Shown here: positions 1-64,000 of the stretch, one piece after another
Layout of the letters: each line of letters opens with the position of its first letter
How positions within the stretch are numbered: the first letter of the stretch is position 1
From: Glutamicibacter uratoxydans
Lineage (GTDB): Bacteria; Actinomycetota; Actinomycetes; Actinomycetales; Micrococcaceae
Assembly (NCBI RefSeq): GCF_006539925.1
Contig: NZ_BJNY01000016.1
Coordinates: 1 to 64,000, forward strand
Length of the DNA stretch: 64,000 nt
Direction: 5' to 3'
Made by a program: the position numbers and the translations under genes
The notes under the pieces: generated by a model
Database searches by the model: none
The model's input: the letters and a program-made list of their open reading frames with translations, nothing else
Told to the model about the DNA's origin: nothing

Positions 1-2
1 AG

Positions 3-209
3 GTAGTGGAAACGACGGATGAGAACCCGATGCCTTTTCCTGACCCGGCTTTCGAACTGGTGACTTCACGCCACCACGTGCAGCCCGACTGGAATTCGAT
101 TCGTCGAGTGCTTAAGCCTGGTGGAGTTCTCGAGCTTCTAATCTATGAGATTCGCGACTGTAGACGTCAGCAACCGCATAACGAACGAATAGCACTACGA
201 CAGAAATGA
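3..209 (+). pseudogene. Relic of a class I SAM-dependent methyltransferase
   Basis: The reading frame is open to the left window edge and ends at TGA 207-209. Its first 45 residues resemble the motif IV to post-motif region of small class I methyltransferases (FPDPAFELVTSRHHVQPDW, then RRVLKPGG). After LKPGG the sequence stops resembling the family and ends within about 25 residues, while a real enzyme would continue for another 80-100. No continuation is evident in the other frames. It is therefore a 3'-decayed or truncated gene whose 5' part, if any, lies outside the window. The first visible start (GTG 6) is probably not a true start. It lies at the edge of the low-GC segment, which fits decay inside a mobile island. 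Confidence 0.5.
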
Positions 210-264
210 AAGTCGCATGTCGGTATGTCCAACAAAAATTGTGGGACCTACCGACATGCGACTT
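210..264. terminator. Long perfect inverted repeat, probable dctA terminator
   Basis: Arms 210-225 and 249-264 are perfectly complementary over 16 bp, and the loop can pair further (GTCC with GGAC). On the minus strand the stem is followed by a moderately T-rich stretch, so it could terminate the dctA transcript, which ends at 372. It has no T-run on the plus strand. A relic of a small palindromic repeat is the alternative. Confidence 0.45.
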
Positions 265-371
265 CGTTGTGCACGGGTTGTTTCTTTAGCAGAATGCCGT
301 GAACGTATGCGTGATCGGGAAAACCTTCAGTTGATATTTAGGTGTAAATTTCTCGACCGATTGCGCCTGTT

Positions 372-1847
372 TTATTTGGTTTCAATCGTATCGACCTCGG
401 ATGCATGCTTAACATCGATTTGCGGAAGCTGATCTGGAGTTGGTCCACCGCCGAACTTCGGTGAAGGCTCCTCGCCCTTAGCGATGCGCTCTGCCTCCAT
501 GGCTTCCCATTCGTCGTCCCGGCCCAGCATGCGGGCTGAATCTTCGTTGGTGATTTCACCGGCGAATGCACGCTTCATGGCGTCGCGGTCGAATTGACCT
601 TCCCACTTGGCGACAACGAAAGTTGCCACACAATTGCCCAACAGGTTCACGGCTACACGCATGGAGTCCATGATTCGGTCCGCGCCTAGCAGCAGGGCCA
701 CGCCTGCCACGGGGAAGATACCCAAAGCGGCCGCGGTGGCCGACAGCGCGAGGAATGATGAACCCGGAACTCCAGCCATGCCCTTGGAAGTCAGCAGCAG
801 AACGCCAAGTGCGGCCAGTTGCTGGCCAAAACTGAGACTGTGTCCGAACGCCTGGGCAAGGAAGAGCAGTGAGATCGACAGGTAAATTGCAGCGCCGTCC
901 AGGTTGAAGGAGTAACCGGTGGGAACTACCAGGCCTGTGGTCGCGCGGGAGCAACCTGCGTTGGTCAGCTTGGTCATGATGCGAGGCATCACTGACTCTG
1001 TGGACGCGGTGCCCAGTGCTAGGAGGAATTCCTCTCGGGAGTACTTCAGGAACTGCCACAGCGGAACACGAGCGATGCTCCAAGCGACAATGAAGAGAAT
1101 GCCGATGAATAACAGTGCGGCTAAGTAACAGGCGGCGATAAGCTTCGCGTAGGTTCCCAGCGTTTCAATCCCGTATTGGCCAATGATGAAGCCCATGGCG
1201 CCCAAAGCGCCCAGCGGAGCAACGCGCATGACCCATGACATGACCTTGAAGATCAGTTCGAGGATGTTCTCGAATACCGCTAACAGGGGAGCGCAGCGCT
1301 CCTGGCCGACAACTACGATGGCTGCACCGAAGAAGACCGAGAAGAACAGCACCTGAAGCAGATTATTGTCGGCAAAGGCGCCGATCACGCTTACTGGGAT
1401 GATGCCCAGGATGAAGTCGGCGGCACCCTTTGCTTCGCCGGTCTTTTCCGCAACCGAACCCGCGTCCAGCGTGGAAGGGTCGATGTTCAGGCCGGCGCCC
1501 GGCTGGAAGATGTTGCCGATGATTAGGCCGAAGATCAGAGCAAACACTGTGGCGCAGGTGAAGTACAGCAGTGCCTTGACGCCGACGCGGCCGACAGCTT
1601 TTACGTCGCCCACCGCTGCGATGCCAGTAACGATGACGAGGAAGATCAATGGGGCGATGATCATCTTGATCAACATGATGAATCCGTCGCCAAGTGGACG
1701 GAGTTGCGACCCGATGTTGGGGAAGAAGTGACCGATCAGAACACCTGCAGTAATGGCAACGCCAAGCTGGAAGAACAGGGAGGTGTAGAAGGGCTTTTTT
1801 GGTGCTGGTTCGGCGACTTTGAAGTCGTCGGCAGACTTGATTTTCAT
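372..1847 (-). CDS. dctA: C4-dicarboxylate:cation symporter (DAACS family, DctA-like)
   Basis: This 491-residue inner-membrane carrier would import succinate, fumarate, malate or aspartate with protons or sodium. DAACS hallmarks are visible: the serine-rich re-entrant loop (LGTASTESVMPRIM), the PTGYSFNLDG motif of the substrate-binding helix, and the second hairpin (KGMAGVPGSSF). PTGYSFNLDG and the TESVMPR context favour DctA over glutamate carriers. The frame is open to 1937, but ATG 1847 is chosen because AGGAG lies 5 nt upstream and the protein then begins in family style (MKIKSADDF). It is monocistronic, in the low-GC left segment. The long acidic C-terminal tail after the last helix is common in actinobacterial members. 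Substrate is inferred. Confidence 0.88.
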   Translation of the reverse strand: MKIKSADDFKVAEPAPKKPFYTSLFFQLGVAITAGVLIGHFFPNIGSQLRPLGDGFIMLIKMIIAPLIFLVIVTGIAAVGDVKAVGRVGVKALLYFTCATVFALIFGLIIGNIFQPGAGLNIDPSTLDAGSVAEKTGEAKGAADFILGIIPVSVIGAFADNNLLQVLFFSVFFGAAIVVVGQERCAPLLAVFENILELIFKVMSWVMRVAPLGALGAMGFIIGQYGIETLGTYAKLIAACYLAALLFIGILFIVAWSIARVPLWQFLKYSREEFLLALGTASTESVMPRIMTKLTNAGCSRATTGLVVPTGYSFNLDGAAIYLSISLLFLAQAFGHSLSFGQQLAALGVLLLTSKGMAGVPGSSFLALSATAAALGIFPVAGVALLLGADRIMDSMRVAVNLLGNCVATFVVAKWEGQFDRDAMKRAFAGEITNEDSARMLGRDDEWEAMEAERIAKGEEPSPKFGGGPTPDQLPQIDVKHASEVDTIETK

Positions 1848-2143
1848 GGCTGCTCCTGAGGAAGATTTCTCTCCGAGATATGTGCCGTATTTGATGACAA
1901 ATATCAATGTAAGCCACTTCACATCATTTCGCAACACGGGATCAAAATTTCACAATACGAAAGACGGCTTGTGGCTTCGGGGTGTATGGTGTTGCACCCC
2001 TCTCCTTGGGTCATGGGCTCGCTTCTTCGTAGGATTCAGTCCGTATACCAAATGGAAAATGGATTTGCATTCTGCAGGCCGTGCCATTTTGAAGTTTCAG
2101 TAGATCAAGGTAGCTGAGCGACACGAAACTAGGGGCTGAAATG
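1848..2143. other. Intergenic region upstream of dctA
   Basis: No convincing gene is seen. The stretch must hold the dctA promoter on the minus strand. A small minus-strand frame at 2129-2368 has no family resemblance and overlaps a terminator hairpin, so it is not called. Confidence 0.5.
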
Positions 2144-2187
2144 CGAGAAACCGGGGTGAACGACTAGCGTTTCACTCCGGTTTCTCG
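2144..2187 (-). terminator. Stem-loop terminator of the M20-MFS operon
   Basis: Arms 2144-2160 and 2171-2187 form a 17-bp stem with one G:T pair and a 10-nt loop. It lies about 180 nt past the stop of the amidohydrolase gene (minus strand). There is only a short T tract, so efficiency is uncertain. Confidence 0.6.
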
Positions 2188-2367
2188 ACGTTTTCACCTT
2201 CTCGGCAGAGATCAATTCAGAGTTGTCTTTGAAGGCAGTCTCCTTATTGAGCGCTGAACCTTCAACTTGGATCTTTGGCAGGATTTTGTCTAGCCATTTC
2301 GGCATACACCATGCTGTATTGCCTAGCAAGTGTCCAGGTGCCACACTCGAGGGCAAACCAGCGCACA

Positions 2368-3540
2368 CTAATGCTTAGTTCGACTCAGCAATCGCGTGCG
2401 CTGATCAGCATCAACCGCTGCACGTACCGCTGCACCAGCTAATGCGTATGCCGAGTCGATGATTGCAGCATCGGCTTGAGCTGTAGTTCCGTAGTGCGCA
2501 AACTCCCGCGTGTGGTGGGCTGCCGATTGGACGTCGTAACCAATCATCGGGTGGATTGCAGGGACAGCCAGTGAAACATTGCCCATGTCTGTTGAAGCGA
2601 CAGGGGAATCATTGACGACCGCCAGCCGTCCGCGCTCGGAGAGAGCCGTTGCATAAGCCGTGGAAAGGAAAGGATCCTGGCGTAGCTCAGCAAAAGTGTG
2701 TCCACGCTCTTGTACTTGCAAACGGCATCCACTGGCCAATGCGCCGGCTTCAAGACAGTTGCGTATTTTCTGGTTGATGAGGTCGAGTTGCTCGCGGCTG
2801 GGCGCACGCATTTCAATTCTCAAATTGCTCTCGTCGGGAATGATATTTACGGATCTTCCTGCCTGAAGCACTATGAGCGAGACGATCGAATTCGGCGGCA
2901 ATTGCTGCCGGGCTAGTGCAATAGCATGCTGGGTAACACTGGCGGCATCAAGAGCATTCGTTCCCAGCTCTGGAGCAGCGGCGGCATGAGCTGCTTTACC
3001 GAGGAAGGTGATATCCCAAGCATTCAAGGCGAGAGAACTGTTCCCAACGGTATCTTCGCCGCTAGCGTGAACCATCATGGCCAGGTGCGAGGTGTCGAAG
3101 AAACCTTCGTTGAGCAAATCAATTTTGCCACCATGACTCTCTTCTGCAGGTGTTCCAAGGACGTGGACCGTGATATCAATTTCTTCGCAGAGCTCGCTAA
3201 GAGCGATGGCCGCCGCCACGCTGGACGCAGCGTTGACGTTGTGGCCGCAAGCATGCCCAATGTTTGGTAGCGCATCATATTCAACGCAAAGGGTCACGAC
3301 CAATTGTCCGGAACCTTTACGCATACTGAAGGCGGTTGGAGCGCTGGGTTGCTGTCGGTCCAGGATAAATCCATGCCTCTGCAGGACAGCAATAGTTGAT
3401 TTACGTGCGAAGAATTCTTCTCCGCTGAGTTCAGGATTCTGATGTATCTGATGACTTAACTCGACAACCTCGTTCTTGATCTTTGAAAGAGAAGCGGTAA
3501 TTTGTTCCATCAATCCTGATAGTCCTGGATTCGTGCTCAC
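2368..3540 (-). CDS. M20D-family amidohydrolase / metallopeptidase
   Basis: This 390-residue cytosolic hydrolase belongs to the M20D group (AbgB, hippurate and N-acyl-amino-acid hydrolases). Visible motifs are EYDALPNIGHACGHN (87-101, metal ligands C98 and H100), GTPAEES (catalytic Glu about 133-134) and a His near 158 (MMVHASGED). The GTPAEE...GGKIDLL pattern is most like p-aminobenzoyl-glutamate or peptide amidohydrolases. Start GTG 3540 overlaps the stop of the upstream MFS gene by 4 nt (GTGA), so translation is probably coupled. With the MFS partner and divergent Lrp-type regulator it probably handles an acylated amino acid or dipeptide; the substrate is unknown. Confidence 0.85.
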   Translation of the reverse strand: MSTNPGLSGLMEQITASLSKIKNEVVELSHQIHQNPELSGEEFFARKSTIAVLQRHGFILDRQQPSAPTAFSMRKGSGQLVVTLCVEYDALPNIGHACGHNVNAASSVAAAIALSELCEEIDITVHVLGTPAEESHGGKIDLLNEGFFDTSHLAMMVHASGEDTVGNSSLALNAWDITFLGKAAHAAAAPELGTNALDAASVTQHAIALARQQLPPNSIVSLIVLQAGRSVNIIPDESNLRIEMRAPSREQLDLINQKIRNCLEAGALASGCRLQVQERGHTFAELRQDPFLSTAYATALSERGRLAVVNDSPVASTDMGNVSLAVPAIHPMIGYDVQSAAHHTREFAHYGTTAQADAAIIDSAYALAGAAVRAAVDADQRTRLLSRTKH

Positions 3541-4988
3541 TGGATGTCGCTCCCTTCTGCCTGTCGGATAGGTCGGGTGAACTGGCGCTTGGGATAGCGG
3601 CTGCCGGCCAAGGCAGCAATGGCTGCTGCAATGGCTAGCGTGCCCCAGATGACGTGAATGCCATTGGCCGTGATAGCACCTTGTGCATCGACGTTCATAC
3701 TAGACAGCATCTTGATGACGGCAGCCCCGCAGGCAATACCAACCGACAATGCCAGCTCATTGATGCCAGCCGCCGAAGATGTTTCTTCGACCGGAACACC
3801 TTCAACGCTGAGAGCTCTCGTTGCGCTCTGGTAAGAACCGAGCGCAAGGTTGAAGACGCTGAAACCAACAAGATAGCCAATCAAAGTGTCGCCGGCGATA
3901 AGGAACACCACGAACCCTGAAGCCAAAAGCGCACCAGAGGAAACCAGCGCTGCGCGTTCAGAAATCCGATTCATCATCTGTCCAGCACTGAGCGAAGAGA
4001 ACAGCGAGAACAGGGAAGTCACCGCGAGTATTACTGCGATAACCATGGGAGAGAAATCAAATCCATAGCCGGTCGACGCACGTTCAGAGTGAAGAACAAG
4101 ACCGTTGGTGCCGAAGTAGCTAATCGATGCGAAACCGAAGAAGAAAGTCGCTATTGATACGCTTCGAATAGAACGCAGCTTGAGCATCCTCAGATCAGTG
4201 AAGCGCCGTATCGAATCGTCTGACCGTGAATCCATCAAGGCCCATGTCGCCAACAGCCCTGTACCGAGTACCACGCAGGTTAGTGTTTTCCACGATGCCC
4301 ATCCCCAGTCGGGTGCCATTGACAATCCTGCCATGAAGAGGATGATTCCGAGCAGGCAGCTGACCATGGGGAATATCGCGATGGGCTCCTTGTCTGGCCT
4401 AGGAACATCTGGCAAGAGCAGTGCGCAGATAATTGCCGCCACCGCGAATGGAATCCCGACCCAGAATCCACGCAGAGGATCTACGGCTCCCAAAATACCC
4501 GCGACCAATCCGCCGAGACCGACCATGACCATTAGGGTGCCGATCAAATAGCTGACGCCTCGTCGTGTTTCATCGGGATGTGAAAGCCGCAATATGCCCA
4601 TCATTAGTGGAATGAATCCCACGACGCAGGTGATCAGGATGACGCCGATAATGATTGCGGTCAGACTTGGGACGAAAGACAGCAGACCTACGCCGGCGGC
4701 TACAAGCAGGGTGGAAATGAGTAGGACGCGTTTATATCCGAAGCTGTCACCTAACCGTGAGATCAACGGCGTGAGGACTGCAAAGCTCACATTGGCGATG
4801 AGGAAAATGCCATTGATCGTCGGGGCATCAATGTCGAACACTGGGCCCAGCGCCGGGAGTATCGGGTTAAGAAAGCCTTGTACAACGCCACTGAGAGATT
4901 CAATCGTCACTAGAACTATTAACAGCCCGATAAACGTACCCCTAGGTGCCGTCTTGGCCACAGAGGATATAGGTTTGTCCATTGTCAT
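3537..4988 (-). CDS. MFS transporter (DHA2-like)
   Basis: The protein is a 483-residue major facilitator with about 14 predicted hydrophobic helices. MFS motif A follows helix 2 (GDSFGYKRV). Length and helix number suit the DHA2 drug:H+ antiporter branch, but it could equally move the substrate or product of the coupled amidohydrolase. The frame opens at 5027; ATG 4988 is preferred because an AAGG element sits about 6 nt upstream and the longer form adds a polar stretch without a ribosome site. It is first in a two-gene operon divergent from the Lrp/AsnC gene. Confidence 0.82.
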   Translation of the reverse strand: MTMDKPISSVAKTAPRGTFIGLLIVLVTIESLSGVVQGFLNPILPALGPVFDIDAPTINGIFLIANVSFAVLTPLISRLGDSFGYKRVLLISTLLVAAGVGLLSFVPSLTAIIIGVILITCVVGFIPLMMGILRLSHPDETRRGVSYLIGTLMVMVGLGGLVAGILGAVDPLRGFWVGIPFAVAAIICALLLPDVPRPDKEPIAIFPMVSCLLGIILFMAGLSMAPDWGWASWKTLTCVVLGTGLLATWALMDSRSDDSIRRFTDLRMLKLRSIRSVSIATFFFGFASISYFGTNGLVLHSERASTGYGFDFSPMVIAVILAVTSLFSLFSSLSAGQMMNRISERAALVSSGALLASGFVVFLIAGDTLIGYLVGFSVFNLALGSYQSATRALSVEGVPVEETSSAAGINELALSVGIACGAAVIKMLSSMNVDAQGAITANGIHVIWGTLAIAAAIAALAGSRYPKRQFTRPIRQAEGSDIQ

Positions 4989-5098
4989 TCCCAACCTTGA
5001 AGTGATGCGAGGCACCTTGTGTGCCAACCATCACAAGTGTAAAAATGATCCGTGAGCTTTCTCCAAAATGTTAGATTTCCTCCAAAGAAGAGTCAGTA
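4989..5098. promoter_or_regulatory. Divergent promoter region of MFS-M20 operon and Lrp/AsnC gene
   Basis: The 110-bp gap separates divergent start codons and must contain both promoters. It is AT-richer than its surroundings. Lrp/AsnC regulators commonly bind such shared gaps; no operator could be defined by eye. Confidence 0.5.
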
Positions 5099-6106
5099 AT
5101 GCCAAAATACTCCATTGGATCGGAGCTGGATCTTGCCATTGTCGGCGCTCTTGAAGTTCAACCGCGAGTCGAATTCACTAAACTGGCGCAAATCCTAGGT
5201 GTCTCCAGCTCTACCGTTGCGCGACGCTGGGATCTGATGCAATCGGAAGGAGTGGCATGGACAACGGTTATACCTGGAGCTCGATTCTTGGAAACAGGGT
5301 GGTCTGCCTTCATTGCTATTGAATGCGAACCAGGGCAGGAGGATGAGCTCGCAAAGGCGCTTTGTGCTGAACCAGCATTTGGCACCGTGGCGCTTATTAC
5401 CCACCATCGTCAATTTCATGTCGACTATTTCGCGGCGTCACACCATGCCGGAATGGATGCGTTGCAGACGATATTCAGGAGACTGCCCGGAGTGCGAAGC
5501 CGACACATCAGTCCCATTTCTAAGATCTACCGTCAAGCGAATGAATGGAGCAGCGGTACCCTCGCTGCAGTCGATAAGCAAAAGTTCAATGAATCTGAAA
5601 CCGCTGAAATTGGGTACTTTCAACCAGATGGCCTCGATACTGCAATCGTTGAACTCCTATTTATCGACGCTCGGCAGAGCTGGCAGCACCTAGCAAATCT
5701 TCTAGACGTCTCAGCTCAAACTATTCAGCGACGAGTGCATAGGCTCGTAGCCAGTGGACTAGTAGCGTTTCGTTGTGACAGCGGTGAATTGACGAGCAGA
5801 GGGTTAAAGGACTTCAATATCTCCTGGTCGGTGCCCCCTATCGACGTGGATCAAGTTGGCCAGGCTCTAGCCAACGACTCTGCTTGCAGGGTTAGCGCAA
5901 GGACGATTGACTCGTCGAATCTTGCCGCCACGTTTTGGTTGCGTGATCTGAATGCCTCCCATGTCCATGAAATTACAGTTCAGAAACTGTCACCGCAAAG
6001 TTATGTTCAGGATCGGTTTATTGCACTGAAAACCTTAAAACGTGGTGGGCAGATCCTTGATGATGCAGGACGTCGTGTCAAAGGATTGGCAATTCCATTG
6101 GTGTAA
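5099..6106 (+). CDS. Double-domain Lrp/AsnC-family transcriptional regulator
   Basis: The 335-residue protein carries two winged-helix segments: about residues 10-55 (LAQILGVSSSTVARRW) and about 175-225 (LANLLDVSAQTIQRRVHR). Each is followed by a region resembling an Lrp/AsnC ligand-binding (RAM) domain, the second more degenerate. Typical family members are about 150 residues with one HTH, so this is a tandem duplication, a layout known in actinobacteria. It is divergent from the MFS-amidohydrolase operon and is the probable local regulator, responding to an amino acid or the operon's substrate. A purine-rich AGAAGAG precedes ATG 5099. Confidence 0.82.
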   Translation: MPKYSIGSELDLAIVGALEVQPRVEFTKLAQILGVSSSTVARRWDLMQSEGVAWTTVIPGARFLETGWSAFIAIECEPGQEDELAKALCAEPAFGTVALITHHRQFHVDYFAASHHAGMDALQTIFRRLPGVRSRHISPISKIYRQANEWSSGTLAAVDKQKFNESETAEIGYFQPDGLDTAIVELLFIDARQSWQHLANLLDVSAQTIQRRVHRLVASGLVAFRCDSGELTSRGLKDFNISWSVPPIDVDQVGQALANDSACRVSARTIDSSNLAATFWLRDLNASHVHEITVQKLSPQSYVQDRFIALKTLKRGGQILDDAGRRVKGLAIPLV

Positions 6107-6262
6107 GCAGGTGTTTTCTCTACGCTGGGATGTCAAAATTACTTTGCGTTCACTAGCTGGGTATGCGTGAATCCAGAGAGCTGCTTTCGAATTGCTGAGA
6201 TCGAGAACGTTTAGGGAAGGGGCAAGCAGGATGAACACACTGAAGGTCAATGTGAATGTGTT

Positions 6263-6304
6263 GCCCTGAACCTGAAGCGCGTGTAACGCTGAAAGGTTCA
6301 GGGC
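6263..6304 (+). terminator. Stem-loop terminator after the Lrp/AsnC gene
   Basis: Arms 6263-6273 and 6294-6304 pair perfectly over 11 bp with a 20-nt loop. It lies between convergent genes (regulator on plus, integrase on minus), so it may act on both transcripts. The T tract is weak. Confidence 0.55.
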
Positions 6305-6334
6305 GCTCCTATTTGATCATCATGCTTTTGCGTC

Positions 6335-7129
6335 CTAATACCGAGGTAGTTGCTGTAGCGCTAGGTCAAGATCATCTGTCATGAGCATGAGGTAAATTTC
6401 GGTTGTTGAAATTGAAGAGTGGCCGAGGAGTTGTTGAACGGCGCGAATGTCTTTGGTGGCCGTGTATAAATCCGTAGCAAAGCGGTGGCGTAGTGAATGT
6501 GTGTGCCATGGCTTCCCGAGTGCCGTTCGAATTCTTCGGCCAATGAAGTCGTGATGACGGTGTCCTGTGTATCTTCTAGGAAAGAACCATCCTGACTTCA
6601 CCTCAAATAGGTGTGGAGCCAATCCGTCGTGAATTGGAATGAGGCGTTCCCTGCCGCCTTTGCCAACGATCTTTAATCTAGACCCCCAAATGTTGCTGGT
6701 GTATAGCGTCGTGATTTCCATTCTTCGCAGGCCGGAGTATATCCCAAGTGCCACCAGTCTCTGCAGTTCTGGATCATCAAATCGTGAAAGCGCCCGGGAA
6801 ATCACTTCGTGGGGCGCTGGTGTTGTAATTCCGCGTGGAACCCGGATGGACGGAAGCTTTGTCGTCGGGTTCTTGATGTCTTCATCCATGAGTTCTATCC
6901 AGTTGTAGAAACCCCTGATGGTAGCTGCCACGCTTCGTCGGGTTTGTGGTTCCCAGGACGGATTTGTTAGCCATCGAACAATTTGGCCTGTCGGCACATC
7001 CAATGGGCTTTCGAAAACGTGCTGGTGTTCTTTTCGGAATCTCTCGATCCAGTATTGACGTGTTTTTACCGTATCTTCACGCCTGGCAACTTTGAGCCAA
7101 TCTAACCAGTCGATTACTGTGGTTCCCAA
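6335..7129 (-). CDS. Tyrosine recombinase / integrase
   Basis: The protein is a 264-residue site-specific recombinase. All six catalytic positions are visible: R135 (GLRRMEI), K157 (VGKGGRER), H211 and R214 (HSLRHRF), H237 (LLGHSSIS) and nucleophile Y246. A SAM-like core-binding domain occupies about residues 5-85. It is shorter than most phage integrases (about 350-400) and resembles XerC/D or short island integrases without an arm-binding domain. Its start is about 240 bp from a tRNA 3'-half relic, the usual att arrangement. It is probably the integration enzyme of the low-GC element to its left. No excisionase was recognised. Confidence 0.9.
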   Translation of the reverse strand: MGTTVIDWLDWLKVARREDTVKTRQYWIERFRKEHQHVFESPLDVPTGQIVRWLTNPSWEPQTRRSVAATIRGFYNWIELMDEDIKNPTTKLPSIRVPRGITTPAPHEVISRALSRFDDPELQRLVALGIYSGLRRMEITTLYTSNIWGSRLKIVGKGGRERLIPIHDGLAPHLFEVKSGWFFPRRYTGHRHHDFIGRRIRTALGKPWHTHSLRHRFATDLYTATKDIRAVQQLLGHSSISTTEIYLMLMTDDLDLALQQLPRY

Positions 7130-7367
7130 TCCACCTTCTTACTCTCCTCTGAAAGAACCGGTTAAATGCGAAAAAAGGGGATTCGTGAGAATCCCCTTGT
7201 CAATCTTCATCTTTGAAGATCGAAAGGTTCTTAATTGAGAGTGGTTCTGAGGTCGCTTTTTCACGGTTTGAGCTAAATATCACGAGTGCGGGATTGAGTA
7301 ACGAATTTCCGGGTCTAAATGAATTTTAGAGATCCAACATTAGTGAAAGAGCGCTCTAAAACTTCAA

Positions 7368-7403
7368 ATCGTGAGGTCCCGGGATCGAGTCCCGGCACCG
7401 CTA
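7368..7403 (+). other. tRNA 3'-half relic (Met-like), probable attachment site
   Basis: The segment reads as the 3' side of a tRNA: anticodon-stem strand TCGTG, variable loop AGGTC, T-stem CCGGG, 7-nt T-loop, T-stem CCCGG, acceptor strand CACCGCT and discriminator A, followed by CC. The TCGTGAGGTC block is typical of actinobacterial elongator tRNA-Met, but the isoacceptor call is from memory. The T-loop begins A instead of T and the 5' half is missing, so it is not functional. With an integrase next door and a tRNA-style terminator just downstream, it is best read as the displaced 3' end of the target tRNA (attR side). Confidence 0.6.
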
Positions 7404-7412
7404 CCGAAATTA

Positions 7413-7446
7413 AGGCCCTGACTTTGACGTGTCCACGTCAGGGCCT
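7413..7446 (+). terminator. Terminator downstream of the tRNA relic
   Basis: Perfect 10-bp arms 7413-7422 and 7437-7446 with a 14-nt loop are followed by GCTCGTTTT. Its place 10 nt after the tRNA relic suggests it is the original terminator of the tRNA gene. Confidence 0.75.
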
Positions 7447-7849
7447 GCTCGTTTTCGGTGAAAATGGGATTGCCTAGCCTATAGGGGGCTAAAGGACAGA
7501 AGTGGTGCCTCGGCCGGGGAGAGCTCCGACTCAAACCACCATTTCCAGCAGGTTTTAGCAGTGAATCTGTCCAACCTGACCAGCCCTCCCCGAGCTGGCT
7601 CGGGGTCCTTCTTCCGCAATAGCCTCCATGCTGTAAAACTGCGGGCGCCCTTGTCAGCAACTTCGGCTTCTTTGCGTCACCCCAGCGGACGCTACAGTTG
7701 GATCAGAGTGTGTCCGCAAAGGGACGAACACAGCCAGAGGGCATCGTAAAGTGCTCGGAACAGTACGTTGACCGTTTCTTGACTCCTTTTCAAGCTTTTC
7801 TTTCGGCTTGCGTCCCATGAATAAGGCACCGCATCAAAGGAGGAGACTT
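7447..7849. other. Intergenic region without a recognised gene
   Basis: About 400 bp between the tRNA terminator and the MaoC-like gene. Short frames occur on both strands but none shows a ribosome site, a family motif or coding-like composition. It must contain the promoter of the downstream gene. Confidence 0.5.
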
Positions 7850-8284
7850 TTGCCAAGTACTACGTATAGTGTCGGCGAGGTGTTTACGAAGACGTTCGAA
7901 TTCAACGCCCAGAACGTCAAACAATTTGCTGCTCTTGCTGGCGACTACAGCCCATTGCACCACGACGAAGAATTTGCACGCAACAGCCGGTTTGGCGGTC
8001 TTATCGTCAGCGGTACCCACTACTCGGCGTTGATGATGGGAATGGTAGGATCATACCTGACAGAGCGGGGCACCGGTTTGGGCCTAGAATTCAATTTTCA
8101 ATTTCGTCGAGCAGTACTGGCAAACGATCAAGTCACGGCCGATTGGGTTATCAAAAAAATCGAACCTGCATCAAAGCTAGGGGGAGATTTGATCTCACTG
8201 CATGGAGAACTGCGCAATAGCACTGGGGAACTTTGCGTGATGGCCGAGTCGAAAAGCCTTGTGATGCCAAGCGAGAGAATTTAG
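7850..8284 (+). CDS. MaoC-like (R)-specific enoyl-CoA hydratase
   Basis: The product is a 144-residue single hotdog-fold protein. The hydratase motif is visible (FAALAGDYSPLHHDEEFA, catalytic Asp and His spaced D-x4-H), followed by the usual GGLIVSGTHYSALMMGMVG segment. Family members hydrate trans-2-enoyl-CoA to (R)-3-hydroxyacyl-CoA for PHA supply or fatty-acid metabolism. TTG 7850 is chosen because AAAGGAGGAG ends 4-5 nt before it; upstream in-frame TTG 7808 and ATG 7817 have no such site and would overlap it. It stands alone, convergent with the alarmone synthetase. Confidence 0.82.
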   Translation: MPSTTYSVGEVFTKTFEFNAQNVKQFAALAGDYSPLHHDEEFARNSRFGGLIVSGTHYSALMMGMVGSYLTERGTGLGLEFNFQFRRAVLANDQVTADWVIKKIEPASKLGGDLISLHGELRNSTGELCVMAESKSLVMPSERI

Positions 8285-8317
8285 CTTCGCACCGGCAGAA
8301 GGTTCTGCATAAAGCAA

Positions 8318-8357
8318 TGAGTGCCGCTTCAACAGATGTCTGATGAAACGGCACTCA
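8318..8357. terminator. Bidirectional terminator between convergent genes
   Basis: Arms 8318-8326 and 8349-8357 are 9-bp perfect complements around a 22-nt loop, centred in the 85-bp gap between the MaoC-like gene and the alarmone synthetase. There is no strong T-run. Confidence 0.5.
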
Positions 8358-8369
8358 ACTAGTGCCTTT

Positions 8370-9206
8370 CTACTCGTTATCAGCGGGCTTGGCGCCTTGC
8401 TGCGCAATCATCAGCAATTCTTTGAGAACCGAATCGTCAAAGCCTCGGTTATCGTCGTTTTCTTGGCTGTTGACGTCGTGGCCGTGGACCTCCGTATGCA
8501 GCCGCTGCATCTTCATGTCCAGTTTCTCCGCCACCCGGGCTGCCCGAGCTAGCTCTTCAACTAGATGCTCGGGAACTTCGCCTTCGTACTTGTAGAAGAT
8601 CTTATGTTCCAGGCTCGCCCAGAAATCCTGAGCGATGGTGCGGATCTGAATTTCAACGGTGATATCTACAGGGCCTTCGGACAGGAACACCGGAATCTGT
8701 ACGATGGCGTGGACGCTTTTGTATCCGTTGGGTTTCGGATTCTTGATGTAATCCTTGATCTGGATGACCTTGAGATCATTTTGGGAAGTCAAGGTATTGA
8801 GCACCTTGTAGATGTCCTTGACGAAACTGCAGGTGATTCGAACGCCGGCAATGTCGCTGATGTTCTCGCGGATGGCATCGAAGGTCGGGGGAATCTGGCG
8901 CTTAGCAACCTTGCGGACAATACTCTCCGGGGACTTCACCCGGGAGCTGACGTGTTCGATCGGGTTGTACTTGTGAAGATACAGAAATTCTTCGCGGAGA
9001 ATGGACACCTTGGTGAGGATCTCATCCACAGCAAACTGATGCTCCATCATGAAGCGTTGGAACTGCTGCTGGAACTTCTTAGCCATCATCTGCAGTTCGG
9101 GGTTAGCAATAGCGCTTACCGGAACTGTTACCGGGCCGGATGCCCCTGAGTCTGAGTTTTGAGTTGAAATCTCGATCACCTCTAATTGTCTAACACCATC
9201 GTGCAC
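8370..9206 (-). CDS. Small alarmone synthetase (RelQ-type GTP pyrophosphokinase)
   Basis: This 278-residue protein has only the RelA/SpoT synthetase domain, without the HD hydrolase, TGS or ACT domains of long Rel enzymes. Synthetase motifs are clear: DIAGVRITCSFVKDIYKV, the G-loop region IKNPKPNGYKSVHAIV, and EIQIRTIAQDFWASLEHK. It would transfer pyrophosphate from ATP to GDP or GTP, making (p)ppGpp. An extra N-terminal stretch of about 35 residues is Ser/Thr-rich and poorly conserved, so a later start is possible; ATG 9206 lacks a strong ribosome site. It is monocistronic and divergent from the DUF2797 gene. Confidence 0.88.
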   Translation of the reverse strand: MHDGVRQLEVIEISTQNSDSGASGPVTVPVSAIANPELQMMAKKFQQQFQRFMMEHQFAVDEILTKVSILREEFLYLHKYNPIEHVSSRVKSPESIVRKVAKRQIPPTFDAIRENISDIAGVRITCSFVKDIYKVLNTLTSQNDLKVIQIKDYIKNPKPNGYKSVHAIVQIPVFLSEGPVDITVEIQIRTIAQDFWASLEHKIFYKYEGEVPEHLVEELARAARVAEKLDMKMQRLHTEVHGHDVNSQENDDNRGFDDSVLKELLMIAQQGAKPADNE

Positions 9207-9368
9207 AGCGTTTGATGGCTTCTGACCTCATACTAGAGCGCCGTGCTAGGAATACGGATAGCGACAGTGCAACAAAATCAGAGATTTCTTGTTGGCATGG
9301 TTTCTAGTTCGGCAGCACGTAAGGCTCTGCCTTAGGGTTGAATGCGACTCATCGTGGAAAGGCAGCAG

Positions 9369-10310
9369 ATGGAATTCGAGAATGCAGGCCGGCAGCTGTG
9401 CCATGGGATCAGCTTCTCTGAGCACGAGCCGGCACCCACATTGAGGCTGCGCCGAGGGGATACCTGGATCAACGAAGCTTTGGAAGCAAACCGCCACTTG
9501 CGAGTCAGCGTCGGCGAACTCAAATTCTGTCTGGGATACGTCACGATGAACGGCGATGGCAGCCGAAACACGATTCCCTGCCCCAAGAACAAGGCGATCC
9601 GCACAGGAACCCAATGCGAGGGGTGCCGCAGGCTGGACCAGACCAAGTTCATGCACCACTTCCACAAGACAGGTGAAGCACCAGCTGGCCTGAAGAAGTA
9701 TCTGGAGCAGCCGCATTTCCTCTACATCGCCAGTTTTGCCCACGGCGCCACCAAGGTGGGAACCACCTCCACCCAGAGCAAATGGAGCCGCCTGGCACAA
9801 CAGGGCGCCGTCATTGCCAGATACATCGCCAAGGCTCCGGACGGAGCCGCGATCAGAGTCCTCGAAGATCTCGTGACCGAACATGTCGGCCTCAGCCAGC
9901 AGGTGCGGCAGAAGTCCAAGATCAAGGGACTGACCAGCTGGGAATTCAACTATGCACAGCTCGACGAGCTGAACAGCAACTTGGCCCAGCAGGCCCGCGG
10001 ATTCCTCAGCAGCCAGCGAGGTCTGGACGCCTACGGAATCGAGTTGCGCGACGAACGCTGGGAACAGCCGAACTTCGCTCAACCGGTTGTTGCGGCATGG
10101 GACGCGCGCACACTGCACACATGGACTGCAGCCGTTGCCGACAGCACCATGAAGTTCAGGCTCCGCGGAGTACTGGGGCAGAGCCTGCTCGTCGACCAGG
10201 GGGAACAGAGCAGCCTGCGCCTCATCGATGCAGCCGAGCTGAAAACGAGGAATGTCGCGCTCAGCGACGAGTACGGCGAATTCGAGCAGGAGCAGTCCGC
10301 GCTGTTCTAG
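9369..10310 (+). CDS. DUF2797 family protein
   Basis: The 313-residue protein has a probable metal-binding block CPKNKA...TQCEGCRRLDQTKFMHHFHK and a nuclease-like segment FLYIASFAHGATKVGTT...RLAQQGA. The latter resembles the GIY-YIG-type pattern noted in DUF2797 proteins. Function is unknown; a nucleic-acid role is a guess from the fold resemblance. ATG 9369 is preferred because GGAAAGG lies 6 nt upstream; ATG 9342 in the same frame would add nine residues. It is divergent from the alarmone synthetase. Confidence 0.7.
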   Translation: MEFENAGRQLCHGISFSEHEPAPTLRLRRGDTWINEALEANRHLRVSVGELKFCLGYVTMNGDGSRNTIPCPKNKAIRTGTQCEGCRRLDQTKFMHHFHKTGEAPAGLKKYLEQPHFLYIASFAHGATKVGTTSTQSKWSRLAQQGAVIARYIAKAPDGAAIRVLEDLVTEHVGLSQQVRQKSKIKGLTSWEFNYAQLDELNSNLAQQARGFLSSQRGLDAYGIELRDERWEQPNFAQPVVAAWDARTLHTWTAAVADSTMKFRLRGVLGQSLLVDQGEQSSLRLIDAAELKTRNVALSDEYGEFEQEQSALF

Positions 10311-10410
10311 AAGCTGCGCTGACATCTTCCCGACACTGCGTGGGCGTTCTCACCAGAAATGGGCCAATGGCGCCAGCGCCGCGCGGAGCGACTGAACTAG
10401 ACTGGAAGCT

Positions 10411-10692
10411 ATGACCAACACTCCCTGGGAAGCGGCCTCACCGCACTACAAAAAGCTCGTCTTTTCTGCGATGGGATTGATTGGACTGGGGATCATCTTG
10501 ACCATCATCGGTTCGCTGAGCCATATCCGCCCCGTCGTGTATGTTGCCATTGGCCTGCTGGCAGTCGGCATGATCTGCCATCTTGCAGGGCTGGTAGTCC
10601 GCGCACGCGACACCCGCAACTGGCGCATCGCCAACGAGCTGGTCAGAAACCCCCGCGAGGCGAAGGACAAACAGAACAAGTCCGGCAGCTAG
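10411..10692 (+). CDS. Small membrane protein, two helices
   Basis: The 93-residue protein has two hydrophobic segments (about 17-38 and 43-65, GLIGLGIILTIIGSL and VAIGLLAVGMICHLAGLVV) and a charged, lysine- and arginine-rich C-terminal tail. No family is recognised. It sits 110 bp before the HadA-like gene on the same strand and may share its transcription unit. Composition matches the core genome. Confidence 0.65.
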   Translation: MTNTPWEAASPHYKKLVFSAMGLIGLGIILTIIGSLSHIRPVVYVAIGLLAVGMICHLAGLVVRARDTRNWRIANELVRNPREAKDKQNKSGS

Positions 10693-10802
10693 AAATCCTG
10701 TCCCAGGCAGGGAACCGAACTTCCGCGGCCGGGCCGCAAGGCACAGCGCTCAGCAACAGGCGGCCGCACCACCCGAACAAGTCACCACATTCAGGAGAAT
10801 CA

Positions 10803-11249
10803 ATGGGCATCAACCCTGATCTGGCGGGACGCATCTATCCCGCTGGCGAGTCCTACCAGGTAGGACGCGAGAAGATCCGCGAATTCGCAGCAGCAACCAA
10901 GGCGACCTCGCGCGCACACTATGACGTGGAAGCCGCCCGCAAGCTGGGCTACAGCGACGTCGTCGCACCGCCAACCTTCGCCATCATCATCGCCCAGCGC
11001 GCCGACGCGCAGCTGATCGCAGACCCGGCCTCAGGCATCGACTTCTCCCGCGTGGTGCACGCCGACCAGCGCTTCACCCACCACCGCCCCATCGTTGCCG
11101 GCGACGAACTGCTCGCCGAACTCTACGTGGACCAGATCCGCGAAATGGGCGCAGGCGCCATGATCACCACCCGCGCGGAAATCACCACCGTGGGCGGAGA
11201 AAAGATCGCCACCACCGTTTCATCCCTTCTGGTACGAGCCGAGGACTAA
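10803..11249 (+). CDS. HadA/HadC-like MaoC dehydratase subunit (non-catalytic type)
   Basis: The product has 148 residues and resembles FAS1-type MaoC N-terminal domains and the mycobacterial HadA/HadC subunits (RIYPAGESYQVGREKIREFA; APPTFAIIIAQ). It lacks the D-x4-H motif, which its partner carries, so it likely binds substrate in a heterodimeric 3-hydroxyacyl-(ACP/CoA) dehydratase. The next start follows its stop by 2 nt. The hadA-hadB pair upstream of murB is a recurrent actinobacterial layout. Whether the dimer serves fatty-acid elongation here is inferred. Confidence 0.82.
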   Translation: MGINPDLAGRIYPAGESYQVGREKIREFAAATKATSRAHYDVEAARKLGYSDVVAPPTFAIIIAQRADAQLIADPASGIDFSRVVHADQRFTHHRPIVAGDELLAELYVDQIREMGAGAMITTRAEITTVGGEKIATTVSSLLVRAED

Positions 11250-11251
11250 TC

Positions 11252-11692
11252 ATGATCAACTTCGACACCCTTGAAAAGGGACAGGTCATCGGCACCCACA
11301 CCGTGACGGTCAACCGCGCAGACCTGGTCCGCTACGCAGGAGCTTCGGGAGACTTCAACCCGATCCACTGGAACGAGCGCTTCGCCAAGGAGGTAGAGCT
11401 TCCATCGGTCATCGCCCACGGCATGTTCACCATGGGCTCGGTCATCGATCTGGTGTCCACCTGGGTGGGCAACCCGGCAGCCGTCATCGACTACCAGACC
11501 CGCTTCACCAAGCCGGTAGTGGTCGAGGACCCGGAAGGCACCAACCCGTCGGACTTTGAAGGAACCACCATCGAGGTGGAAGGCAAGATCGGCGCACTGG
11601 ACGCCGAGGCCCGCACCGCCCGCGTCGACCTGGCGGTCTCCGCCAACGGCGCCAAGGTGCTGCTCAAATGCCAGGCAGTGGTGCAGCTCTGA
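11252..11692 (+). CDS. HadB-like MaoC dehydratase, catalytic subunit
   Basis: The protein has 146 residues in a single hotdog fold with the catalytic motif YAGASGDFNPIHWNERFA (Asp and His as D-x4-H), followed by VIAHGMFTMGSV, as in HadB. It is translated 2 nt after HadA and should form the active subunit of a 3-hydroxyacyl-thioester dehydratase. Its 3' end overlaps the start of the MFS gene by 25 nt, indicating one transcript. Confidence 0.85.
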   Translation: MINFDTLEKGQVIGTHTVTVNRADLVRYAGASGDFNPIHWNERFAKEVELPSVIAHGMFTMGSVIDLVSTWVGNPAAVIDYQTRFTKPVVVEDPEGTNPSDFEGTTIEVEGKIGALDAEARTARVDLAVSANGAKVLLKCQAVVQL

Positions 11693-12894
11693 ACCAGACC
11701 CCGCCACCTGACGCTCCGGCGGCTGTAAAGCACTGGAGAAACGGGCTGATGGCCGCCTACCTGGCCAGCGGCCTGATTTTGGCAACACTGGTCTCCCGCC
11801 TGCCCACCGTCCGCGACGGGCTGGGACTGGACCACGCCCAGGTCGGCCTGCTGCTGCTGGGCATGAGCGCCGGCTCCTTCATCTCCGTCTCCTTTGCCGG
11901 ACACCTGGTGATGAAGTTCGGCGCCTCCAATGTGATGCGCGTCGGGGCGACGGTCTCGGGGCTAGGGCTGCTGGGCGTCGGCTCTGCGGCCAGCATCCTG
12001 CACTCCACCACGCTCACCGCCCTGATCTTGTTCATCCAGGGCCTGGGCTCCGCCTCCTGGAACGTTGCCTCCAACGTCCAGGGCGCAGCCATGGAGCGGG
12101 CCCTGCAGCGCAGCATCATGCCCGCCCTGCACGGCTTCTTCTCCATCGGCACGGTCGTGGGCGCAGGCATCGGCGCCGGGGCGGCGGCCATTGCGCTGCC
12201 GCTGGGCGTGCACTACGCGCTCATGGGCCTGCTGGTCATCGGCATCGTGCTCTACTCGGCCCGCTACTTTGGCGAGGACTCGAGCCGCTCGAGCACGAAC
12301 AGCGCATCGAACAGCAAGTCCCTGAAGGACACCTGGAAAGAGCCGCAAACCGTGCTGCTCGGTGTGCTGGTGCTGGGCATGGCGCTCGCCGAAGGCGCAG
12401 CGGGGGACTGGGTGGCGCTGGCGCTCGCCGACGGCTACGACACCAGCGAGGCCACCGGCGCGCTGGGCTATGCAACCTTTGTCACCGCCATGACGCTGAC
12501 CCGGCTGCTCTCGGGGGACATGATCCTGCGCAGGGGCAGGGTCTTCATGATCCGCGTCAGCGCGGTCTTCGCCTTTGTTGGCCTGCTGCTCTTCGCCTTC
12601 GGCGGGAACCTGGTGCTCGCCTTCATCGCCCTGGCCATCTGGGGCATGGGCGTAGCGCTGACCTTCCCGCTAGCCATGAGCGCTGCCTCCGACGACCCGG
12701 TCCATGCCGCGGCCCGCGTATCGGTGGTCTCCACCATCGGCTATGCCGCGTTCCTCGGCGGCCCGCCGCTGCTGGGCCTGCTGGCCGGGGCGATCGGCCT
12801 GCTGCCGGCGCTCGGATGCATCGCGGTGCTGGTCGTGGTGGCATTTGCCCTGTCAAACAATGCGGCCGGCTACCGGGCCAAGACTGCTGAATAA
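11668..12894 (+). CDS. MFS transporter (YbjJ-like)
   Basis: The 408-residue protein has about 12 hydrophobic helices. It resembles small MFS proteins of the YbjJ type (RLPTVRDGLGLDHAQVGLLLL near the N-terminus; MPALHGFFSIGTVVGAGIG in the middle). The substrate is unknown. Start ATG 11668 lies inside the end of hadB, with AAGG about 10 nt upstream. It sits between hadB and murB in the same direction, 26 nt ahead of murB. Confidence 0.8.
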   Translation: MPGSGAALNQTPPPDAPAAVKHWRNGLMAAYLASGLILATLVSRLPTVRDGLGLDHAQVGLLLLGMSAGSFISVSFAGHLVMKFGASNVMRVGATVSGLGLLGVGSAASILHSTTLTALILFIQGLGSASWNVASNVQGAAMERALQRSIMPALHGFFSIGTVVGAGIGAGAAAIALPLGVHYALMGLLVIGIVLYSARYFGEDSSRSSTNSASNSKSLKDTWKEPQTVLLGVLVLGMALAEGAAGDWVALALADGYDTSEATGALGYATFVTAMTLTRLLSGDMILRRGRVFMIRVSAVFAFVGLLLFAFGGNLVLAFIALAIWGMGVALTFPLAMSAASDDPVHAAARVSVVSTIGYAAFLGGPPLLGLLAGAIGLLPALGCIAVLVVVAFALSNNAAGYRAKTAE

Positions 12895-12920
12895 CGAATT
12901 TCGACCGAAAGTACTTCCCA

Positions 12921-13982
12921 ATGCTCAAGAACCTGACCACCACCGCCGTCGGCGGCCCGGCACAGCGCTTGGTGCGCGCCGATACCGAAGCACAGCTCAT
13001 CGAGGCTGTGCAGCAGGCGGACGCCCGCGGCGAGCAGGTGCTGCTGATCGGCGGCGGGTCCAACCTGGTCATCGCCGACGCAGGCTACGTAGGCACCGCC
13101 GTCCAGATTGCCACCCGCGGCATCCGGCTCGAAGAGCTGGGGGAGGACAAGGTGCTGCTGCTCGCGGCCGCCGGCGAGAACTGGGATGCGGTGGTCGAGT
13201 ATTCCCTGGCGGAGGGCTTGAGCGGCCTGGAGGCGCTGTCCGGCATTCCCGGCTGCGCCGGCGCCACCCCGGTGCAGAATGTCGGAGCCTATGGCGCCGA
13301 CGTCTCGCAGAGCCTTGCCTGGGCGCGGGTATGGGACCGCCGCGAAGGCGCGGTCATGATGCTGGATAACCAGCAGCTGGACTTTTCCTACCGCCATTCG
13401 CTAATCAAGGAGACCAGCGTTGACGGTTCGCCGCGCTACGTGGTGCTTGAGGTCGCCTTCACGCTGGCGCGCAGCGAGTCCTCTGCGCCGATCCGCTATG
13501 CGGAGCTCGCCCGCCGCCTCGGGGTGGAGGCAGGGCAGAGCGCCGAAGCGGCCAAGGTCCGCCAGACGGTGCTGGATCTTCGCCGCTCCAAGGGCATGGT
13601 GTACGAGGCCAAGGATGCTGACTCGCACTCCACGGGCTCCTTCTTCACCAACCCGATTGTGGAACAGGGGATCCTGGAACAGCTGCCGCAGAACGCGCCG
13701 AATTACCCAGTGGCCGAGCCTGGGATGGTCAAGCTCTCCGCCGCCTGGCTGATCGACCAGGCGGGGTTCGCCAAGGGCTATGGGCTGGAAGGCACGGACG
13801 GGTTTGAGCTGGCCGGCGGCCGGGCGTCGCTGTCCACCAAGCATACCCTTGCCATTACCAACCGCGGGGAGGCCAGTGCGCAGGACATTCTTGCGGTGGC
13901 CCGTGCGGTGCGTGCCGGGGTGCAGGAGCGCTTCGGCATTAAGCTGGTGAACGAGCCGCTGCTGATCGGGCTGAGCCTCTAG
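12921..13982 (+). CDS. murB: UDP-N-acetylenolpyruvoylglucosamine reductase
   Basis: The cytosolic FAD enzyme makes UDP-N-acetylmuramate with NADPH, the second committed step of peptidoglycan precursor synthesis. At 353 residues it is a type I MurB (E. coli-like). Visible features are the FAD-binding stretch LIGGGSNLVIAD, GLSGLEALSGIPGCAGATPVQNVGAYG and the proton-donor serine in STGSFFTNP. The N-terminus is short (MLKNLTTTAVGGPA), in keeping with the family. It is the fourth gene of the hadA-hadB-MFS-murB-GNAT unit. Confidence 0.95.
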   Translation: MLKNLTTTAVGGPAQRLVRADTEAQLIEAVQQADARGEQVLLIGGGSNLVIADAGYVGTAVQIATRGIRLEELGEDKVLLLAAAGENWDAVVEYSLAEGLSGLEALSGIPGCAGATPVQNVGAYGADVSQSLAWARVWDRREGAVMMLDNQQLDFSYRHSLIKETSVDGSPRYVVLEVAFTLARSESSAPIRYAELARRLGVEAGQSAEAAKVRQTVLDLRRSKGMVYEAKDADSHSTGSFFTNPIVEQGILEQLPQNAPNYPVAEPGMVKLSAAWLIDQAGFAKGYGLEGTDGFELAGGRASLSTKHTLAITNRGEASAQDILAVARAVRAGVQERFGIKLVNEPLLIGLSL

Positions 13983-14015
13983 CAGCACAGAACAAGCGAA
14001 GAAAAGCGGGAACAG

Positions 14016-14561
14016 ATGGCCGGGGAAGTTGCGCTGCGAAAACTCGTGGATGCAGACATCGTGAAAATCGAGTCGCAGTTCCAGTGCCTTGAAGGCGCCG
14101 GCGAATCCCAGTGGTTCGGCTTCTGGAACACCGCCAAGCTGCGCGCCAGGCTGGCCCAGGACCAGTTCATCGGCGCCCAGGACGGCGCGCTGGCCATTGC
14201 CTTCCAGGATGAGATCGTCGGGAAGGTCGACTGGTTCACCAGCACCACCTGGGGCCGGGCGAACACCTCGGCCTGCTGGGAAATCGCGGTGGGCATCTTC
14301 GCCGACTACCGAGGACAAGGGATCGGGACCACTGCCCAGCGCCTGCTGGTCGACTACCTGTTCACCCACTATCCGCGGCACCGGATCCAGGCAACAACGG
14401 CCGCCGAGAACATTGCAGAACAGCGGGTGCTGGAATCCCTGGGGTTCACGCTGGAAGGCACCGTCCGCCAAGCCCAGTGGCGCGGCGGAGCGTGGCATGA
14501 CCAGCTGCTGTATTCGCTGCTGCGCGATGAATGGGCTGCTGCGGAGCCAGCTGCACCTTAA
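14016..14561 (+). CDS. GNAT N-acetyltransferase (RimJ/RimL-like)
   Basis: The 181-residue protein has the acetyl-CoA loop VGIFADYRGQGIGTTAQRLL and the C-terminal block AENIAEQRVLESLGFTLEGTVR typical of the RimJ/RimL-type branch. The acceptor is unknown; protein N-termini, antibiotics or small amines are all possible. It is the last gene of the had-murB unit and is followed at once by a strong terminator. Confidence 0.82.
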   Translation: MAGEVALRKLVDADIVKIESQFQCLEGAGESQWFGFWNTAKLRARLAQDQFIGAQDGALAIAFQDEIVGKVDWFTSTTWGRANTSACWEIAVGIFADYRGQGIGTTAQRLLVDYLFTHYPRHRIQATTAAENIAEQRVLESLGFTLEGTVRQAQWRGGAWHDQLLYSLLRDEWAAAEPAAP

Positions 14562-14566
14562 TTGCG

Positions 14567-14609
14567 ATAGCGCCGGCGTTCGAATAATGTGTTCGAACGC
14601 CGGCGCTAT
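14567..14609. terminator. Strong bidirectional terminator
   Basis: Arms 14567-14584 and 14592-14609 form a perfect 18-bp stem with a 7-nt loop between the convergent GNAT and asd genes, followed on the plus strand by a T-containing tract. Confidence 0.85.
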
Positions 14610-14638
14610 GCTTTGTGCTTCTGGCCCGCTCTGCTTGT

Positions 14639-15757
14639 TTAGAGGCGGCCCTGCGCGATGGCGAGCATGCGGCGGATCGGCTCCGCAGCGCCCCACAGCA
14701 GCTGGTCGCCCACGGTGAATGCGGAGATGTACTCCGGGCCCATCTCCAGCTTGCGGATGCGGCCCACCGGGATGTCAAGGGTGCCCGAGGCCGCCACCGG
14801 GGTCAGCTGCTCGACGGTGGCTTCCTTTTCATTCGGGACCACCTTGGCCCATTCGTTGTCTTCTGCCAGCAGGGTTTCGATCTCGGAGACCGAAAGGTTT
14901 TCCTTCAGCTTCAGGGTCAGCGCCTGCGAGTGCGAGCGCATGGCGCCGATGCGCACGCACAGCCCGTCCATGGCAATGTGGTGGCTGCCGCTGGTCTGCA
15001 GGATCTTGTTGGTTTCTGCTCCTGCCTTCCACTCCTCGCGGGACTGGCCGTTGCCCAGGTCCGAGTCGATCCATGGGATCAGCGAGCCGCCCAGCGGCAC
15101 GCCGAACTGGGAAGCATCGAGGCCGCCGCGCTGGGTTTGAAGCACCTTGCGGTCGATCTCTAGGATGGCGCTGGCCGGGTCGGCAAGTTCGGTTTCCACC
15201 GAGGAGTTGATGTCGCCGAACTGGGTGAGTAGTTCGCGCATGTGGCGTGCGCCGCCACCGGAAGCCGCCTGGTAGGTCATTGCGGTGCCCCACTCGACCA
15301 GGTTGTTCTTGAACAGGCCTCCCAAGCCCATGAGCATGCAGGAGACGGTGCAGTTGCCGCCGATAAAGTCCTTGACTCCAGCGGTCAGCGACTGGTCGAT
15401 GACATTGCGGTTGATCGGGTCGAGCACGATCACCGAATCGTCGTTCATGCGAAGGGTGGAGGCCGCGTCGATCCACAGGCCGTCCCAGCCTGCCTTGCGC
15501 AGTTCGCTGTGCACCTTGGTGGTGTAGTCCCCGCCCTGGGCAGTCACAATAATCGGCAGCTTGGCCAGTGTCTGGATGTCATAGGCATCCTGCAGAGCGT
15601 CTGCGCCTTCGGCGAATGCCGGGGCCTTGCCGCCGGCATTGGACGTGGAGAAGAACACTGGATCAATCTGCGCAAAATCGCCCTCTTCGAGCATGCGCTG
15701 CATCAGCACGGAACCAACCATGCCACGGTAACCAACAAAACCAACAGATGAAGTCAT
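14639..15757 (-). CDS. asd: Aspartate-semialdehyde dehydrogenase (enterobacterial-type)
   Basis: The enzyme reduces aspartyl phosphate with NADPH for lysine/DAP, threonine and methionine synthesis. The 372-residue product has the NADP loop [15 protein letters not shown], the catalytic cysteine in [23 protein letters not shown] and [17 protein letters not shown]. Length and motifs match the E. coli-type Asd rather than the about 340-residue form usual in other actinobacteria. ATG 15757 is chosen because homology begins there ([12 protein letters not shown]) with GGAG just upstream; the longer frame to 16051 is an antisense artefact over the neighbouring gene. It is probably monocistronic. Confidence 0.95.
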
Positions 15758-15816
15758 GTCTCCATGGTAGGTGGAATCAGGTCCTTGGCCCCGGTTCGTT
15801 ACAGGAGTTAAAGCAG

Positions 15817-15853
15817 AATCACACCCGAGCCCCAGCAGGGTTCGAGTGTGATT
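15817..15853 (-). terminator. Terminator after the thyA-folA operon
   Basis: Arms 15817-15829 and 15841-15853 pair over 13 bp with wobble pairs and an 11-nt loop. It lies just past the stop of the small membrane protein and upstream of asd, isolating the two minus-strand units. Confidence 0.7.
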
Positions 15854-15869
15854 CGGCGAAGCGAAAGTA

Positions 15870-16097
15870 CTACTTCTCCTCAAGCAGCAGCTTGCGGTTC
15901 TTGATCGCCCAATAGGCGCTGAAGATGAAGATCTGGGTGGGGACGAACAGCAGAATGATGCCGAAGATCTTGTGGCCGCCCAGCACCAGGAAGAATCCAA
16001 GCACCGCGACGACCAACGCCAGCAATGGGAAAAGCATGTAGCCGAGGACAAACAGTGCCTCTGAGTGCTGTTTGAGGTCAGCGATGTATTTTTTCAT
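15870..16097 (-). CDS. Small two-helix membrane protein
   Basis: The 75-residue protein has a lysine-containing N-terminus ([13 protein letters not shown]), two hydrophobic segments (about 17-41 and 44-63) and a charged tail ending KKLLLEEK-like. No family is recognised. It follows folA by 8 nt on the same strand and is closed by a terminator, so it is the last gene of the thyA-folA unit. Confidence 0.7.
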
Positions 16098-16105
16098 TGG
16101 CGGTG

Positions 16106-16669
16106 TCAGTCCTTTGTGCGCAGCCAGGTTTCAAAACGGTATCGAGTGCCGGTGGATGATTCCAGCCAGGCGGGATTCTCCGGCTCGCAGGCGCCAGCGG
16201 TGAAGCTGGCGTCGAGCACCGGGGCGCGGGTGTCGCCATCGACGTCCAGGTCCAGCTTGGTCACCACGGCAACGTCGAGCAGGTCCATGGCCTGCGCGTA
16301 GACCTTGCCGCCGCCGATGATCCAGATTTCTTCGCCGCCCTTGCAGGTCTTGGCCAAGGCCAAAGCTTCGCCAAGGCTTGCCACCGGCAGGGCGCCAGCC
16401 TCGCGCAGCTCATCGTGCTTGTCCTGCTGCGAGGTCAGCACGATGTTCTCGCGGCCGGGCAGCGGGCGGAACTTGGCGGGGAAGGAATCCCAGGTGGTGC
16501 GGCCCATGATCACCGGGTGGCCTGCGGTGGTGCGCTTGAAGTGCGCCAGATCTTCTGGAACATGCCAGGGCATGGTGCCGTTGGCGCCGATGATGCCGTT
16601 CTTGGCCTGGGCCCAGATGGCTCCCACCAGTGTTGCGGGTGTGGCGGCGTGGCGTGGGTCCGGGGTCAT
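16106..16669 (-). CDS. folA: Dihydrofolate reductase
   Basis: The enzyme reduces dihydrofolate to tetrahydrofolate with NADPH, recycling the folate oxidised by thymidylate synthase. In this 187-residue protein the DHFR landmarks are [20 protein letters not shown], the acidic residue in [21 protein letters not shown] and [14 protein letters not shown]. It is slightly longer than usual (about 160-170) through its N-terminus. Its ATG overlaps the thyA stop by 4 nt (ATGA), so the two are translationally coupled. Confidence 0.95.
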
Positions 16670-17469
16670 ACGGCGACGGTTCCCTTGATAGTCGGGTGGT
16701 GCTGGTAGCCGTTGACGACAAAGTCATCGAGGCTGTAGTCGAAGATCGAGGCAGGCTTCGAAGCGAAGGACAGGCTCGGGTAGGGGTAGGGTTCGCGGGA
16801 AAGCTGTTCGCGCACCTGCTGAAGGTGGTTGGTATAGATGTGCACGTCGCCGCCGGTCCAGATGAACTCGCCAGGCTCCAGGTCCAGCTGCTGGGCAAGC
16901 ATCATGGTCAGCAGCGCATAGGAGGCGATGTTGAAGGGCACGCCCAGGAACATGTCTGCGCTGCGCTGGTAGAGCTGGCAGGAGAGCTTGCCGTCTGCCA
17001 CGTAGAACTGGAAGAACACATGGCAGGGCGGCAGTGCCATGTTCTGGATTTCTGCAACGTTCCAAGCGGAGACGATGTGGCGGCGCGAGTCGGGGTTCTC
17101 CTTCAGCGACGTCACCAGCTGCGAAATCTGGTCGATGTGCCCGCCGTCGGGAGTGGGCCAGGAGCGCCACTGCACCCCGTAGACCGGGCCCAGTTCGCCG
17201 TTTTCGTCGGCCCATTCGTTCCAGATGCGCACGCCCTGGTCCTGCAGCCACTTCACATTGGATTCGCCGCGCAGGAACCACAGCAGCTCGGCGGCCACCG
17301 ACTTGAAGTGCACGCGTTTGGTGGTGACCAGCGGGAAGGATTCGGAAAGATCAAAGCGGATCTGTCGTCCGAACACCGATAGGGTGCCGGTGCCGGTGCG
17401 GTCTTCCTTGGCTGCTCCGTTCTCCAGAACGTCGCGCAAGAGGTCTTCATACGGGGTCAGAATGCTCAC
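16666..17469 (-). CDS. thyA: Thymidylate synthase
   Basis: The enzyme methylates dUMP to dTMP using methylene-tetrahydrofolate. At 267 residues it is close to the E. coli enzyme. The nucleophile is in [14 protein letters not shown], the folate/dUMP region is [20 protein letters not shown], and the N-terminal phosphate-binding arginine is in [12 protein letters not shown]. It is first in the thyA-folA operon. Confidence 0.97.
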
Positions 17470-17529
17470 CCCAACAGTTTAGTGCACCACAGGTTTTCTC
17501 CGGCCCGAAGGTAAGCCAGGCCACTGCCG

Positions 17530-17862
17530 CTAGCCGGCGGCGACCACCATGTCCTGGTACTCGGGGTAGCGGCGCAGGTAGTCCTGGACATAGCTGCACT
17601 CCGGGACGATCTTCACGCCCTCGCTGCGCAATTGGTCAAGCACCAGGGTGACCAGCGCGCGGGCGTAGCCGCGGCGGCCGAATTCCTCATTGACGATGGT
17701 GTGCTGGATGGTCGCCACATCACCTTCGCGGTGGTAGCCGATGAAGCCGACGTAGGTGGGCCCCTGCCACAGGGCATAGCGTCCGCGGTCTTCTTCATGG
17801 TCAAGGCGCAGCCCCTGGTGCACGATCTTTTCCACTGGCTGCTGCGGCTGATGAGCGCTCAT
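17530..17862 (-). CDS. Small GNAT-like acetyltransferase (YjdJ type)
   Basis: The 110-residue protein belongs to the short GNAT-like group (COG2388-like). The acetyl-CoA motif is FGRRGYARALVTLVLDQLR and the characteristic ending is KIVPECSYVQDYLRRYPEY. The substrate is unknown. It lies between mutT1 and thyA on the same strand, with gaps of about 60 and 115 bp, so its operon membership is open. Confidence 0.82.
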   Translation of the reverse strand: MSAHQPQQPVEKIVHQGLRLDHEEDRGRYALWQGPTYVGFIGYHREGDVATIQHTIVNEEFGRRGYARALVTLVLDQLRSEGVKIVPECSYVQDYLRRYPEYQDMVVAAG

Positions 17863-17976
17863 GATCCGGCCCTTTCTCCCTGGCCGCCCGCGCGGCGAAC
17901 CTTCTTAGTTAACAGTCATAGCCGCAATCGCCAATAGATGCAATGACTAGCGGCAATGCTCTGAACGAACGAGCCG

Positions 17977-18984
17977 CTAATCGTGGTACGGGGTGTGCAC
18001 CTCAAGGGAAATGATCCGCTCCTTGGACCCTGGCAGGTGGTGCGCCACAATCAGGCTCCCGGGCTCAAGGTAGGGGTCAGCCTCGGGAAGCACCCGGGCC
18101 ACCTGCTTGGAGCTGTGGCCGGCCAGGACCTTCAAGGCCAGGGGCAGCACCGGGCGGTGGGTGCACAGCACCTGGGAGCGGTTCTTCTCCAGCAGCTTGC
18201 GCACCGCGCGGGCTGCGGCCTTGGGATGCCGGTTGGCCGCATGCTCGGTGACCGCGCGGATGGACTTCAGCTTCAGCGCATGGGCGGAGACATAGGGTGC
18301 GACGGTCTGCACGCAGCGCATCCACGGCGAGGAGGCCACGTGGCCCGGCTTCCAGGCCTCCAGCAGCCGGGCGACCGCCTGGGCCTGCCGGCGTCCGGTG
18401 GCGGCCAGCGGGCGTTCGCCCTCCGCCCGGGTCCACTTGCCGCGCGGCTTGGCCTTGGCATGGCGGATGAGCAGGAAGGGCTTGGCGGCCAGGTGTCCGG
18501 CCTTGTGCGCGGCGACCAGGTCTGCCAGCGGAGCGCTGTCTGCCGGGTTGGTCAGGAACTGCGCCGCCTGCTTAGCAGCCACCCACTGCACCGCGTCGCA
18601 TTCGCCGCCGTCGGGGCTGATGGCGGTGCCGGGCGCGACCTTGGCCGCCCAGTAGTACACCACCTTGGTGCGCTGGCGCACCGAATAGGTGGTGGCGGCC
18701 AGAGGCAGTCCCAGGGTGATCTGAAGCCCGATCTCCTCGTCGACCTCGCGCACCGCGCATTCGGCAATTGACTCGCCCTCGTCGAGCTTGCCCTTGGGCC
18801 AGGACCAGTCGTTGTACTTGGGGCGGTGGATCAGCAATACCTGCAGGGAACCGTCGACCAGCCGCCAGGGGATGGCCCCGGCGGCGATGATGTCGAAGCT
18901 GCCTAGTCGTATTTCCTCGGCGTCGCAGGAACGGTGCAGTTCGCGCACGCGTTCCACGGCGTCCAGGGCTTTGGATTCATTCAC
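17977..18984 (-). CDS. mutT1: Nudix hydrolase fused to histidine phosphatase (MutT1-like)
   Basis: The 335-residue protein has an N-terminal Nudix domain (box GKLDEGESIAECAVREVDEE) and a C-terminal histidine-phosphatase domain with the LLIRHAKAKPRG motif. This matches mycobacterial MutT1, which hydrolyses 8-oxo-(d)GTP and diadenosine polyphosphates. GTG 18984 is chosen because it overlaps the ppk stop by 1 nt (TAGTG) and gives family length; no clear ribosome site is seen, so re-initiation after ppk is likely. The frame continues upstream to 19089 inside ppk without homology. ppk-mutT1 linkage is typical of actinobacteria. Confidence 0.88.
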   Translation of the reverse strand: MNESKALDAVERVRELHRSCDAEEIRLGSFDIIAAGAIPWRLVDGSLQVLLIHRPKYNDWSWPKGKLDEGESIAECAVREVDEEIGLQITLGLPLAATTYSVRQRTKVVYYWAAKVAPGTAISPDGGECDAVQWVAAKQAAQFLTNPADSAPLADLVAAHKAGHLAAKPFLLIRHAKAKPRGKWTRAEGERPLAATGRRQAQAVARLLEAWKPGHVASSPWMRCVQTVAPYVSAHALKLKSIRAVTEHAANRHPKAAARAVRKLLEKNRSQVLCTHRPVLPLALKVLAGHSSKQVARVLPEADPYLEPGSLIVAHHLPGSKERIISLEVHTPYHD

Positions 18985-21200
18985 TAGCTGTTGCGCCCGC
19001 TGTTTCGCCGCTGGAAGTGGTCCTGGATCAGCCAGAACTGCACATCGGAGAGCGGATTGCCCTCCTCGTCCTTGTAGTGGCGGTCCCACTGGCCGTCGGC
19101 GTTCAGGTGCCAGGAGGCGGTGCCGTCGTCCACATAGCGGTCCATCAGCGAGATCACGTCGGCGATGTCTTCCTCATTGCTCAGCGAGACCAGCGCCTCG
19201 ACGCGGCGGTCGAGGTTGCGGTGCATCATGTCCGCGGAGCCGATGTACACCAGCGGGTCCCCGGCATTGGCGAAGATGAACACGCGGCTGTGCTCCAGAA
19301 AGCGGCCCAGGATCGAGCGGACCTGGATGTTCTCGCTCAGCCCCGGGACTCCCGGGCGCAGCGCGCAGATGCCGCGCACGATCACGTCCACCTTCACCCC
19401 GGCCTGGCTGGCCCGGTAGAGGGCGTCGATGATTGCCTCGTCCACGATGGAATTGACCTTGATGACCACCTTGGCGTCCACCCCGGCCTGGGCGTTGCGG
19501 ATCTCCTGCTCGATGTGCGCCAGCAGTCCGGTGCGCACCGAGCGCGGCGCGACCAGCAGGCGGTTGTAGGTGGAGCGCGGGGCGTAGCCCGAAAGCTGGT
19601 TGAACAGCTTCGAGACGTCCTCGCCGACCTCGTCGTCGCTGGTGAGCAGGCCGAAGTCCTCGTAGTAGCGGGCGGTGCGCGGGTGGTAGTTGCCGGTGCC
19701 GATGTGGCAGTAGCGGCGCAGCTTGTCGCCCTCGCGGCGCACCACCAGGGAGAGCTTGGAATGGGTCTTCAGGCCCACGATGCCGTACACCACGTGCACG
19801 CCCGCCTGCTCCAGCTTGCGCGCCCAGGTGATGTTCGCCTGCTCGTCGAAGCGGGCCTTGATCTCCACCAGTGCCAGCACCTGCTTGCCGGCCTCCGCGG
19901 CGTCGATCAGCGCATCGACGATGGGGGAGTCGCCGCTGGTGCGGTACAGGGTCTGCTTGATGGCCATGACCTTGGGATCCGCGGCCGCCTGTTCCAGGAA
20001 GGCCTGCACCGAGGTGGAGAAGGAGTCATAGGGGTGGTGCAGCAGGATGTCGCGGCGGCGCACCGCGGCGAAGACGTTCGCGGCCTTGGCGGTCTCCGAC
20101 TCGTTCAGGAAGCGGGAGGTATGGCCCACATGCTTGGGGTAGTGCAGCTCGGTGCGGTCAAGCCCTGCGATCACGCCCATGCCGCGCAGGTCCAGCGGGG
20201 CCGGAAGCTTGAAGACCTCGTCCTCTTCCACGCCCAGTTCCCGGGTGAGCAGGTCCATGATCTGCGGGTTGATGTCATCCACCACTTCAAGGCGCACCGG
20301 AGGGCCGAAGCGGCGGCGCAGCAGCTCCTTTTCCAGGGCCTGCAGCAGGTTCTCGGCGTCGTCCTCTTCCACTTCCAGGTCCTCGTTGCGGGTGACGCGG
20401 AAGAAGTGGTGCTCGACGATCTCCATGCCGGGGAAGAGCAGCTCAAGGTGCACAGCGATCAGGTCTTCCAGCGCGATGAAGCGCGCTGAGCGGTGCGATG
20501 AATGCGCTGCGCGCGGGCCGTCGATGCTGATCAGCCGGGAGATGGTGTCCGGCACCTTCAGGCGGGCGAACAGCTCCTTGCCGGTCAGCGGATTGCGCAC
20601 CACCACCGCAAGGTTCAGCGAGAGCCCGGAGATGTAGGGGAAGGGGTGCGCCGGGTCCACCGCCAGCGGGGTGAGCACCGGGAAGACCTGGGCGACGAAC
20701 CACTCGGACAGGGTCTTCTGCTCGGCGGCGGAGAGGTCATCCCAGCCGGTGATGCGGATGCCGTGCGAGGCAAGGTCGGGGGCCACCGAATCCGAGTAGA
20801 CCTTGGCATGGCGGGTCTGCAGCTCGTGGGCGCTGGTCAGCAGCAGCTCCAGCTGGTCGATGGGGTTCATGCCGTTGGCGGCGGGCACCGCCAGGCCGGT
20901 GGCGATGCGGCGCTTGAGGCCCGCCACGCGCACCATGAAGAACTCGTCGAGGTTTGAGGCGAAGATCGACAGGAAGTTCACCCGCTCCAGCAGCGGCAGG
21001 TCGGGGTCTTCGGCAAGTTCCAGGACGCGGGCATTGAAGTGCAGCCAGCTCAGCTCGCGGTCCAGGAAGCGCTCGTTCTCGAAGCCGCCTTCGGGGTGCA
21101 GGTCAGGCAGGGAGCCGGCCGGTTCGATGCGGTCCTCGTTGACCTTTGAAGAAGGGACATCCCGCAACTGTGCTGGTGGCTGCTTCGGGGTGGTTGTCAT
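18984..21200 (-). CDS. ppk: Polyphosphate kinase 1
   Basis: The enzyme reversibly polymerises the gamma-phosphate of ATP into polyphosphate. This 738-residue protein shows the full PPK1 plan: N-terminal domain starting at [19 protein letters not shown], the head domain, and two PLD-like domains. The phosphorylated histidine is in [19 protein letters not shown] and the second conserved region is [19 protein letters not shown]. It precedes mutT1, and mshD lies upstream on the same strand with an intervening hairpin. Confidence 0.96.
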
Positions 21201-21251
21201 GTGCTGAACTCACTTCTTCCTGCAAGTGGAGGCCAAGTACGGCGAAATTGG

Positions 21252-21275
21252 GCGGCCCCGGCGCACCGGGACCGC
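21252..21275 (-). terminator. Hairpin between mshD and ppk (attenuator-like)
   Basis: Ten-base arms 21252-21261 and 21266-21275 pair with one mismatch around a 4-nt loop, followed on the minus strand by a short T-containing tract. It could partly terminate mshD transcripts before ppk. Confidence 0.4.
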
Positions 21276-21284
21276 GCATTGGTA

Positions 21285-22247
21285 TTAGTCTATCTGTTCG
21301 GGGCCGTACATGATGTCGGCATCCCATAGCGTGAAGCCCAGCGAACGGTAGAGCTTGACCGCCGGTTCATTGTCGGCATCCACATACAGCAGCACCGGAT
21401 CCACGCCCTGCTCCAGCAGGTAGTTGATGCCGGTGATGGTCAGCGCCCGGCCCAGGCCCAGGCCCTGCGCCTCGGGCACCACGCCCACGACGTAGACCTC
21501 GCCCATGGGGCGCACCGCGTCGGCGGAGGCCGGGTGGATCTTGGTCCAGTGGTAGGCGACCAGCCGCTCATCCGGGTCGAAGGCCAGGAAGAAGCCGGAG
21601 GGGTCGAACCAGCTCTCGTTCATCCGCGCGTCCAGGTCCGCGAGGCTCAGCGAACCCTGTTCAGGGTGGTGGGCGAAGGCCCGCGCATTGGCTTCAAGCC
21701 ATGCCGACTCGTCCTCGCCCACGCGGAAGGTGCGCACGCTCAGTCCGCGCTGCAGCACCGGTTCCTCCAGCGAGTCGGTGCCTTCGCGGCGCATCCGGTA
21801 CAGTTCGCGGACCCGGGACAGCCCGATGGATTCAGCCAGCTTGCGTGCGGCTTCATGGTCGCCATGGGCCCAGGTGTTGATCTGCGCCAGGTCGATTTCG
21901 CCGCCCAGCGCCTGGAGCAGCTGGCGCCCGATGCCGGTGCCGCGGTCCGCCGGATGGACCACCAGCTCCACGACCCAGCGGCCGGAGCCTTCGTCGCGGA
22001 TGGCCACGATGATGCCGCTGATATGCGATTCTGCGCCGCGGCCGGATTGGGCCAGCAGCGAGATCACCGAATCATCGGAAGCCTCGGAGCCCAGGGCTAC
22101 GAGCGTCTGGTCGCTCAGCGGCGGATTGCCGTCGGCTTCCAGGGCGGCAGTTGCTAAATTACGTACCTCGGCCAGCGTCTGCTGTTCCAGCTCGCCAAGG
22201 ACCTTGAGAAGGGACACGGTGTTCTGCGGCTGTTCACTCATGCTCAC
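21285..22247 (-). CDS. mshD: Mycothiol synthase
   Basis: MshD acetylates Cys-GlcN-inositol in the last step of mycothiol synthesis, the main thiol of actinobacteria. The 320-residue protein has two tandem GNAT domains; acetyl-CoA loops are HPADRGTGIGRQLLQALGG and VGVVPEAQGLGLGRALTITG. The C-terminal block LLYVDADNEPAVKLYRSLGF is typical. It lies next to a GlnR-type regulator as in Mycobacterium and upstream of ppk. Start ATG 22247 (MSMSEQ) could shift by two codons. Confidence 0.93.
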   Translation of the reverse strand: MSMSEQPQNTVSLLKVLGELEQQTLAEVRNLATAALEADGNPPLSDQTLVALGSEASDDSVISLLAQSGRGAESHISGIIVAIRDEGSGRWVVELVVHPADRGTGIGRQLLQALGGEIDLAQINTWAHGDHEAARKLAESIGLSRVRELYRMRREGTDSLEEPVLQRGLSVRTFRVGEDESAWLEANARAFAHHPEQGSLSLADLDARMNESWFDPSGFFLAFDPDERLVAYHWTKIHPASADAVRPMGEVYVVGVVPEAQGLGLGRALTITGINYLLEQGVDPVLLYVDADNEPAVKLYRSLGFTLWDADIMYGPEQID

Positions 22248-22291
22248 ACGATATCCGCTCGGCGCCGCGACTCGCTACAGATGGAGAAATG

Positions 22292-22960
22292 TTATTGCTC
22301 GGTGTGGAATCGATACCCCACGTTACGGACAGTTCCAATCAGTTGTTCGTGGTCGGTGCCCAGTTTTGCGCGTAGGCGGCGCACATGGACGTCGACCGTG
22401 CGGGTGCCTCCGTAATAGTCGTAGCCCCACACTTCATGCAGCAGCTGTTCACGGGTGAAAGCGCGTCCTGGGAACTGCGCAAGGTACTTGAGCAGCTCGA
22501 ATTCCTTATAGGTCAGATCCAGCACCCGGTGATCTATTTTCGCCGTATAGCTCAGCTCGTCGATCACCAGCCCCAGCCGGTGTGAAATCTGCACCGGCTC
22601 TTCAGCTTCCGGCGCTGCGGCGGCGAGCATGAGCCGGATGCGGGCCTCCAGCTCTGCGGGGACCGCGGTGGGAAGGATGAAGTCGGTGCAGTGCCACTCG
22701 GCGTTGACGATGCTCAGCGCGCCCTCGCCCAGCACCAGCAGCAGCGGAAGCTTCACCGTCGAGTGCAGCACCTGTGCCAGGGAGCGGGCCGCCACCAGAT
22801 CGGTGCGGGCATCGAGGATGACTCCTTGGACCTCCGCCAGCTGGGCCAGTGACTCGGTCCGCGCCGGAAGGCAGGTGATCTCGTGGAGCAGCAATTCCAG
22901 CGCCGGAAGCACTTCGGAGGCGTTCTCAGAATGATTTGTCAGCAGCAGTAGGTGCGCCAC
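22292..22960 (-). CDS. glnR: GlnR-like OmpR-family regulator of nitrogen metabolism
   Basis: The 222-residue protein has an atypical receiver domain (about 1-110; Asp in VILDARTDL) and a C-terminal OmpR/PhoB winged helix (LDLTYKEFELLKYLAQFPGR, EQLLHEVWGYDYYGGTRTV, DVHVRRLRAKLG). The DNA-binding half closely matches what is known of actinobacterial GlnR, an orphan regulator of glutamine synthetase and ammonium uptake. Position beside mshD agrees with the mycobacterial order. There is no partner kinase, as expected. Start is GTG 22960; its ribosome site is weak. Confidence 0.85.
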   Translation of the reverse strand: MAHLLLLTNHSENASEVLPALELLLHEITCLPARTESLAQLAEVQGVILDARTDLVAARSLAQVLHSTVKLPLLLVLGEGALSIVNAEWHCTDFILPTAVPAELEARIRLMLAAAAPEAEEPVQISHRLGLVIDELSYTAKIDHRVLDLTYKEFELLKYLAQFPGRAFTREQLLHEVWGYDYYGGTRTVDVHVRRLRAKLGTDHEQLIGTVRNVGYRFHTEQ

Positions 22961-23069
22961 AGCCTAAGACCCCCTGCCAGATGGTTGCTAAAAAATCGTT
23001 TTTACGTGTGACAGTATAAGGAATGGAACAGTTGGTGCGCGCATGTGAAGACACAGGTGCGTCGACACA

Positions 23070-23828
23070 ATGGTCAGGAATCTAAGTTTGAGAATCAAGG
23101 TACTACTGAGCGGTTTGCTCGCTTCGGCCCTGCTTTTGGGTGCTGCAGGCATCGGGGCGGTCGACTGGGCCATGGGCGCGGCCGCCCTGGTCCTGCAGCT
23201 GGTATTCGCCTATGCCTGGCCCCGGCTTGTCGGCGCGCACGCACGGTGGGCGCTAAGCGCCATCCTGGTCTTGTGTTCCGCCGCGGCCACTGCCGCCACG
23301 CTCTTCATGCCCGGCGATTCGCCGATGTCCCACGGTATCGAGGTCATCGCCGCCGGCGTGCTGCTGGTGTTCATCAGCCAGGTGCAGCGCGGCGCGGAAG
23401 CCCAGGGGCGCATGTCCTCCGTGGTGGCTGGAACCACCGGCGTGGTGATGGCCGTGCTCGGCTCCTCATGGGCGGCCGCCGGAACTACCAGCTTTGGGTT
23501 CCCACTGGCCTTGGTCACCGTGCTCGGCCTGCTGGGTTCGGGTGTTTTTGCGATGACGCGGTTGCCCAACCGCATCACCCTGGGCTTCGGTCCGCTGGCG
23601 GCCGGCGCGCTGGGCGCCGCTGCGACGGCCTTTCCGCTGGGCATGGCCTGGTACGAGGGGGCTGTGATCGGCCTGGTTGCCGGCATTTTGGTTGCGGCGA
23701 TTCGAGCGATGGCGCTGTCCACGCGCAGCGTGAAGAACTTCACCGGGGTGCTGGCGGTGGCCGTGGGCATGATCTTAATCTCGGGCGCGACCAGTTGGTA
23801 CGCCGTTGAATTATTGCATTTCGGCTGA
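23070..23828 (+). CDS. Polytopic membrane protein of unknown function
   Basis: The 252-residue protein has about eight hydrophobic segments with short loops and a basic N-terminus (MVRNLSLRIKVLL). No transporter motif is recognised. It is divergent from glnR. Composition matches the core genome. A permease-like or scaffold role cannot be told from sequence. Confidence 0.68.
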   Translation: MVRNLSLRIKVLLSGLLASALLLGAAGIGAVDWAMGAAALVLQLVFAYAWPRLVGAHARWALSAILVLCSAAATAATLFMPGDSPMSHGIEVIAAGVLLVFISQVQRGAEAQGRMSSVVAGTTGVVMAVLGSSWAAAGTTSFGFPLALVTVLGLLGSGVFAMTRLPNRITLGFGPLAAGALGAAATAFPLGMAWYEGAVIGLVAGILVAAIRAMALSTRSVKNFTGVLAVAVGMILISGATSWYAVELLHFG

Positions 23829-23923
23829 ACATTTCGGCTAGCAAATCAACCGCTGGCAGTTTGATCACCATGATTTGGACGCAGATGTCGCAAGGAGAAC
23901 TTAGCTCGCGCTAAGATGAAGCC

Positions 23924-24043
23924 ATGAATGAAAACTACCTTGCACTCGAGATTTTCTTCCAGGCCCTCGTAGTCATCGCTGGACTGGGAATGGCCGGATT
24001 CGCCGGACTGGTCGTCAAGCGTCTGTTCCAGGGCCAGAAATAA
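23924..24043 (+). CDS. 39-residue single-helix membrane peptide
   Basis: ATG 23924 opens a 39-codon frame ending at TAA 24041. The peptide has an acidic start (MNENYLALEIF), one hydrophobic helix (about 12-28, QALVVIAGLGMAGFAGL) and a basic end (VVKRLFQGQK). It is closed 4 nt later by a near-ideal intrinsic terminator, which supports a real transcription unit. The ribosome site is weak, and a 3-codon leader (ATG 23915) ends at its start. Function is unknown. Confidence 0.6.
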   Translation: MNENYLALEIFFQALVVIAGLGMAGFAGLVVKRLFQGQK

Positions 24044-24046
24044 CTG

Positions 24047-24078
24047 ACAGCGCACACGAGAACGTGTGCGCTGTTTTT
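24047..24078 (+). terminator. Strong intrinsic terminator
   Basis: A perfect 12-bp stem (24047-24058 with 24063-24074) with a 4-nt AGAA loop is followed by TTTTATTT. It ends the unit of the 39-residue peptide. Confidence 0.92.
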
Positions 24079-24110
24079 ATTTGCCGACTTTCAAAAGGAG
24101 CGAATAGCCC

Positions 24111-24725
24111 ATGGCGTTTGAGCTTCCAACAGACCTCACCCCCGAACTTGTCCCCTTTGCGTGGCTGATTGGCACCTGGGAAGGCATGGGTCGTTTGGGC
24201 GAGGGCGAGGCCGACGACGAATACTTCTGGCAGCAGGTTGTCTTCCGCGACAGCGGGGCGCCCTACCTGGAATACCGCAGCGAATCGTGGCTTGCCGATG
24301 AGCAGGGCAACAAGCTGCGCCTGCTGACCATCGAAACCGGATTCTGGTCCCTGGCGCGCGAACAGCACGAGGCGGATGCAGGCCCTGGCATGATGCCCGG
24401 CGACATCTTCCCGGTGCTGCGTTCGGCACAGGATGTCCAGGAGCTGCACACCGATGACGGGTTCAACATTCAGGCGCATATTGTGCGCCCCGGCGGCGTT
24501 TCCGAGCTGTACTACGGGTTGATCAACGGCCCGCGCGTTCAGCTGGCCACCGAGGGGCTGCTGCGCAGCAAGCACGCGAAGCAGTACGCCTCGTCCACCC
24601 GCATCTACGGGCTGGTCAACGGTGAACTGTTCTGGCGCTGGGATGTTTCCGAGGGAAACATGGACCTGCAGGCCCACGCCTCAGCCGCGCTCAAGCGCGT
24701 GGCAGGCAGCGAAGCGGCGAACTGA
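24111..24725 (+). CDS. Nitrobindin / FABP-like heme-binding beta-barrel protein
   Basis: The 204-residue protein has the nitrobindin signature near the N-terminus (FAWLIGTWEGMGRLGEG, a GxWxGxG motif), and the C-terminal block DLQAHASAALKRV carries the histidine that usually ligates heme. Family members bind ferric heme and react with nitric oxide or peroxynitrite; physiological use is unsettled. It has an AAAGGAG site, and its stop is 2 nt before the ygfZ start, so the two form an operon. Confidence 0.85.
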   Translation: MAFELPTDLTPELVPFAWLIGTWEGMGRLGEGEADDEYFWQQVVFRDSGAPYLEYRSESWLADEQGNKLRLLTIETGFWSLAREQHEADAGPGMMPGDIFPVLRSAQDVQELHTDDGFNIQAHIVRPGGVSELYYGLINGPRVQLATEGLLRSKHAKQYASSTRIYGLVNGELFWRWDVSEGNMDLQAHASAALKRVAGSEAAN

Positions 24726-24727
24726 CG

Positions 24728-25810
24728 ATGAGCGAAAACTACCGTTCAATTCTCCTGCAGCGCGAAGGCGCTGTGGAGGCAGGCGGCGTGGACGCCGGAG
24801 TGGCGGCCCACTATGGGGCGCCGACCCGCGAAGCGCGCCGGCTGTTCAGGGGCGAGGCGATTGCCGACCTGTCGCACTTCGACGTGCTTGAAATTTCAGG
24901 AGCCGACCGGCAAAGCTGGCTCGACACCCTCAGCAGCCAGCGGATCAACAGCCTTGCACCGGGTGCCAGCACCCAGGCGCTGCTGCTCTCGGTCCAGGGC
25001 CGCATCGAACACGAGATGAAGGTGCTGGTCGGCGCCGAAAGGCTGCTGCTGATCGTGGAGCCGGGACGCGGGGCCGCGCTGGAAGAGTTCTTGAACTCCA
25101 TGCGCTTTATGCTGCGCGTCGAGGTGAAGAACCTGTCGGCGACCCACGGCGTGCTTGCCGCCACCCGCGAAATCCCCACGGCTGGCCAGCTGGTCTGGCA
25201 GGATCCGTGGCCCGGCGTCAGCGCCGGGGGCTGGGCGTATTCGCGCGAAGACCACCCGGGCGCCGAGCGCCCCTGGTTCCTGCACATCGTTCAGCTGGAG
25301 GAGCTGGAGCAGGCAGCCGGCGAAGAGCAGCTGGCAGGCATGATGGCAGTCGAAGCGCTGCGCATCGCCGCCTGGGAGCCGCGCTTCGGCGCAGAAATCG
25401 ACGACAAGACGATTCCGCACGAGCTGGACTGGCTGCGCACCTCGGTGCACCTGTCCAAGGGCTGCTACAAGGGCCAGGAAACCATCGCCCGCGTGCACAA
25501 CATCGGCCACCCGCCGCGGCGCATCGTGCTGCTTGACCTCGACGGGTCGATGCACACCCTGCCGGCGGAGGGCTCCGAGATCAAGCTGGGGGAGCGCACC
25601 GTGGGGCGCGTGACCTCCGCTGCGCTGCACTTTGAAGAGGGGCCCATCGCCCTGGGCGTCATCAAGCGCAACGTGGATCCGGGAGAGGTGCTCTCGGTCG
25701 TTGACGGGGACAGCGTCTACCCGGCGGCCCAGCAGGTCATCGTCGCCACCGACGCAGGCCAGGTCGCGGGCCGTTTCACCGGCTTCCTGCGCACCCCGCC
25801 CGGCGCCTAG
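24728..25810 (+). CDS. ygfZ: YgfZ/GcvT-like folate-binding protein
   Basis: The 360-residue protein has the YgfZ signature KGCYKGQE at about 244-251 and the GcvT-like folate-binding fold. YgfZ supports repair or assembly of certain Fe-S proteins in a tetrahydrofolate-dependent way. It starts 2 nt after the nitrobindin-like gene; a link between an NO-reactive heme protein and an Fe-S maintenance factor is plausible but inferred. It is closed by a strong terminator. Confidence 0.88.
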   Translation: MSENYRSILLQREGAVEAGGVDAGVAAHYGAPTREARRLFRGEAIADLSHFDVLEISGADRQSWLDTLSSQRINSLAPGASTQALLLSVQGRIEHEMKVLVGAERLLLIVEPGRGAALEEFLNSMRFMLRVEVKNLSATHGVLAATREIPTAGQLVWQDPWPGVSAGGWAYSREDHPGAERPWFLHIVQLEELEQAAGEEQLAGMMAVEALRIAAWEPRFGAEIDDKTIPHELDWLRTSVHLSKGCYKGQETIARVHNIGHPPRRIVLLDLDGSMHTLPAEGSEIKLGERTVGRVTSAALHFEEGPIALGVIKRNVDPGEVLSVVDGDSVYPAAQQVIVATDAGQVAGRFTGFLRTPPGA

Positions 25811-25832
25811 CCAGGCATCTGCCGCAGACTGG

Positions 25833-25868
25833 AAATGCCCTGGATCCTTCGATGGATCCAGGGCATTT
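25833..25868. terminator. Bidirectional terminator between ygfZ and pfkA
   Basis: A perfect 15-bp stem (25833-25847 with 25854-25868) with a 6-nt loop has A-rich and T-rich flanks, suited to both converging transcripts. Confidence 0.88.
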
Positions 25869-25885
25869 TCGCGTCTGCCGCAGCT

Positions 25886-26914
25886 TTAGCCGAACAGGAT
25901 GCTCGCCTCGTTGTAGCGTTCGAGCGGCACCCGCTTGAGGTTGTTCAGCGCCGCGCGCAGTGGAATGCGGTTCACCTTGGTGCCGTGCAGGGCCACCATG
26001 GTGCCCCAGGCGCCTTCGCTGACCGAATCCACCGAGGCCATGCCCAGCCGGGTGGCCAGCACCCGGTCGAAGGCAGTTGGCACGCCGCCGCGCTGGATAT
26101 GCCCCAGCACCGTGGCGCGGGTTTCAATGCCGGTGCGCTCCTCGAGCAGCGGGGCCAGCATTTCGCCAATGCCTCCCAGCCGGGCCCGGCCAAAGGTGTC
26201 CAGCCCGCGCACCGAGAAGGCCTCCTCCATGCCTTCGGGCACAAAGCCCTCGGCCACTACGACCAGCGGGGCGCGGCCGCGTTCGTGGGCCTCGTTGACC
26301 CACTGGCAGATCTGGTCCATGGAGGTGGAGACCTCCGGGATCAAGATGGCGTGGGCTCCGGAGGCCATGCCCGCATGCAGGGCAATCCAGCCCACGTGGC
26401 GGCCCATGACCTCGGCGACCATGCAGCGGTGGTGCGAATCTCCGGTGGTGCGCAGCCGGTCGATGGCCTCCACCGCGATCTGGTTCGCGGTGTCGAAGCC
26501 GAAGGTGTAGTCGGTGGCGTCCAGGTCGTTGTCGATGGTCTTGGGCACCCCGACGATCGGCAGCCCCGCTTCGCACAGGCGCTGGGCCCCGGCCAGGGTT
26601 CCCTCGCCGCCGATGGCGATCAGCGCGTCGATGTTGTTCTTGGCGAGCATTGCCGCAATGTTCTCGGCCCCGCCGTCCTCGCCCTCGAAGGCATTGGTGC
26701 GGGAGGTGCCCAGGATGGTGCCGCCCTGTTTGGAGATGCCGCGCACGGCGCTGCGCTGCAGTTCAAAGAAGTCTGCCTCTTTGACCCCGCGCCAGCCGTC
26801 GCGGAAGCCCACGAATTCGTGGCCGTAGCTCTTGATACCGTTGAGCACTGCTCCGCGGATGACGGCGTTCAGGCCGGGGCAGTCGCCTCCGGAGGTCATG
26901 ATTCCAATGCGCAT
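25886..26914 (-). CDS. pfkA: 6-phosphofructokinase
   Basis: The 342-residue phosphofructokinase has MTSGGDCPGLNAVIRG at the N-terminus, GGEGT at 102-106 and the catalytic PKTIDND at 124-130 (Asp128). Gly105 is the residue expected for ATP users (PPi users have Asp there), while Lys125 is the residue seen in PPi-dependent forms; this mixed state occurs in ATP-dependent actinobacterial Pfks. It phosphorylates fructose-6-phosphate in glycolysis. It appears monocistronic. Confidence 0.93.
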   Translation of the reverse strand: MRIGIMTSGGDCPGLNAVIRGAVLNGIKSYGHEFVGFRDGWRGVKEADFFELQRSAVRGISKQGGTILGTSRTNAFEGEDGGAENIAAMLAKNNIDALIAIGGEGTLAGAQRLCEAGLPIVGVPKTIDNDLDATDYTFGFDTANQIAVEAIDRLRTTGDSHHRCMVAEVMGRHVGWIALHAGMASGAHAILIPEVSTSMDQICQWVNEAHERGRAPLVVVAEGFVPEGMEEAFSVRGLDTFGRARLGGIGEMLAPLLEERTGIETRATVLGHIQRGGVPTAFDRVLATRLGMASVDSVSEGAWGTMVALHGTKVNRIPLRAALNNLKRVPLERYNEASILFG

Positions 26915-27137
26915 TTACCCTCGCTTGCTAAGGATGGGATGCGCTGCCACCTGGCTGCGGAGGTCGGTGCTCAGACCCATAGCAGCGTGGCAGCGGTTCC
27001 CGTATGGATCCGACTCGATTTCGCGCGCCATTGAGCATCGACTTTGAGTTTAAGTGTACGTGCTTAACGCCACAAGGGCGAGCTCGCCCGCGGCCAAAGC
27101 CGCAGATGAGCCCGCCCGGAGCGCCGCGCTGCGCATC

Positions 27138-27380
27138 CTAGAATTTGCGCAGCCACTTCTGCAGGATGATGGTGTCGTCCTGAGCCGGGATCAGCAGCCA
27201 GGCGACGATGTAGGCGCCGATGCCCAGCACCGGAAGCAGGAAGGAGACCAGCATGATGATGCGCACGATGGTCACATCCCAGCCGAACTTGTCGGCGATG
27301 CCGCCTGCCACGCCGCCTGCCATGCGGGCCGGGCCGCGGCGCAGCGGCATCGAGCGGAGGGAATTGAAGAACTTGTCCAT
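27138..27380 (-). CDS. PspC domain protein, small
   Basis: The 80-residue protein is essentially one PspC domain (GGVAGGIADKFGWDVTIVRIIMLV, then LPVLGIGAYIVAWLLIP) with two membrane helices. PspC proteins sense or transmit envelope stress. It is the last of three minus-strand genes divergent from a PspC-kinase gene, and probably part of the same regulon. Confidence 0.82.
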   Translation of the reverse strand: MDKFFNSLRSMPLRRGPARMAGGVAGGIADKFGWDVTIVRIIMLVSFLLPVLGIGAYIVAWLLIPAQDDTIILQKWLRKF

Positions 27381-27428
27381 GGTTTTTCCTTGGTGGTTGT
27401 CGGGTGGGATCTGGTTGTCGCAGTGGAT

Positions 27429-27677
27429 CTAGAAGTTGGGGTTCGCCGGCGGCGGGATCTTGTCGCTGCGTTCGCTGCGGCGCAGGGCAGAGGTGATGCC
27501 CGAGACGATCATGACGATGCCGGCCAGGGCGAACACTCCGATGAACAGCAATGGCGTGTCCAGACTCCAGTTCAAGAGGTTCTTGCTCAGCGAGACCGCG
27601 GCAATGACCATCAGGATCAGTCCAAAGACCAGAGTTCCGGTGGGGAACTTCGTTTCACGGGTGGGTTGAGTGTTCAT
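27429..27677 (-). CDS. Small two-helix membrane protein in the PspC cluster
   Basis: The 82-residue protein has hydrophobic segments at about 14-31 and 40-62 and a polar, proline-ended tail. No domain is recognised beyond similarity to small helper proteins in PspC clusters. It lies between two PspC genes with gaps of 13 and 48 bp on the same strand, so operon membership is likely. Confidence 0.68.
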   Translation of the reverse strand: MNTQPTRETKFPTGTLVFGLILMVIAAVSLSKNLLNWSLDTPLLFIGVFALAGIVMIVSGITSALRRSERSDKIPPPANPNF

Positions 27678-27690
27678 TACCTTAGGCTCC

Positions 27691-29037
27691 TTAAGAGTTC
27701 GGAGTGTAGACGGAAGCGTCGATGCTGGAGAAGGCGCCGGTGACGTTGACTGTCAGGGTCGGGGTCTGCTCGGACATCGAGTAGCGGTCCTGTGGCAGTT
27801 CCCCGTCCAGGTCGGAGATGAAGACGCCGTTGTTCAGCACCTTGACCTTCACCATCGGCGGCAGCTTCAGGTCCACCTTGGAGAAGACGGAGCTGACGTC
27901 CACCGTGGTGTTTTCGGCGATTCCCGACATGTCACTCAGGTCAATTGTCGAGTTGCTGAACACCGCGCTGTAGGAGCGGCCGGAGTCCGTGCTGTCCGGC
28001 GCCGCATCGGTGGAGGAGCCGATGTTGTTGCCGAAGATCAGCGTCAGCACCAGCAGCGGGATGGCGAGCCCAAGCAGCCCTCCGCTGGTGCGCTTGGCGG
28101 CAGAGGCGAGCACGATGCACAATCCGACGATCAGCAGCCCGGCGGCCAGTGCGATGCCCCAGCCGCTGCCCGGAAGATCCATGATGCCCAGGTAGTCAAG
28201 GCCCAGCACCCCGGCAACCACTAGGACGGTCAGGCCCACCACCGTGGTGGCGGCCCAGCCCGGAACCGGGGGCGCCAGCCGCGCTTTGCGCTCCGCCTTG
28301 GCCTGCTGTGCAGGGTTGTGGCTGGTGTAGTCATAGGAGCCGGTCGGCTCGCTGCCAGGCTGCAGAGGATCGCTCGGTGCCTGGTACTGGGATCCCATGG
28401 TGTACTCCTGAAAGTCATTGGGTGCTGTTGGCTGCTGGGCGGGCTTCGGCTCGGTGCTCTGTGCCGAGGCCCGTGCGCTAAAAGACTGCTGGTCGCTCCT
28501 CCAGTTCTTTTCGACAATGCTGCCGTGCACCGTCAGGTCCTCGTCGCTGGCCCCGGCGGATGGGGCCGCCGCGCTGAAGCCCTGCGGCCCGGAAGAGGAG
28601 CTGGCCTTATTAGGCCTCTCGAACTTGGTGTTGCGGCGGGAGAAGACCACGAAGAGCACCGCCGCCACGATCACCACGGGCCAGAGCACCGGGGCGATCG
28701 TGTCCAGGAACCAGGGGGCGGGGAAGACTCCGATGGCGAGCATGACGACCGATCCGGTCATGCCGCTGGTCCAGTTCTTGGCCAGCGCCTGCTCCAGGTG
28801 GATCTGGTCCTTGGCATCGGGCAGCAGGGCCCACGCCAAGGCGTAGAGCACCAGGCCCAGGCCGCCGAGGATGCTCAGCGCGACGACGACGCCGCGCACC
28901 AGCACCACGTCGATGTTGTAGCGCTGGGCGATGCCGGCGGACACCCCGCCCAGCCACTGTGAATCCTGGCGGACAATCTGCGTCTTGCGCATCTGGCTGA
29001 AGAAGCCGCCGCCGGATGCTGGTCTCTGGTTGCTCAT
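27691..29037 (-). CDS. PspC domain protein with multi-helix region and extracytoplasmic C-terminal domain
   Basis: In this 448-residue protein an N-terminal PspC domain (WLGGVSAGIAQRYNIDVVLVRG) is followed by two helices, a low-complexity Ser/Pro/Gln-rich linker (about 150-240), further helices (about 255-335) and a polar C-terminal domain with repeated beta-like stretches (SNSTIDLSDMSG, NTTVDVSSVFSKVDLKLP). The C-terminal part resembles the LiaF/toastrack-type domain that follows PspC domains in envelope-stress proteins. It is first of the minus-strand operon and divergent from the PspC-kinase gene. Confidence 0.8.
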   Translation of the reverse strand: MSNQRPASGGGFFSQMRKTQIVRQDSQWLGGVSAGIAQRYNIDVVLVRGVVVALSILGGLGLVLYALAWALLPDAKDQIHLEQALAKNWTSGMTGSVVMLAIGVFPAPWFLDTIAPVLWPVVIVAAVLFVVFSRRNTKFERPNKASSSSGPQGFSAAAPSAGASDEDLTVHGSIVEKNWRSDQQSFSARASAQSTEPKPAQQPTAPNDFQEYTMGSQYQAPSDPLQPGSEPTGSYDYTSHNPAQQAKAERKARLAPPVPGWAATTVVGLTVLVVAGVLGLDYLGIMDLPGSGWGIALAAGLLIVGLCIVLASAAKRTSGGLLGLAIPLLVLTLIFGNNIGSSTDAAPDSTDSGRSYSAVFSNSTIDLSDMSGIAENTTVDVSSVFSKVDLKLPPMVKVKVLNNGVFISDLDGELPQDRYSMSEQTPTLTVNVTGAFSSIDASVYTPNS

Positions 29038-29078
29038 GCATCAATTTTCCCGCAGGCGCCGCCCCGGCCGCTATGAGG

Positions 29079-29122
29079 GGCTACCCTGATCTTTGCCTAG
29101 GGGTAGCCGGGCCAACCCCTAG
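29079..29122. promoter_or_regulatory. Nested inverted repeats in the PspC divergent promoter
   Basis: Two overlapping dyads lie in the 126-bp gap: arms 29079-29086/29101-29108 and arms 29097-29104/29115-29122, each 8 bp and perfect. They share a CTAGGGGTAGCC core. They are well placed as operators for the LuxR-type response regulator encoded downstream. The kinase ATG (29164) has no Shine-Dalgarno, so its mRNA may be leaderless or short-leadered. Confidence 0.5.
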
Positions 29123-29163
29123 ATTCCCTACGTAATCGGTGTTTTCGTGCTTGACTTATACCT

Positions 29164-30432
29164 ATGCAGACCCCAACACCTCGGCATGACATTGTGCGCA
29201 GCGACAATCGAATGATTGCCGGCGTCTGCGGGGGACTGGCCGAGCACCTGGACGTTCCGGTGAACTATGTGCGCGTGGGATTCATCGCCTTGAGCGTACT
29301 GGGCGGAGTAGGCGCGCTGCTCTACGGCTGGCTGTGGGTCTTCACGCCCAGCGTCGCCGAGGCGCAGGCGGATGAAGAGCGCTCCTGGGGGACCAGGAGC
29401 CGCACCCTGTCCGAGGAGATGTCCCGGGTGCAGCAGGGGCTGTTCGCCGCCCGCGAGAACGCTGCCGGGATGGGCCGCTGGCGCGATGCGCTGATCGGGG
29501 CGTCGATGCTGGTGCTCGCGGTGCTTGCCTGGGGACAGTGGGCCGGCTGGGACATCCGCTGGGATTTGATCTGGCCGTGCATCGGCATCGCCGCCGGCGT
29601 GCTGCTGGCCTGGATGCAGGTGGACCAGAGCGATGCCAAGAACGACCGCAGGGCCAGGACCTCCCTGGCCATCCGGCTCAGCGTCGGGCTGCTGCTGGTC
29701 ATCGGCGGGCTGCTGGCCATCCTGAGCGGGACGGTAAGCACCTCGGACCTGTTCGGCGGTCTGCTGACCGCCGTGGGGATTTTGGCGGGCGCCGCGGTGG
29801 TGATGCTGCCGTGGGGCGCCAAGCTCTGGCGCGACTTCCTCGCCGAGCGCAGCAGCCGCCAGGCCGCGGCCCAGCGGGCCGAGTTCGCCGCGCACCTGCA
29901 TGATTCGGTGCTGCAGACCCTGGCGGTCATCCAAAAGCGCAGCGAAGAGCCTGCGGCGGTGCGCACCTTGGCCAGGGTCCAGGAACGCGAGCTGCGCCAG
30001 TGGCTCTACGGCGAGCAGGACCTGGATGAAGAAAATGTTGTGGTGGAAATCCAGCATGAAGCGGAGAATATCGAGCAGCTGATGCTGCGCGACATCGACG
30101 TGATTTCTGCGGGCTCCGCAGAGGTCTTCGCAGGCCAGCAATCGCTGGTGGCGGCCGCCCGCGAGGCGATGATGAACGCCGCCAAGCATGCGGAGGGCAA
30201 GATCTCGGTGTTTATCGATTGCACGCAGACCGAGGTGGAAGTGTTCATCAGGGACCGCGGCGCAGGTTTTGACATGGACGCGATCCCCGATGACCGGCAC
30301 GGGGTGCGCGAATCGATCCTGCGGCGCATGAGCAGGGCTGGCGGCACCGCGAAAATCCGCAGCGGCGAAGACGGCACGGAGGTCCAGCTGAGCATGCCTC
30401 GGCTGGCGGAACAAGAAGACAAGAAAGCATGA
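29164..30432 (+). CDS. PspC-fused sensor histidine kinase
   Basis: The 422-residue protein has a PspC domain (about 8-62: NRMIAGVCGGLAEHLDVPVNYVRVG), several membrane helices (about 105-220), a HisKA_3-type dimerisation segment with phosphoacceptor His246 (AAHLHDSVLQTL) and a HATPase domain (AAREAMMNAAKHAEG; DRGAGFDMD). It should sense envelope disturbance through PspC and phosphorylate the response regulator encoded with a 4-nt overlap. The glycine-rich lid is reduced (DRHGVRESILRRM). PspC-kinase fusions are a known actinobacterial design. Confidence 0.9.
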   Translation: MQTPTPRHDIVRSDNRMIAGVCGGLAEHLDVPVNYVRVGFIALSVLGGVGALLYGWLWVFTPSVAEAQADEERSWGTRSRTLSEEMSRVQQGLFAARENAAGMGRWRDALIGASMLVLAVLAWGQWAGWDIRWDLIWPCIGIAAGVLLAWMQVDQSDAKNDRRARTSLAIRLSVGLLLVIGGLLAILSGTVSTSDLFGGLLTAVGILAGAAVVMLPWGAKLWRDFLAERSSRQAAAQRAEFAAHLHDSVLQTLAVIQKRSEEPAAVRTLARVQERELRQWLYGEQDLDEENVVVEIQHEAENIEQLMLRDIDVISAGSAEVFAGQQSLVAAAREAMMNAAKHAEGKISVFIDCTQTEVEVFIRDRGAGFDMDAIPDDRHGVRESILRRMSRAGGTAKIRSGEDGTEVQLSMPRLAEQEDKKA

Positions 30433-31097
30433 TGAATCAAGCAGCAGAAGCAGGCTACCGGGTTGTACTGGTTGACGACCACGCCATCTTCAGATCGGGC
30501 CTGCGCGCAGATCTGGCCGATGATCTGGAGATTGTCGGCGAGGCAGGCAGCGTGGAACAGGCAATAGAGGTCATCGAGCGCGAGCGGCCCGATGTGGTGC
30601 TGCTTGACGTGCACCTGCCCGGCGGCCGGGGCGGAGGCGGAGCCGAAGTGCTCAAGGCCTGCGCTCACCTTTTCGCGCAGACCAAGTTCTTGGCGCTCAG
30701 CGTCTCCGACGCCGCCCAGGACGTGGTGCTGGTGATCCGCTCCGGCGCCCGCGGATATGTCACCAAGAGCATTTCCGGTGAAGAGATCTCGGACGCGGTG
30801 CGCCGGGTGGCCTCCGGCGATGCGGTGTTCTCGCCGCGGCTTGCGGGTTTTGTCCTGGATGCCTTCGGCTCGAACGCGTCAATTGCCGAAATCGACGAGG
30901 AGCTTGACCTGCTCACCGACCGCGAGCTGCAGGTCATGAAGCTGATCGCCCGTGGCTACAGCTACAAGGAAGTCGCCAAGGAGCTGTTTATTTCGGTCAA
31001 GACCGTCGAATCCCATGTGTCCAATGTGCTGCGCAAGCTGCAGCTGTCCAACCGGCACGAACTGACCCGCTGGGCAGTGGAGCGCAAAATCCTCTAG
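30429..31097 (+). CDS. LuxR/NarL-family response regulator
   Basis: The 222-residue protein has a receiver domain with acidic pair VDDHAIFR and phosphoacceptor Asp60 (VVLLDVHLPGG), and a C-terminal LuxR HTH (LTDRELQVMKLIARGYSYKEVAKELF). Its start overlaps the kinase stop by 4 nt (ATGA); ATG 30429 and ATG 30432 are both possible. With the kinase it forms a two-component system probably controlling the divergent PspC operon and itself. Confidence 0.92.
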   Translation: MMNQAAEAGYRVVLVDDHAIFRSGLRADLADDLEIVGEAGSVEQAIEVIERERPDVVLLDVHLPGGRGGGGAEVLKACAHLFAQTKFLALSVSDAAQDVVLVIRSGARGYVTKSISGEEISDAVRRVASGDAVFSPRLAGFVLDAFGSNASIAEIDEELDLLTDRELQVMKLIARGYSYKEVAKELFISVKTVESHVSNVLRKLQLSNRHELTRWAVERKIL

Positions 31098-31119
31098 CGC
31101 GGCAGCTGGCGGGGAAACG

Positions 31120-31165
31120 CCAAAGGCTGGGCTCCGGAACTCGACGTTCCGGGGCCCAGCCTTTG
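31120..31165. terminator. Bidirectional terminator between response regulator and aminotransferase
   Basis: A stem of about 20 bp (31120-31140 with 31146-31165, one bulge) with a short loop lies between convergent genes, ending in CTTTGGTTGG on the plus strand. Confidence 0.8.
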
Positions 31166-31186
31166 GTTGGTGGCCTAGCGCTGAAG

Positions 31187-32386
31187 CTACTTGGCTTCGT
31201 TCAACAGCGAGATCATGCGCTGTACGCCTTCTGCAAGATCTGCGTCGCCCAGTGCGTAGGACATGCGGATGTAGCCTGAAGGGCCGAAAGCTTCGCCTGG
31301 AACTACAGCAACCTCGGCCTGTTCAAGGATGAAGGCCGCCAGTTCGGCGCTGGTGTTGTTCACGACGCCGCGGATTTCCTTGCCCAGCAGTTCGCGGACA
31401 TCGGAGTAGGCGTAGAATGCGCCATCCGGGGTTGGGCAGTGCAGGCCGTTGATGGAGTTCAGGCCCTCGACGATGGCCAGGCGGCGGCGGTTGAAGGCAA
31501 GCTTCATTTCATTGACCGCATCCAACGGGCCTGCCACCGCGGCCAGCGCCGCGCGCTGGGACACGTTGGAAACGTTGGAGGTGGCATGGGACTGCAGGTT
31601 GGTGGCGGCCTTGATGACGTCATTCGGGCCGATCATCCAGCCCACGCGCCAGCCGGTCATGGCGTAGGTCTTTGCTGCGCCGTTGAGGATGACCACGCGG
31701 TCTTCCAGCTCTGGAACCAGCGTGGCGATGGAGCTGAAGGATGCATCGCCGTAGGTCAGGTGCTCGTAGATCTCGTCAGTGACAACCCACAGGCCCTTGG
31801 AGGCAGCCCAGAGGCCGATCTCGCGAACCTGCTCCGGGGTGTACACGGCGCCGGTAGGGTTCGACGGGGAAACGAACAGCAGGATCTTGGTGCGTTCAGT
31901 CAGTACCGATTCCAGCTGCTCGACGGTGACCTTGTAGCCCTGCTCTGGGCCTGCAAAGATCTCCACCGGCTTGGCGCCGGCCAGCTGGATTGCCTCTGGA
32001 TAGGTGGTCCAGTAGGGAGCAGGGACGATGACCTCGTCCCCTGGATCCAGCAGGGTGGCGAAGGTGTTGTACACGGCCTGCTTGCCGCCGTTGGTCACCA
32101 GAACCTGGGATGCCGATACTTCGTATCCTGAGTCGCGGAGGGTCTTCGCTGCGATGGCTTCGCGCAGCTCTGGAAGACCTGCTGCGGGGGAGTAGCGGTG
32201 GTTCTTCGGATCGCGGGCCGCCTGAACTGCGGCCTCGACGATGTAGTCCGGAGTGGGGAAGTCTGGCTCACCAGCGCCGAATCCGATCACTGGGCGGCCC
32301 GCCGCCTTCAACGCCTTGGCTTTGGCGTCAACTGCGAGGGTGGCTGATTCGGAAATAGCGCCGATGCGGCGAGAGATTCTGGACAT
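31187..32386 (-). CDS. Pyridoxal-phosphate aminotransferase, aspartate type (class I)
   Basis: The cytosolic PLP enzyme interconverts aspartate and oxaloacetate with 2-oxoglutarate/glutamate. It has 399 residues in the Ib-type layout: [25 protein letters not shown], and the PLP lysine in [19 protein letters not shown] 32386 ([10 protein letters not shown]) is chosen because homology begins there and AGGA lies about 10 nt upstream; ATG 32398 is possible and the longer frame to 32611 lacks homology. It is divergent from tRNA-Trp. Confidence 0.9.
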
Positions 32387-32647
32387 AGAAAATTTCATCC
32401 TGAAGTCTACGAGGGTTGCTGATGCTTCCAGTCTAGATCCCACAGCTGTCGATCGAATCACGCTGCAGGAAAATGACCTAGCAACACGTTTTGAATCGGC
32501 AAAAAATGCGTTCTGCGCCACACTGGATGCCGCCAGTTCGACATTTTGGATTTCGTTGCGTAGAGTTATTTCTCGTTGCAAAGGCAGCCGGCGAAAACGC
32601 GAAAGCGCCAAGTCCGGTAAGATCTTTCAACGGGAGCAATGCTCTAA

Positions 32648-32720
32648 AGGGTAGTGGCGCAATTGGTAGCGCAGCGGTCTCCAAAACCGCAGGTTGCAGG
32701 TTCGAGTCCTGTCTGCCCTG
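32648..32720 (+). tRNA. tRNA-Trp (anticodon CCA)
   Basis: The 73-nt gene folds as a cloverleaf: acceptor AGGGTAG/CTGCCCT with one G:T pair, D-arm with AATTGGTAGC, anticodon stem GCGGT/ACCGC with loop CTCCAAA (CCA at 32681-32683), T-stem GCAGG/CCTGT with loop TTCGAGT, discriminator G. CCA is not encoded. Its place just upstream of secE-nusG is typical of actinobacteria. Confidence 0.95.
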
Positions 32721-32756
32721 CGCAGTAGCGATAAATCGCTCAGCGAGAATCTCACG

Positions 32757-32804
32757 TCACGGTGTGTTGTGGTCGTCATCGGCTGCGACACACCGTGATT
32801 GTTT
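32757..32804 (+). terminator. Terminator/attenuator between tRNA-Trp and secE
   Basis: A perfect 11-bp stem (32757-32767 with 32788-32798) with a 20-nt loop is followed by TTGTTT. It would end most tRNA transcripts while allowing some read-through into secE. Confidence 0.65.
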
Positions 32805-32837
32805 CAACTGGCCAAAAAAATTGAAACGAGGAGCAAC

Positions 32838-33086
32838 GTGACAGACGCTGCATATAACTCTGGCAAGGGTCAGCAGAAGAAGGGCTTCTTCGCCCGCATC
32901 ATTCTGTTCTTGCGCCAAGTAATTTCCGAGATGAAAAAGGTTGTTACCCCAACCCGCAGCGAACTGGTGAACTACTTCCTAGTCGTTCTGGCATTCGTTT
33001 TGGTAGTTATCGGAATTGTCACGGCGTTCGACTTCGTTTTCGGACAGGGTTCGATCCTCCTGTTCACACGGCAAGTAGAACAGTAA
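32838..33086 (+). CDS. secE: Preprotein translocase subunit SecE
   Basis: The product has 82 residues with one C-terminal transmembrane helix (ELVNYFLVVLAFVLVVIGIV) after the conserved amphipathic region FLRQVISEMKKVVTPTRSEL. SecE clamps SecY in the SecYEG channel. GTG 32838 is selected because ACGAGGAG ends 4 nt upstream; the frame from 32799 would overlap the terminator. nusG follows after a 73-bp gap with a hairpin. Confidence 0.95.
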   Translation: MTDAAYNSGKGQQKKGFFARIILFLRQVISEMKKVVTPTRSELVNYFLVVLAFVLVVIGIVTAFDFVFGQGSILLFTRQVEQ

Positions 33087-33090
33087 TTTG

Positions 33091-33126
33091 ATTGCCTCGG
33101 CGGTATAATCGCTCCGAGGCAATTTT
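33091..33126 (+). terminator. Intrinsic terminator between secE and nusG
   Basis: A perfect 10-bp stem (33091-33100 with 33114-33123) is followed by TTTA. The 13-nt loop contains TATAAT (33104-33109), which may be a -10 box for nusG, although no good -35 element is spaced to it. Confidence 0.7.
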
Positions 33127-33159
33127 AGTGTCATCCAGTCAAAGAAAGCAGGATCCGCA

Positions 33160-33981
33160 GTGTCCGACAAGGAACTCGAACCGCAGATTAGTGACGAGGT
33201 CGAAAACGAGTTCGTTGAAGCCGCCGGCGATCAGGTGGAGGAAACCGAGCTGGTTGACTTCGACGAAACCGTAGAGGCCACCGAACCTGTTGAAGAATCC
33301 GTAGAGGATGCTGCAGATGACGCAGAAGCCGAAGCAGAACAGGATCAGGAAGAAGATCCTGCCGCCAAGGTTGCAAAGCTGAAGGAAGAATTCCGCACCA
33401 AGCTGCGCCGTCTTCCAGGCGACTGGTTTGTCATCCACACCTACGCAGGCTACGAGAACCGCGTCAAGGTCAACCTCGAAACCCGCATCCAGACCCAGGA
33501 CATGGAAGATTACATCTTCGAGATCCAGGTTCCAATGGAAGAAGTCGTTGAGGTCAAGAACACCCAGCGCAAGATCGTCCGCCGCGTGCGCATCCCGGGC
33601 TACGTTTTGGTCCGTATGGAGCTCACCGACGCTTCGTGGGGTGTTGTTCGACACACTCCAGGCGTCACCGGCTTCGTTGGCAACGCCCATGATCCGAACC
33701 CGCTGAACCTGGACGAAGTGTTCTCCATGCTTGAGCACACCGTGATCGATCCGGTGGAACAGCCGTCCGCTGCAAAGCCTGGCCGTGCTCCAATCACCGA
33801 GGTCACCGTGGACTTCGAGGTCGGCGAATCGGTCATCGTCAACGACGGTCCGTTCGAAACTATGCCGGCGACGATCTCCGAGATCAAGCTGGACGCATCG
33901 CAGCTGGTAGTGCTCGTTTCGATCTTCGAACGCGAGACCCCAGTGACCTTGAACTTCAACCAGGTCACCAAGATCCAGTAG
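33160..33981 (+). CDS. nusG: Transcription elongation/antitermination factor NusG
   Basis: The 273-residue protein has an NGN domain ([20 protein letters not shown], then [19 protein letters not shown]) and a C-terminal KOW domain ([19 protein letters not shown]). An acidic N-terminal extension of about 85 residues precedes the NGN, rich in Glu and Asp and predicted disordered; this extension is usual in actinobacteria. GTG 33160 has AGGA 5-6 nt upstream. NusG couples RNA polymerase to ribosomes and Rho. Confidence 0.96.
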
Positions 33982-34017
33982 TATTAAGTCTTCGTGCCCC
34001 ACTTCAATTGCTTTTGA

Positions 34018-34065
34018 GGTGCGGGCGCGTTCGGCTGTCGCGCCACGACAGCCAACCCCCGCACC
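34018..34065 (+). promoter_or_regulatory. Structured rplK leader
   Basis: Stem 1 pairs 34018-34025 with 34058-34065 (8 bp, perfect); stem 2 pairs 34033-34040 with 34046-34053 (8 bp, perfect, 5-nt loop). The element lies 44 nt before the rplK start. L1 represses the L11-L1 operon through leader RNA in other bacteria, so this is a candidate regulatory site, but no L1-site consensus was confirmed. Confidence 0.5.
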
Positions 34066-34108
34066 ACGCTCCTGTGCTGTGGGAACCGCAAGAGTAGAAG
34101 GACCCGAC

Positions 34109-34540
34109 ATGGCCCCAAAGAAAAAGGTCACCGGACTCATCAAGCTGCAGATCCAGGCAGGTGCTGCTAACCCAGCTCCTCCAATCGGTCCAGCGCTTGG
34201 CCAGCACGGCGTCAACATCATGGAATTCTGCAAGGCTTACAACGCTGCCACCGAGGCGCAGCGCGGTAACGTGATTCCAGTTGAAATCACCGTGTACGAA
34301 GACCGTTCGTTCACTTTCATCACCAAGACCCCACCTGCAGCAGAGCTGATCAAGAAGGCTGCTGGCATTGCTAAGGGTTCGGGTGTTCCGCACACCAACA
34401 AGGTTGCCAACCTGACCCAGGCTCAGGTAGAGGAAATCGCTACCTCGAAGATGGCTGACCTGAACGCTAACGATCTGGCTGCTGCAGCAAAGATCATCGC
34501 CGGCACCGCTCGCTCCATGGGCGTGACCGTAGAGGGCTAA
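34109..34540 (+). CDS. rplK: 50S ribosomal protein L11
   Basis: The 143-residue protein starts [20 protein letters not shown] and contains the [20 protein letters not shown] block, which contacts the GTPase-associated rRNA and is the thiopeptide-contact region. ATG 34109 has GAAGGA about 7 nt upstream; the frame extends upstream through the structured leader without homology. It forms the rplK-rplA unit. Confidence 0.97.
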
Positions 34541-34680
34541 TAACGCCTTCGGTCATTCACCCTTGGGTGAACGGCACCAAAGAATTCAATCTAAGGCGAT
34601 AAGTTCCCTGGCGAACTTACCGTCCGTGGCAGGACCGGGCGCGGTCCATATGACCACGACTGCATAAGGAGATAACGCAG

Positions 34681-35382
34681 ATGGCAAAGCGCAGCAAAGC
34701 ATATGTAGCCGCCGCGGCAAAGATCGAGGCTGACAAGGTTTACGCCCCAGCCGAGGCAATCGCACTGGCTAAGGAAATCTCGGGCGAGAAGGCACACTCC
34801 ACCGTTGAGGTAGCTTTCCGCTTGGGTGTTGACCCACGTAAGGCCGACCAGATGGTTCGCGGTACCGTGAACCTTCCACACGGCACCGGCAAGACCGCTC
34901 GCGTCGTAGTATTCGCTAACGGCGACAAGGCTGAGGCAGCTCGCGAAGCTGGCGCAGACTTCGTTGGCTCGGACGACCTGATCGAAAAGATCCAGGGCGG
35001 CTGGACCGACTTCGACGCAGCAGTTGCTACCCCAGACCTGATGGGCAAGGTTGGCCGCCTGGGCAAGATCCTGGGCCCACGCAACCTGATGCCAAACCCT
35101 AAGACCGGCACCGTGACCATGGATGTGGCCAAGGCTGTTTCGGACATCAAGGGCGGCAAGATCGACTTCCGCGTCGACAAGCACTCGAACCTGCACTTCA
35201 TCATCGGCAAGGCATCCTTCGATGCCAAGCAGCTGACCGAGAACTACGCAGCTGCACTCGATGAGGTTCTGCGCCTGAAGCCTTCGGCTTCGAAGGGTCG
35301 CTACATCTCGAAGGCAACCATCGCTACCACCTTCGGTCCAGGCATCCCTGTTGACCCGAACGTAACCCGCGTTGAGGTCTAA
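34681..35382 (+). CDS. rplA: 50S ribosomal protein L1
   Basis: The 233-residue protein has the L1 signature near [20 protein letters not shown] and the [10 protein letters not shown] region. L1 builds the L1 stalk and is the autogenous repressor of its operon in E. coli. The 140-bp gap after rplK contains a small hairpin (34600-34606 with 34613-34619) and a second one at about 34555, which may contribute to that control. A strong terminator follows. Confidence 0.97.
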
Positions 35383-35399
35383 GCTTTATAGCTAAAGAG

Positions 35400-35441
35400 C
35401 CGGGGCATTGTCACGAAAGTGATGATGCCCCGGATTTTTTT
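35400..35441 (+). terminator. Strong intrinsic terminator of rplKA
   Basis: A 9-bp GC-rich stem (35400-35408 with 35425-35433) is topped by an inner TCAC/GTGA stem with a GAAA tetraloop, followed by a T-run at 35435-35441. Confidence 0.93.
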
Positions 35442-35826
35442 AATTGAAACAATAATTCATGGCAATTGAATTACCGGCAGCTTGAGTTGCTATTGCAGTG
35501 GAAGACCGCGCACAGCTTGAATTTTGACTCCTGTTGCCTTTGCGTTCATTTTCAGCGATGCAGGACCCAGAACTCGACTGCTCGAAGATACTAATATCCA
35601 GCAAGGAAGGGCATGAAAAGTGAAAGGAAAGCTGAGTAATTTCCTCCGTTTTGCCAAGTGGTGCGTACATTACAAGATGTGAATGTCGTCCGAAGCTTGT
35701 TCATTAAGCGCTTAGCGCGCTGGATGCATAGGCGAATCCGCAAATCGTGACGCGAAAAACGAAAAATAGTTAAAAAATAGCGGCTTTGCGTTCAATCCTA
35801 TGAGTTCTGAATGTTAGGATTTAAGC
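35442..35826. other. AT-rich intergenic region ahead of a small RNA
   Basis: About 385 bp with no supported coding frame and lower GC than its neighbours. Towards its end, TTCAAT (35791-35796) and TAGGAT (35815-35820) with an 18-nt spacer form a plausible promoter for the following RNA. Confidence 0.5.
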
Positions 35827-35966
35827 ACTGATTGATTCAGCGGTGTCTGCATGGGACCCCCAAGACTATGCAGACGCTGGGCGGGTTGGTTTCCCCAAGC
35901 CAATTCGTCGACAAGTAGCCTGCGGCTAGCGTCCCCCAAGTGCTAGCCGCAGGCCTTGTCTTTTTA
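35827..35966 (+). ncRNA. 6C-like small RNA with C-rich hairpin loops
   Basis: Three successive hairpins have C-rich loops. Hairpin 1 pairs 35845-35852 with 35868-35875 and carries five C (35857-35861). Hairpin 2 pairs 35886-35891 with 35898-35903 and carries four C. Hairpin 3 pairs 35918-35930 with 35942-35954 (13 bp), carries five C (35933-35937), and is followed by CTTGTCTTTTT as terminator. The architecture matches the actinobacterial 6C RNA, whose loops bind Shine-Dalgarno regions, except that here the runs are four to five C and an additional hairpin is present. The 5' end is inferred from a promoter at 35791-35820. Confidence 0.65.
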
Positions 35967-36018
35967 ATCCGTGCGGCAGGCGAGTGATCAAGCTCATGCA
36001 TCCCACAGCCCTCTGGAT

Positions 36019-36048
36019 TTGGAGTGCGCGCCAACACGTGCATAAAAT
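36019..36048 (+). promoter_or_regulatory. Predicted promoter of the rplJL operon
   Basis: TTGGAG (36019-36024) and TAAAAT (36043-36048) are separated by 18 nt, placing the start of transcription near 36055, at the beginning of the L10 leader. Confidence 0.55.
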
Positions 36049-36054
36049 AGAAAT

Positions 36055-36190
36055 ACCGAAGACCGTCGGTTGGGCATGTTGCAATACCTGCCCCTAAAGG
36101 TCCGCATGGACAACCAACGCAGGTTTCATAGATTTGTTTTGACTTTGAATGAGTTAAACTGCCCTGTGCTCCTGCGCGGGGCCTTTTTTA
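36055..36190 (+). promoter_or_regulatory. Ribosomal protein L10 leader
   Basis: The 5' UTR of rplJ shows the usual L10-leader order: a short hairpin (ACCGAAGACCGTCGGT), a long-range pairing of CGGTTG with CAACC near 36110-36117, and a terminal hairpin (36161-36168 with 36175-36182) followed by CTTTTTTA. L10(L12)4 binds such leaders to repress translation; the last hairpin may also attenuate transcription. Confidence 0.65.
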
Positions 36191-36241
36191 TGGCCTCGCC
36201 GGTTATGAAACGGTACCGAACAAATCCCCGGAAGGAGTGTT

Positions 36242-36763
36242 ATGGCAACCCCGAGCAAGACTGCAGCGATTGAAGAGATCACTGCTGACTTCAAAGATTC
36301 GACTGCGGCTGTCTTGACCGAATACCGTGGGCTTACCGTTGCACAGCTCAAGGATCTGCGCCGCTCGCTTGGTCAGGAGACCAAGTACGCCGTTGTTAAG
36401 AACACCTTGACCGCTATCGCAGCGAAGGAAGCCGGCATCGATGCATTCGATGACGCGCTTGCTGGTCCAACCGCAATCGCCTTTATCAAGGGCGATGCAG
36501 TTGCTGCCGCTAAGAGCCTCACGGAGTTCGCCAAGACCAACGACAAGCTGGTTATCAAGACCGGTTGGTTCGAAGGCAAGGCACTGGACAACGCCGGCAT
36601 TGCAGCCCTGGCTGCACTGGAATCCCGCGAGACCCAGCTGGCACGCGTTGCCGCTGTGCTGCAGGCTCCAGCTTCCGCCGCTGCTCGTGTCGTCGACGCT
36701 CTGCGCGCAAAGCTCGAAGAGAACGGTGGCGCTGCTGCCGAGGAAGCTCCGGCAGAAGCCTAA
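36242..36763 (+). CDS. rplJ: 50S ribosomal protein L10
   Basis: L10 anchors the L7/L12 dimers on the ribosome stalk. The 173-residue protein has the N-terminal 23S-binding part (FKDSTAAVLTEYRGLTVAQL, VVKNTLTAIA) and the C-terminal helix for L7/L12, ending in an alanine/glutamate-rich tail. GGAAGGAG lies 6 nt before ATG 36242. rplL follows after 71 bp. Confidence 0.97.
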   Translation: MATPSKTAAIEEITADFKDSTAAVLTEYRGLTVAQLKDLRRSLGQETKYAVVKNTLTAIAAKEAGIDAFDDALAGPTAIAFIKGDAVAAAKSLTEFAKTNDKLVIKTGWFEGKALDNAGIAALAALESRETQLARVAAVLQAPASAAARVVDALRAKLEENGGAAAEEAPAEA

Positions 36764-36834
36764 GCTTTCGCGATTCTCTCGCAACGTAACCCAAATTCAT
36801 AGGCCTTTGGGCCAAAACCGAAAGGACGCCGACC

Positions 36835-37209
36835 ATGGCGAAGCTCACCAACGAAGAGCTGCTTTCCGCATTCAAGGAAATGACCATCATCGAACTCTCG
36901 GAATTCGTTAAGGAATTCGAGGAGACCTTCGACGTTACCGCTGCTGCTGTTGCCGTTGCTGGCCCAGCTGCCGGTGGCGAAGCTGCTGCTGAAGAGCAGA
37001 CCGAATTCGACGTAGTTCTCGAGTCGGCTGGCGACAAGAAGATCGCAGTGATCAAGGAAGTTCGCGCAATCACTTCCCTGGGCCTGAAGGAAGCTAAGGA
37101 GCTCGTTGACAGCGCTCCAAAGGCTCTGCTTGAGGGTGTTGCAAAGGACGCTGCCGAGAAGGCTAAGGAAGCTCTGGAAGCTGCCGGCGCTACCGTCACC
37201 GTTAAGTAA
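36835..37209 (+). CDS. rplL: 50S ribosomal protein L7/L12
   Basis: The 124-residue protein has an N-terminal dimerisation domain, an alanine-rich hinge ([20 protein letters not shown]) and a C-terminal factor-binding domain ([34 protein letters not shown]). It recruits translational GTPases to the ribosome. A stem-loop follows 29 nt after the stop. Confidence 0.98.
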
Positions 37210-37237
37210 GTTCAGCGGTCACTCGCAACTTATTGTC

Positions 37238-37269
37238 GAAGGTCCACAGGTTTTTGCCTGTGGGCCTTC
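37238..37269 (+). terminator. Stem-loop after rplL
   Basis: A 13-bp stem (37238-37250 with 37257-37269, one G:T pair) has a TTTTTG loop. No T-run follows, so it may be a partial terminator or an RNA-processing site. Confidence 0.65.
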
Positions 37270-37367
37270 GGCCGTTAACTGAGAAACTCTTGTACATCTC
37301 TGTATAAAAGCTATATAACGTTTCTATTAACAGGAATTATGTATCTGTAAGGTTTATTCTTGTTTTT

Positions 37368-38519
37368 GTGTCAAAACGCGAGATCTTAGTTAACAAGAGC
37401 GCAAGGCCACGGCTGGGCTTGCTGGATGGGCTGCGCATTATGGCAGCCCTGTTGGTCGTGCTGTATCACTACACTGCCTGGGGACATAGCTATTGGGGCG
37501 CATACGCCCCTGATGTGTGGCCGCTGCTTTCGGCTGTGACGCGTTATGGGCAGCTCGGTGTGCAGCTGTTCTTCCTGATCTCGGGCTTCGTGATCCTGAT
37601 GTCGCTTCAGGGACGAAACGTCGCCCACTTTATTGGCTCGCGTGTTGGCCGTCTTTACCCTGCCTATTGGCTAGCGGTCATCGCGGCGGCCATCCTGTGC
37701 TTTGTGCTCTGGCCGCGCATCGGCGAAGGCCGAGCACCGAGCGACATCATTCCCAACCTGACCATGATGCAGGGGGCCTTCAATATTGAAGATCTGGACG
37801 GCGTGTATTGGACGCTGTGGGTAGAGCTGCGCTTCTACATACTGCTGGGCGTCATGCTCGCCCTCGGGCTGGCGAAAGACCGCTACATCATGGCGTTGTC
37901 CGTGCTGTGGCCGTCGGCTGGATTCCTCTTGCACTTCACCGAACTGACCGAGCTCCAGGACTGGATTGCTGGCCAGTACGCCGCCCTCTTCTCCGCCGGG
38001 ATGGTCATCTACCTCATCTACAAGCAGGGGCACAGCATGATTCGCTGGCTGCTGGTGGGTTTCAATACCGTGATCGCCGCTTATTTCACCGGCATCAAGG
38101 GAAGCAGCGACGCGCTGAGCCTGTCCAATATGCAGGTGCCGGCCTGGCATTACCAGCTCCTAGTGGTGCTGTGCGTGGGACTGCTGGCTCTATTCACCTT
38201 GACGCCGCTGAACAAGGTTGAGACCAAGTGGCTCATGGTCGCCGGCTCGTTGACGTTCCCGCTCTACCTCTTCCATGAGATCTGGGGCTGGTGGATTATC
38301 AACCAGCTACACCCATGGGTGAACAAGTATGTGCTGTTGATTGGCACCATTGTTCTGATGCTTGCCTGGGCCTACGTGGTTGCCCGATATGTGGAGAAGC
38401 CGGTTGGTCTCAAGCTGCGCAACGCGACGACTAATGCGCTCACCGCTGCCGCAGGCTGGTTCTCCAAACGCCGCGGCCAGGTCGGCACCCCTATTGCGGG
38501 ACCGAAATATCAGCAATAG
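37368..38519 (+). CDS. Acyltransferase 3 family membrane protein (OafA-like)
   Basis: The 383-residue protein has about ten helices of the acyltransferase-3 family. The conserved histidine motif is in RIMAALLVVLYHYTAWGHSY and the usual Arg-containing segment is in HFIGSRVGRLYPAYWLAV. Such proteins O-acetylate surface glycans or lipids. GTG 37368 has no clear ribosome site and lies close to an AT-rich promoter-like stretch (37300-37360), so the transcript may be leaderless. It sits between rplL and rpoB, where E. coli has nothing. Its end overlaps the convergent ybaK-like gene by 29 nt. Confidence 0.83.
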   Translation: MSKREILVNKSARPRLGLLDGLRIMAALLVVLYHYTAWGHSYWGAYAPDVWPLLSAVTRYGQLGVQLFFLISGFVILMSLQGRNVAHFIGSRVGRLYPAYWLAVIAAAILCFVLWPRIGEGRAPSDIIPNLTMMQGAFNIEDLDGVYWTLWVELRFYILLGVMLALGLAKDRYIMALSVLWPSAGFLLHFTELTELQDWIAGQYAALFSAGMVIYLIYKQGHSMIRWLLVGFNTVIAAYFTGIKGSSDALSLSNMQVPAWHYQLLVVLCVGLLALFTLTPLNKVETKWLMVAGSLTFPLYLFHEIWGWWIINQLHPWVNKYVLLIGTIVLMLAWAYVVARYVEKPVGLKLRNATTNALTAAAGWFSKRRGQVGTPIAGPKYQQ

Positions 38520-38988
38520 TTGCTTCGAAGCCTGCGGCAAGGGCATCGGGGGCGACCAGTAGCCCGTAGCCTGGGTCGCCGCTGCCCAGAGCGATCTTCT
38601 CCGGGATAGGCTCCTCGAAAACGTTGGAGTCTATCAGCACGGGCAATACAGTGTGCGACCCGAAGGGCGTGATGGTGCCGCGGACGTAGTGGGTGACAGC
38701 CAGCGCCGTGTCTGCATCAGGAAGCGAAAGCTTGTTGACCTGCAGCACCGTGCGGATCTTCGCCCAGTCGAGTTTCCTGCCTCCCGGGATCAACGCGAAC
38801 ACGAAGGTTCCATCCGACCGCTTGAGCACCAGAGTCTTAAGCAGATGCTCCGGAACCACGCCCAGCAGCTGCGCGGCTTCTTCCAGCGAATTCGCCTTGG
38901 CGCGGGGCACCACCTCGATGGGGATATTGCGCCGAGTGGCGTCGAGCATGACGCGGGTCAGTGCTTCCGAATCCTGCAGTTCGCTCAT
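38491..38988 (-). CDS. YbaK/EbsC-family aminoacyl-tRNA deacylase
   Basis: The 165-residue single-domain protein has the YbaK fold signatures KTLVLKRSDGTFVFALIPGG, the catalytic-lysine region RKLDWAKI and the end motif GSGDPGYGLLVAPDAL. Family members hydrolyse mischarged tRNA such as Cys-tRNA(Pro). It is convergent with the acyltransferase and its last 29 nt overlap that gene, leaving no room for a separate terminator. Confidence 0.85.
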   Translation of the reverse strand: MSELQDSEALTRVMLDATRRNIPIEVVPRAKANSLEEAAQLLGVVPEHLLKTLVLKRSDGTFVFALIPGGRKLDWAKIRTVLQVNKLSLPDADTALAVTHYVRGTITPFGSHTVLPVLIDSNVFEEPIPEKIALGSGDPGYGLLVAPDALAAGFEATIADISVPQ

Positions 38989-39372
38989 CGCGTGCTTCCT
39001 CGGCTTTCATCCAGGGGCAGTGTTCAACTTAGCAACGAGCCTAGTGCACGTCATTGGTGCAGAAGCCTATTCCGGCTGTGCCGGCAGCTGAATTTAATGC
39101 AGAAGCAACCAAAAGTCGGACTTTTGGGACATGAGTGATCAAATGCACACCACCATTTGGCTCAGGGATTGCGGCACTTCAAGACGGCCTGTCGGAGGTT
39201 TGCCGGAGATTATCCTAAATCATGGAAAATCCGTTGATCATGTGGGAAAAGTCGAAGAATTCCGGTGCCGCTCGCGCGTGGTCGGCGCAGGACAAGTGTT
39301 GGGTTCCGGAGTTGAACGTCCGGTGGGTTTAAGGCAAACGGAAAACTATAGCACGGATTTGGGCGACAGGTA

Positions 39373-39401
39373 TCGACAACCCGAAAAACCTACTGTAGAG
39401 T
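39373..39401 (+). promoter_or_regulatory. Predicted rpoBC promoter
   Basis: TCGACA (39373-39378) and TAGAGT (39396-39401) are 17 nt apart, giving transcription from about 39408 and a UTR of about 135 nt before rpoB. The UTR holds a small CCTGTC/GACAGG hairpin (39474-39489). The rest of the 38989-39542 gap shows no supported gene. Confidence 0.5.
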
Positions 39402-39542
39402 GGAAATTTGCGCCTTACTGTTTGCGCGCGCAACCTTCATATAGCGGTGGGCTGCGTGGTCGAAAAATGAGGACCTGTCCTAAGACAGGCACCTTATCAC
39501 GGTAAGCGTTAGGAAACCTGACGGTCTTTGGAAGGATCCATC

Positions 39543-42500
39543 TTGGTCGCCTCGAGCAACCCTAACAACCAAACCGCTAGTTCGGCTCGCGATGCTGCAT
39601 ACGCTGGCCGACTTTCTTTTGCAAAGATTCACGAACCCCTTGAAGTGCCTAACCTGCTGGCATTGCAGACCGAGAGCTTTGACCGCCTCGTCGGCAATCA
39701 GCGCTGGGTAGAGCGCCTGGCAGCAGCCGAAGCTATTGGCGACACCAGTGTCCCCAACACCTCCGGCTTGGCTGAAATCTTCGAGGAGATCTCCCCAATC
39801 GAGGACTTCCAGGACACCATGTCCTTGAGCTTCTCGGATCCGGAGTTCGCTGATCCGAAGTACACCATTGCTGAGTGCAAGGATCGCGACGCCACCTACG
39901 CGGCACCGCTGTACGTCAAGGCCGAATTCATGAACAATGAAACCGGCGAAATCAAGCAGCAGACCGTGTTCATGGGCGATTTCCCGCTGATGACCGAAAA
40001 GGGCACGTTCATCATCAACGGCACCGAGCGTGTCGTCGTCTCCCAGCTGGTCCGTTCCCCGGGCGCGTACTTCGAGTCCGCACCGGACAAGACCAGTGAC
40101 AAGACCATCTACTCGGCTCGCATCATCCCATCGCGTGGTGCATGGTTCGAGCTGGAAATCGACAAGCGCGACCAGATCGGCGTTCGCCTTGACCGCAAGC
40201 GCAAGCAGTCGGTCACCGTCCTGCTCAAGGCCCTTGGCTGGAGCGAAGAGCAGATCCTGTCCGAATTCGGCCAGTACGACTCGATGCGCGCCACCCTTGA
40301 GAAGGACAACATCAAGGACCAGTCCGAAGCGCTGCTGGACATCTACCGCAAGCTGCGTCCAGGCGAGCCTCCAACGGTCGAAGCCGCCCAGGCACTGCTG
40401 AAGAACATGTACTTCGAGCCTAAGCGCTACGATCTGGCCAAGGTTGGCCGCTACAAGATCAACCGCAAGCTGGGCGTGGAGACTCCTGTCAACGCAGAGA
40501 ACGCTTCGGTGCTCTCGCTGGACGACCTGGTGGCAATGATCCGCTACCTCGTCGCCCTGCACGCAGGTGAGAAGACCGTCTCCGGCACCCGCAAGGGCGA
40601 GATCGTCGACATCCCTGTGAACGTGGATGACATCGACCACTTCGGCAACCGCCGCATCCGCGCTGTTGGCGAGCTGATCGAGAACCAGGTCCGCACCGGT
40701 CTGTCCCGTATGGAGCGTGTTGTGCGCGAGCGCATGACCACCCAGGACGTCGAGGCCATCACCCCGCAGACCCTGATCAACATCCGTCCGGTTGTCGCCG
40801 CGATCAAGGAGTTCTTCGGAACCTCCCAGCTCTCGCAGTTCATGGACCAGAACAACCCGCTGGCCGGCCTGACCCACAAGCGCCGCCTGTCGGCTCTGGG
40901 CCCAGGCGGCCTGTCGCGCGACCGCGCAGGCATGGAAGTTCGAGACGTGCACCCGTCCCACTACGGACGTATGTGCCCGATTGAAACTCCCGAAGGTCCG
41001 AACATTGGTCTGATCGGCTCGCTGGCAACCTACGGCCGCATCAACGCCTTCGGCTTCATCGAAACCCCATACCGCAAGGTCACCGACGGCGTTGTCTCCA
41101 ACGCTGTGGAGTACCTGACCGCCGATGACGAGCTGCAGCACTACATCGCACAGGCCAACGCGCCTCTGGATGAGAACGGCCGCTTCATCGAAGACGGCGT
41201 GCTGGTGCGTGAAAAGGGCGGCGGCGGCGAGCCTGTCATCGTCGACGCCTCTGAAGTGACCTTCATGGACGTTTCCCCTCGCCAGATGGTGTCCGTGGCA
41301 ACCGCCCTGATTCCATTCCTCGAGCACGACGATGCCAACCGAGCACTGATGGGCGCCAACATGCAGCGCCAGGCCGTGCCGCTGCTGGCTTCCGAGCGCC
41401 CGCTGGTGGGTACCGGCATGGAGAAGTACGCTGCAATCGACGCCGGCGACTCCGTCGTGGCCCAGAAGCCAGGCGTGGTCACCGAGGTTTCCGCAGACCT
41501 GGTAGTCGTCATGAACGACGACGGCACCGAGTCCATGTACCCGATCATGAAGTTCGCCCGCTCCAACCAGGGCAACGCCTACAACCAGCGCGTTCGCGTG
41601 TCTGAGGGCGACCGCCTGGAGTACCAGTCGATCATCGCCGACGGCCCGTCCACCGACAAGGGCGAGCTGTCCCTGGGCAAGAACCTGCTCGTGGCATTCA
41701 TGTCCTGGGAAGGCTACAACTACGAGGATGCGATCATCCTCTCCCAGCGCATGGTCTTCGAAGACGTGCTCACCTCGATCCACATCGAAGAGCACGAGGT
41801 CGACGCCCGCGACACCAAGCTGGGTGCCGAGGAAATCACCCGCGACATCCCGAATGTCTCGGAAGACATCCTCTCCCAGCTGGATGACCGCGGCATCGTG
41901 TACATCGGTGCAGAGGTCGAGGCCGGCGACGTGCTGGTAGGCCGTGTCACCCCTAAGGGCGAGACTGAGCTGACCCCTGAAGAGCGCCTGCTGCGCGCCA
42001 TCTTCGGCGAGAAGTCCCGCGAAGTGCGCGACACCTCCCTGAAGGTTCCGCACGGCGAGTCCGGCACCGTCATCGGTGTTCGCATCTTCGACCGCGACAA
42101 CGACGACGAGCTCAGCCCTGGTGTGAACCAGCTGGTGCGCGTCTACGTTGCCCAGAAGCGCAAGATCACCAACGGTGACAAGCTTGCAGGCCGCCACGGC
42201 AACAAGGGTGTTATCTCCAAGATCCTGCCGCTGGAGGATATGCCATTCCTCGAGGACGGCACTCCGCTGGACGTCGTGCTGAACCCACTGGGTGTGCCAG
42301 GTCGTATGAACGTCGGCCAGGTTATGGAAATCCACCTGGGCTGGGCTGCTAAGCAGGGTTGGAACATCGAGAACGAGCCAGAGTGGGTCAAGGATCTTCC
42401 TAACCTGCCTCGCCAGTCCGATTCCACCACCGTGGCAACCCCGGTCTTCGACGGCGCTTCGGAAGAAGAAATCCGCGGCATCCTGGACTCGACCAACAAG

Positions 42501-43049
42501 ACCCGCGACGGCGTGCGCCTGATCGGCAACTCCGGCAAGGCCCGCCTGTTCGACGGCCGCTCCGGCGAGCCGTTCCCGGATCCGGTATCGGTCGGCTACA
42601 TGTACATCTTGAAGCTGCACCACCTGGTGGACGACAAAATCCACGCCCGCTCCACCGGTCCATACTCCATGATCACCCAGCAGCCGCTGGGCGGTAAGGC
42701 CCAGTTCGGTGGCCAGCGCTTCGGTGAAATGGAAGTTTGGGCGCTGGAGGCCTACGGCGCCGCTTACACGCTGCAGGAAATCCTGACCATCAAGTCGGAT
42801 GATATCCACGGCCGTGTGAAGGTGTACGAAGCCATCGTCAAGGGCGAGAACGTACCGGAGCCAGGTGTTCCGGAATCGTTCAAGGTGCTCATCAAGGAAA
42901 TGCAGTCGCTGTGCTTGAACGTCGAGGTGCTTGGCACCGACGGCAACACCATCGAAATGCGCGAATCGGACGAGGAATCATTCCGTGCCGCTGAAGAGTT
43001 GGGCATTGACCTTTCCCGGTCAGAGCCAAACTCCGTAGAAGAGGTGTAG
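39543..43049 (+). CDS. rpoB: RNA polymerase subunit beta
   Basis: The 1168-residue subunit starts at TTG 39543, preceded by GAAGGA with 6-nt spacing; TTG 39528 in the same frame lacks a site. The rifampicin-binding region ([20 protein letters not shown], then [19 protein letters not shown]) carries the ordinary drug-sensitive residues. The beta flap and active-centre lysines ([20 protein letters not shown]) and the C-terminal clamp ([20 protein letters not shown]) are present. rpoC follows after 76 nt. Confidence 0.98.
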
Positions 43050-43125
43050 TCTGCGGGCCGCACCGGCCCGCACAACACTTCATTCATATCGACTTCAGAC
43101 ACCATAGAAGAGAGAAAAGGACCCT

Positions 43126-46100
43126 ATGTCCACCGATTCCTCATTTGGCCTCATGCGCATTAACCTTGCCACCGCGGACGAAATCCGCGCGTGGAGCTAC
43201 GGCGAGGTTAAGAAGCCTGAAACCATCAACTACCGCACCCTGAAGCCGGAGAAGGACGGTCTTTTCTGCGAAAAGATTTTCGGCCCTTCCCGCGACTGGG
43301 AATGCTACTGCGGCAAGTACAAGCGCGTGCGCTTCAAGGGCATCATCTGCGAACGCTGCGGCGTTGAGGTGACCCGTGCCAACGTGCGCCGCGAGCGCAT
43401 GGGCCACATCGAGCTTGCAGCTCCTGTGACCCACATCTGGTACTTCAAGGGCGTTCCTTCGCGCTTGGGCTACCTGCTGGACCTGGCTCCGAAGGACCTT
43501 GAAAAGGTCATCTACTTCGCCGCCTACATGATCACCTCCGTGAACGAGGACCGCCGCCACGCAGAAATGCCAAACCTGCAGGCACAGCACGATCTTGAGC
43601 TGCGCCAGTTGGCTACCAACGCCGAAGCCGACAAGAAGGCTGTTGCAGCCGACCTGGAAGCAGAGCTGGAGCGCATGGAAGCAGACGGCGCCAAGAACGC
43701 CGAGCTGAACAAGGCCCGCACCCTGGCCGAGAAGACTGTTCTGCAGATCGACAAGCGCGCCAAGGCCGAGGCCGAGCGCCTGCGCGCGGTCTGGGAGCGC
43801 TTCAAGGGCCTGAAGGTTGCAGACCTCGAAGGCGACGAAGGCCTTTACCGCACCATGCGCGAGAAGTACGGACTGTACTTCGAAGGCTCCATGGGTGCAG
43901 AAGCCATCCAGAAGCGCCTGGAGAACTTCGACCTTGCCGGTGAAGCCGAAGAGCTCAAGCAGATCATCGACAACGGCAAGGGCCAGAAGAAGGCTCGCGC
44001 CCTCAAGCGCCTGAAGGTCGTCAACGCATTCCTGGCCAATGGCAACTCGCCAAAGGGCATGGTGCTCGACGCCGTTCCAGTGATCCCGCCGGAACTGCGT
44101 CCAATGGTTCAGCTCGACGGCGGCCGCTTCGCCACCTCGGACCTGAACGACCTGTACCGCCGCGTGATTAACCGCAACAACCGCCTCAAGCGCCTGCTTG
44201 ACCTCGGTGCGCCTGAGATCATCGTGAACAACGAAAAGCGCATGCTGCAGGAAGCTGTTGACTCGCTGTTCGACAACGGCCGCCGCGGCCGTCCGGTCAC
44301 CGGTCCGGGCAACCGTCCGCTGAAGTCCCTGAGCGACATGCTCAAGGGCAAGCAGGGTCGTTTCCGTCAGAACCTGCTCGGCAAGCGCGTTGACTACTCG
44401 GGCCGTTCGGTTATCGTGGTCGGCCCGCAGCTGAAGCTGCACCAGTGCGGTCTGCCTAAGCAGATGGCTCTGGAGCTCTTCAAGCCGTTCGTGATGAAGC
44501 GCCTGGTTGACCTCAACCACGCACAGAACATCAAGAGCGCAAAGCGCATGGTCGAGCGCTACCGCCCACAGGTGTGGGATGTTCTCGAAGAGATCATCAC
44601 CGAGCACCCAGTACTCCTGAACCGTGCACCAACCCTGCACCGTTTGGGCATCCAGGCCTTCGAACCACAGCTGATTGAAGGCAAGGCCCTGCAGCTGCAC
44701 CCTCTGGTGTGTGGCGCGTTCAACGCTGACTTCGACGGCGACCAGATGGCAGTGCACCTGCCGCTGAGCCCAGAAGCCCAGGCTGAAGCACGCATCCTGA
44801 TGCTGTCCTCGCACAACATCTTGAAGCCTTCGGATGGCCGTCCGGTAGCCCTGCCTTCGCAGGATATGATCATCGGTCTGCACCACCTGACCACCAAGCG
44901 CGAAGACGAGACCGGCGCAGGCCGCGTGTTCACCTCGGTATCTGAAGCCATCATGGCCAAGGACCGCGGCGAGCTGCACCTGAACGCTCCGATCAAGATC
45001 CGCGTAGAGAACTTCGTGCCTTCCGCCGAGCAGCCAGCCCCTGAGGGCTGGGAGCCAGGCACCCCGGCACTGCTGGAGACCTCCCTGGGTCAGGTGCTGT
45101 TCAACGACACCCTGCCTGAGGACTACCCATGGGTGGCTCGCGTGGCAGGCAAGGATGCACTCTCGGAGATCGTCAACGATCTGGCAGAGCGCTACCCGAA
45201 GGTCATTGCAGCAGCAACCCTCGACAACCTGAAGGATGCCGGTTTCCACTGGGCAACCCGCTCGGGCGTCACCGTGGCGATCTCGGACATCACCTCGAAC
45301 ATGAACAAGGCGCAGATCCTTGAGCCATACGAGGAACGTGCCCGCAAGGTGCAGGCAGCCTACGACAAGGGTCTGATTGCAGACACCGAGCGCCGCCAAG
45401 ACCTGATCGACATCTGGACCAAGGCTACCGACGAGGTTGCCGAGGCGATGAAGAACGGCATGGAAGAGCTGAACACCATTAACCGAATGGTGACCTCCAA
45501 GGCTCGTGGTAACTGGCTGCAGCTGCGCCAGATCGCCGGTATCCGTGGCCTGGTGTCCAACCCTAAGGGTGAAATTATTCCTCGCCCGATTAAGTCTTCC
45601 TACCGTGAAGGCCTGTCGGTTCTGGAGTACTTCATCGCTACCCACGGTGCTCGTAAGGGCCTGGCCGATACCGCGCTGAAGACCGCTAACTCGGGTTACC
45701 TGACCCGTCGTCTGGTGGACGTTTCGCAGGATGTCATTGTCCGCGAAGAGGACTGCGGTACCAAGCGCGGTTTGACCGTTGCCATTGCAGACACCTCCAC
45801 CGGTGTTCGCATCAAGCACGAAACCGTAGAGAACTCGGCCTACACCCGTACGCTGGCAGCCGACGTCAAGGACGCCGAAGGCAACGTACTGGCAGCAGCC
45901 GGTTCCGATGTGGGCGACGTGCTGATCGACACCCTGTATGACGCAGGCGTCGATGAGATCCGCGTCCGCTCGGTGCTGACCTGCGACTCCGCTGTTGGAA
46001 CCTGTGCACTGTGCTACGGCCGTTCGCTGGCTACCGGCAAGACCGTTGACATCGGCGAGGCCGTTGGCATTATCGCCGCACAGTCCATCGGTGAGCCTGG

Positions 46101-47016
46101 CACCCAGCTGACCATGCGTACCTTCCACACCGGTGGTGTTGCATCGGCTGACGATATCACCCAGGGTCTGCCTCGTATTCAGGAATTGTTCGAAGCCCGT
46201 ACCCCTAAGGGTGTGGCTCCGATGTCCGAGGTCACCGGTCGCGTGTCGATCGAGGACGACGAGAAGCAGCTGCGTGTAGTTGTCACCCCGGACAACGGCG
46301 ACGAGAAGCAGGCCTACCCGGTTCTGCGCCGCGCCCGCCTGCTGGTGGAAGAGGGCCAGTCCATCGTGGCTGGTACCCAGCTGACCAGCGGTACCCTGGA
46401 TCCAAAGCAGGTACTGCGAGTTCTGGGCCCACGTGAGGCTCAGAAGTTCCTGGTCCGCGAGGTTCAGGACGTGTACCAGTCCCAGGGTGTAGGCATCCAC
46501 GATAAGCACGTGGAAGTCATCGTCCGCCAGATGCTGCGTCGCGTCACCGTGATCGAGTCCGGCGAAACCGAACTGCTGCCAGGTGAGCTGGCAGACCGTT
46601 CGCGCTTCACCGCGGCGAACCGCAAGGCTGTTGCAGAGGGCAAGCGCCCAGCTGCAGGTCGTGACGAGATGATGGGTATTACCAAGGCATCGCTGGCCAC
46701 CGACTCGTGGCTGTCGGCTGCTTCCTTCCAGGAAACCACCCGCGTCCTGACTCAGGCTGCGATGGAGGGCAAGGAAGATCCGCTGCGCGGTCTGAAGGAG
46801 AACGTCATCATCGGTAAGCTGATCCCGGCCGGTACCGGCCTGGACCGCTACACCCAGGTTGACGTCGAGCCAACCGATGAAGCAAAGGCAACTTTGTTCA
46901 CCGGCACCTCGGCCTTCTCCTCGGGTCTCTACGACGATGCACTGGACGGCGGCCTGTCGCCTGAGTTCCGTGCCATCTCGATGGACGACTACGACCACGG
47001 CTCGGACTTCCGCTAA
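43126..47016 (+). CDS. rpoC: RNA polymerase subunit beta'
   Basis: The 1296-residue subunit carries an N-terminal zinc ribbon ([20 protein letters not shown]), the catalytic Mg motif [13 protein letters not shown], the trigger loop region ([19 protein letters not shown]) and a second zinc site ([15 protein letters not shown]). An actinobacterial insertion of about 90 residues with coiled-coil character ([20 protein letters not shown]) is seen after the zipper. ATG 43126 has AGAGAGAAAAGGA upstream. A strong terminator follows. Confidence 0.98.
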
Positions 47017-47048
47017 ACCGGAAGGCCCTAGCTTCGGTTAGAACGTAG

Positions 47049-47088
47049 AGCGCCCGCCGGCACCAGCAATGGTGTCGGCGGGCGCTTT
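47049..47088. terminator. Terminator of rpoBC
   Basis: A 16-bp GC-rich stem (47049-47064 with 47071-47086) has one wobble pair and a 6-nt loop, followed by TTGCCTTTT. It lies between convergent rpoC and a membrane-protein gene. Confidence 0.88.
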
Positions 47089-47106
47089 GCCTTTTGGGGT
47101 AGCTGG

Positions 47107-47568
47107 CTAATCCTCGTCAGCTGCCGCGGGCCGCTTCTTTTGCGGATCCGGCAGCTTTGCCAGCAATAGGTACAGCGGGATCATCACCGCATGGGAGAAC
47201 AAGGCGGCAATCATGCTTAGTTTCCACGAGACGAAGAACCCGGAATAGCACAATGCCATGACGCCCAGGGATGCAGTGTAGGAAGCAGCTTCGATGGTGA
47301 ATTTTCCTGCGCTTGAGTGCTTCTTGAGTTTCGCCTCGACAATTTCGGTCACGATGAACGTTGCGACTAAACTGCCGGCAGCCCAGGGGATCAGCCACGC
47401 GCCCAGAGAATCCCTGACTGCTTCTGAACCGAAAATCCAGATCGTTGTGCCGATTCCTGCCACCAGCGGAAGACTGATGAGAAGCAGGATGACCAACAGC
47501 AATAGTACGACGATTATGACACTTCCCGCCGTGGAGAAGATTCCGTCTTTGCCTTGTTTTTCACCCAC
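47107..47568 (-). CDS. Four-helix membrane protein, unknown function
   Basis: The 153-residue protein has about four hydrophobic segments (near 15-40, 57-75, 92-115, 118-138) and a charged C-terminus (DPQKKRPAAADED). No family is recognised. GTG 47568 has AAGGA about 9 nt upstream. Its GC is lower than that of the ribosomal genes. It is monocistronic, between rpoC and rpsL. Confidence 0.65.
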   Translation of the reverse strand: MGEKQGKDGIFSTAGSVIIVVLLLLVILLLISLPLVAGIGTTIWIFGSEAVRDSLGAWLIPWAAGSLVATFIVTEIVEAKLKKHSSAGKFTIEAASYTASLGVMALCYSGFFVSWKLSMIAALFSHAVMIPLYLLLAKLPDPQKKRPAAADED

Positions 47569-48129
47569 AGGTGATCCTTCCCGAAAGACTGTTTCTATAC
47601 AGCCTAACGGATAGAGTTAATCACCTCTGGGAAATAGGTCGGTGACAAATCAACCAGCCGGCTACAGCTTTTTGCTCGATGGGGGAGTGGTCGGCAATTA
47701 GAGACTCTAGATGTAAAAACATCAGGTGATAAAACGACTAATATTCTTGGTTGATGCGCTGCTGTTCAGCTGATGGTCATGCAACTTCGGGTCCGTGTTC
47801 AAGATGGGGTGCCACAGTGGTTTTGTTGTCTTGCCGAGAAGGTGCCAAGCAGTAGTCGCACGGTGCCGTTCGGTGAGATAGCTTACTGTTCGTGGCATGC
47901 GCGCTGATTAATGCTAGTCTTAAAGCAATTGTTTTATGTGTGGCAAAATGGACACGGTCCGGGTTGCGGGTAGGTTGCGCAACGAATGCCACACTTTCGC
48001 ACGCCTGAAGACATTCAGTCTTGAGTAGGGCGGTAAAGCAAGCAGTTAGTGCTGCAGCGCAGTGTGGATCCTTTCCGGATTTCGCGGTGTTGCCGCGCCG
48101 AAGAACTTAGACAATGGAAGGACACGCAA
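47569..48129. other. Intergenic region and promoter zone upstream of rpsL
   Basis: About 560 bp without a supported gene. It must carry the str-operon promoter; a TAGTCT element at 47915-47920 is a candidate -10 but its -35 is poorly spaced. The last 130 nt are probably untranslated leader. Confidence 0.5.
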
Positions 48130-48504
48130 GTGCCTACTATTCAGCAGCTGGTCCGCAAGGGCCGCTCGCCTAAGGTCGTCAAGACCAAGGCCCCTGCCCT
48201 GAAGGGCAACCCAATGCGCCGTGGCGTGTGCACCCGTGTGTACACCACCACCCCTAAGAAGCCAAACTCGGCACTTCGTAAGGTCGCACGTGTGCGCCTT
48301 GCTGGTGGCGTTGAGGTTACCGCTTACATCCCAGGTGTCGGCCACAACCTGCAGGAACACTCCATCGTGCTCGTTCGCGGTGGTCGTGTGAAGGACTTGC
48401 CAGGTGTCCGCTACAAGATTGTTCGTGGTGCTCTGGATACCCAGGGTGTGAAGGATCGTAAGCAGGCTCGTTCCCGCTACGGTGCAAAGAAGGATGGTAA
48501 GTAA
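48130..48504 (+). CDS. rpsL: 30S ribosomal protein S12
   Basis: The 124-residue protein has a [11 protein letters not shown] start and the decoding-site loops [19 protein letters not shown] and [16 protein letters not shown]. The lysines linked to streptomycin resistance are in the wild-type state. GTG 48130 has GAAGGAC 7 nt upstream; the frame to 48049 lacks homology. The stop overlaps the rpsG start by 1 nt (TAATG). Confidence 0.97.
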
Positions 48505-48974
48505 TGCCTCGTAAGGGTCCGGCGCCAAAGCGCCCACTAGTTTCTGATCCAGTTTTCGATTCCCCATTGGTCACCCAGCTGATCAACAAGGTACTCGTAG
48601 ACGGCAAGAAGTCCACTGCAGAGCGCATTGTTTACGGTGCACTCGAAGGCGCAGCCGCTAAGTCCGGCACCGACGCTGTTTCGACCCTCAAGAAGGCTAT
48701 GGATAACATCCGCCCTGCCCTTGAGGTTCGTTCCCGCCGCGTTGGTGGCGCGACCTACCAGGTGCCAGTAGAAGTCAAGCCAGGCCGTGCAACCGCACTG
48801 GCTCTGCGCTGGCTCGTTGGCTACTCGAAGGCTCGCCGCGAGAAGACCATGATTGAGCGTTTGATGAACGAGATCCTCGATGCATCGAACGGTCTGGGTG
48901 CCGCTGTGAAGCGTCGCGAAGACACTCACAAGATGGCTGAGTCCAACAAGGCCTTCGCCCACTACCGCTGGTAA
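48504..48974 (+). CDS. rpsG: 30S ribosomal protein S7
   Basis: The 156-residue protein shows [18 protein letters not shown], the 16S-binding block [20 protein letters not shown] and the C-terminal [14 protein letters not shown]7 nucleates assembly of the 30S head and is an autoregulator in E. coli. It is translationally coupled to rpsL; fusA follows after 69 nt. Confidence 0.97.
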
Positions 48975-49043
48975 GAATCGCATGAGATTGCTGGGCGTCT
49001 ACGGGCGCCCAGCAATCCCAGCACCACCTTTTAGGGAGACAAC

Positions 49044-51158
49044 GTGGCACAGGACGTGCTTACTGACCTGAACAAGGTCCGCAATATCGGCATCATGGCT
49101 CACATCGATGCTGGTAAGACCACTACTACTGAGCGCATCCTTTTCTACACGGGTGTGAACCACAAGCTCGGTGAGACCCACGACGGTGCTTCGACCACCG
49201 ACTGGATGGAGCAGGAGAAAGAGCGCGGTATCACCATTACCTCCGCTGCTGTTACCTGCTTCTGGAACAAGAACCAGATCAACATCATCGACACCCCTGG
49301 CCACGTTGACTTCACCGTTGAGGTGGAGCGCTCGCTGCGCGTGCTCGATGGCGCCGTAGCAGTATTCGACGGCAAGGAAGGCGTTGAGCCTCAGTCTGAG
49401 ACCGTTTGGCGCCAGGCTGACAAGTACAACGTTCCACGCATCTGCTTCGTCAACAAGATGGACAAGCTGGGCGCTGACTTCTACTTCACCGTAGACACCA
49501 TCATCAAGCGCCTGGGTGCCAAGCCGCTGGTTATGCAGCTGCCAATCGGCTCCGAGTCCGACTTCATCGGCGTTGTGGATCTGCTGAGCATGAAGGCATT
49601 CGTTTGGGAAGGCGACGCCAAGGGCGACGTTTCCCTGGGTGCTGCTTACGAGACCCGCGAAATTCCTGCAGACCTGCAGGAAAAAGCTGAAGAGTACCGC
49701 GCCAAGCTGATCGAAGACGTCGCTGAGTCGTCCGAAGAGCTCATGGAGAAGTACCTCGAAGGCGAAGAGATCTCCCTTCAGGAGCTCAAGGCCGGCATCC
49801 GCAAGATGACCGTGAACTCGGAAGCCTACCCAGTATTCTGTGGTTCGGCCTTCAAGAACCGCGGCGTACAGCCAATGCTGGATGCAGTGATCGACTTCCT
49901 GCCATCCCCACTCGACGTGGGCGCAATGGTCGGCCACGATCCAAAGGACGAAAGCATCGAACTGGTGCGCGAGCCTTCCGAGGATGCACCATTCTCGGCA
50001 CTTGCGTTCAAGATCGCAGCCCACCCATTCTTTGGCCAGCTGAACTTCATCCGCGTTTACTCCGGCAAGGTAGAGTCCGGCGCACAGCTGCTGAACTCCA
50101 CCAAGCAGAAGAAGGAGCGCGTTGGCAAGCTCTTCCAGATGCACTCCAACAAGGAGAATCCGGTAGACGAGATCCACGCAGGCCACATCTACGCTGTGAT
50201 CGGCCTGAAGGACACCACCACCGGTGACACCCTGTGCGATCCAGCCAACCCAATCGTTCTTGAGTCGATGACCTTCCCGGATCCAGTGATCTTCGTGGCC
50301 ATCGAACCAAAGACCAAGGGTGACCAGGAGAAGCTGTCGACCGCTATCCAGAAGCTGTCCGCAGAAGATCCAACCTTCACCGTGTCCCTGAACGAAGACA
50401 CCGGCCAGACCGAAATCGGCGGCATGGGCGAACTTCACCTGGACATCCTGGTGGACCGCATGAAGCGCGAATTCCGCGTGGAAGCAAACGTTGGTAAGCC
50501 ACAGGTTGCATACCGCGAAACCATCAAGAAGGCTGTGGAGAAGGTCGACTTCACCCACAAGAAGCAGACCGGTGGTTCGGGCCAGTTCGCAAAGGTCCAG
50601 GTTACTTTCGAGCCTCTGGAAGTTGTGGACGGCGTAACCTACGAGTTCAAGAACGCTGTTACCGGCGGTCGTGTTCCTCGTGAATACATCCCATCTGTTG
50701 ACGCAGGTATCCAGGACGCAATGCAGTACGGTATCCTCGCAGGCTACCCACTGGTTGGCGTCAAGGCTACCCTCATCGATGGCGCTTACCACGACGTCGA
50801 CTCCTCGGAAATGGCCTTCAAGATCGCTGGCTCCCAGGTATTCAAGGAAGGCGCACGCCGCGCTAACCCTGTTCTGCTTGAACCACTGATGGCCGTTGAA
50901 GTTCGTACCCCGGAAGAGTACATGGGCGACGTTATCGGCGACCTGAACTCCCGTCGTGGTTCGATCCAGGAGATGTCCGACGCTGCTGGCGTCAAGGTCA
51001 TCCGCGCTGGCGTGCCGCTGTCCGAGATGTTCGGCTACATCGGCGACCTGCGTTCGAAGACCCAGGGTCGTGCAGTTTACTCGATGACCTTCGACAGCTA
51101 CGCTGAGGTCCCGAAGGCAGTTGCCGACGAGATCATCCAGAAGTCCCGCGGCGAGTAA
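49044..51158 (+). CDS. fusA: Elongation factor G
   Basis: The 704-residue translocase GTPase shows G1 [16 protein letters not shown]2 region [11 protein letters not shown]3 DTPGHVDF and G4 [10 protein letters not shown]. The C-terminal domains IV-V ([20 protein letters not shown]) are complete. GTG 49044 has TTAGGGAG 5 nt upstream. The gap to tuf is 240 nt and holds a structured RNA and a separate promoter. Confidence 0.98.
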
Positions 51159-51176
51159 TCGTCCCGGAACAAAAAC

Positions 51177-51258
51177 TTGGCCGTGACCCCCGTAGCGGGG
51201 AAGTGGCCGATCGCGAGGCCGGCGGATAACACTTGAAGCCGGCCTCGCAAACGGCCAA
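51177..51258 (+). ncRNA. Predicted three-way-junction RNA between fusA and tuf
   Basis: An outer stem pairs 51177-51184 with 51251-51258 (8 bp, perfect). It encloses two hairpins: 51188-51192 with 51196-51200 (CCCCG/CGGGG, 3-nt loop) and 51213-51223 with 51238-51248 (11 bp, perfect, 14-nt loop). No T-run follows, so it is not a simple terminator. It may be a partial attenuator, a processing site or an unrecognised element that lowers read-through between fusA and tuf. Confidence 0.5.
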
Positions 51259-51301
51259 CGAGGGATTTGCATCACATGCAGGGCCCGCAGAGGACCGAAA
51301 T

Positions 51302-51331
51302 TTCCATATTTATCCACGCCCCCAGTAGACT
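51302..51331 (+). promoter_or_regulatory. Predicted tuf promoter
   Basis: TTCCAT (51302-51307) and TAGACT (51326-51331) are 18 nt apart; transcription would start near 51338, giving a 60-nt leader. A separate tuf promoter would explain the long fusA-tuf gap. Confidence 0.45.
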
Positions 51332-51398
51332 AAGTTCAGTTCGTTTGCGAACCGCGCAGACGAAAAATGTCTTCTGTAAATGTTTCTAGGAGGAACTT

Positions 51399-52589
51399 GT
51401 GGCAAAGGCAAAGTTCGAGCGCAGCAAGCCGCACGTTAACATCGGTACCATCGGTCACGTTGACCACGGTAAGACCACTCTGACTGCAGCTATCTCCAAG
51501 GTTCTGGCTGACAAGTACCCAGACCTGAACGAGAAGCGCGACTTCGCTAACATCGACTCGGCTCCGGAAGAGCGCCAGCGCGGTATTACCATCAACATCT
51601 CGCACATCGAGTACCAGACCGAGAAGCGTCACTACGCACACGTTGATGCTCCAGGCCACGCTGACTATGTCAAGAACATGATCACCGGTGCTGCTCAGAT
51701 GGACGGCGCTATCCTGGTTGTTGCCGCAACCGATGGCCCAATGGCTCAGACCCGCGAGCACGTTCTGCTGGCCCGCCAGGTTGGTGTTCCAACCCTGATG
51801 GTCGCACTGAACAAGTCCGACATGGTTGACGACGAAGAGCTGCTCGAGCTCGTGGAGATGGAAGTTCGCGAACTTCTGTCCTCCCAGGGCTTCGATGGCG
51901 ACGACGCACCAGTCATCCACGTTTCGGCTCTGAAGGCTCTGGAAGGCGATCCAGCTTGGGTTGCTAAGATCGAGGAACTGATGGACGCTGCTGACAGCTT
52001 CATCCCAGATCCAGTTCGCGATCGCGACAAGCCATTCCTGATGCCAATCGAGGACGTCTTCACCATCACCGGCCGCGGTACCGTTGTTACCGGTCGCGCC
52101 GAGCGTGGCACCCTGGCGATCAACTCGGAAGTTGAAATCGTTGGCATCCGCCCAATCCAGAAGACCACCGTTACCGGTATCGAGATGTTCCACAAGCAGC
52201 TCGACGAAGCATGGGCAGGCGAGAACTGTGGTCTGCTGCTTCGCGGTCTGAAGCGCGACGACGTTGAGCGTGGCCAGGTTGTTGTAGCCCCAGGCTCCAT
52301 CACCCCACACACCAACTTCGATGCAAACGTCTACATCCTGTCGAAGGACGAAGGCGGACGTCACAACCCGTTCTACTCGAACTACCGTCCGCAGTTCTAC
52401 TTCCGCACCACCGACGTTACCGGCGTTATCACCCTCCCAGAGGGCACCGAAATGGTTATGCCAGGCGACAACACCGAAATGTCGGTTGAGCTGATCCAGC
52501 CAATCGCTATGGAAGAGGGCCTCGGCTTTGCTATCCGCGAAGGCGGCCGCACCGTTGGTTCGGGCAAGGTCACCGCAATCACCAAGTAG
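51399..52589 (+). CDS. tuf: Elongation factor Tu
   Basis: The 396-residue factor shows G1 [27 protein letters not shown]3 [12 protein letters not shown] and G4 [19 protein letters not shown]; domains 2 and 3 are complete. It carries aminoacyl-tRNA to the ribosome. GTG 51399 has TAGGAGGAAC, an excellent site. Terminated by an 18-bp hairpin. Confidence 0.98.
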
Positions 52590-52625
52590 TCATTACTTGA
52601 TGATGTAGATCTTTACTGATCTTCT

Positions 52626-52668
52626 AAAGAACCCCGCTTGCCTCCTTGTGAGGCAAGCGGGGTTCTTT
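52626..52668 (+). terminator. Strong terminator of tuf
   Basis: A perfect 18-bp stem (52626-52643 with 52651-52668) has a 7-nt loop and an A-rich/T-rich base. Confidence 0.95.
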
Positions 52669-52776
52669 GATTTAAGCCGCGTTCAAAGTGGAGAGTATTT
52701 CAACAAGGTGGTCTAATTGATGGTAGTCGAGTAAGTATTCGGCTAATATTACTCGCTTCGCTTAAGGGGAAAGCCG

Positions 52777-55700
52777 ATGCTCGGTGTTGTGATCTTCCTG
52801 GTCTTCATGGCGATCAGCTTTTTCATCGGCTACAAGGTCGGCGGTCGGAAGGTGCCGGTCGACGCGCAGCCGATGCAGGAAGCCCGCGCTGAAGCCTGGC
52901 GCCAAGGCTACGACGCGGCCATCGCCTACATGAGCGAGCGGCGCCCCGGACAGCCGAACGCCCCTCCGGCAAACGAAGGAACCACCCTGAAGGATCAGTG
53001 GGTCGGTACTTCTAATGGCCTGTCCAACAGCCAAGCGCCGGTTCAACCTGTTGTCCCCGAACATCCAGGCTATGCGCAATCAGCCGCTGCGTCTGCTGCA
53101 GCGAACCCTGCATTGCAGCGCACCCCGGTCATTCAGCGGGTTCCAGCTTCAGCGCAGAAGATGGTTGCTCCCGTGAAGGTGCTGAGCAAACGCGAACGCG
53201 AACTGCGCAACATCAACATCACTCTGTATGTGGCAGCCCTGCTGATCGTCGCCGCAGGTGCACTGTTCCTGAGTTTCGCACTCCCGCCGCTGGCCAAAGT
53301 CGTCGGCTTGTTTGTCCTCGCCGCAGCGTTCTATGCCGGCGGCCTGATCGTCCACGCCACCAAAAAGTCCTTGCGTCCGGCGGCGGCTGCCTTCGCCGGC
53401 ACGGGACTGGCCCTGCTGCCGCTGAGCGCCATCGCCACCTACAACACCGTGGCACTGAGCGGCCCCAGCGTGTGGCTGATCTTCTCCGTCATCGGAACCG
53501 TTGCCGTCGGTTTTGCCACCATCCGCCTCCGTTCAAGGGTCCTGGCGTGGGTTGCCGTGCTGATACTGGTCAGCACCGCCATGGCCGCCGCGGCCACGTT
53601 GCAGCGAGGCGTGTTCTACTACCTGCTCCTGATGCTGGTGCTCTCGATCCTGTTGATGCTTGCAGCTACCCGAAGCAAAGCCGTGCGGGGCTCGCTCTTC
53701 TTCGAAGCCACCAGCGCCACCGCGCAGCTGCTGCCGCTGCTGGTCGCCGCTCTGGGTGCCGTGCTGTTCACCGAACTGAGCGATTCCCAGATCCTCTGGG
53801 CAGGTTTCCTGCTCACCGTACAGCTGCTGCTGTCGGTCAAGCTCTTCGACAACCTGCGGGCCTATCGATTCTTCGGGGCGCGGGCCGCCGCGATGGTCAC
53901 GCTGGTCAGCGCCTGCAGCGTGCTGGGACTGCGTTCCTCGGCCGCCGCCGTGGTGCTGGCTTTGGCCTTGGGCATCCAGGGTGTGCTGGTCCTGGTGTAT
54001 TCGAGTTCCTACCGCAAGCTGCTGAAGATTTCGGCATCGCTGTGGCGGGCCGAACGTGCGGTGCTGTGGGCACTGGTCCTGCTGGCCACGGCGATGGCCT
54101 ATGTTCTCGAACCAACCGGGACCGGCCTTGCCTGGATCAGCTTTGCGGCGGTGCCGGTGCTGATGCTGATGAGTGTGTCGGCGCTGATGCGCAACGCGAA
54201 GATCGAAGCTGCCGCTTTGCTGCTGCTCGCCCTGTCTCCGATTGGCGTTGCCGTGATGAACCCGCAGCGCCCGCTGGTTTCGCTCCTGCTGGCATTCGTT
54301 CTGTTCCTTGCCCTGCAGCGCAGGGCCCAGGGCCACACCAAGCTTGCCTACGCTCTGGCGAGCTGGGGGAGCAGCCTGGTGTTCGGCTTTTTCGCCGCCA
54401 GAGCACTGCTGCGCTACACCGTGGACACGGAACTGGTCACCAACCTCTCCAGCACCCTGGCTCTGGCGAGCACGCTTGGCGTGTGGGCCGCCGCTTTCGC
54501 CTGGTGGATCCTTGACATTGCCCGGCCAAACGGAACTGGCGGGACTGGTGTCCAGGGCGGCTGGGCCGCCGCAGGGGCAAGGCTGCCGCGCATCGCTGGC
54601 TCGGCGCTCGTGGTGCTGATCAGCCTGGTGCTGCTGCGAACACATGTCAGCTCGCCGTACCATGACAGCTCCGTAGCAGGCATCATCGATTCGGCTTGGT
54701 ATACTGCCGGCCTGGTGCTCTTCACCCTGTTGGTCATCGCCAGCGCCGTCAAGTACACCGCGGCTGCCTCATACGGTAGCCGCCTGGGTGCAGCTATCCG
54801 TATGGTGGCGGGCCTCGGCCTGTTGGCCGGCTATGGGCTCAGCTTCCTGCCTCAGTGGTGGCCGGTGGCCGAACTTGTCGCGCTGCTGCTGCTTGGCTAT
54901 TTCCTGCGCGAGTCCAGAAAAGCGGGCGAGCAAGGATGGAAGATTGCCTATGCCGCCTGCGCGCAGCTCGTCTTCTCCAGCGCCATCTACTGGTTTGTGG
55001 ACCGCATGCACTTCGACGTGCACGGCAAGTTCGCCTTCTTCCTCCTGTCCCTGGCTGTCCCGCAGCTGCTCCGCCTGGCCGCCAGCTGGCGAGCCGGTAC
55101 GGGGCTTCGCGCGGAACTGCGGGTGATCGCGATCGCCATGCTCGTGTTCCTGCCGGCGTCAATCGTGGGGTACGCGGCAACCGCGTTCATGGTCGACAGG
55201 GGAGTGCTGCTGCTTTCCGCAATGCTGCTGGGCATCTACGGCGCCGCGGCCTTCGCTGCTGACCGCGAACTGCGCCAGGCCCGCCAGTTCTACCTTTGCG
55301 CCCCCGTGGTTGCCCTGACTGCACTGGCCCAGGTTCCTGCCTGGCACTTTGCCGACCAGACCGGATGGATCAGGACCGCCTGGTGGACGGAAAACACCGC
55401 CATGGCTCTGCTGTTGCTGATTGCAGTGCTTGGACTGGCTGCCGAATGGCTGCAGCGTGCTGTCGGTTCACTGACCTATGCCACCGGGCTGGCGATGTTC
55501 CTTCCGCTGGGGATGGTTCTGGCTTGGGATCCATACGCGGGCTGGGTGGTGGCAGCATTGCTGGCGGCGGCGGTGTTCTTTGCCGCCATGGTGCACACCC
55601 GAAAGGTTGCATGGTTCGCCATCGCAGTCCCGCTGTTCCTCTTTGTAGGGCTGAGGAGCTGGGTGGACCTGTGGCGCTCCGAGCAGCTCTACTACGCCTC

Positions 55701-56649
55701 GGGCAGCATCGACACCGCCTGGGTGTTGCTGGGCATCGGGCTGGTGCTGGGGCTCCTGGCGGCAGCGCATGGACGCTTCGCCGATCCTGCTCCCAGTTAT
55801 CCCAATGGCGGGTATCCTTCGAAGGAGGCGGCAGCCGAATCTTCAAGGTTGTACCTGCTGATGTGCCTTGCCGCGGTATTCGCCGCAGGCTTCCTGCTGC
55901 ACCTGGACAACTACACAGTAATTCCGGTGATCAGCGGCGCGGTGCTGATCTTCGCCGCGGTCGTGGGCCTGCGCATTTTTGAATCTCCCGCGCGTCTGAA
56001 CGTGTTCACCGTGGACGTGCTCTTCGCGCTGGCAGCTGTGCTGGCCATGAACAGCTACAGCATCCTGGACCACGTGCCTGCAGCAGATGTGATGTGCTCC
56101 TACTTCAGCCTGGTGATCGCAGCACTTGCAGCCTGGCGCGTCTACCGGCCGCTGGGCCAGCTGCACCACGGATACGTCATGGCCGCCAGCGCGCTGGTGT
56201 CAGTGGTGATGCTGCTGAACATGGTCGATGGCAACAGCCTGACCCGCACCTACGCACTGGTCTTCTTCGCGGCGTTGATTTCCTGGGGATTGAAATTGGG
56301 GCGCAAGCTGTATATCTGGTGGGGAGCTGCGGCAATTACCCTAGCGATCCTGTGGACGCTGCGCTCCATGGCATTCCTCTGGCTCGTGCTGCTGGGCATC
56401 GGCCTGATCGTGGTGGCAGTGCGCAAGCTGGTGCGCGTAGACCGCAAGCCTGCCGAACAGCAAGAAGACTTGTCGTCCCAGAACCTTCCTGCACGGCATC
56501 CAGTGCAGCCGCACTTCCAGCCGGGCCCGCCGCAGATGCAGCAGCGGCCCGAGCACCAGCCGCCAGCCGCGAACCCGATGCCGTGGATGAACCCGCAAAA
56601 CCGGCAGCCCAACAGGCCTGATGAGGCAGATGACCGTCCGGGGCAATAG
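52777..56649 (+). CDS. Very large polytopic membrane protein (about 1290 residues), unknown function
   Basis: An N-terminal hydrophobic helix (LGVVIFLVFMAISFFIGYKV) is followed by a polar, proline/alanine-rich cytosolic-type region (about 25-140), then about 30 or more hydrophobic helices (about 145-1235) and a Pro/Gln-rich tail (about 1240-1290). The first helical block (RNINITLYVAALLIVAAGAL; FAGTGLALLPLSAIATYNTV) resembles DUF2157/DUF2339 and SCO7613-type multi-helix proteins. No catalytic or transporter motif is recognised. AAGGGGA lies 6 nt before ATG 52777, and a hairpin (52728-52755) lies just upstream. It separates tuf from the S10 operon. Confidence 0.72.
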   Translation: MLGVVIFLVFMAISFFIGYKVGGRKVPVDAQPMQEARAEAWRQGYDAAIAYMSERRPGQPNAPPANEGTTLKDQWVGTSNGLSNSQAPVQPVVPEHPGYAQSAAASAAANPALQRTPVIQRVPASAQKMVAPVKVLSKRERELRNINITLYVAALLIVAAGALFLSFALPPLAKVVGLFVLAAAFYAGGLIVHATKKSLRPAAAAFAGTGLALLPLSAIATYNTVALSGPSVWLIFSVIGTVAVGFATIRLRSRVLAWVAVLILVSTAMAAAATLQRGVFYYLLLMLVLSILLMLAATRSKAVRGSLFFEATSATAQLLPLLVAALGAVLFTELSDSQILWAGFLLTVQLLLSVKLFDNLRAYRFFGARAAAMVTLVSACSVLGLRSSAAAVVLALALGIQGVLVLVYSSSYRKLLKISASLWRAERAVLWALVLLATAMAYVLEPTGTGLAWISFAAVPVLMLMSVSALMRNAKIEAAALLLLALSPIGVAVMNPQRPLVSLLLAFVLFLALQRRAQGHTKLAYALASWGSSLVFGFFAARALLRYTVDTELVTNLSSTLALASTLGVWAAAFAWWILDIARPNGTGGTGVQGGWAAAGARLPRIAGSALVVLISLVLLRTHVSSPYHDSSVAGIIDSAWYTAGLVLFTLLVIASAVKYTAAASYGSRLGAAIRMVAGLGLLAGYGLSFLPQWWPVAELVALLLLGYFLRESRKAGEQGWKIAYAACAQLVFSSAIYWFVDRMHFDVHGKFAFFLLSLAVPQLLRLAASWRAGTGLRAELRVIAIAMLVFLPASIVGYAATAFMVDRGVLLLSAMLLGIYGAAAFAADRELRQARQFYLCAPVVALTALAQVPAWHFADQTGWIRTAWWTENTAMALLLLIAVLGLAAEWLQRAVGSLTYATGLAMFLPLGMVLAWDPYAGWVVAALLAAAVFFAAMVHTRKVAWFAIAVPLFLFVGLRSWVDLWRSEQLYYASGSIDTAWVLLGIGLVLGLLAAAHGRFADPAPSYPNGGYPSKEAAAESSRLYLLMCLAAVFAAGFLLHLDNYTVIPVISGAVLIFAAVVGLRIFESPARLNVFTVDVLFALAAVLAMNSYSILDHVPAADVMCSYFSLVIAALAAWRVYRPLGQLHHGYVMAASALVSVVMLLNMVDGNSLTRTYALVFFAALISWGLKLGRKLYIWWGAAAITLAILWTLRSMAFLWLVLLGIGLIVVAVRKLVRVDRKPAEQQEDLSSQNLPARHPVQPHFQPGPPQMQQRPEHQPPAANPMPWMNPQNRQPNRPDEADDRPGQ

Positions 56650-57063
56650 CCGCCGGACGCGGTGAGGTCAAGATCACGGGCCTCGATGCGCCCAAATGAT
56701 TTGCGCGATCACCGCCGACCTGTCAGACTAGATAAGTTGCTTCAGTGCAACCCGATCCCTGTCTGACAGGGTAATCGGTCTGGTTTGAACGACCGGGATC
56801 GACTCTCACGCAGGATAATGCCTGGGGTTCGGGATCGATACAACTGCTTCAAACTATAAGGCCTTCGATAAAAGTGAAAACTTTGATGGTCGACGCGTGT
56901 CAAAAATATTTGCGACACGCCCGACTTCGGGGGTCGGAGCCTCCTGGGGTTGAGGAACCCGGATTTATCCGGATTCAGCCGCAGAGTAAGGCGTGCCGGC
57001 TCGCAAGAGCCCGTATTAGGCACAGAACTTGTAAATAGTGCTATCAGAAAGAGGCATGACGCC
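56650..57063 (+). promoter_or_regulatory. Promoter and structured leader of the S10 operon
   Basis: A weak promoter candidate is TTGCGC (56701-56706) with CAGACT (56724-56729), spacing 17. The leader of about 330 nt holds several inverted repeats: CCCTGT/ACAGGG inside a CCGAT/ATCGG stem (about 56752-56779), and CCGGAT/ATCCGG (about 56960-56975). No ORF is supported here. In E. coli L4 regulates this operon through its leader; whether this leader does the same is unknown. Confidence 0.45.
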
Positions 57064-57372
57064 ATGGCGGGACAGAAAATCCGCATCCGGCTGAAGTCGT
57101 ATGACCACGAGGTCATTGACGTTTCTGCTCGGAAGATCGTTGAGACGGTAACGCGCGCAGGCGCAACCGTAGTCGGCCCAGTGCCGCTGCCAACGGAGAA
57201 GAACGTGTACTGCGTTATCCGTTCGCCACACAAGTACAAGGACAGCCGTGAGCACTTCGAAATGCGCACGCACAAGCGTCTGATCGACATCGTCGATCCG
57301 ACCCCGAAGGCTGTTGATTCGCTGATGCGTCTCGACCTGCCAGCGGATGTCAACATCGAAATCAAGCTTTAA
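57064..57372 (+). CDS. rpsJ: 30S ribosomal protein S10
   Basis: The 102-residue protein shows [20 protein letters not shown] and [20 protein letters not shown]10 belongs to the 30S head and also pairs with NusB in antitermination. ATG 57064 has AGAGG 9-10 nt upstream; the frame to 56950 has no homology. It opens the S10 operon. Confidence 0.97.
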
Positions 57373-57392
57373 GGGGAGGTGGCGAGAAAACT

Positions 57393-58043
57393 ATGACCGC
57401 AACCCGCAATGTTAAGGGCCTGCTGGGCACGAAGCTCGGCATGACCCAGGTTTGGGACGAGAACAACAACCTGATCCCTGTCACCGTCGTGCAGGCTGAT
57501 AGCAACGTTGTCACCCAGCTTCGCAACGCTGACCGCGATGGCTACACCGCAGTTCAGATCGGCTACGGCCAGATCGATCCTCGCAAGGTAACCAAGCCAC
57601 TGGCTGGTCACTTCGAAGCTGCTGGCGTGACCCCACGTCGTCACCTGGTAGAACTGCGCACCGCAGACGCTGCCGAGTACGCAGCTGGCCAGGAACTGTC
57701 CGTCGAGATCTTCGAAGCCGGCCAGAAGGTCGACGTCGTAGGCACCTCGAAGGGTAAGGGCTTCGCCGGTACCATGAAGCGTCACAACTTCTCGGGCGTT
57801 GGCGCATCCCACGGTGCTCACAAGAACCACCGTAAGCCAGGTTCCATCGGCGGCGCATCGACCCCAGGTCGCGTCTTCCGTGGACAGAAGATGGCCGGTC
57901 GCATGGGTGCTGAGCGTGTAACCACTCAGAACCTGACCATTCACGCTATCGACGCTGAGAAGAACCTCCTGCTGATCAAGGGTGCCGTTCCAGGCGCCCG
58001 CGGCCGCGTCGTCCTCGTACGCACCGCCGTGAAGGGAGCATAA
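57393..58043 (+). CDS. rplC: 50S ribosomal protein L3
   Basis: The 216-residue protein shows [20 protein letters not shown] and [20 protein letters not shown], the peptidyl-transferase-side loop. AGGGGAGGT lies upstream of ATG 57393 with a long spacer. The next start is 4 nt after the stop. Confidence 0.97.
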
Positions 58044-58047
58044 GTAA

Positions 58048-58650
58048 ATGACTAAGGCACTTAACGTCGAGCTGCCTGCAGCAATCTTCGACGTACAGAC
58101 CAATGTCCCGCTGCTGCACCAGGTTGTCGTCGCACAGCTTGCTGCTGCCCGCCAGGGTACCCACAAGACCAAGGACCGCTCCGAGGTTTCGGGTGCAGGT
58201 CGCAAGCCGTTCAAGCAGAAGGGTACCGGCCGCGCTCGTCAGGGTTCGATCCGTGCTCCTCACATGACCGGCGGCGGCATCGTCCATGGTCCAACCCCAC
58301 GTGACTACTCGCAGCGCACCCCGAAGAAGATGAAGGCTGCTGCTCTGCGCGGCGCCCTGTCTGATCGCGCACGCTTCGACCGCGTCCACGTGATTGAGAA
58401 CCTGGTTGCTGGCGAGAAGCCATCGACCAAGGACGCTCTGGCAACCCTGCGCTCGCTGACTGAGCGCAAGAACCTGCTTGTCGTCATCGATCGCGCCAAC
58501 GATGTTGCTGCACTGTCCGTGCGCAACCTCGCAGATGTGCACGTTCTGTACGTCGACCAGCTGAACACCTACGATGTTCTGGTTTCGGATGACGTAGTCT
58601 TCACCAAGGCTGCCTTCGATGCCCTGGTCCAGAAGGAGGAAGCCAAGTGA
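58048..58650 (+). CDS. rplD: 50S ribosomal protein L4
   Basis: The 200-residue protein shows the exit-tunnel loop ([20 protein letters not shown]) and a globular C-terminal part ending QKEEAK. L4 is the autogenous repressor of the S10 operon in E. coli. Its stop overlaps the rplW start by 4 nt (GTGA). Confidence 0.97.
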
Positions 58651-58949
58651 GCACCTTCTCCAAGGCTCCACACGACGTGGTCATCGCACCAGTCGTTTCG
58701 GAAAAGAGCTACGGTCTGATCGACGAAGGTAAGTACACCTTCCTGGTCGACCCACGTTCGAACAAGTCGGAAATCAAGAATGCCGTTGAAGCTATCTTCA
58801 ACGTCAAGGTTGACTCCGTAAACACCATCAACCGTGCAGGTAAGCGCAAGCGCACCCGCTTCGGGTGGGGTGCACGCAAGGCTACCAAGCGTGCCATCAT
58901 CACCCTGAAGGACGGTTCGATTGACATCTTCGGCGGTCCGCTTTCCTAA
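58647..58949 (+). CDS. rplW: 50S ribosomal protein L23
   Basis: The 100-residue protein shows [19 protein letters not shown] and the tunnel-exit loop [20 protein letters not shown], a docking site for trigger factor and SRP. GTG 58647 is coupled to rplD. Confidence 0.97.
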
Positions 58950-58981
58950 GCGGAGACCACTTTAACGAGGAATAAGAATAA

Positions 58982-59821
58982 ATGGGAATTCGTAAGTACA
59001 AGCCGACTACCCCGGGCCTGCGCGGCTCGTCGGTAGCCGACTTCGCAGAAATCACCCGATCGACTCCGGAAAAGTCGCTGGTTCGCCCGCTCACCAAGAG
59101 CGGCGGCCGCAACAACTCCGGTAAGATCACCACCCGTCACAAGGGTGGCGGACACAAGCGCGCTTACCGCGTGATCGACTTCCGTCGTCACGACAAGGAC
59201 GGCGTTCCGGCAAAGGTCGCTCACATCGAGTACGACCCGAACCGTACCGCACGCATCGCGCTGCTCCACTACGTGGACGGCACCAAGCGCTACATCATCG
59301 CTCCGAACAACCTCAACCAGGGTGACACCGTTGAGGCCGGTCCGAACGCTGATATCAAGCCAGGCAACAACCTGCCACTGCGTAACATCCCGGTTGGTTC
59401 CGTGATTCACGCTGTTGAGCTTCGCCCAGGCGGCGGCGCCAAGATGGCACGTTCCGCTGGTGCTTCGATCCAGCTCGTAGCCCGTGAAGGTCGCTTCGCC
59501 CAGCTGCGTCTGCCTTCCGGCGAAATCCGCAACGTTGATGTGCGCTGCCGCGCAACCATCGGCGAAGTTGGCAACGCCGAGCAGATCAACATCAACTGGG
59601 GCAAGGCCGGCCGTATGCGCTGGAAGGGCGTTCGCCCAACCGTGCGTGGTGTGGCTATGAACCCAATCGACCACCCACACGGTGGCGGTGAAGGTAAGAC
59701 CTCCGGTGGTCGTCACCCGGTCAACCCTAACGGTAAGCGTGAAGGACGCACCCGTCGTCCGAACAAGGAAAGCGACAAGCTCATTGTGCGTCGTCGCAAG
59801 ACCGGCAAGAACAAGCGATAG
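58982..59821 (+). CDS. rplB: 50S ribosomal protein L2
   Basis: The 279-residue protein shows [38 protein letters not shown] and the peptidyl-transferase-linked C-terminal region [20 protein letters not shown], with the conserved histidine. AACGAGGAATAAGAATAA precedes the ATG. Confidence 0.98.
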
Positions 59822-59833
59822 GAGCCTGGAAAC

Positions 59834-60115
59834 ATGCCACGCAGCCTGAAGAAAGGCCCCTTCGTCGATCAGCACCTGTTCCTGAAGGTCGTTGCTGAAA
59901 ACGAAAAGGGCACCAAGAACGTCATCAAGACGTGGTCCCGCCGTTCGATGATCATCCCGGACATGCTGGGACACACCATCGCCGTGCACGACGGTCGCAA
60001 GCACATTCCTGTGTTCGTTACCGAATCCATGGTTGGTCACAAGCTCGGTGAGTTTGCTCCAACCCGCACGTTCCGTGGCCACGTAAAGGACGACAAGAAG
60101 GGCAAGCGCCGCTAG
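59834..60115 (+). CDS. rpsS: 30S ribosomal protein S19
   Basis: The 93-residue protein shows [19 protein letters not shown], the [20 protein letters not shown] block and [16 protein letters not shown]. It binds the 30S head with S13. It starts 12 nt after rplB. Confidence 0.97.
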
Positions 60116-60175
60116 TCCCCGCAAGGGAACTAGTGATCGCTTAGCACTTCTTCGAAAGACGAGAGAAGGAAAGCA

Positions 60176-60538
60176 ATGGAAGCCAAGGCAATTGCGCGCC
60201 ATATCCGCGTGACGCCTATGAAGGCCCGGCGCGTCGTCAACCTTGTTCGTGGTCTGCAGACCAACGAAGCACTGGCAATCCTGAAGTTCGCCCCACAGGC
60301 AGCTTCGGAGCCGGTATACAAGGTTGTTGCATCGGCAGTGGCTAACGCCCGTGCCGCCGCGGACCGCGCAGGTGAAGCATTCAATGAGGACGAGCTGTAC
60401 ATCAGCGAGGCGTTTGTTGACGAGGGTCCGACCATGAAGCGGTTCCAGCCGCGTGCACAGGGTCGCGCATTCCAGATCAAGAAGCGCACCAGCCACGTGA
60501 CTGTGGTTGTTTCAACCCAGAAGGGTGGGGAGAACTAA
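60176..60538 (+). CDS. rplV: 50S ribosomal protein L22
   Basis: The 120-residue protein shows [20 protein letters not shown] and the exit-tunnel hairpin [20 protein letters not shown]; no macrolide-type insertion is seen there. GAGAAGGAAAGCA precedes ATG 60176. Its stop abuts the rpsC start directly. Confidence 0.97.
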
Positions 60539-61327
60539 ATGGGACAGAAGGTAAACCCGAACGGTTTCCGTCTCGGCATCACCACTGACCACGTGTCGCA
60601 CTGGTTCGCCGATTCCAGCAAGCCAGGTCAGCGCTACGCTGACTACGTCAAGGAAGACGTGCAGATCCGTGCACTGCTTTCTGACGGTATGGACCGCGCA
60701 GGCATCGCCCGCGTAGAGATCGAGCGTACCCGTGACCGCGTGCGTGTGGATATCCACACCGCTCGCCCGGGCATTGTTATCGGCCGCCGCGGCGCCGAAG
60801 CTGACCGCATTCGCGGCGAGCTGGAAAAGCTCACCAAGAAGCAGGTTCAGCTGAACATCCTCGAGGTCAAGAACCCTGACATGGAGGCCCAGCTGGTCGC
60901 CCAGGGCATCGCCGAGCAGCTTGCTTCCCGCGTGGCATTCCGCCGTGCGATGAAGAAGGCAATGCAGTCGGCAATGCGCGCTGGTGCCAAGGGCATCCGC
61001 GTTCAGTGCTCCGGTCGTTTGGGCGGCGCTGAAATGTCGCGCAAGGAGTTCTACCGCGAAGGCCGTGTGCCGCTGCACACCCTGCGCGCGAACATCGACT
61101 TCGGCAAGTTCGAAGCCAAGACCACCTTCGGCCGCATCGGCGTGAAGGTTTGGATCTACAAGGGTGACGTCACCGCCAAGGAACTGGCTGCACAGCAGGC
61201 TGCTGCTGCTCCAGCTCGTGGCGGCCGTGGCGGCAACGATCGTCCACGTGGTGGCGAGCGTCGTCGTCGCAACGACCGCAACAAGGGCGCTGCTGCAGCT
61301 CCGGCTGCGGAAGGAGGAGAGGCTTAA
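60539..61327 (+). CDS. rpsC: 30S ribosomal protein S3
   Basis: The 262-residue protein shows [20 protein letters not shown], the KH domain ([20 protein letters not shown]) and the C-terminal S3 domain. A Gly/Arg- and Ala-rich tail of about 45 residues ([20 protein letters not shown]) extends beyond the E. coli length, as in related actinobacteria. The rplP ATG follows without a gap. Confidence 0.97.
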
Positions 61328-61744
61328 ATGCTTATCCCACGTCGAGTAAAGTTCCGCAAGCAGCACCACCCGAAGCGTTCGGGCGCTGCCAAGGGCGGAA
61401 CCACCGTAACTTTCGGTGAGTTCGGTATCCAGGCGCTTACCCCGGCTTATGTGACTAACCGTCAGATCGAAGCCGCGCGTATCGCCATGACCCGTTACAT
61501 CAAGCGTGGCGGTAAGGTGTGGATCAACATCTACCCAGACCGTCCGCTGACCAAGAAGCCTGCTGAAACCCGCATGGGTTCCGGTAAGGGTTCACCTGAG
61601 TGGTGGGTCGCCAACGTCAAGCCAGGACGAGTCATGTTTGAACTCGGTGGCGTCAGTGAAGAAGTAGCTCGTGAGGCTCTGCGCCTTGCGATCCACAAGC
61701 TGCCGATGAAGGCACGCATCGTACGTCGTGAGGGTGGTGAATAG
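61328..61744 (+). CDS. rplP: 50S ribosomal protein L16
   Basis: The 138-residue protein shows [19 protein letters not shown] and [21 protein letters not shown]16 binds near the A-site tRNA elbow. The rpmC gene starts 2 nt after its stop. Confidence 0.97.
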
Positions 61745-61746
61745 GG

Positions 61747-62016
61747 ATGGCTATCGGTTCTAAGGACCTTAACATCGAGTCCCTGGACGGCTTCGATAAC
61801 GCTCGTTTGAACGAGGAATTGAAGAAGGCCAAGGCTGAACTGTTCAACCTGCGTTTCCAGTCGGCCACCGGCCAGCTCGAGACCCATGGCAACCTGAAGT
61901 CCGTCAAGCGCGACATCGCACGCATCTACACTGTGCTGCGCGAGCGCGAGCTGGGCATTCGTCAGGAAGTCGTTGTCCCGGTTGAAGAGACCAAAAAGGG
62001 CAAGGAAGCTAAGTAA
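61747..62016 (+). CDS. rpmC: 50S ribosomal protein L29
   Basis: The 89-residue protein shows the L29 core [20 protein letters not shown] and [20 protein letters not shown], with short N- and C-terminal extensions. Its stop overlaps the rpsQ start by 1 nt (TAATG). Confidence 0.96.
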
Positions 62017-62303
62017 TGAGCGAGAAGGAGAACGGTGTGGCTGACGCAACCGAGCGCAACGACCGCAAGACCCTCCGTGGTTACGTGGTTTCCGACAAGA
62101 TGCAGAAGACCATCGTCGTTGACGTTGAGGACCGTGTTAAGCACGCCCTCTACGGCAAGGTTATGCGTCGTAACAAGAACGTGAAGGCTCACGACGAGAA
62201 CAACGAGGCCGGCATCGGTGACTTGGTTGTAATCGCTGAGACCCGCCCGCTGTCCGCTGACAAGCGCTGGCGTCTCGTTGAGATCGTTGAGAAGGCTAAG
62301 TAA
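62016..62303 (+). CDS. rpsQ: 30S ribosomal protein S17
   Basis: The 95-residue protein shows [20 protein letters not shown] and [20 protein letters not shown]. The N-terminus has an extra 15 or so charged residues. It is the last gene of the S10 operon here, followed by a strong terminator; the spc genes (rplN onward) do not follow within the window. Confidence 0.97.
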
Positions 62304-62340
62304 GCTTTCTTGGTGATCTCACGGATTACGTGAATTGCTG

Positions 62341-62383
62341 AAAACGCCCCGGTATCATCGCAAGATGAGGCCGGGGCGTTTTT
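62341..62383 (+). terminator. Strong terminator of the S10 operon
   Basis: A 12-bp stem (62341-62352 with 62371-62382) is topped by an inner TCATC/GATGA stem with a GCAA loop and ends in a T-run. Confidence 0.95.
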
Positions 62384-62442
62384 GCATGCCGTGCAATGAG
62401 TCCCCGCAGCGTTGTCACTAGAAGCGAAATCGAAACAGGGGC

Positions 62443-62820
62443 ATGAACTGGATTGAGAAGTGGTTCGACGAAACTAACTGGCCGCGTGACGCTAGGTTAG
62501 ACGTATTCCGTGATGCCGTATGGGAATTGTCGTTCAATGGCGAATTAAGGGGATGGGTGACAACCTCGATCGGCATGATGCGTTCATTTCCCATTTTCTG
62601 GGAAAAACAAGAGCAAATGTGGTTTCAAGTCCATTGGGACGATGGAACCCAGGAACAGCTAGAAGAGGACTATGGCCCGGGGTGGTACACCGTTGAAGAG
62701 TTCTTGAGCGGATCCTTTGTCGCCGATGACCCTCAGAACGGCAAGGAAACTACTTTTGCAGCGAGACCGATCAGCGGAGAGGAACGAGATGAACTGTGGA
62801 GTCGTTTGGGGATGGTCTAG
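62443..62820 (+). CDS. Soluble protein of unknown function
   Basis: The 125-residue acidic protein is rich in Trp (MNWIEKWFDETNWP; GPGWYTVEEFLSG) with no signal peptide or membrane helix. No family is recognised. AGGGG lies a few nucleotides before ATG 62443. GC is lower than in the adjacent S10 operon, which hints at later acquisition between S10 and spc operons. Confidence 0.55.
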   Translation: MNWIEKWFDETNWPRDARLDVFRDAVWELSFNGELRGWVTTSIGMMRSFPIFWEKQEQMWFQVHWDDGTQEQLEEDYGPGWYTVEEFLSGSFVADDPQNGKETTFAARPISGEERDELWSRLGMV

Positions 62821-62892
62821 CGCTGTCGTGGACCTTTTAGTTTCCAAGTTCTTCATGAAGCTGAACCGGGGAAGACGAGCACCGCTGGCGGG

Positions 62893-63690
62893 TCAGCCCG
62901 ACAGCCGGTAATTGCTGGGACTAAAACCAAGGACCTTGCGAAAGTCGCTGGCTAGATGTGCTTGATCCGAGTAGTCCAAGTTCACGGCGATCTGCGCTAT
63001 GGATGTTCCAGGATCCTCGCGCAGCTGCTGCGCTGCTTCTTGAAGGCGATACCTGCGAATGACACTGAGTGGCGAAAGCCCTAGGTATTTCATTGAGAGG
63101 CGCTGCAGGCTGCGCGGTGTCATATTCAGCTGCTCGGCCACTTGATCGACGCGAATGATTGACCGAGTGGCAGAGACAAATTCTATGAAGGAGTTTGCCT
63201 GCAGGCCGGTAGCGTCAACTTGTTCAGTCGATCGCTGGATCCAGGTGCTGAACACATCCACACATTCCTGATTAAGCTGGCGCAGCCCCGTGTCGGAGTG
63301 TAGTTCTCGGATATCGCCCGCCAAATCCGGGGAAGGGTAAGCTACCTCGCTGTCCAGCAGGTCCTTCACTGGAGTGTGCAGGGTCTTGCTGAATACGAAG
63401 CCAGCCGCGGGTTTCAGCAATGCGGCAACTGCCCACCCCTGCCCGGAGAGATCCTTGTGAGAGGCACCGCTGGCGGGTCCGGCCAAGGTAATTTCATCCG
63501 GCTGGACCACCAGGTTCATCAGCGGGAACGGCAAAAGCTGCTGCCGTGAAACACGTCCCGGAGCGATACTCCAGCGCGAAATCCAGAACCAATAGACTCG
63601 GTCGCTCAAATCTTTAGGCGGCAAAATGCGCTCGAACTCGGGCAGCCGGGCCGGATACAGGACCCCGCGCTTGTCAACGATGCCAGTCAT
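62893..63690 (-). CDS. AraC-family transcriptional regulator
   Basis: The 265-residue protein has an N-terminal sensor region (cupin-like, about 5-150) and a C-terminal double HTH (RVDQVAEQLNMTPRSLQRLS; SIAQIAVNLDYSDQAHLASD; FRKVLGFSPSNYR). ATG 63690 is preferred because GAGG lies about 8 nt upstream; GTG 63699 would add three residues. It is divergent from the VOC gene, 67 bp apart, and probably regulates it. Confidence 0.87.
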   Translation of the reverse strand: MTGIVDKRGVLYPARLPEFERILPPKDLSDRVYWFWISRWSIAPGRVSRQQLLPFPLMNLVVQPDEITLAGPASGASHKDLSGQGWAVAALLKPAAGFVFSKTLHTPVKDLLDSEVAYPSPDLAGDIRELHSDTGLRQLNQECVDVFSTWIQRSTEQVDATGLQANSFIEFVSATRSIIRVDQVAEQLNMTPRSLQRLSMKYLGLSPLSVIRRYRLQEAAQQLREDPGTSIAQIAVNLDYSDQAHLASDFRKVLGFSPSNYRLSG

Positions 63691-63757
63691 CAAGCACACC
63701 TCAAGGTTGTCGCAAATTTACAAGCACAAGGATGCCATGAGCCCATAGCCTTGAGAC

Positions 63758-64000
63758 ATGGAAATGGAGAATCTCCCAGCCAAGGGAATCACTGGAAACC
63801 ACGCCACAGCTGGAGTGCCCAACGGAGTCACTACTTTGACACCTTTTCTTGCGGTCCAAGGAGCAGCGCAGGCTCTGGAATTCTATACGGGCGTCTTCGG
63901 CGCAAGGGTTGTTGATGCCACCGAATTGGGTGGTGTAGTCGTTCATGCGGAAATCGATTTCGGCCAAGGCCATCTTCAGATCGGCGAGCCGAGCCCGGAC
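63758..64000 (+). CDS. VOC-family (glyoxalase/bleomycin-resistance fold) protein, partial
   Basis: The frame starts at ATG 63758 and runs open to the window edge, 81 codons. It reads TLTPFLAVQGAAQALEFYTG followed by VFGARVVDATELGG, the usual first beta-alpha unit of PhnB-like VOC proteins; the metal-binding residues of the second module are not in view. ATG 63764 is an alternative start. Likely a dioxygenase-, lyase- or resistance-type protein; the function is undetermined. Confidence 0.75.
   Translation, partial: MEMENLPAKGITGNHATAGVPNGVTTLTPFLAVQGAAQALEFYTGVFGARVVDATELGGVVVHAEIDFGQGHLQIGEPSPD

Follow-up and report, generated by a model that had tools for sequence, protein, structure and literature searches.

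The region between rplA and rplJ of Glutamicibacter uratoxydans lies within the 64,000-nucleotide stretch of DNA analysed here, which we call the window, and contains in 5′ to 3′ order the rplA terminator, a −10-like box, a small hairpin (H0), three hairpins with C-rich loops (H1–H3), a U-run, a promoter-like site of rplJ and an L10 leader. The reading frames of rplA (L1, 34681–35382) and rplJ (L10, 36242–36763) are the upstream and downstream neighbours and lie outside the RNA; like all other features of the region, they are on the plus strand. A 15-pair stem followed by a T-run (35400–35441) forms the terminator of the rplK–rplA operon and parts that operon from the RNA gene. Further downstream, an extended −10-like promoter box, TGTTAGGAT (motif TGNTANNNT), occupies 35812–35820, and from its position a transcription start would be expected at about 35826–35828.

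The candidate RNA opens with H0 (35828–35840), a stem of 4 pairs that reads CUGA..UCAG in the window and CCGA..UCGG in most copies. As folded, H1 (35841–35879) carries CCCCCAAG in its loop at 35857–35864, with CCCCC at 35857–35861, and H2 (35880–35909) has CCCC at 35893–35896 as its entire 4-nt loop, within the motif UCCCCAA. H3 (35910–35960) displays CCCCC at 35933–35937 in its loop and is followed by UUUUU at 35961–35965, resembling an intrinsic terminator. Between this RNA and the L10 leader lies the promoter-like site of rplJL (TTTGGA ... TAAAAT, 36018–36048), which includes an ATTTG element. The leader of rplJL (36038–36197) aligns over its full length with Rfam family RF00557, yet its score of 35.4 bits (E 0.00063) falls short of the cut-off (44), and automatic annotation would therefore overlook it.

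We also observed a GTGA-N6-TCAT half-site pair at 35984–35997 of the window, 71–72 bases before the L10-leader ACCGAAGACCG. The pair is present at 12 of the 16 loci of the genus that have the RNA and at both that do not, and in none of the copies examined from other genera. We take it to be a CRP/GlxR-like site, and it is perhaps an activator site of rplJL.

Folding of 35800–35990 yielded −91.5 kcal/mol against −61.1 ± 4.6 kcal/mol for 200 shuffled sequences (z −6.65, with no shuffle as good), and H3 on its own gave a z of −7.3. A pattern of three C-loops occurs once in the 64-kb window and in none of 100 shuffles. The original prediction of three successive hairpins with loop C-runs of 5, 4 and 5 is borne out by sequence and fold, and to these 35821–35966 adds the small 5′ hairpin H0, absent from that earlier account. 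The claim that H3 is a terminator holds for the window copy, in which the U-run follows the hairpin directly, and is less clear elsewhere in the genus: an immediate U-run is found in 8 of the 16 copies (the window's group), and the other 8 keep H3 without it.

Conservation and covariation

BLAST recovered the RNA from 8 of the 18 genomes of the genus, the window's own included, and a covariance model built from these eight copies (R1; A3) detected it in 16 of the 18, the best match of each having an E of 2.5e-18 or better. By tblastn, rplJ lies 3′ of the RNA in all 16 copies and rplA lies 5′ in 15. The sixteenth copy belongs to genome G016, where a reverse transcriptase of a group II intron (RVT_1, GIIM; L037 2586–3485, minus strand) is situated in the rplA–rplJ region 5′ of the RNA, its reading frame standing in place of rplA in the 1.5 kb of flank covered. 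The two remaining congeners, G014 and G015, contain no RNA between the end of rplA and the L10 leader, and R1 finds nothing there. Both retain the end of rplA, the terminator, the rplJ promoter region and the L10 leader, and the absence is a clean one.

Alignment of the 16 copies placed 94.6% of cells in standard pairs, a value somewhat favoured by derivation of the structure from the same alignment. Changes on both sides affect 29 of 46 pairs (shuffle mean 20.4, with 0 of 500 shuffles as high), the covariation score is 0.609 versus 0.296, and slid controls were 33–41% paired with at most 11 pairs changed on both sides. Invariant columns make up 21 of 29 in the C-loops versus 23 of 92 in the stems. 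The pattern recurs hairpin by hairpin: CCCCCAAG in H1, UCCCCAA in H2 and YCCCCAA in H3 are each invariant in 16 of 16 copies, while two-sided change affects 10 of the 13 pairs counted in H1, 7 of the 9 counted in H2 and 11 of the 20 in H3. All cells of H0 are paired in the 16 copies, and one of its pairs has changed on both sides. The C-loops are frozen while the stems covary. Conservation of loops and stems in related genomes, named beforehand as a test of the original prediction, was checked and found.

A loose three-C-loop pattern extended the distribution beyond the genus, matching 55 of 395 genomes of the family. Thirty-six of these are among the 38 genomes of four genera: the window's own (g1, 16 of 18), g23 (15 of 15), the Galactobacter genus (g11, which contains Galactobacter caseinivorans; 4 of 4) and g30, represented by Zafaria cholistanensis (1 of 1). 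The reversed control pattern matched none of the same 38 genomes. The other 19 matching genomes, from six further genera, contained on viewing mostly repeats or scattered C-runs. In g23, rplJ adjoins the RNA in all 11 copies fetched (of 15), with rplA inside the retrieved stretch in 7 of the 11; both genes flank the RNA in three of the four Galactobacter-genus copies, the fourth being cut by a contig end, and both flank the g30 copy. The position between the L11–L1 and L10–L12 operons, singled out as notable when the RNA was first proposed, is thus conserved across four genera. Between these genera the stems are wholly different, and the C-runs are kept together with the AA or AAG that follows them.

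In a tree of L1, L10 and L12, for which rplA was missing in some rows, the four genera group with a small-genome genus (g12) at a bootstrap of 84; by the three-C-loop pattern the RNA is absent from all 4 g12 genomes. The simplest reading of these distributions would be a single origin at the rplA–rplJ locus, with subsequent losses in g12 and in G014 and G015. Run over 295 family genomes with stricter filters, R1 returned 15 genomes of the genus (G006 was missed) and six weak matches in other genera, all devoid of C-loops. One of these C-loop-free hairpins, L029, reached 31 bits, so R1 scores in the twenties were not taken as proof. A genome-wide pattern scan of named records gave at least 118 stretches, mostly repeats or coding sequence as judged by fold and eye; among the matches listed, only those from Galactobacter, Zafaria and one Actinomycetota MAG were judged plausible.

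Relation to 6C RNAs and other C-loop arrays

The C-loops invite comparison with the 6C RNAs (RF01066), called B11 in mycobacteria and cgb_03605 in Corynebacterium glutamicum. Like these, the window RNA is actinobacterial and short, with consecutive stable hairpins bearing C-runs in their loops, a similar spacing between the runs and a 3′ hairpin close to a terminator. A 6C RNA is described as a pair of stem-loops that typically carry six C apiece (PMC4046766), and mycobacterial 6C RNAs as having a conserved neighbourhood close to the Ms1 RNA (PMC9569102). The window RNA, in contrast, has three C-loop hairpins in addition to the small 5′ one, has AAG after C-runs of 5, 4 and 5, and sits between rplA and rplJ; shorter C-runs and a third hairpin had both been pointed out originally, and both were confirmed.

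With the Rfam 6C model, the window RNA went unmatched even at E 10, and its own genome had no match at E 1. Across the 18 genomes of the genus nothing exceeded the cut-off of 47 bits, and two weak matches (34.0 and 25.3 bits) both lie at other loci. Other Rfam matches of the window RNA (mir-9209, BTE and sX13) fell far below their own cut-offs. In the Galactobacter genus, however, the rplA–rplJ copies scored 49.6, 50.0 and 45.1 bits, the contig-end-cut fourth being unreported. The covariance search first suggested for this RNA failed for the window copy and succeeded for two of four sister-genus copies at the same locus, which supports the initial description as a divergent 6C member or a related RNA. 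Chance resemblance of the GC-rich Galactobacter copies to 6C is possible, since they clear the cut-off by only 2–3 bits.

Only 10 of 197 family genomes pass the 6C cut-off, the two from g11 and eight from genus g6. The model detected 12 RNAs in g6, 8 of them above cut-off, and in all 12 the fold includes a third C-loop hairpin, on the 5′ side of the pair covered by the model; UCCCCCAAG is found in the loops of 8 of the 12 and CCCCAAG in 10. Scores of R1 on these RNAs (24.6–29.9 bits in ten, 15.7 in one, none in one) are near noise, and we give them little weight because L029 scored higher. Class-wide, 141 of 296 genomes matched the 6C model at E 0.001 and 111 pass the cut-off. The best 30 class-wide loci, among which canonical members are over-represented, have two C-loop hairpins in 27 cases, one in 2 and three in 1. 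None of the 12 g6 loci and none of these 30 lies within about 1.5 kb of rplK, rplA, rplJ or rplL, a further difference from the RNA of the window.

On these sequence features we class the window RNA with the actinobacterial 6C-type RNAs, as a variant with three loops. The other account of the same features, an unrelated new family of three-C-loop sRNAs that came upon a 6C- or sX13-like design by convergence, we consider rather unlikely. In its favour, the four genera share little in their stems, the R1 run across the family gave no strong match outside the genus, the window copy itself has no Rfam 6C match, further C-loop arrays exist at other loci, and the same layout occurs in the proteobacterial sX13 (PMC3771888). 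It is opposed by the sister-genus RNAs that pass the 6C cut-off at the very same locus, and by the UCCCCCAAG loop and extra 5′ C-loop common to the g6 RNAs that the 6C model found. Loop motif, layout and sister-genus matches together make a 6C-type origin likelier than convergence. A literature search, partial in depth, returned no sRNA between rplA and rplJ and no three-loop 6C RNA in the sources it reached, which is weak evidence of novelty.

Several other candidate C-loop arrays were observed. In the genus, a two-loop pattern gave 84 matches against 39 for its reversed control; the rplA–rplJ RNA accounts for 32 of the 84, and the remainder is a small excess at most. A second putative g23 RNA, in G089 and G138 (L233 ~1900–2100 and L236 ~1940–2130), has a closed three-armed predicted fold with CCCCCAAG in each arm; a histidine kinase gene precedes it and a nitroreductase gene lies downstream. 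Within the window's own genus, G005 has another triple C-loop array at a different locus (L248 ~1000–1160; 33.6 bits with R1). Genome G143 of genus g3 contains a series of small hairpins that all display UCCCCAAG as their loop (L249 ~1370–1530, minus strand), and G134 and G184 contain repeated CCCCCAA hairpins (L245, L246). Divergent copies of the RNA stand beside an aldo/keto reductase gene in G010 and G009 (L025 and L026; 1501–1637, minus strand), scoring 70 and 50 bits and having C-loops only in hairpins 1 and 2. G007 has a putative two-hairpin C-loop RNA with a terminator (L028 1501–1594, minus strand), to which a stretch of G016 corresponds (G016:C1:1600770–1600815); the reading frames flanking this type of two-loop RNA gave no Pfam match. 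Finally, an Actinomycetota MAG has three stable hairpins with UUCCCCCAA loops (L151 1831–1975, minus strand) between genes named by eye as LysR-like and HAD/acyltransferase-like.

A broader proposal is that a Micrococcaceae clan of C-loop arrays forms a regulatory layer of RNAs with two, three or more loops, in which the number of loops is free and the CCCCAA(G) motif fixed, the arrays serving as multivalent decoys for a shared partner. Its members would include the rplA–rplJ RNA, the three-armed form of g23, the G005 triple and the g3 rows of UCCCCAAG hairpins. The constancy of the AA or AAG behind the C-run would then indicate such a partner, whether a protein (Rho, for instance) or a single abundant RNA, and not just scattered G-runs. 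We regard this proposal as unlikely.

Proposed targets and partners of the C-loops

The reading that we favour, and hold to be likely, is of a separately transcribed regulatory RNA of ~140 nt, a three-loop 6C-type variant whose C-loops act in trans by pairing with G-runs close to start codons. It takes the structure, the conserved loops, the covarying stems, the locus, the promoter-like box and the clean losses from the sequences themselves, and adds transcription, action in trans, pairing and repression as inferred steps. The promoter at 35812–35820 would drive a small RNA of about 140 nt comprising H0, the three C-loop hairpins and the terminator, from a gene sitting between the L11–L1 and L10–L12 operons in one branch of the Micrococcaceae. 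Its C-loops, with their shared core CCCCAA (complement UUGGGG), would pair in trans with G-runs near the start codons of several mRNAs and thereby block translation of these targets. Three loops may allow the RNA to engage several G-runs or several mRNAs.

Two published systems provide the precedent. In Mycobacterium abscessus, the 6C RNA B11 is reported to repress eccB4 via a six-G tract, with either loop sufficing, and the loops are described as repressing through G-tracts at the ribosome-binding site (PMC10470900). The sX13 RNA of Xanthomonas (RF02232) is reported to have three stems with loops of 4, 4 and 5 C and to repress mRNAs carrying GGGG motifs near the start, an action that needs the C-loops and the GGGG motifs and proceeds without Hfq (PMC3771888). 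The window RNA shares with sX13 its three stems and apical loops of 4–5 C; this is a resemblance of layout and no homology is claimed, since sX13 is gammaproteobacterial and its model scores the window RNA at a chance-level 10.7 bits (E 6.1, cut-off 50).

Our own target search was negative, and pairing in trans is thus argued from structure and precedent. Six genomes were scanned for CTTGGGGRN{3,9}ATG, that is, CUUGGGGR 3–9 nt before AUG. Five genomes with the RNA gave 15, 11, 28, 24 and 17 matches, against 6, 7, 6, 6 and 7 for the reversed pattern. G014, which has no RNA, gave 16 against 5; matches thus outnumber the control whether or not the RNA is present. Of the 111 sites, 108 were fetched, the other three being the antisense strand of the RNA gene itself; only three pairs were shared by two genomes, and their frames (at least 60 aa) did not look gene-like by eye. 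Target prediction for the C-loops, originally recommended for mRNA leaders, yielded no conserved gene start as a target under this strict pattern in the six genomes. The negative is a weak one because of that strictness: targets of sX13 are reported to need only GGGG (PMC3771888).

The partner of the C-loops could instead be a protein. Rho prefers C-rich RNA, and either Rho or an Sm-like WYL protein with a preference for C might bind the loops, making the RNA a decoy or cofactor. The fixed AA or AAG after each C-run, more than pairing with a G-run alone needs, fits such binding, as does the RNA-binding fold of the WYL domains of Arthrobacter PafBC, for which activation by RNA has been proposed (PMC6789036). 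Against this, C-loop RNAs, in the publications cited here, act by pairing; we judge the protein-based account quite improbable.

A probable separate gene beside rplJ

All 32 copies examined, which come from four genera, have the motif TGNTANNNT upstream of the RNA, and in the 16 copies of the genus its position does not vary; the motif was picked after some copies had been read, and about 8% of 87-base stretches would be expected to match at even base composition. A consensus scan did not report the box at 35812–35820. Downstream, the ATTTG element precedes the L10 leader at 32 of 33 readable loci, counted by eye, including both loci that do not have the RNA. With the box upstream and this element before the leader, the RNA has the appearance of a unit running from promoter to terminator. 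Since a promoter-like site and an L10 leader belong to rplJ itself, and since two congeners cleanly dispense with the RNA, it is probably a separate gene rather than a leader of rplJ.

If the RNA were a leader or attenuator acting in cis on the rplJL operon, it would lie on the strand of rplJ and directly upstream of it, as it does in every copy whose 3′ flank was covered. Such a leader would have no rplJ promoter between itself and the genes it controls; here a promoter-like site separates the RNA from the L10 leader in 32 of the 33 loci, and that leader (RF00557), although in the same intergenic region, is a separate element 3′ of the RNA. The two congeners that have no RNA keep the rest of the region, and an RNA of this kind is absent between rplA and rplJ in most genera of the family. 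We consider control in cis very unlikely.

Still less probable is that the hairpins are merely terminators, or hairpins acting at the DNA level, that insulate two strongly expressed operons. The terminator-like H3 and the very stable stems would suit that role; however, rplA has its own terminator at 35400, the loops are the most conserved part although a terminator does not need that, and the promoter-like box stands ahead of H0 in 32 of 32 copies. A short peptide encoded from the invariant AUGG in H1 was rejected as having next to no likelihood, because its frame varies from 11 to 89 codons in the 16 copies and is conserved only in the first residues, a ribosome-binding site is absent upstream, and the AUG sits within a covarying stem.

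RNAs of the 6C type are widespread in Actinobacteria, yet the Rfam model finds none above cut-off in the genus to which the window belongs. If the RNA is the separately transcribed three-loop 6C-type variant that we favour, its locus shows such an RNA changing past recognition by a covariance model, with the loops kept, the stems rewritten and one more hairpin present. The fixed genomic place lets orthologues be traced by synteny, and the two congeners without the RNA offer a natural comparison for the function of C-loop RNAs in a setting where RNA chaperones are poorly known.
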